A DNA stretch of 21,941 nt, from positions 1 to 21,941 of IMG/VR virus record IMGVR_UViG_3300028129_000072, one strand, 5' to 3'. This stretch comes from a virus. Every line of letters starts with the position of its first letter. Within the stretch, counting starts at the first letter, position 1. Under the pieces are notes generated by a model that saw only the letters and a program-made list of their open reading frames with translations, did no database searches and was not told the origin of the DNA. Made by a program: the position numbers and the translations under genes. Positions 1 through 21,941 of this stretch are shown one piece after another.

Positions 1-1
1 T

Positions 2-601
2 GCTCGTGTTTCATTCGGTAAAGAAACTGAGTGGGATTACGAAGAGTCAGATGCTTACAGCTTTAAGCAACACCTTAAAGAGAAAGACAGAAAGCTTATA
101 CAATACCTAGCTAAGCATAAACACATTTCCCCATTCGGACATTGCTTTGCCAGCTTCCATGTCAAGGCTCCAGTCTTTGTAGCTAGACAGCTAGTCAAGC
201 ATAAGTTCCTACGTTGGAATGAGATTAGCCGTAGGTACGTGGATAATGATCCTGAGTTCTATGTGCCTAATGAATGGCGTGGGCGTAGTGTAGATGCCAA
301 GCAAGGTAGTGCGGGTGTAGTTGATGTAGGTGATTGGGGTGATGTAAACTGGGCTTGTCTCAAGGCTTACAAAGATTTGCTTAATCAAGGTGTCTGCCCA
401 GAGCAAGCACGTATGGTACTGCCACAGAGCATGATGACTGAATGGTATTGGTCAGGTAGCTTGGATGCATTTGCTGACATGTGTAAGCTGCGCTGTGCGC
501 CTGACACACAAGCAGAGACAGCAGAGGTAGCATGGGAGATTGACTGTATTATGGTTGACCTGTTCCCTGTGTCGTGGAGAGCATTAAGGGAGAATGACTA
601 A
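2..601 (+). CDS. thyX: Flavin-dependent thymidylate synthase ThyX (5' partial)
   Basis: The open frame enters from the left edge and gives 199 residues before TAA, so the true start is outside the window. ThyX makes dTMP from dUMP using methylene-tetrahydrofolate, NADPH and FAD, which frees the phage from host ThyA and folate recycling. The first residues read ARVSFGK, typical of the family N-terminal region, so only a few tens of residues are probably missing. The signature segment is at 182-241 (RQLVKHKFLRWNEISRRYV). The family consensus RHRX7S appears here as KHKX7S: the first and third basic residues are lysine, while the serine at 227-229 and the following RRY are kept. The downstream PEFY and KQGS stretches also fit marine phage ThyX. 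The stop overlaps the next start (TAATG). Function is near certain; the start is unknown. Confidence 0.95.
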   Translation, partial: ARVSFGKETEWDYEESDAYSFKQHLKEKDRKLIQYLAKHKHISPFGHCFASFHVKAPVFVARQLVKHKFLRWNEISRRYVDNDPEFYVPNEWRGRSVDAKQGSAGVVDVGDWGDVNWACLKAYKDLLNQGVCPEQARMVLPQSMMTEWYWSGSLDAFADMCKLRCAPDTQAETAEVAWEIDCIMVDLFPVSWRALREND

Positions 602-756
602 TGAGAGGTAACATTAAAGGTGCAATCAAGGCATCAGCTATTGTAGCATTACTAATTGCTGCACCACCAGTACTGATAGCTATGACGTATGATGAATATC
701 CAAAGTATTGTAAGTTGTCTATCTTACTACCATGCATAGGAGTGAAAGAGAACTAA
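601..756 (+). CDS. Small single-span membrane protein, unknown
   Basis: A 51-residue frame starting at an ATG that shares one base with the thyX stop (TAATG) and ending with the same kind of overlap into the next gene. The N-terminus is basic (MRGNIKGAIK), followed by a hydrophobic stretch at about residues 11-28 (SAIVALLIAAPPVLIAM) long enough for one membrane span, then a short polar tail with two cysteines (YCKLSILLPC). It could also be read as a signal peptide with a very short mature part. No family is recognised. Coupled position in the operon and the two flush overlaps are the main support for it being real. Confidence 0.6.
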   Translation: MRGNIKGAIKASAIVALLIAAPPVLIAMTYDEYPKYCKLSILLPCIGVKEN

Positions 757-1007
757 TGTACACTGTAGAGTTTGAACCTGATGCAGCTATTATTAATTCA
801 CTAGATGAATCGAATATATGTGAAGATGTAGAGGTTATCATTGGAGATGATGATGTTGTATTTATACGTCAGTTTACTGAAGAGTTTAACAGACACGAGA
901 TTATCTCTATAACATATCAGCAGCTACTAGATATTATGGCTGCACTCAAATCACCAGAAGGAGCATTCTATGCCAGATTCGCCAACCCCAAAAACCGCAA
1001 TCGTTGA
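756..1007 (+). CDS. Conserved-looking small acidic phage protein
   Basis: An 83-residue protein beginning MYTVEFEPDAA. I chose the ATG at 756 because it forms a TAATG overlap with the preceding stop; an in-frame ATG 24 bases upstream lies inside that gene and is less likely. The sequence alternates predicted beta strands with acidic loops (EDVEVIIGDDDVVFIRQF) and ends in a basic tail (NPKNRNR). Proteins of this build and size recur among marine phage early genes by my recollection, but no function is known to me. The last 38 bases are shared with the next gene. Confidence 0.75.
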   Translation: MYTVEFEPDAAIINSLDESNICEDVEVIIGDDDVVFIRQFTEEFNRHEIISITYQQLLDIMAALKSPEGAFYARFANPKNRNR

Positions 1008-1176
1008 TACACGTGTACCGCTTGGTCATGTCTACGTTGACCTGTCTGTTGATGAAGTATTAGAAGCGTGTCGAATGTACATCAATAATAAAAAGTTTGA
1101 CAACGCACTTGACTCTGTGTATGACGGTGGACACATAGAAAGCTGGGACTATTGGTCACAAGGAGATGTGAAATGA
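970..1176 (+). CDS. Small unknown protein, 38-base overlap with upstream gene
   Basis: A 68-residue protein starting at ATG 970, inside the previous gene in another frame. The start is supported by AAGGAG at 958-963 with a six-base spacer, the best ribosome site in this stretch. The middle (VYVDLSVDEVLEACRMYINN) looks like one or two amphipathic helices and the C-terminal part is aromatic and acidic (GGHIESWDYW). No family is recognised. Its TGA overlaps the next ATG (ATGA), so it is translated as part of the same coupled chain. Confidence 0.65.
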   Translation: MPDSPTPKTAIVDTRVPLGHVYVDLSVDEVLEACRMYINNKKFDNALDSVYDGGHIESWDYWSQGDVK

Positions 1177-1337
1177 CTTCAGTTAAAGAACTACAAGTAG
1201 AACTACAGAAGTGGTGGGCTAGGTTACAACACCCTAAGCTTGAAGCTTATGAGCGTAAGTTGATCCAGTGTGAGATTGCATACTTACAGAAGGAAATACA
1301 GGATAGGCAGTACATTAATAAGAAAGAGTACGCCTAG
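1173..1337 (+). CDS. Small helical, charged protein, unknown
   Basis: A 54-residue protein starting at the ATG that overlaps the previous stop (ATGA), with AGGAG upstream at 1161-1165. A longer in-frame start at 1152 is possible but has no better ribosome site. It is almost entirely charged helix (KELQVELQKWWARLQHPK, then YERKLIQCEIAYLQKEIQDR), with heptad-like spacing of hydrophobic residues that would suit a short coiled coil. It sits directly before the helicase gene. No family assignment; a small regulator or partner of the replication proteins would only be a guess. Confidence 0.65.
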   Translation: MTSVKELQVELQKWWARLQHPKLEAYERKLIQCEIAYLQKEIQDRQYINKKEYA

Positions 1338-1361
1338 CCACAGTCTTAGAGGAGACACGAC

Positions 1362-2591
1362 ATGATGGAACTAGCACTTATCCGTACACTTATGGACAAA
1401 GAGTTCTATGACAACCACAAGGGCATCCGTTGCCCTGATAAGATATTCACTAAAGATGTACGTAAGATCAAGCAGACGCTAGACTATGCTATGAACACGT
1501 ATGAGAAGACGCTGAATCCATCAGAACTAGAAGCGTTATTCTATGCTGGCAACAACAGCATGACTACAGCTAACAAGGAAGCTTATCGTGATCTGTTCCA
1601 CAAGATTGCTAAAGAGAGGCCGCTTAACACTGATATAGCTACGGATGTATTGTCTAAGTTATTTCAACAGGTAGTAGGTGAAGAGATAGCTAACCTTGGC
1701 TTTGACTACGTGAATGGCACAAAGGATACGCTGGAACCACTACGTAGTTTGATACGTGACTATCAAGATGACTTCATGCCTAACCTAAAGATAGAGTGGG
1801 ATGACATGGACATTGATACTCTCCTAGAGGCTAACGACATACAATCACAATGGAAGTGGAACATACCATCCCTGCGCCGTAAGGTTGAGGGTATCAGTGG
1901 TGGTCACTTAGTTGTTGTAGGTGCACGTCCTAACACAGGTAAGACTAGCTTCCATGCTAGCACTATCGCAGCGCCAGATGGTTTTGCACATCAAGGTGCT
2001 AAGTGTATGATCCTGTGTAATGAGGAAAGCTATGAACGTGTAGGTGCACGTTACCTCAGTGCGGCTACCAGTATGAGCATGGAAGAAGTCAAAGCTAACA
2101 TGGCACAGGCTGCACTACGTTATGAACCTGTACGTAAGAACATCTTTGTTAAGGATAGTACAGGCAAGGACATGTCATGGGTAGAGGCAGTTGTAAAAGC
2201 ATATGAGCCTAACATCGTAGTTTTAGATATGGGTGACAAGTTTGCTAACAAGACTAGCGACAAGTCAGATGTGTACCTCAAGGAAGCGGCTATCCATGCA
2301 CGTAACATAGCTAAGCAATACGGTTGTGCTATCATATGGATGTCGCAGTTGAGTGCTGTAGCTGAAGGTATGGTACGTGTAGATCAGTCTATGCTAGAAG
2401 GATCGAAGACAGGCAAGGCAGCAGAGGCTGACCTGATGGTATTGATCTCTAAGAACAAGCTAGTCGAAGGCCAGGATGATGAAGAAAGTAATCAACGCCA
2501 CCTCAACATTGCTAAGAACAAACTCAAGGGTGGCTGGCATGGCGTAGTACATTGTGAGTTAGACGGTGAACGGAGTCAGTATCTTGCGTAA
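1362..2591 (+). CDS. DnaB-type replicative helicase
   Basis: A 409-residue protein with the RecA-fold core of DnaB-like hexameric helicases, which unwind duplex DNA ahead of the polymerase using ATP. Residues 1-140 are helical and could be a DnaB N-terminal-like domain. Walker A is GARPNTGKTS at about 187-196. The Walker B strand is NIVVLDM with D289, and IIWMSQLS is the sensor-like strand that follows. A TGK-AAEADLM segment near the C-terminus fits the ATPase-site region of DnaB. No primase (TOPRIM or zinc-binding) domain is present, unlike T7 gp4, so a primase is either encoded outside the window or supplied by the host. AGAGGAGA lies upstream of tandem ATG codons. The DNA polymerase gene begins inside its last 26 bases. 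Confidence 0.9.
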   Translation: MMELALIRTLMDKEFYDNHKGIRCPDKIFTKDVRKIKQTLDYAMNTYEKTLNPSELEALFYAGNNSMTTANKEAYRDLFHKIAKERPLNTDIATDVLSKLFQQVVGEEIANLGFDYVNGTKDTLEPLRSLIRDYQDDFMPNLKIEWDDMDIDTLLEANDIQSQWKWNIPSLRRKVEGISGGHLVVVGARPNTGKTSFHASTIAAPDGFAHQGAKCMILCNEESYERVGARYLSAATSMSMEEVKANMAQAALRYEPVRKNIFVKDSTGKDMSWVEAVVKAYEPNIVVLDMGDKFANKTSDKSDVYLKEAAIHARNIAKQYGCAIIWMSQLSAVAEGMVRVDQSMLEGSKTGKAAEADLMVLISKNKLVEGQDDEESNQRHLNIAKNKLKGGWHGVVHCELDGERSQYLA

Positions 2592-4635
2592 TGTATTGGA
2601 TGTAGAGAACACAACAACTAAACGTGATGGCAAGACTATCATGGACCCATTCGAGTTAGGCAACAGCTTAACACAAGTAGGTGTGCTTGATGTAGATAAC
2701 TGGAAGAACGAAAACATCATTACGCTAGACCATGTAGAGCACAAGGATACCAGTGGTAACGGTAGAGCCGTACTTCAGTCTATCCTAGACATGACTACTC
2801 TGTTGATCATGCACAACGCACAGCATGACTTGATGTGGTTATGGGAATGTGGCTACAAGTATGATGGCCCTATCTATGACACTATGTTAGCAGAGTATTT
2901 GCTTGCACGTGGGCAGAAGATACCTGTAGGGTTAGAGGCTTGTGCTGAACGCAGAGAGCTAGACTTCCAGAAGGATGACACGCTCAAGCGTTACTTTAAG
3001 GAAGGATATAACACAAATGAAATACCTCTCAATGAGCTTAGCTTTTATCTTAGGCATGACCTGCTCACAACTCGTGAGTTGTTCCTCAGTCAAGAACACG
3101 ACTACGCCCAACCAGAATCCACCTCCCTTCTTCCAGTCAGAGAAGTCACCTTCGCCACCTGTAAAGCCCTTACAAGAATGTATATGTCAGGATTCAGTGT
3201 GGATAACAACGCCCTTGAGGTAGTACGTAAAGAGTTTCAGACTGAGAAAGCACAGATAGAAGAGCGTCTACAGCGCAAGGTCAGGGAGCTTATGGGTGAT
3301 ACACCTATCAATCTTAACTCACCTGAACAGATGTCACAGGTTGTGTTCTCAGTTGCAATAAATAACAAAAAAGAATGGGCAGCGCTCTTTGACTATGTGG
3401 AAACACAGGAAGAGTTTAAGGCAGCAGTTGCAGCAAACTCTACTACGATCCTTCGTACTAAGGCTTTCACTTGTCCTACATGTAAAGGGAAAGGTAAGAC
3501 GTACAAAGTAAAGAAGGATGGCTCACTCTTTAAGAAGCCTAACAACTGCAAGGACTGTGATGCACGAGGCTATCAGTTAAAGAAGATAAACAAAGTGGCT
3601 GGTCTATGCTTCGCTGCACCAAGTAAGAAGTGGGTATCAGCTAATGGTTTTAGCACAAGTAAAGACAACCTGGACACTCTCATTGCTACTGCTAAGAACA
3701 ACGGGATGGATAGTGCTGTGGACTTTCTTACTGATGTTAAAAGGCTTTCTGCTATTTCTAGTTACCTTAGTAGCTTTGTTGACGGTATTAATGTTTATAG
3801 AAAGTCAACCACAGGAATGCTACACGTGGGACTCACTCAACACATCACCAGTACAGGAAGATTCTCTGGACGTAATCCCAACATGCAAAACATGCCAAGA
3901 GGGGGAACCTTCCCAGTAAAACGTGTGTTTATATCTAGGTGGGCTGGCGGTAAGATTTGTGAGGCCGACTTTGCCCAGCTTGAATTTAGAGCCGCTGCAT
4001 TCCTGTCACAGGATCAGACTGCTATGGAAGAGATTGACACAGGGTTTGACGTGCACAGTTACACTGCAAAGGTTATCACTGATGCAGGTGAACCTACGTC
4101 ACGCCAAGAAGCTAAGCCCCACACCTTCGCTCCTCTCTTTGGGGCTACAGGGTATGGCAGAAGTAAGGCTGTAGCTGCATACTACGAACACTTCACACAG
4201 AAGTACAAAGGCGTAGCAGAGTGGCATAAGAAGCTAGCGAGTGAGGCAATACGCCTAAATAAGATTACTAATGTGAGTGGCAGACAGTACGCTTTCCCTG
4301 ATGTGACAAGACGTAGCAACGGTAGCGTGACACACTTCACGATGATCAAGAACTATCCAGTGCAGGGGTTTGCTACAGGTGATGTAGTGCCTGTTGTATT
4401 GTGTGAGATAGAACGTAGACTGATGGATATGCAGTCATGCTTAGTTAATTCTGTGCATGATTCAGTGGTCATTGACGTACACCCTGACGAGATTGAAGCA
4501 GTGATTCAGACTATTACGGATATGAACGAAGACCTAAACTCTTTAGTCGAAAAGGCTTATGGTGTTACCATGAATGTGCCTCTATTATTAGAAGCAAAAT
4601 TAGGTGATAATTGGCTTGACATGACTGACGTTTAG
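2566..4635 (+). CDS. polA: Family A DNA polymerase with 3'-5' exonuclease and half DnaJ-type zinc finger
   Basis: A 689-residue replicative polymerase. It must start at or after GTG 2566 because an in-frame TAG lies just upstream (2560-2562). The exonuclease domain is complete: Exo I D12-x-E14 (LDVENT), Exo II N84/D88 and Exo III Y161-x3-D165. Polymerase motif A is DFAQLEFR (D468). Motif B is R513, K517, F521 and F525. Motif C is H631-D632-S633. Phe521 aligns with E. coli Pol I Phe762, and Phe525 with Tyr766. Between the NSPEQ segment of the thumb and the TSKDNLD segment is an insert of about 60-90 residues carrying CPTC (C303, C306) and CKDC (C328, C331) followed by Gly-rich turns, as in half of a DnaJ central domain. 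A polymerase with a partial DnaJ domain was described in SAR116 phage HMO-2011. There is no 5'-3' exonuclease domain. Confidence 0.96.
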   Translation: MNGVSILRNVLDVENTTTKRDGKTIMDPFELGNSLTQVGVLDVDNWKNENIITLDHVEHKDTSGNGRAVLQSILDMTTLLIMHNAQHDLMWLWECGYKYDGPIYDTMLAEYLLARGQKIPVGLEACAERRELDFQKDDTLKRYFKEGYNTNEIPLNELSFYLRHDLLTTRELFLSQEHDYAQPESTSLLPVREVTFATCKALTRMYMSGFSVDNNALEVVRKEFQTEKAQIEERLQRKVRELMGDTPINLNSPEQMSQVVFSVAINNKKEWAALFDYVETQEEFKAAVAANSTTILRTKAFTCPTCKGKGKTYKVKKDGSLFKKPNNCKDCDARGYQLKKINKVAGLCFAAPSKKWVSANGFSTSKDNLDTLIATAKNNGMDSAVDFLTDVKRLSAISSYLSSFVDGINVYRKSTTGMLHVGLTQHITSTGRFSGRNPNMQNMPRGGTFPVKRVFISRWAGGKICEADFAQLEFRAAAFLSQDQTAMEEIDTGFDVHSYTAKVITDAGEPTSRQEAKPHTFAPLFGATGYGRSKAVAAYYEHFTQKYKGVAEWHKKLASEAIRLNKITNVSGRQYAFPDVTRRSNGSVTHFTMIKNYPVQGFATGDVVPVVLCEIERRLMDMQSCLVNSVHDSVVIDVHPDEIEAVIQTITDMNEDLNSLVEKAYGVTMNVPLLLEAKLGDNWLDMTDV

Positions 4636-4643
4636 AGTATAAC
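4616..4643 (+). promoter_or_regulatory. Sigma70-like promoter inside the polymerase gene end
   Basis: TTGACA at 4616-4621 is a perfect -35 box and TATAAC at 4638-4643 matches five of six -10 bases, with a 16-base spacer. It spans the last codons and stop of the polymerase gene. Transcription would begin near 4650, giving a leader of about 30 bases before the ATG at 4679, which has AAGGA upstream. This is the clearest host-type promoter I found and fits a phage that relies on host RNA polymerase. Confidence 0.6.
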
Positions 4644-4678
4644 TAAGCATCTTTTAACTTTACAAAAAGGAAGTAAGT

Positions 4679-5536
4679 ATGAGTACAGAATTAGCAATTC
4701 AAAATGATCTTGGTATGTCTTTAGCGGAAGCTATTGGTGTATCAAACACAGGGGGTGAAACAAAGAGTGTATCACTACCTCGTGTTAACCTGACCCACAA
4801 TGGCATCATGGGTAGCATCGAAGTCAACGGCAAGACAGTCAAGACTGAGGTAGTACCATCAGGGGCATACAAGATCACACGTGGTGACGATAACGTAGTG
4901 TATAGCGTTAACCCTAGCATCCGCATCTTTGCTATACGTCAGCAGTGGAGCAAGTGGGATTCATCAGAAGATAAGATGATGAAAACAGTCATGAGTACTG
5001 ACCTAAAGGGTGACTTGAAGGATAACATGGGTGGGTTTAACTTAGGTAGACCGTCTGGTTACATTGAAGACTGGGCTTCTGTACCTGAGAAGACAAAAGA
5101 CTTAATCCGTAGCATTAAACGTAAGAAGATTGTCTTTGGTATGTTAACTGCTAATGATTGCATTGACGAAGCAGGTAATCCTGTAGATGCTATCACTGAT
5201 CCCATGCCGTTTGTGTGTGAGGTTCCACCTTCAAGCACTAAGGCATTGGATGGGGCTTTAACGGCTCTGACACGTAAGAATATTTTACCTATCCAGTGTA
5301 ATTTTAAGCTAGGTCACAAACCTGGTGGAGAAACTTGGGTTACTCTAACATTAGAGTATGATGGTAAGGTAGACATTAGCCCTGAAGATCAGACTACACT
5401 GAAAGACTTCATGGACTACATTGAGTATCAGAACTCTTACATCTTGCAGCAGTGGGATGAAAAAAACCAAGAGACTATCTCTGAGGATGATGCATCTATT
5501 GTAGCATCGTTTGTCAATGTAGAAGAGGCAGACTGA
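4679..5536 (+). CDS. Unknown 285-residue replication-module protein (possible ssDNA-binding protein)
   Basis: The protein lies between the polymerase and two nucleases, with a good AAGGA ribosome site and its own promoter, so it is probably made in quantity. I do not recognise a family. The first 190 residues look beta-rich (GSIEVNGKTVKTEVVPSGAY, then KIVFGML). The C-terminal 40 residues are strongly acidic and end in NVEEAD. An abundant protein of this size with an acidic tail, in this position, would suit a single-strand DNA-binding protein comparable to T7 gp2.5 or T4 gp32. That is inference from position and composition; no OB-fold motif can be read directly. There are three cysteines but no zinc-site spacing. 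The stop overlaps the next start (TGATG). Confidence 0.8.
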   Translation: MSTELAIQNDLGMSLAEAIGVSNTGGETKSVSLPRVNLTHNGIMGSIEVNGKTVKTEVVPSGAYKITRGDDNVVYSVNPSIRIFAIRQQWSKWDSSEDKMMKTVMSTDLKGDLKDNMGGFNLGRPSGYIEDWASVPEKTKDLIRSIKRKKIVFGMLTANDCIDEAGNPVDAITDPMPFVCEVPPSSTKALDGALTALTRKNILPIQCNFKLGHKPGGETWVTLTLEYDGKVDISPEDQTTLKDFMDYIEYQNSYILQQWDEKNQETISEDDASIVASFVNVEEAD

Positions 5537-6411
5537 TGAACCATCATGCTGAACTAGCTGTCTACAATTACTTAGCGAAAGCTATTAAGGGTGAGACAGA
5601 CATGGCTGAAGACAACCGTAAGCATGTAGCTGCGGATGTTGAGGCTGCACTAAAGAAACAGTTCAGCAGTGGTCCACGTGACAAGTTTAAACTACGGATG
5701 TCCAACATTGGGCGTCCGACTTGTCAGTTGTGGTTTGAGAAGAATGACCCAGAAGATAAAACACCTCTACCCCCACACTTCCTGATGAACATGATCATTG
5801 GGGATATTGTAGAGGCTGTCTTCAAAGGTCTTCTTCGTGCTGCTGATGTTGACTTCAAGGACAACGATAACGTTACACTCAAGCTTAGTGATGGTACTAA
5901 GATCAACGGCGAGTATGACATGGTTATGGATGGCAAAGTGGATGACGTTAAGTCTGCATCACCTTGGTCATACAAGAACAAGTTTGCTAGCCTAGAAGCA
6001 TTAGCACAAGGTGATGGCTTTGGGTATATCCCACAGCTAGTCGGCTACGCTACTGCAGCAGAGCTAGGTGTTGGTGGTTGGTGGGTAGTGAACAAAGCTA
6101 ATGGTGAGTTTAAGTATGTAGATGCATCAGGTATAGATACTGATGAAGTGCTTGAGAGAATCGAAGCTACTGTATCTCACATCAATGAAGACAAACCGTT
6201 TGAGCGTTGCTACGAGGCTATCCCTGAGACTCACTATCGTAAGGCTACAGGTAACCTAAAGCTGGGTAGTGAGTGTGGCTTCTGTTCGTTTAAACATAAG
6301 TGCTGGGCTAACCTACAGACACTACCTGCTGTTAAGTCTACTGCACAGCAACCGCCTATGGTGGACTATGTGTTTGTTGATCCGCAATACTTAGAGGTTG
6401 ATCTTGACTAG
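5536..6411 (+). CDS. Cas4/RecB-like PD-(D/E)XK nuclease with probable Fe-S cluster
   Basis: A 291-residue nuclease of the RecB/Cas4-like class, expected to degrade DNA from ends as an exonuclease. The catalytic core reads GDIVEAVF (E93) for the first helix, then GEYDMV (D128), then VDDVK with D136/D137 and K139, the order of the PD-(D/E)XK fold. One cysteine comes before the core (C63, in RPTCQLW) and three lie near the C-terminus as C247-x2-C250-x5-C256. That is the arrangement that holds a 4Fe-4S cluster in Cas4 and AddB. No helicase domain is fused and there are no CRISPR genes nearby, so the role is phage recombination, end processing or host DNA breakdown, not spacer acquisition. It overlaps its upstream neighbour by one base and its downstream neighbour by eight. 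Confidence 0.88.
   Translation: MNHHAELAVYNYLAKAIKGETDMAEDNRKHVAADVEAALKKQFSSGPRDKFKLRMSNIGRPTCQLWFEKNDPEDKTPLPPHFLMNMIIGDIVEAVFKGLLRAADVDFKDNDNVTLKLSDGTKINGEYDMVMDGKVDDVKSASPWSYKNKFASLEALAQGDGFGYIPQLVGYATAAELGVGGWWVVNKANGEFKYVDASGIDTDEVLERIEATVSHINEDKPFERCYEAIPETHYRKATGNLKLGSECGFCSFKHKCWANLQTLPAVKSTAQQPPMVDYVFVDPQYLEVDLD
6393..6397 (+). promoter_or_regulatory. Ribosome binding site that decides the TTG start of endonuclease I
   Basis: AGAGG at 6393-6397 is six bases before TTG 6404. It directly abuts the other candidate TTG at 6398, which leaves no room for initiation there. No ATG or GTG is available before the conserved SYRSGLE segment, so TTG 6404 is the best start. Confidence 0.55.
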
Positions 6412-6838
6412 ACGTGCACACCTTAAGAGCTATCGCAGTGGCCTTGAGAGAGAGGTTGCTGCGTGGCTTAAGGGCAAACAAAAGAAAGTCAGATACGAAT
6501 TACTAAAGGTAGAGTGGGAAGACTTAAAGTATCGTACCTACACACCTGACTTCGTGCTTGACAACGGTATCATCATTGAGACTAAGGGTATCTTTGATTC
6601 AGCAGATAGGCGTAAACACCGTGAGGTACAGCGTCAGCATCCAGAGCTAGATATACGATTTGTATTCAGTAATGCTAAGTCAAGGCTTTACAAAGGTGCT
6701 AAGTCAAGGTACTGCGATTGGTGTGACAAGCATGGCTTTAAGTGGGCACACCGTGTGATACCAGAAGATTGGTTAAACGAAGACGGTGAAGAGATAAAAG
6801 CTAAACGAATAGAAGTTAAAACAAAAAGGAAAGTATGA
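6404..6838 (+). CDS. Endonuclease I, Holliday-junction resolvase (T7 gp3 family)
   Basis: A 144-residue protein that closely follows phage T7 gp3, which cuts four-way and branched DNA and helps degrade host DNA. The conserved segments appear in order: YRSGLE, YTPDFVLDNGIIIETKG, DRRKH, HPELDIRFVFSNA, LYKGAKSRY, WCDKHGFK and IPEDWL. Catalytic residues from the TTG 6404 start are E15, D49, E59 and K61. Their spacing matches T7 E20, D55, E65 and K67 (D to E is 10 and E to K is 2 in both). No ATG precedes the conserved region, so a TTG start is needed; 6398 is the alternative. A lysine- and arginine-rich tail follows. The gene overlaps the Cas4-like nuclease by eight bases and the next gene by ATGA. 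Confidence 0.96.
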   Translation: MTRRAHLKSYRSGLEREVAAWLKGKQKKVRYELLKVEWEDLKYRTYTPDFVLDNGIIIETKGIFDSADRRKHREVQRQHPELDIRFVFSNAKSRLYKGAKSRYCDWCDKHGFKWAHRVIPEDWLNEDGEEIKAKRIEVKTKRKV

Positions 6839-7170
6839 TGGGTTACACATTAAGTGAAGATGAAATAGCTATCGTAATACGTCCACAGAACTACGAAGAA
6901 GATTGGAATGGTGATGTATCTATTGAGCTATCCGCATCTAACGACAGCCCTGTACCTGAAATGGTTATGGCACATATCATGAATATAGCTACGATGATGT
7001 CTGCTTTCCTTGATGTAGCATCTGAACATCCTGACATTTATGACTTAGTAGAAGAACATCGTAATCATCTTATGGGTGTTGACGAAGAGGAAGAAGAAGC
7101 GCTAGAAGTCACACGTGAAGGTAATGTATATACATTGAATGCTTGGACTAAGACGGAAGGTAACGCATGA
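6835..7170 (+). CDS. Small acidic protein, unknown
   Basis: A 111-residue protein that opens with tandem ATG codons overlapping the endonuclease I stop; the second ATG at 6838 is equally possible. The N-terminal half has beta-like segments (EIAIVIRPQNYEEDWNGDV). The middle is a hydrophobic helix rich in methionine (MVMAHIMNIATMMSAFLDVA), too polar at the ends to be a confident membrane span. A very acidic run (DEEEEEALE) follows. No family is recognised. It is the first gene of the coupled nucleotide-metabolism chain. Confidence 0.75.
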   Translation: MMGYTLSEDEIAIVIRPQNYEEDWNGDVSIELSASNDSPVPEMVMAHIMNIATMMSAFLDVASEHPDIYDLVEEHRNHLMGVDEEEEEALEVTREGNVYTLNAWTKTEGNA

Positions 7171-7436
7171 AGAAAGAACCAACACTAACATCTGTTTCGC
7201 TTGACGATATAATAGATCCAGTAAATAAACCCATACACTACAACCAAGCTGGTATTGAATGTATTGATGCTATAGAAGCTATGACTGAGAACATGTCAGG
7301 ACAAACAGCACCACACGCTGCTAATGTTTTAAAGTATCTATGGCGTCACGAATACAAGAATGGTCTAGAGGATATTGATAAAGCTATCTGGTATCTCAAC
7401 AGACTACGCCAACGCTATACGGAGAAACATAAATGA
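7167..7436 (+). CDS. DUF3310 protein (T7 gp1.7 C-terminal-like domain)
   Basis: An 89-residue protein with the DUF3310 pattern: DPVNKPIHYNQAGIECIDAI, then NVLKYLWRHEYKNGLEDIDK and AIWYLNRLRQR. The same domain occurs in T7 gp1.7, an unusual nucleotide kinase, but here it stands alone and has no P-loop, so kinase activity cannot be assumed. Its place next to MazG and ribonucleotide reductase supports a role with nucleotides. It overlaps both neighbours by ATGA. Confidence 0.9.
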   Translation: MKKEPTLTSVSLDDIIDPVNKPIHYNQAGIECIDAIEAMTENMSGQTAPHAANVLKYLWRHEYKNGLEDIDKAIWYLNRLRQRYTEKHK

Positions 7437-7918
7437 TTAGCCAGGATGACATAGATGCAATGAAACCACAGATGCCACACGAGAAAGTAGGTGACTTCAT
7501 TAAAGCTTTTAATGGATCTCTTGACCCTCGCTTGTGGATTAAGCTTATTGATGAAGAGATGGCTGAGCTAATGGCTGAGAAGTATGGTACAGTAGCACAT
7601 CTAAAAGAACTTTGTGATCTACTATATGTTTCTACAGGTCTTGCACTTACTGCACCTGATCACATAGGTATGCTTATGGGTGACGCTGAGCGTGAGACAG
7701 TTATTAAACAACAAGGTACGGTTAGCCGTTTGTTAGACAGTGGCTTAGAGCATTACGGTGAAGCGGTTCTTAGTGAGGCATTCACACGTGTACACGATAG
7801 CAACATGTCTAAGCTAGACAGCAATGGTAACCCTATCCTACGTGAAGATGGGAAGGTTATGAAAGGTAAAAACTATAAGAAGCCTGATCTTACTGACTTA
7901 CTGGAAAAGGCAGCATGA
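7433..7918 (+). CDS. MazG-like nucleoside triphosphate pyrophosphohydrolase
   Basis: A 161-residue all-helical protein of the MazG/HisE-like superfamily, which splits NTPs or dNTPs to the monophosphate and pyrophosphate. The metal-binding signature is E42-x2-E45 (DEEMAELM) followed by E59-x2-D62 (KELCDLLY), on the two core helices. The C-terminal part (HDSNMSKLDSNGNPILREDG, then KNYKKPDL) is typical of phage members sometimes labelled phosphoribosyl-ATP pyrophosphohydrolase. The absence of other histidine genes makes that label unlikely to reflect function. Possible roles are supplying dNMPs for the pool, cleansing modified nucleotides or lowering (p)ppGpp; the sequence does not tell which. 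It overlaps both neighbours by ATGA. Confidence 0.88.
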   Translation: MISQDDIDAMKPQMPHEKVGDFIKAFNGSLDPRLWIKLIDEEMAELMAEKYGTVAHLKELCDLLYVSTGLALTAPDHIGMLMGDAERETVIKQQGTVSRLLDSGLEHYGEAVLSEAFTRVHDSNMSKLDSNGNPILREDGKVMKGKNYKKPDLTDLLEKAA

Positions 7919-8076
7919 AGTTTGATATTAGAATGACAATAGATATAGATGAAGAAGACAACATACTTCCTATATCAGAAGAAATGTATGAGCAAACCGT
8001 TAAGGAGCTTATACAGGATGTTGTATATGACCTAGATGCAGAGATTAAAAAAATAGAGGTAAAACAAAAACCATGA
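7915..8076 (+). CDS. 53-residue acidic protein, unknown
   Basis: A short frame linked to both neighbours by ATGA overlaps: its ATG sits on the MazG stop and its TGA on the reductase start. It begins with a likely beta strand (MKFDIRMTIDID), then an acidic turn, a helix (YEQTVKELIQDVVYDLDAEI) and a basic tail (KKIEVKQK). No family is recognised. Placement immediately before the reductase suggests at least translational coupling to it; a regulatory partner is only a guess. Confidence 0.7.
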   Translation: MKFDIRMTIDIDEEDNILPISEEMYEQTVKELIQDVVYDLDAEIKKIEVKQKP

Positions 8077-9968
8077 GCAATTACTTACCAACAGACTACC
8101 AGAGCTTCATTGCTCTATCACGATATGCCAAGTACTATGACGGTGACGGGCGAGAAAACTGGGGTGCTACTGTAGGCCGCTACATACTCAACCTAGTAGA
8201 TAACAAGGTAGACCAAGCAACAACAGATGAAATACATAACGCTATCTTAAACTTAGAAGTCATGCCATCGATGAGGGCTATGATGACTGCTGGCCCAGCG
8301 CTTGATAGAGATAACACAGCAGGTTACAACTGTAGCTACTTACCCGTAGATGACCCTAAAAGCTTCGATGAGGCTATGTACATCCTCTTGTGTGGTACAG
8401 GCGTTGGGTTCAGCGTCGAGAGGCAGTACGTTAGCAAGCTCCCTGAAGTGCCTGAGTTGTTCTACAGTGATACCACAGTCGTTGTCAAAGATAGTAAGGA
8501 AGGTTGGGCTAAAGCGTTCCGTCAAGTGTTGGCACTCCTCTGGGCTGGTGAGATCCCTAAGTGGGATGTTTCTCGTGTACGTCCTGCAGGTGCTAGGCTA
8601 AAAACGTTTGGTGGTAGAGCCAGTGGCCCAGCGCCTCTAGTAGAACTATTTAACTTTGCTATCACTACATTCAAGAATGCACAAGGGCGTAAGCTGTCTA
8701 GTGTAGAATGTCATGACTTGATGTGCTTCATTGGTCAGATTGTTGTTGTAGGTGGTGTTCGCCGTTCAGCTATGATTAGTCTGTCTAACCTAAGTGATGA
8801 CAGAATGCGCCACGCTAAGTCAGGCCAGTGGTGGGAGACTGCCTCATGGAGAGCCTTGGCTAACAACTCTGTATCGTACACTGAGAAGCCTGACATGGAA
8901 ACGTTTATGCGTGAGTGGACAGCCTTGGTAGAGAGTAAGTCGGGTGAGCGTGGTATCTTTAACCGTGAAGCATCTAAGAAGCAAGCAGCTAAGTTTGGGC
9001 GGCGTGATAGCAATTATGAGTTTGGCACTAACCCGTGCAGTGAAATCATCTTGCGTCCATATCAGTTTTGTAACTTAACAGAGGTGGTTGTACGTGCTAC
9101 AGATACTGTGGAAGACCTTGCTAGAAAAGTTAAACTCGCTACGATTCTGGGAACCATTCAGTCCTCATACACAAAGTTCCCTTATCTGCGGAAGGTGTGG
9201 ACAAACAACACAGAAGAAGAGCGCTTGCTTGGTGTGTCACTTACGGGAATAATGGACAACCCTCTTATGACATCAGCAAATGCTGGATTGGAGAAGACCC
9301 TTGAACACCTTAGAAATGTGGCTGTTACTACTAATGCTGAATGGGCTGACAGGCTTGGTATACCTCATAGCGCTGCGATTAGCTGCATTAAACCATCGGG
9401 AACAGTATCACAACTGGTGGATTCAGCCTCTGGGATACATGCTCGCCATAGTCCCTATTATATCCGTACTGTGCGTGGTGATAATAAAGACCCCTTAACA
9501 CAGTTCATGAAGGATGCAGGTGTACCTAACGAGCCATGTGTAATGAAGGGTGACACTACTACAGTGTTTAGCTTCCCTGTTAAGTCACCTAACAAAGCAG
9601 TCACTAGAAACGATATGACAGCCATAGAGCAGCTTAAGACGTGGCTGACGTATCAACGCTCATGGTGTGAGCATAAGCCTAGCGTGACGATCTCTGTGCG
9701 TGATGCTGAGTGGATGGCTGTGGGTGCATTTGTATATGAACACTTCGATGAAATGTCAGGTGTATCATTCCTGCCACACTCAGATCACACATATCAGCAA
9801 GCCCCTTATCAGGACTGCACCAAGGAAGAGTATGAAGAAATGCTTTCTAAGATGCCAGCTAAGATTGACTGGGAGCTACTCAATGAATACGAAAGTGAAG
9901 ATAACACAGTATCTATGCAGACGATGGCTTGCTCTGGGGATAGCTGTGAGATTGTTGACTTAGTATGA
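8073..9968 (+). CDS. nrdJ: Class II (adenosylcobalamin-dependent) ribonucleotide reductase
   Basis: A 631-residue monomeric class II reductase that makes deoxyribonucleotides using vitamin B12 coenzyme. Key residues follow the Lactobacillus leichmannii enzyme. C87 (NTAGYNCSY) and C333 (QFCNLTE) form the reducible pair. C322 (NPCSEI) is the thiyl-radical cysteine with E324 beside it. C620 and C625 are the C-terminal shuttle cysteines. The spacings C322 to C333 (11) and C620 to C625 (5) equal those of C408-C419 and C731-C736. It is roughly 100 residues shorter than the Lactobacillus enzyme, and the ATP-cone type allosteric domain is absent. No radical-generating small subunit is needed or present. 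The host must supply or import cobalamin. The gene overlaps the glutaredoxin gene by ATGA, which points to that protein as its reductant. Confidence 0.95.
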   Translation: MSNYLPTDYQSFIALSRYAKYYDGDGRENWGATVGRYILNLVDNKVDQATTDEIHNAILNLEVMPSMRAMMTAGPALDRDNTAGYNCSYLPVDDPKSFDEAMYILLCGTGVGFSVERQYVSKLPEVPELFYSDTTVVVKDSKEGWAKAFRQVLALLWAGEIPKWDVSRVRPAGARLKTFGGRASGPAPLVELFNFAITTFKNAQGRKLSSVECHDLMCFIGQIVVVGGVRRSAMISLSNLSDDRMRHAKSGQWWETASWRALANNSVSYTEKPDMETFMREWTALVESKSGERGIFNREASKKQAAKFGRRDSNYEFGTNPCSEIILRPYQFCNLTEVVVRATDTVEDLARKVKLATILGTIQSSYTKFPYLRKVWTNNTEEERLLGVSLTGIMDNPLMTSANAGLEKTLEHLRNVAVTTNAEWADRLGIPHSAAISCIKPSGTVSQLVDSASGIHARHSPYYIRTVRGDNKDPLTQFMKDAGVPNEPCVMKGDTTTVFSFPVKSPNKAVTRNDMTAIEQLKTWLTYQRSWCEHKPSVTISVRDAEWMAVGAFVYEHFDEMSGVSFLPHSDHTYQQAPYQDCTKEEYEEMLSKMPAKIDWELLNEYESEDNTVSMQTMACSGDSCEIVDLV

Positions 9969-10195
9969 AACAGTATGTTATAGTAGGCAGGTCCGACTGT
10001 ATGTACTGCAGCAGAGCAGTAGGGCTTATAAGAGACAAAGGTGGAGTAGTTAGTTACTACTCTATCAATGATTCCAAGTGGGTACTTGACTTATTTAATA
10101 AAGCATCTATAAAGACAGTACCTCAGATATGGGATATAGAAGGTAATTACATAGGTGGTTACCAAGAACTAGAGAAACAATTAGAAGGAGTTTAA
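9965..10195 (+). CDS. Glutaredoxin
   Basis: A 76-residue thioredoxin-fold protein with the dithiol active site C12-M-Y-C15, the cis-proline loop TVPQIW and the glutathione-side GGYQEL motif near the end, all in the usual order for a glutaredoxin. It is coupled by ATGA to the reductase gene and so is the likely electron donor that re-reduces the C620/C625 shuttle pair. No thioredoxin reductase or glutathione enzyme is nearby, so reducing power must come from the host. Confidence 0.92.
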   Translation: MKQYVIVGRSDCMYCSRAVGLIRDKGGVVSYYSINDSKWVLDLFNKASIKTVPQIWDIEGNYIGGYQELEKQLEGV

Positions 10196-10196
10196 T

Positions 10197-10358
10197 ATGT
10201 TCGCATCCGCAATCCAAGCACTAGTAATAGTTGTACTTACTGCAGGGTTCTTTGATGAAGTGGTATTTCCAGCAGGGGAGTACGCTATTGAGAAAAGCAC
10301 TGAAGCTTACGATGCAGGTAAAGAACTGTACCAAGAGAAAGTGATTGGCACAGACTAA
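10197..10358 (+). CDS. Small membrane-anchored protein, unknown
   Basis: A 53-residue frame with a strong ribosome site (GAAGGAG at 10185-10191) ending just before its ATG. Residues 3-18 (ASAIQALVIVVLTAGF) form one hydrophobic segment, either an uncleaved anchor or a signal peptide. The rest is a charged helix (EYAIEKSTEAYDAGKELYQE). It is followed at once by a hairpin terminator, so it closes the reductase operon. No family is recognised. Confidence 0.65.
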   Translation: MFASAIQALVIVVLTAGFFDEVVFPAGEYAIEKSTEAYDAGKELYQEKVIGTD

Positions 10359-10367
10359 CAATGTAAG

Positions 10368-10397
10368 GCTCAGCGTTAAGGCGCTGGGCTTTTCTTT
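10368..10397 (+). terminator. Factor-independent terminator after the reductase operon
   Basis: GCTCAGCG (10368-10375) pairs with CGCTGGGC (10382-10389) over eight positions, one of them G-U, around the six-base loop TTAAGG. The run TTTTCTTT follows directly. It lies ten bases after a stop codon and 16 bases before the next start. Confidence 0.8.
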
Positions 10398-10412
10398 AAC
10401 GTAGGAGATGCC

Positions 10413-10838
10413 ATGCAGTTAGATTTGTTTAGCACTAAACACTCTATAAGAAAAGACAAAGATACAAAAGTATGTAATAAGTGTAACCTAGAACTGCCTG
10501 TAGATTGTTTTTCTTTTCATGGCGGTTCTAATTACCTAAGACCTGAATGTAAAAAATGCAACAATGAATTAAGTAAAGTCCGATCAAAAATACGTAACTC
10601 TGTAGAACCACCTTCTAAAGATTACTGTTGCCCTATATGTAATAAAAATGAAGAATCTAGTGCAGGAGCAGGTAATTCTAAAAATGGCTCTTGGGTGGTA
10701 GATCACGATCATCACACAGAAAAATTTAGAGGTTGGTTATGTCATAGGTGTAACAGAGCATTAGGGTGTTTTGAGGATGACATAGAGCGAATAGAAAGAG
10801 CTATAACATATCTAAGGAAAGCGAATGAACGCACTTGA
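10413..10838 (+). CDS. Endonuclease VII-type HNH nuclease
   Basis: A 141-residue protein of the recombination endonuclease VII / HNH class. The zinc ligands and active site are visible: VCNKC, then RPECKKC, then CPIC, with the nuclease core WVVDHDHHTEKFRGWLC and HRCNRALGCFEDD. Enzymes of this family either resolve branched DNA, as T4 gp49 does, or are free-standing homing endonucleases. A second resolvase besides endonuclease I would be redundant. This gene sits after a terminator and is richer in A+T than its neighbours (32% G+C in 10,441-10,500 against 52% in 11,221-11,280 of phoH, one line each), so a selfish insertion is plausible. TAGGAGATG supplies the ribosome site. The final 14 bases overlap phoH. 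Confidence 0.9.
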   Translation: MQLDLFSTKHSIRKDKDTKVCNKCNLELPVDCFSFHGGSNYLRPECKKCNNELSKVRSKIRNSVEPPSKDYCCPICNKNEESSAGAGNSKNGSWVVDHDHHTEKFRGWLCHRCNRALGCFEDDIERIERAITYLRKANERT

Positions 10839-11535
10839 GCCACCAGTAAAACAATCACGGTCACGCCGAAAGACAAACTATAAAGGTGCAGCTAACAAGA
10901 AAACATCTGGGCTTATACCAAAGACAGATAGACAGAAAGAGTTTCTACATCATCTAAAGGAATACAATCAAGTCTTTGTACTAGGTCCAGCAGGTACAGG
11001 TAAGACTTACGTCACAGCCACCTACGCAGCAGACTTATACACTACCAAAGATATTGACAAGATAGTTATCACACGCCCTCATGTAGCTGTAGGTAAAGAC
11101 ATTGGGTTTCTACCTGGTAGCTTAGAGGAAAAGGTTTATCCTTGGGCGTTACCTGTGCTTGACGTGCTAGAGAAACATTGGGGTAAGGGTACGTTAGAGA
11201 CAGCTATCAAGAACAACAATGTAGAGATGGCTCCTCTGGCGTTGATGCGTGGGCGTAGCTTTGACAGCGCTTTCATTATAGTAGATGAAACACAGAATAT
11301 TACTACACATGAGCTTAAGATGTTGTTGACTCGTGTGGGTGAAGGTAGTACTATTGTGCTTAATGGTGATATACAACAGTCAGACTTAAAAGAAGGTGAT
11401 GGTCTGTCTAAAGTTATTCACTTAGCAAAGAAACACATGATACCTGTACCTGTTGTGGAGTTTGGTGTTGATGACATTGTACGTAGTGACATCTGTGCAC
11501 AGTGGGTAAAGGTCTTTATGAAGGAAGGCATATGA
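10825..11535 (+). CDS. phoH: PhoH-like P-loop ATPase
   Basis: A 236-residue ATPase of the PhoH family, very common in marine phages. Walker A is GPAGTGKT at residues 54-61 and Walker B is FIIVDETQN with D154/E155. ITRPHVAVGKDIGFLPG between them and LNGDIQQSD after them are family signatures. The N-terminus is basic (KQSRSRRK) and could contact nucleic acid. PhoH proteins resemble superfamily 1 helicase cores; the physiological role in phages is unsettled, and the old link to phosphate stress is not shown by anything here. AAGGA lies upstream inside the endonuclease gene. The stop overlaps the next gene by ATGA. Confidence 0.93.
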   Translation: MNALEPPVKQSRSRRKTNYKGAANKKTSGLIPKTDRQKEFLHHLKEYNQVFVLGPAGTGKTYVTATYAADLYTTKDIDKIVITRPHVAVGKDIGFLPGSLEEKVYPWALPVLDVLEKHWGKGTLETAIKNNNVEMAPLALMRGRSFDSAFIIVDETQNITTHELKMLLTRVGEGSTIVLNGDIQQSDLKEGDGLSKVIHLAKKHMIPVPVVEFGVDDIVRSDICAQWVKVFMKEGI

Positions 11536-11738
11536 GTCTAGAGAAAGAAGCACAATCATTTATCTCTGGGAGACATAAACAGTTTAGAGAAGGGTTACAA
11601 GAAAACGCTAGGAATCTACAGCAATACATAGTAGATAACGTGCACAATACAGAAGAGAAACATCAAGCATTGAAGAACTTAGTAGAGGTGCAGATGTGGG
11701 CAGAGCGAAGTGCAGCAATGCATGGGTTAAAAAAGTAA
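11532..11738 (+). CDS. 68-residue helical protein, possible Acb2/Tad1-type cyclic-nucleotide sponge
   Basis: The start is the ATG overlapping the phoH stop. The protein is predicted all-helical: a charged N-terminal helix (EKEAQSFISGRHKQFREGLQ), a second helix (RNLQQYIVDNVHNT) and a long third helix (residues 41-63) containing HQALKNLVEVQMWAERSAA. That last segment, A-L-x2-L-x-E-x2-M-W-A, resembles what I remember of the small Acb2/Tad1 hexamer family, which captures cyclic oligonucleotides or gcADPR signals made by CBASS and Thoeris defences. The match is by eye only, and the protein is shorter than characterised members (about 90 residues). The plain alternative is an unrelated small helical phage protein. 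It is the last gene of the rightward block. Confidence 0.7.
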   Translation: MSLEKEAQSFISGRHKQFREGLQENARNLQQYIVDNVHNTEEKHQALKNLVEVQMWAERSAAMHGLKK

Positions 11739-11756
11739 AGGGGCCGTTTGGCCCCT
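11739..11756. terminator. Convergent hairpin terminator between the two gene blocks
   Basis: AGGGGCC (11,739-11,745) pairs perfectly with GGCCCCT (11,750-11,756) around a four-base loop. It fills the 22-base gap between two converging stop codons. On the minus strand a T-rich run (TTTACTTTTTT) follows the hairpin, so it is a good terminator for the leftward genes; rightward, only CTTCTC follows, making termination in that direction weaker. Confidence 0.8.
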
Positions 11757-11760
11757 CTTC

Positions 11761-14700
11761 TCATTCTGTAGCATCTTTTAGGTACTTCTTGTAGGACTTA
11801 CCCCACTCTACGAAAGTACGATACAGGATAGTGCGCTTCACACCTTTATCGTCTTCACTTATGTCAGGATCATCATCCACCATCTGTAGAGCATCATCAA
11901 AGCTAACACCCTGTGTATACCCTACAGCAGCGTGACGTTGTGCCCATGCTTCCTCTGCACGTTCCATTTCTCTAGAGCCAAGCGCTTGATACTCACTTTG
12001 TATATATGCTTGATAGTCACCCTTGAAACGATCAGCATTAGCAAAGCTTTCTAAGTCATCACGCGCTTCACTACGAGCCAGTGCAATCTGTGTCTTCAGG
12101 AACCCTTCTAGTTTATTACGCTTATCTGTTGCGCTGGGAGATTCAGTATAAATGGAAGTCTGTATAAACTCTTCTGCTTCACGAGCTAGGTTACCCTGTA
12201 GCTTCTGTTGCGTGAACAATTCTAGTGTAGCATTCTTTTCACGGTAAGGAGAGTACAACTTAAAGGGGTCCACCTGTAGACGTGTCATCTCTTTTTGTAG
12301 AGCATTCTTAGGGGGTCTTCCAAGGAAACCAGTAAGCTGTTTCTCAATAGGGTTATACAAACGTACAGGGCCATCACCAAAGATGTCAAACTTGATAGCG
12401 TCATACCCTTCGTCTACAATGCCTTGCTCACGTGCATATTCAATCTGATACTGCATACGAGTAGAAGACTCAAAGAAGTTTACCAGTGGTAGATCAACAT
12501 CAGGGAAGTCAGGTAGCTGACGTGTCACACGCTGATAGAGATTCATAGGAACGTTAATACCATACAAGTCTAACATGCTCAGTGTAGGATCACGTGTCTC
12601 AGCAATGTAAGAGCTACGTGGATCAAACTGACCATAGAAGTCCTTCAATGCAGCAGCAGGGTATGTGAATGCAGACATCTGATCACCCAATGCTTTAAAG
12701 ATAGGCTCCATTGTACCTGCATCAATAGCACGTTTTACATCATCATACAGCCCTACACCAGGACGAAACTCTGTACCTGTGAATATCTTAGCCATGTCAT
12801 CCATGACTTCACCGTCTTTCTTGACAGGTAAGCCTTCCATTTTACGTGCTGCATAATCTGATACATAAGCAAAAGCAGCAGCAGGGCCAAGAGCAGCTTC
12901 AGCATTACGTATCTGTCCTGTCATAGGATCACGTGCTTCATACCACTCCATATCATCGTGCACTTTATTACTGTACACACCGTAGTACGCACCAAAAGAA
13001 AGCCCTGCACCTGTCATAGCTTTACCCATGTCCTCTGCGCGGAAGCCGTGGCGAATGGCAGTTATACCAGAGTAGTCACTAAAGAACTTAGCTTGTGATG
13101 CCAAGTAGCGTGGAAAGGGTACAGCAATAGTTAGGAAGTTATTATGTGCAAAGTTGATAAGCTCTTCAGTCTTTTTACTTATAGCACTAGCTTCTTTGCC
13201 ACCAAACTTACGCTGGAATGTAAAGGCTAATGATTCTTTCAATGCTTTATCTAGGATGTCATCAGGTAGTTGTTCTATCGTGCCCTTCTTAAGCATATCC
13301 ATCACAGATGTGCCCAGCGCATCATTACCTAATTGCTTAAGCTCACGGTCAATCGTACCTGCAATAACAGCACGTTTAACTACGAAGTCAGACATAGTGT
13401 TGAGCGTGTTAGCTGCAGCACCTGCTTTAGCCAATAAAGTATCGCCTACTACCTTAGACTCTGATATGGCTGCATCGTGGAATATACGAGAGAGTTTATC
13501 TGGTGCTTCTTGACGCAGTGTGGTTACAAGAGCATCCGCTACATACTGATCGTTTGTGAGATACTTTAAGTTATCCAGTGTACCTTTAAACGTAGCGACA
13601 GAGCCTTTAGCATTACCTGATAATAACTTAACTGCAGAAGTGTTAAGTTGATCAAGCATATCAATACCTGTCATAGCTACAGAGAAGATATTGTTTCGCA
13701 TGGTAGTAGCTGGCTGTGAAGTCATAAACATACGTCTAGCATCTTCTAAGCCTTTAGCCTGTCGATACACACGGCTAGACAGACTACGATTAACTTCTTC
13801 GATTACTTTTACGTCTTCTGCTTTTACAGTAGACATACCTGCATCATACAAAGTATCTATCTCTTTACTATACTTCTCTAGCTGTGCTTTACTGATCATC
13901 TTCTTGCTACGAGATACGATCTGACTTTGTGCAGCAAGCTTACGAGCAGCCTCACTGATCTCAGCAGCGTAAGCCACAGAGATTTGACGTGGCGTTAGAC
14001 CATAGTCATCAGCAATAGCTTTAACTAAGTCTGAACCACCTGCAATATCTTTAGCTAAGAACTCTGTAATGCGTTGCCCCTTCTCAGGTTTAACACCTAG
14101 CCCTTTAGCTAGTTCATAAGACGCAGCAGTAATCCTCTGTATAAGATCAGCATTAAAGCCCCCCACAATGCCATCAGGAAGTTCATCACTGAAGATGTTC
14201 TCCCGTACTACATTGCCTTCCTTAACAAGATTGGGATCAATAGCACGAAGGGTGTTGTCTGTGATATACTTCATCAGACGTTTACCCTCTTTAGTCTTAG
14301 CAGCATCTTCACTTGTATTTTTAGCTTTTACTCTAGCTGCTACAAGACGTTCTGCGGAGGCCCCTCTCCCTTCCTCTATAACATCTACTAATTTATTAGC
14401 ACCTCGTTTCTGTAGCATAGCAGGAGCGCCATAGGCTACAGTACCAATACCAGCACCTAATAAACCTGAAGCTATAACATTACCTGTGTTCACTTCATAT
14501 TCTTCATCTATCTCAGGTGCAGCTTTCTCTCTTAACTTCTCACTACCAAACGCAGATGAAGCAGCAATAGAGCCATCAATAGCCCCTGACACAAGAGAAC
14601 GTTTTATAATCTGCTTTCCTGTTTCACGTAGGGCCGCTAGAGATGCAACCTTAGTTGTTTGTATTGCTGCAGTACCTGTACCTGCAGAGCCAACACCAGC

Positions 14701-15102
14701 CAGTACAGATGCGTAAGTACTAGGTGCAGTAAGTGTAGCAGCTAGATAGTCTCCTACTTTCTCTATACCACGGTCAAACAATCCTTCACCTTTAGAGTTA
14801 TCAAAAGCAAACATCAAACGTCCGAATGCTTCTTTCTCGTTCTGTGGTGTTTTAGTGTCTGACATGTAGTAGAAGTCTTTAGACATACTAACTTCGTTCA
14901 TTGTCTGGTAGCGGAAGTGTTCTAGAACCTGAGACACTACATCATCAGCAGACAACTTCTTAATTTCATCATCTGTGTAATTACCTCGTTTACTCTTTAA
15001 GAAGGTAATAGCATCACTAAGAAATGCACCATTAGACTTTAGTTCAGATAGCTTTCTATCTTGCATATACTCAGGAGAGTAGTACGTATACTTATCTGAC
15101 AT
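11761..15102 (-). CDS. Large internal virion / DNA-ejection protein (gp16-like by position)
   Basis: A 1113-residue protein, the last gene of the leftward block and the largest in the window. Its start has GGAG seven bases upstream, within the end of the previous gene. Sequence alone does not give a family. Residues about 115-245 hold several Ala/Gly-rich hydrophobic segments (YLAATLTAPSTYASVLAGVG; NVIASGLLGAGIGTVAYGA), separated by long charged helices. A second membrane-like region follows PFPRYLASQAKF and GAGLSFGAYYGVY in the C-terminal half. Size, terminal position and membrane-active look match T7 gp16, which enters the cell envelope to pull DNA in. Unlike gp16, there is no transglycosylase motif; the peptidoglycan-cutting domain is in another gene of this block. 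Virion location and ejection role are inference. Confidence 0.85.
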   Translation of the reverse strand: MSDKYTYYSPEYMQDRKLSELKSNGAFLSDAITFLKSKRGNYTDDEIKKLSADDVVSQVLEHFRYQTMNEVSMSKDFYYMSDTKTPQNEKEAFGRLMFAFDNSKGEGLFDRGIEKVGDYLAATLTAPSTYASVLAGVGSAGTGTAAIQTTKVASLAALRETGKQIIKRSLVSGAIDGSIAASSAFGSEKLREKAAPEIDEEYEVNTGNVIASGLLGAGIGTVAYGAPAMLQKRGANKLVDVIEEGRGASAERLVAARVKAKNTSEDAAKTKEGKRLMKYITDNTLRAIDPNLVKEGNVVRENIFSDELPDGIVGGFNADLIQRITAASYELAKGLGVKPEKGQRITEFLAKDIAGGSDLVKAIADDYGLTPRQISVAYAAEISEAARKLAAQSQIVSRSKKMISKAQLEKYSKEIDTLYDAGMSTVKAEDVKVIEEVNRSLSSRVYRQAKGLEDARRMFMTSQPATTMRNNIFSVAMTGIDMLDQLNTSAVKLLSGNAKGSVATFKGTLDNLKYLTNDQYVADALVTTLRQEAPDKLSRIFHDAAISESKVVGDTLLAKAGAAANTLNTMSDFVVKRAVIAGTIDRELKQLGNDALGTSVMDMLKKGTIEQLPDDILDKALKESLAFTFQRKFGGKEASAISKKTEELINFAHNNFLTIAVPFPRYLASQAKFFSDYSGITAIRHGFRAEDMGKAMTGAGLSFGAYYGVYSNKVHDDMEWYEARDPMTGQIRNAEAALGPAAAFAYVSDYAARKMEGLPVKKDGEVMDDMAKIFTGTEFRPGVGLYDDVKRAIDAGTMEPIFKALGDQMSAFTYPAAALKDFYGQFDPRSSYIAETRDPTLSMLDLYGINVPMNLYQRVTRQLPDFPDVDLPLVNFFESSTRMQYQIEYAREQGIVDEGYDAIKFDIFGDGPVRLYNPIEKQLTGFLGRPPKNALQKEMTRLQVDPFKLYSPYREKNATLELFTQQKLQGNLAREAEEFIQTSIYTESPSATDKRNKLEGFLKTQIALARSEARDDLESFANADRFKGDYQAYIQSEYQALGSREMERAEEAWAQRHAAVGYTQGVSFDDALQMVDDDPDISEDDKGVKRTILYRTFVEWGKSYKKYLKDATE

Positions 15103-15106
15103 TTAT

Positions 15107-17149
15107 TTACTCCGCTGGGATTTGCTTAAGGATCATCTGAATAAGCTGTGGATCTTCTTCAATACCCTCTTGCTTTAAGAAGTCCTTAATAACCTCTGCA
15201 TCAACAAACTCTGTACTAATGTCTGGAATGTTTTCATTTAGATCATTAAACAGTCGTAAAGCTAGTACCGCTTTGTTAATATCATCTTCTGACACGTCTG
15301 GCTGTGGTAAGACAGGAGCATTATCTATTTCTGGGGCACTTACTACCTTATCTTCTGGTATCGTAGGGCTTCTGTCAAAAGGACTACCTTGCAAACCCTT
15401 CTGGAAACGCTTGAACTTAAACTGAGCACCTAACTCACCTTGAGGTAATCCTTTGTCTTTACGTTCCTTGCGGGACATATCCTGCCACTCATCATAAGTC
15501 ACACCATTAAACTCAAACTCACCTGCAGGTTCAGTGGTAATTTCTACACCTGCATCAAAGTCTGGGCTTGTAATAGAGAAACTCTCAGCACGTCTGATAA
15601 CCTCATCTTTAACTGCTGGCTCAAGAGTCAAACCAAAGTCTTCACCCATAGCTTCGTCTAGATCATCCTTAAAGTAGCCAAGCTCTTCTTCGTTTGTAGG
15701 TGCAATTATATTAGCTTTCTCTAATAGAATATCAATTACTTTGTCTGCCTTCTCTTCAACAGACTCTGTACCTTCTTGTACTTCATTTATTTGCTCTACA
15801 GCAGACTTGATGACTAACGCAGGAGCCGCTTCTAATGTAGGTGCTAGAGCTTGTTTAATAAGCAGGTCAGCTACTTCAAGCTGTGTGTCTGGAGAGGCGT
15901 TATTGATCTCTTTAAGCACGTCTTGTCGCTTATCTTCAGGTAGTTCTTGAATCGCTGTTTGTACTTCAAAGTTACTCTTTAGTACTTCAGGTACTGCATC
16001 CTCTACTGGAGTCTCTACCTTTGGTACAACAGTTGATTGTAGATCATCCTTTTCTTCTACAACAAGTTCTTCTTCTGGTTTTTCACCTGCAATAATAATG
16101 TCAATCTCTGCATCCGTAAGCTCACGGCTTTCTGCAATAGCACCTTTGATAACATCAATAGCGAAGTTGCTTTTAATGCTTGAATTAAGAGATGTTGCTT
16201 CGTCTTGTGAATTTACTGAACGAGATAGCTGATCAATAATCTGGAAGCGCCCTACACGCCCTGCGAACAGTTCATTACCCCGTCCTGCCATGATAATCTG
16301 ACGCTCTAGGCTGGACATAGAAGAAGCTGTATCATTGACAGCTTTCTTAATTTCACCTGCATTTGTGTTATCCTCTGTGTAATCAGCAAACTGTACACTA
16401 TCGTTAAGATCAAAGTTAGTAATACCTAGTGACATAAGCTTAGCTGCGTAGTTCTGTGTACGTGTTATGTCTGCAGCAGTATAATCATCTTTACTTAAGC
16501 TATACTCTGAAGTACGAGAAACATCTGAGAAGATATCTTGTCTACCCCCACCCAAAGATTGATACGCAATCAAATCATTTACGTTAACACCCATATATTT
16601 CATGTTCTTAAGCTGTTGCTCTGCTGACATGCGAGGATCAAGCATAAACAAGTCTTTAGCTGCTTGAGCAAAGGACCGTTGCTTAGCACCCTCACTTTTA
16701 GGGTCTGTCTCTTTCTGTAGTGACGCAGTTTGCAAACCAAGGACTTGCCTAATAGCTGCATCTGCTGTCATACCTTCAGGTAACTTAAAGTCATCAGGCA
16801 TATCTACAAGAGACAGGATCTCTGACTTATCCAGTGAACCTAGTTGATTAGCATCACGATATTGTTTTGTATCATATACATCTTTATACAAGCTAGTCAC
16901 ATCTGTAGCATCAACAAGAGCTACAAACTCGTCATCTGTCAAATCAAAGTCACGCTGCATAGCAGTTTGTATTTCTTTAATTTGTTTAAACTGCCCTTGT
17001 GTTTTCATGTAAGAAGGTGCAATACGTTTAGCTGCATCAAAACCGTTATCTAATAAGTCTTCCATACGATCTTGTCGGCGCTCAATACCTGCTGTAAACG
17101 TATCAGTAAAGCCTTTTAAGGCATGTGCCCAGAACATCTTTGCACTCAT
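15107..17149 (-). CDS. Acidic internal virion protein candidate (gp15-like by position)
   Basis: A 680-residue, mostly helical and strongly acidic protein. The start has GGAG seven bases upstream and lies one base from the preceding stop. The N-terminal third holds alternating helices (RRQDRMEDLLDNGFDAAKR). The middle is low-complexity and rich in Glu, Val and Pro (EKPEEELVVEEKDDLQS), probably flexible. A compact segment, FEFNGVTYDEWQDMSRKER, lies near the C-terminal quarter, and the tail (IKDFLKQEGIEEDPQLIQMI) is helical. There are no enzyme motifs or membrane spans. Order and size (179, 680 and 1113 residues in turn) parallel T7 gp14, gp15 and gp16, so an ejection-tube component is the best guess. 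Family unrecognised. Confidence 0.82.
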   Translation of the reverse strand: MSAKMFWAHALKGFTDTFTAGIERRQDRMEDLLDNGFDAAKRIAPSYMKTQGQFKQIKEIQTAMQRDFDLTDDEFVALVDATDVTSLYKDVYDTKQYRDANQLGSLDKSEILSLVDMPDDFKLPEGMTADAAIRQVLGLQTASLQKETDPKSEGAKQRSFAQAAKDLFMLDPRMSAEQQLKNMKYMGVNVNDLIAYQSLGGGRQDIFSDVSRTSEYSLSKDDYTAADITRTQNYAAKLMSLGITNFDLNDSVQFADYTEDNTNAGEIKKAVNDTASSMSSLERQIIMAGRGNELFAGRVGRFQIIDQLSRSVNSQDEATSLNSSIKSNFAIDVIKGAIAESRELTDAEIDIIIAGEKPEEELVVEEKDDLQSTVVPKVETPVEDAVPEVLKSNFEVQTAIQELPEDKRQDVLKEINNASPDTQLEVADLLIKQALAPTLEAAPALVIKSAVEQINEVQEGTESVEEKADKVIDILLEKANIIAPTNEEELGYFKDDLDEAMGEDFGLTLEPAVKDEVIRRAESFSITSPDFDAGVEITTEPAGEFEFNGVTYDEWQDMSRKERKDKGLPQGELGAQFKFKRFQKGLQGSPFDRSPTIPEDKVVSAPEIDNAPVLPQPDVSEDDINKAVLALRLFNDLNENIPDISTEFVDAEVIKDFLKQEGIEEDPQLIQMILKQIPAE

Positions 17150-17150
17150 G

Positions 17151-17690
17151 TTATTGCTCCTTCGCCATTAAGCCTTTAGGTTCTTCTTCAGTAGTTACAG
17201 CTTCTTGCACTGCACCTTCTGTTGAGATAGACGCCTCGACTTTTTCCATAATCTTTTCACCTTCGTCTAGCGGCCCTTTGACCTTATCTAGCTTAGCTTT
17301 AATGCGACTCTTTAATTTAAGTGCTTCTTCTTCTTTTTCATCTCTGTAGTCATCAAACGTAATCTTATAATCCTCAATACCAATAGCTTCAGCGAGAGAG
17401 TTAATATGTGCAGTAAGTAAAGGGCGTAGTAGTATTTTTACATCTACAGTGTGCATACCTCTTAAAACACCTGTACTAAGCATAGCACCTGAGATACTAT
17501 CCAAAGGTGCTCCTGCATCAATTAGATCAATTACATCGTTAAGAACTTCATCATCAGCGAGCCGTTCTATGTACATCTCAAGTGCATCTAGTGGATCAGA
17601 GAACTTAGAAGGTTTCTCCCACGGTGCGTTGCTTGGTTCTGCTGTAAGAGACTGACCTGGAATAGGTCCATCAAAAGGAGAAAGTGCCAT
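17151..17690 (-). CDS. Virion protein candidate beginning with a PIPGQSLT segment (gp14 position)
   Basis: A 179-residue protein. The N-terminus (SPFDGPIPGQSLTAEPSNAP, then WEKP) is extended and proline-rich, a type I recall from structural proteins of marine myoviruses and podoviruses. Residues about 30-110 are regular helices (DALEMYIERLADDEVLNDVI; VKILLRPLLTAHINSLAEAI). The rest is a charged coiled-coil-like stretch with a disordered acidic tail. There is no membrane span, unlike T7 gp14, so the resemblance to gp14 is in gene order and size only. The ribosome site is weak (AAGG ten bases upstream). Function unknown. Confidence 0.8.
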   Translation of the reverse strand: MALSPFDGPIPGQSLTAEPSNAPWEKPSKFSDPLDALEMYIERLADDEVLNDVIDLIDAGAPLDSISGAMLSTGVLRGMHTVDVKILLRPLLTAHINSLAEAIGIEDYKITFDDYRDEKEEEALKLKSRIKAKLDKVKGPLDEGEKIMEKVEASISTEGAVQEAVTTEEEPKGLMAKEQ

Positions 17691-17702
17691 TTTTGTTATA
17701 CC

Positions 17703-18146
17703 TTATTTAGTGAAACCTGCACCAAAGTAGAGTCCTACAATGGCTGATACGATATGTGTGTCTAGTGGAGTTATTACAAAGCCTTTAGCCATCTTCCACT
17801 GTATTGATTCTGCTGGACCAAAGAGCCAAGATAACGGACCACCAGTAGCTTCAGTGTATCCTACATATACGCTTACATCAGGATACCATACAGCGACTAG
17901 CTTTGGCAATACTATAATAGAGAATACAGCAGATAAAGCTATGAGCCTACGTGTCCAAGCAAAGTGTTTATCATTCTTACCTGCGTCACGTGCATCAGCT
18001 ACAGCACTTCTGTTAAACTCTGCACGTTGCATCAGCATCTCTTGCTGAGCTTGTTTAGCTTTTATGCTCTGACCCCATATAGACATAACACCACCTAACA
18101 CAGTAGAGAAAAGCATTGTTATTAATTCTAGGGGTAAGCCGAACAT
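17703..18146 (-). CDS. Three-span membrane protein, possible holin
   Basis: A 147-residue protein with hydrophobic segments at about 3-24 (GLPLELITMLFSTVLGGVMS), 67-88 (LIALSAVFSIIVLPKLVAVW) and 129-146 (DTHIVSAIVGLYFGAGF). A charged, Gln-rich linker lies between the first two. The layout resembles the 3TM holin families of phages and gene-transfer agents, which open the inner membrane at lysis. The neighbour upstream encodes a lysozyme domain, which fits a holin-lysin pair. Both genes sit among ejection-protein genes, so it may instead be a virion membrane component. Its start overlaps the lysozyme gene stop by one base (TAATG on the minus strand). Confidence 0.78.
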   Translation of the reverse strand: MFGLPLELITMLFSTVLGGVMSIWGQSIKAKQAQQEMLMQRAEFNRSAVADARDAGKNDKHFAWTRRLIALSAVFSIIVLPKLVAVWYPDVSVYVGYTEATGGPLSWLFGPAESIQWKMAKGFVITPLDTHIVSAIVGLYFGAGFTK

Positions 18147-19543
18147 TAAAGTGGAACCTCTAAATCACCTAACTTTTCGTCAGTGTCAGGTTTAGTCCAT
18201 GTTTTTAGTTTTGCACCATTAGCATCTTTAATTGTGTACAATGTACCTGTACGCTTTTTATCTGTCATAACTGCAGTTGTAGTAATTGAAGCTGCTTTCT
18301 CATCCTCGTTAGCTACAAGGTTGTATGTTTGTAGTCTTCTTTTTAATACCCCTCTAGGGTAGTCTGTTCCAGATTTAAAGTTTGTTGTAAACCCTATTAA
18401 GGAATCCTTACTTTTAGTACCTTCTTTACTAGCCTCTTGAAGCATTGTCTTAACAGAAGGCCAATCAGCAGAACCTATACCTGCATTCCATGCTATGTCA
18501 TAGGCCGCTTGCTTGGCATTATCAGTAAGATCACCAAAACCTTCCCCGTATTTAGTCGCTGTTTGCTTACCAAACTCTGCATAAACAGCCTTTGCGAAGT
18601 CTTTATCATTATCATAATCAGCCCGACTTACACCAAACTTTGTTGCCTTTGAGTAGTCTACACCTGATAGATCGGCTGTAGTTAAGCCGTGTTTTCCAGT
18701 AGGATTAAAAGTAGTACCATCTGACTTTTTAACGCTATTTTTGTCAGGCACAATACCAAACGGCAATGTTACAAAACCTCTACCATCTAAATGAATATCT
18801 GTACCTTCTGCTTCCGTTAAGCTGGCAAAACCAGAGGATAAAGGTACTGTAGCATCAACAGTCTCAGAAACACCTGCTTTTATTATAGTAGCGAAACTAG
18901 TAGCCCCTTCTGCAGGACTCATTATCCCTTTCCCACCTGAAGGTGCTGCACCTCCATCAGCGCTGTCGGTACTATCACTAACATCAGAATCAACAACAGT
19001 CTCAAGTACATCTTGTATAGCCTTATCTAGCATCTCATTACTTCTAGTATCTACACTAGGTGCATCAACAGGCGCTGGGCTGTCTGCCATCTCTGGCTGT
19101 TCACCTCTAGAGACAGGTGTAATCATAGGCTGAAACACCTCTTGAGCTTCCCTAGCGTTATCTCTCATAGTCAGATCAGCACCCTGCATATCAGCACCAC
19201 TGAACATAGCATCCCTAGCCTGATCTGATAGTTGCCCTGTAGGAGCCTTAGACCTTGTAATACCTAGAATAGAACGAATCTTAGCTGCCTCTTCAGCAGA
19301 ATCACGTGCGTACTGCTCCATAGCTTCAGCACGTAGTTTAGCGGCCCGTTCTCTAGACTTGGTTAACATATAATCAAAGAACCCTGCAGCAACAACATCA
19401 CTGTCAGATACAGGCTCTGCAGGTTTAGCTAATATGCCAGGTTGCTTTTGATCTTCTTCATTGTTAAAACCGTAAGTAAGACGTAGTGTGTCATACAAAT
19501 CATTAGGTCTTATTGTAGATAGTTTTGTCTTAATGAATGCCAT
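18146..19543 (-). CDS. Virion protein with C-terminal lysozyme-like (GH24-type) domain
   Basis: A 465-residue protein. Residues 1-230 are helical then disordered (Ser/Asp/Ala-rich, with SDVSDSTDSADGGAAPSGG) and carry no recognised domain. Residues about 240-410 look like a T4-type lysozyme or pesticin-type muramidase. A probable triad is E244 (or E246), D253 and T259 in LTEAEGTDIHLDGRGFVT; from E244 the spacings are 9 and 6, the same as T4 lysozyme E11, D20 and T26. The C-terminal lobe reads AAYDIAWNAGIG and VLKRRLQTYNLV, as in that family. A long non-catalytic N-terminal half and the neighbouring virion genes favour a particle-borne wall-cutting enzyme over a plain endolysin, though both are possible. 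AGGA precedes the start. Confidence 0.82.
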   Translation of the reverse strand: MAFIKTKLSTIRPNDLYDTLRLTYGFNNEEDQKQPGILAKPAEPVSDSDVVAAGFFDYMLTKSRERAAKLRAEAMEQYARDSAEEAAKIRSILGITRSKAPTGQLSDQARDAMFSGADMQGADLTMRDNAREAQEVFQPMITPVSRGEQPEMADSPAPVDAPSVDTRSNEMLDKAIQDVLETVVDSDVSDSTDSADGGAAPSGGKGIMSPAEGATSFATIIKAGVSETVDATVPLSSGFASLTEAEGTDIHLDGRGFVTLPFGIVPDKNSVKKSDGTTFNPTGKHGLTTADLSGVDYSKATKFGVSRADYDNDKDFAKAVYAEFGKQTATKYGEGFGDLTDNAKQAAYDIAWNAGIGSADWPSVKTMLQEASKEGTKSKDSLIGFTTNFKSGTDYPRGVLKRRLQTYNLVANEDEKAASITTTAVMTDKKRTGTLYTIKDANGAKLKTWTKPDTDEKLGDLEVPL

Positions 19544-19551
19544 GTCTTATC

Positions 19552-21941
19552 CTATACCCCAATAGCTTTCTTTAAAAGTAATGCTGATGCTGTAGCAATC
19601 ACTGTACCTACTGCAGAACCTGAAGCTGCACTTGCTGCTGCGTCATTACTTATACCTTCTAAAGTAAGAGCGTGTTCTTGTTGGTCTTCACGGTCTGCAA
19701 TTCTAACAGCGTAATCTAATGCATCACGCTCTTGTTGTAGCATGTTGTTATACGTAGTCTCAGTGAGGTTATTAGCTACTACCGCTGCATCACGGTTAGC
19801 TGCGTTCTGTGCAGCGTTATCCATAGTGGTGATAGCTTGCTCCCACTGGGCATTAGCTTGTTCAACTACTAAAGCATTATTAGCGTTAAACTGGTCACGA
19901 GCATTCTGTTGTGCGCTGTTAAACTGTGAGATAGCATTAGCTTCACCAGCGTTAAACCGTTCCATAGCATTCCGTTGATCTACATTAGATTGCTGAATCT
20001 GTGTCTGCAAGTTAGAGAAGAACATATCTACTTGATCAGAACTAGATGCATTAAACTGGCGTCTAGCATTCTCTGCAGCAGTATCAGACATAAACACACT
20101 AGCTAAACTCTGTGCCTTAAACATAGCTACTTGCTGCTGATTAGTCATGCTAGACATGTCAAAGTCTAGGAAAGCCTTAGCCTGTTGTATGTTAGCTTGC
20201 TGTCTGTTACTCAAGTTAGTCAGATCAAGCTGTGACATAGCTGCAGCATCTGCCATAATCTTAGCGTTCTTAGCAGTAAGGTTAGTAATGTCTACAGTCT
20301 GAGCCATACGTGCATTCTCTAGTGCAACCTGTTGCTCAGCAGTAAAGTTAATCTGTGCTACATCAGCGACACGTGCAGCGTTCTGTACACGTGATTGGAA
20401 CTCTTGGTCAAACTCCATGCCAAGGAACTTAGAGCGTTGCTCAGCAGCAAACATAGCGGCTTGCTGTCTGTTAGACAGGTTCTGTGCTTCAAAGCTAGCA
20501 CGTGTCTGTGCATCCATCTGTGCGATAGGTAGTGCAGACTCCATAGCAGCCTGTACAATGGCTTGTCCTGCCATGCTTGATGCACCTAGCCCACGTGCAG
20601 CTAACGTAGCTGTAGCAGCCCTCATAGCTCCTGCAGCCCATGCTGGTGTCTCCCCACCCTCAAACTGCTCTAGTAGCCCTGTAAGTTGTCCCTGTACTGT
20701 AGCTTCACTAGATGGTACACCTGTAGCTGCAGTAAAGTTAGTCTCTGCTCTAGCTCGTTCAAAGTCTACAGCACTATCAACACGCATCTCTGGTGTTACT
20801 TCTAGTGGTGTCACTTCTTCTACACGCTGTGCACGATCAATCTGCTCTGCTGTAAGACCTAGCTGTGCTAGTTGTGAAGGGTCCATAGTAGCTGCTTCAG
20901 CTAAGGCTTCTGCGCTGGGCTTACCTGTCACAGCAGTAAGCTTAGACATTACATTAGCTACTTCAGCCGCTGCCTCTTTAGCTGTAAAACCAGCAGCTTC
21001 AAACTCTTCAGCTAGAGGTACATCATCAGCAATAGCTGCCTCTGTTAGTGTAGCAGTATCAGCCTCTGCAGCAGCCTGACCTGTACCTTCAGCTATCTTA
21101 CCTGCTGCACGTTGTTCGTCACTTACAGTAACTACATCAGCTTTAGTAACCATAGACGTAGGGTCTTCTAGTATGTCTGCCCTCATCTCTGTAGTGCTAG
21201 GCATACCTACACGTTCTAGGTTAGTTTGTGCTTGTGATAGATTAGCTCTAGCGTTAGTTACTTTAATCTGCTGTTCATCAATCAAGCCTTGAATAGTGTC
21301 ACGCTGTGGGTCATCTGCAGCCATATTAGCAAGCTGTGTAGTATAGCTCTGTAATAGGTTCTGCTCTTTAGATAGACCACTCTGTGCAGTATCTAAGTTA
21401 GCACGTGTTTGTTCAGGAGATACAGTAGCTTGCTGACCGTAGTAGCTTTTATACGCCTCAAGCTGTTTGTTATACGTGTCTTGGGCTGTTTTATTAGGTT
21501 GTACAACTTCCGTAGTGTAAGCACCCGCAGCCTTAACTACTTGTGCAGCTTCTTCAGGACTCTTAGTTGTAATAGTTTTACCATCAGCAAAAGTTACAAT
21601 ATTACCTTCTGCAGCAGCACCACTTAAGTCTGATCCTTCAGTCACAAGACCCGCTAATGCCGTTTCATTATAGTCAGGTAAGTAATATACCCCACCTGTA
21701 CTCTGTTTAAAGAAGTCTAAAGCGTTTACTTCTTTTAGTTCAGGTGCAGTAGGTAGACCTTTAGAGGGGTCATACTCAGGCTCTACAGGTAATTCAGGAC
21801 CAGGTAATGCAGGACCACCTGTAAAGTCACCTGGCTGTTTAATAGGGTATGGAACAGGCTCAGGTGTGTCTATACCCATATCAAACCCACCAGTAGTGTT
21901 AGGAGTAGTACCCTGTACAGCACCACCGCCAAAATCAAACC
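19552..21941 (-). CDS. Large Ala/Gln-rich virion protein with 11-residue repeats (5' partial)
   Basis: At least 775 residues from the first in-frame Met (21,879). The frame stays open upstream to the window edge (FDFGGGAVQGTTPNTTGGFD), so the real start is outside. The N-terminus is Gly/Pro-rich and probably disordered. Residues about 150-350 are coiled-coil-like (LSKEQNLLQSYTTQL), then Ala-rich. Residues 443-739 are 27 consecutive 11-residue units such as QFNSAQQNARD and QFNANNALVVE. The C-terminus is Ala/Gly-rich and hydrophobic (SAVGTVIATASALLLKKAIG), a possible membrane-inserting segment. There are no catalytic motifs and no cysteines. Position at the head of the ejection-protein genes and membrane-like features suggest a virion core or tail component; family unrecognised. 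Confidence 0.82.
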   Translation of the reverse strand, partial: FDFGGGAVQGTTPNTTGGFDMGIDTPEPVPYPIKQPGDFTGGPALPGPELPVEPEYDPSKGLPTAPELKEVNALDFFKQSTGGVYYLPDYNETALAGLVTEGSDLSGAAAEGNIVTFADGKTITTKSPEEAAQVVKAAGAYTTEVVQPNKTAQDTYNKQLEAYKSYYGQQATVSPEQTRANLDTAQSGLSKEQNLLQSYTTQLANMAADDPQRDTIQGLIDEQQIKVTNARANLSQAQTNLERVGMPSTTEMRADILEDPTSMVTKADVVTVSDEQRAAGKIAEGTGQAAAEADTATLTEAAIADDVPLAEEFEAAGFTAKEAAAEVANVMSKLTAVTGKPSAEALAEAATMDPSQLAQLGLTAEQIDRAQRVEEVTPLEVTPEMRVDSAVDFERARAETNFTAATGVPSSEATVQGQLTGLLEQFEGGETPAWAAGAMRAATATLAARGLGASSMAGQAIVQAAMESALPIAQMDAQTRASFEAQNLSNRQQAAMFAAEQRSKFLGMEFDQEFQSRVQNAARVADVAQINFTAEQQVALENARMAQTVDITNLTAKNAKIMADAAAMSQLDLTNLSNRQQANIQQAKAFLDFDMSSMTNQQQVAMFKAQSLASVFMSDTAAENARRQFNASSSDQVDMFFSNLQTQIQQSNVDQRNAMERFNAGEANAISQFNSAQQNARDQFNANNALVVEQANAQWEQAITTMDNAAQNAANRDAAVVANNLTETTYNNMLQQERDALDYAVRIADREDQQEHALTLEGISNDAAASAASGSAVGTVIATASALLLKKAIGV
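19663..20553 (-). repeat. 33-base (11-residue) tandem protein-coding repeats, 27 units
   Basis: Read on the minus strand, residues 443-739 divide without a break into 11-residue units: for example LTNLSNRQQAN, IQQAKAFLDFD, MSSMTNQQQVA, MFKAQSLASVF, then RFNAGEANAIS, QFNSAQQNARD, QFNANNALVVE and QANAQWEQAIT. The first half also shows a 22-residue super-repeat (ITNLTAKNAKI / LTNLSNRQQAN two units apart). DNA identity between units is low, so the periodicity is held at protein level. Confidence 0.75.

Follow-up and report, generated by a model that had tools for sequence, protein, structure and literature searches.

A hendecad-repeat rod whose length varies in whole units in a candidate ejection protein of HMO-2011-type marine podophages

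A protein encoded by an HMO-2011-type marine podophage contains a rod made of about 22 contiguous 11-residue units. Sequence comparison of 128 relatives indicates that the hendecad is the evolutionary unit of rod length, since the length of the rod is quantised and that of the N-terminal part of the same protein is not. We consider it somewhat probable (about 55%) that this protein is an ejection (pilot) protein whose helices are packed side by side across the host envelope. As a helical protein of the pilot or ejection type, it would be a variant of a familiar kind of protein, and what is new is the series of rods differing in length by whole units.

The DNA under study (the window) is a virus record of 21,941 bases that was identified as a fragment of the genome of an HMO-2011-type phage. 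Replication and nucleotide-metabolism genes are located on the plus strand in its left half, structural genes are located on the minus strand in its right half, and the GC skew switches near 11.5-12 kb. The assignment to the HMO-2011-type group is based on the homologous rod detected by tblastn and on the RNR, the DNA polymerase, and the order of the structural genes in a comparison of gene tables with those of HMO-2011 and the CRP phages. Phages of this type rank among the most abundant and most widespread viruses of the ocean (PMC9038755). No description of the route followed by their DNA through the host envelope was found in the literature searched, and no paper describing the rod was found among open-licence papers. 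Relatives of the rod protein occur in 26 phage records as well as at 80 IMG/VR loci. The near-identical copy in locus L005 provides the whole protein (931 aa; ATG at L005:8533), residue n of the window corresponding to residue n+156 of L005; the window numbering begins at an internal Met. Pfam and PHROGs searches with the window protein gave nothing convincing, and a profile search of all PDB chains with the rod returned no relative, phiX174 H included, in agreement with the absence of a described function reported in the initial annotation.

Table 1. Features of the rod protein and of the neighbouring genes in the window
Feature	Position	Strand	Remarks
Rod protein gene	19552..21939	-	795 codons present; 5' end cut by the right edge of the window
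Pre-rod module, P-x-W-A ... LPIA	20527..20646	-	Residues 412-451; conserved
Hendecad rod	19849..20577	-	Residues 435-677; ~22 units, 243 residues
Post-rod module	19642..19848	-	Residues 678-746; not hendecad
Hydrophobic C-terminal segment, AASGSAVGTVIATASALLL	19573..19629	-	Residues 751-769; AF2 helix, L005 residues 914-929
465-aa protein, peptidoglycan-hydrolase slot	18146..19543	-	Assigned by position and by hydrolase domains in relatives
147-aa holin-like protein	17703..18146	-	Three hydrophobic segments
179-aa acidic partner	17151..17690	-	PIPGQSLT...PWE.PP motif
680-aa fast-evolving protein	15107..17149	-	In the place of a gp15-like ejection protein
1113-aa internal-virion-protein-like gene	11761..15102	-	In the place of a gp16-like protein

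The repeated unit of the rod has the consensus N-[A/L]-[Q/S]-[N/A]-x-[Q/N]-Q-[A/I/M]-x-[L/Q]-F. Comparison of residues 435-677 with themselves (BLOSUM62, lags 5-67) revealed that the six best lags were 22, 44, 66, 33, 11, and 55, with z scores decreasing from 8.9 for lag 22 to 3.7. In a plain-identity comparison, lag 22 reached a z score of 6.6 versus only 1.3 for lag 11; in the N-terminal half of the rod, the double unit of 22 residues is therefore a stronger period than the single hendecad. A profile of the hendecad unit, trained only on nine isolates from outside the HMO-2011 group, matched the window protein in phase between about residues 435 and 677 (z 20.8 versus shuffles). Self-comparison and unit profile thus bear out the uninterrupted and in-register 11-residue period noticed initially, which is encoded on the minus strand. 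The number of units, initially put at 27, is about 22, and the initial span of residues 443 to 739 overruns the rod: residues 676-739 did not match the unit profile (z -0.1), no 11-residue lag series was detected by self-comparison in residues 678-746 or in the other flanking stretch (residues 250-434), and the distance from N676 to the R734 column is 58 residues in all 128 relatives. The earlier estimate of 297 residues and 45 nm was consequently too high, 243 residues corresponding to about 36 nm if the rod is one straight helix (1.5 Å per residue). The hydrophobic segment reported at the end of the rod does exist but lies about 75 residues past it; a comparable C-terminal segment was below the same threshold in most isolates and reached it in only some. 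On the other side of the rod, the pre-rod module (P568 to P607 of L005) consists of 38-39 residues in 125 of the 128 relatives.

The composition of the unit was determined by pooling 26 non-redundant rods (4,976 residues). Asn holds one phase of the hendecad at 66%, Asn and Gln together account for 29% of the residues, Cys is absent, and Trp occurs once. Large hydrophobic residues and Ala are found at four phases, forming on an 11/3 helix one pair at 98 and 164 degrees and another at 262 and 327 degrees, with a more-charged side of the unit at 33-65 degrees and a less-charged side of Gln, Ser, and Asn at 196-229 degrees.

Rod length was measured from a conserved Pro at the rod start to a conserved Asn at the rod end in the 128 relatives, which include isolates from SAR116, roseobacter, SAR11, rhizobium, Vibrio, Aeromonas, and Pseudoalteromonas hosts. 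These anchors are nearly invariant (124/128 and 127/128 relatives). The anchor-to-anchor distance was 137, 148, 159, 170, 181, 214, 225, 280, 313, or 335 residues, which defines ten length classes of 12 to 30 units, and was equal to 5 modulo 11 in 127 of the 128 proteins. The sole exception (L129:6062-8107; distance of 314 residues) has one extra residue near the rod end anchor (NSNLAIEQSNVTW). The N-terminal length of the same 128 proteins, used as a control, occupied all eleven residue classes and was not quantised. Among 59 aligned relatives, a deletion of exactly 11 residues, found in 29% of the sequences, was the sole indel inside the rod, and the N-terminal part of the protein was rich in indels. 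At least 10 changes in rod length, including the one leading to the 314-residue distance, are needed on a tree deduced from the flanking columns, which are few in number; the length classes are independent of the alignment once the anchors are fixed. Changes in the N-terminal zone of the rod are mostly multiples of 22 residues and those in the C-terminal zone multiples of 11. The rod of a phiM6-like phage (L111:5116-7524) comprises 25 units versus 13 in phiM6, and the extra units are encoded by a run of similar 33-base repeats with up to 73% DNA identity. Among phages of the same host, FZCC0040, the rods of CRP-3, CRP-212, and CRP-235 have 14 units versus 19 for that of CRP-207. Rod length therefore does not simply follow from how wide the periplasm of that host is, and envelope width was rejected as the sole determinant of rod length. 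Rods of 12 to 30 units provide a natural ruler series, with which it can be asked whether the length of a conduit or shaft is set by the envelope, the head, or partner proteins.

AF2 modelling based on 66 sequences predicted helices in almost all of the rod and also beyond its end, at L005 residues 591-664, 671-683, 687-731, 736-800, 806-858, 863-909, and 914-929. The rod is therefore modelled as nearly all helical, as initially proposed, with the low confidence of a pLDDT of about 40-70 and in a monomer model that cannot decide the oligomer. At the 11/3 helix angle, the first and second harmonics of the window rod had z scores of 0.1 and 4.5, respectively, corresponding to two opposite hydrophobic faces that are significant when phases are pooled along the whole rod. 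The second harmonic had z scores of 2.2-5.2 in all 13 phages tested, and the first harmonic exceeded a z score of 3 only in CHOED. The trimeric needle coil SU10 gp18, used as a positive control, displayed the reverse pattern, with one clear hydrophobic face. In short windows with a free angle, the two-face signal was not significant in most rods, including that of the window, whereas the needle kept its single face; we therefore treat a barrel geometry as inferred. The phiX174 H tube did not show the two-face pattern in the same test. Together, these analyses make a classic coiled coil unlikely for the window rod, as well as the membrane-lying amphipathic helix envisaged in the initial annotation, which is at odds with the lack of a significant single hydrophobic face. 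Sheet-like or barrel packing is a possible arrangement.

Comparison of the rod-protein model with BFVD gave four significant matches, including its own relatives; one of the matches, W8FPS3, is exactly as long as the CHOED protein. Structure matches of the model in the PDB (Z about 10) were discarded since they mainly involve an N-terminal helical hairpin of common shape. This hairpin belongs to an N-terminal module, mostly predicted with high confidence, at residues 190-380 of the L005 protein (L005:9100-9672), and its shape is like that of periplasmic adaptor proteins and colicins, a common kind of match that may mean nothing.

The rod gene is preceded by a block of tail-fibre genes and is followed, according to the gene tables, by optional hydrolase and small genes and then by genes for proteins of ~180 aa, 365-935 aa, and 817-1893 aa. 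This order is common to the phages of SAR116, roseobacter, SAR11, rhizobium, Vibrio, and Pseudoalteromonas that were read. The gene for the 179-aa protein adjoins the rod gene in 17 of the 17 isolates tested, and searches of the PDB and PHROGs gave no convincing match for its product. As in podophage ejection cassettes, a gene whose large product resembles internal virion proteins is close to the rod gene. One member of the 1113-aa family matches the internal virion protein family phrog_6651, and the model of the 1113-aa protein (mean pLDDT 54.5) matched in BFVD the internal virion proteins of cyanophages S-CBP2 (1.7e-6) and S-CBP3 (4.1e-6). Foldseek searches of the PDB with the same model gave no significant match, and PDB sequence profile searches with the 179-, 680-, and 1113-aa families revealed no significant relative. 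The counterpart of the 1113-aa protein in HTVC103P contains a lysozyme domain. In the hydrolase slot, Pfam did not match the 465-aa protein of the window; among relatives, the catalytic part is Hydrolase_2 for CRP-603 and GH19 for L005. The 465-aa protein and the neighbour of the rod gene in L005 (L005:11337-12752) have their N-terminal ~205 residues in common, and the C-terminal catalytic module is swapped, being GH19 in L005 and lysozyme-like by eye in the window.

The small, middle, and large genes follow the same order as those of the T7 gp14/gp15/gp16 ejectosome, and the counterpart of the large T7-type gene resembles cyanophage internal virion proteins. To our knowledge, T7 has no hendecad rod gene, and no solved structure significantly matched the rod, 680-aa, or 1113-aa profiles. 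The cassette also resembles in its layout gp20-24 of coliphage SU10, which comprise a transglycosylase, two DNA ejection proteins, and two large proteins; all of gp20-24 are found in the virion and are gone after genome release (PMC9509320). Both cassettes contain further ejection-type genes, the transglycosylase being on the SU10 side. The resemblance extends to the Kuravirus-type proteins of phrog_4287 (SU10 gp21 and gp22, and gp20 of phage 7-11), which likewise have a Gln/Asn-rich stretch before a glycine-rich C-terminus and an optional C-terminal Peptidase_S74 domain. Homology was rejected in each case: the hhalign probability was 0.2% between the rod and SU10 gp21, 7-11 gp20 shares only the S74 domain with rod proteins, and the 1113- and 680-aa proteins are not homologous to SU10 gp24 and gp23. 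The window protein did not match the phrog_4287 profile, and its S74-bearing relatives matched it mainly through S74.

Since the rod gene adjoins genes resembling those that thread phage DNA into bacterial cells, its product is probably part of the injection machinery. The rod protein would be packed in the head and would exit with the DNA, its hydrophobic end anchoring in or crossing a membrane. Straight helices lying side by side would then form a bundle or the wall of a barrel carrying or sleeving the DNA through the periplasm. Gain or loss of whole hendecads would alter the reach of this structure while keeping the packing stripes intact, and this would account for the restriction of length changes to whole units. 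Sequence-based arguments for an ejection protein are the whole-unit length rule, the helix prediction, the Asn plus Gln content, the two-face hydrophobics, and the order of the cassette, which places a helical rod among genes resembling a podophage ejection cassette and to that extent favours the ejection element proposed initially. The neighbour resembling internal virion proteins, the HTVC103P lysozyme domain, a LysM domain in CRP-235, and the SU10 layout point in the same direction. The strongest points against it are the lack of homology of the rod to proteins shown to be ejected and the presence of S74 in five relatives. The two-face signal detected only by pooling and not shown by the phiX174 H tube, the C-terminal segment below threshold in most isolates, the low pLDDT of the rod, and the 14 versus 19 units on one host also count against it. 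No virion proteomics of relatives of the rod protein were found.

A close parallel is the DNA pilot protein H of phiX174, which forms a decameric alpha-helical tube of 17 nm and translocates DNA across the cell wall (PMC7354561). Like the rod, H contains 11-residue repeats in a long Asn/Gln-rich helix, and the amide-rich composition of the rod is reminiscent of the lumen of the H tube, which is lined by Asn, Gln, and Arg. The two proteins differ in that H has three hendecads followed by heptads versus about 22 hendecads in the rod, and phiX174 is a single-stranded DNA microvirus versus a double-stranded DNA podophage. The H tube is an oligomer with a lumen, whereas the rod is known from its sequence and a monomer model, and passage of DNA would be deduced by analogy. 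That the rod protein is the double-stranded DNA phage counterpart of the H tube, namely, a self-assembling helical barrel with a length set by a hendecad count of 12 to 30 units, is a tentative and rather doubtful proposal; if true, an H-tube-like barrel would be present in a phage type that is among the commonest in the ocean.

An ejection protein has as its main rival a trimeric needle or fibre of the tail, in which three rods would be joined in a coiled-coil shaft on the exterior of the virion, with rod length setting the reach of the tip. Similar to the rod, the trimeric coiled-coil needles of P22 and SU10 have a long helical shaft and are encoded near ejection genes. The rod gene comes after the tail-fibre block, which we take to be the place of the needle gene in P22-like phages, and the N-termini of the rod proteins vary strongly in length. 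Peptidase_S74, an intramolecular chaperone typical of trimeric fibres, ends the rod proteins of CRP-3, CRP-738, CRP-212, CRP-235, and L107. This domain is absent from the window protein and from most relatives tested, and it is also the C-terminal domain of 7-11 gp20, which belongs to the phrog_4287 DNA ejection family whose SU10 members are ejected, so that S74 is no proof of a fibre. Unlike the P22 and SU10 coils, with the clear hydrophobic face of gp18, the window rod has no single hydrophobic face, and its downstream partners look internal. We therefore regard a needle or fibre as unlikely.

Two other roles are less probable still. A core or scaffold protein would assist the stacking of ejection proteins or DNA packaging and would not itself be a conduit. 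T7-like phages are known to contain internal core stacks, and the constant partner of the rod protein is the 179-aa acidic protein. The envelope is indicated instead by the hydrolase-type neighbours, by the LysM domain of a single relative, and by the hydrophobic C-terminus, making this role quite improbable. The lowest probability is attributed to a sheath or tape running along the tunnel of another ejection protein, the hendecads being in step with a repeat in that protein. T7 gp16 does have a molecular tape on T7 gp15, and length changes by whole units would likewise be consistent with a partner whose repeats match; inspection of the gene tables by eye, however, showed no correspondence between rod length and the sizes of the large proteins encoded nearby, and we consider such a role very unlikely.

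Two observations concern particular relatives of the rod protein. That of CRP-235 (L148:8017-10551) combines an N-terminal LysM domain, a domain known for peptidoglycan binding, with its C-terminal Peptidase_S74. Homologous rods were also found on contigs binned with genomes of Flavobacteriales, Neomarinimicrobiota, and Euryarchaeota (L153-L157), which are likely misbinned phage contigs since some of them recur in two MAGs.
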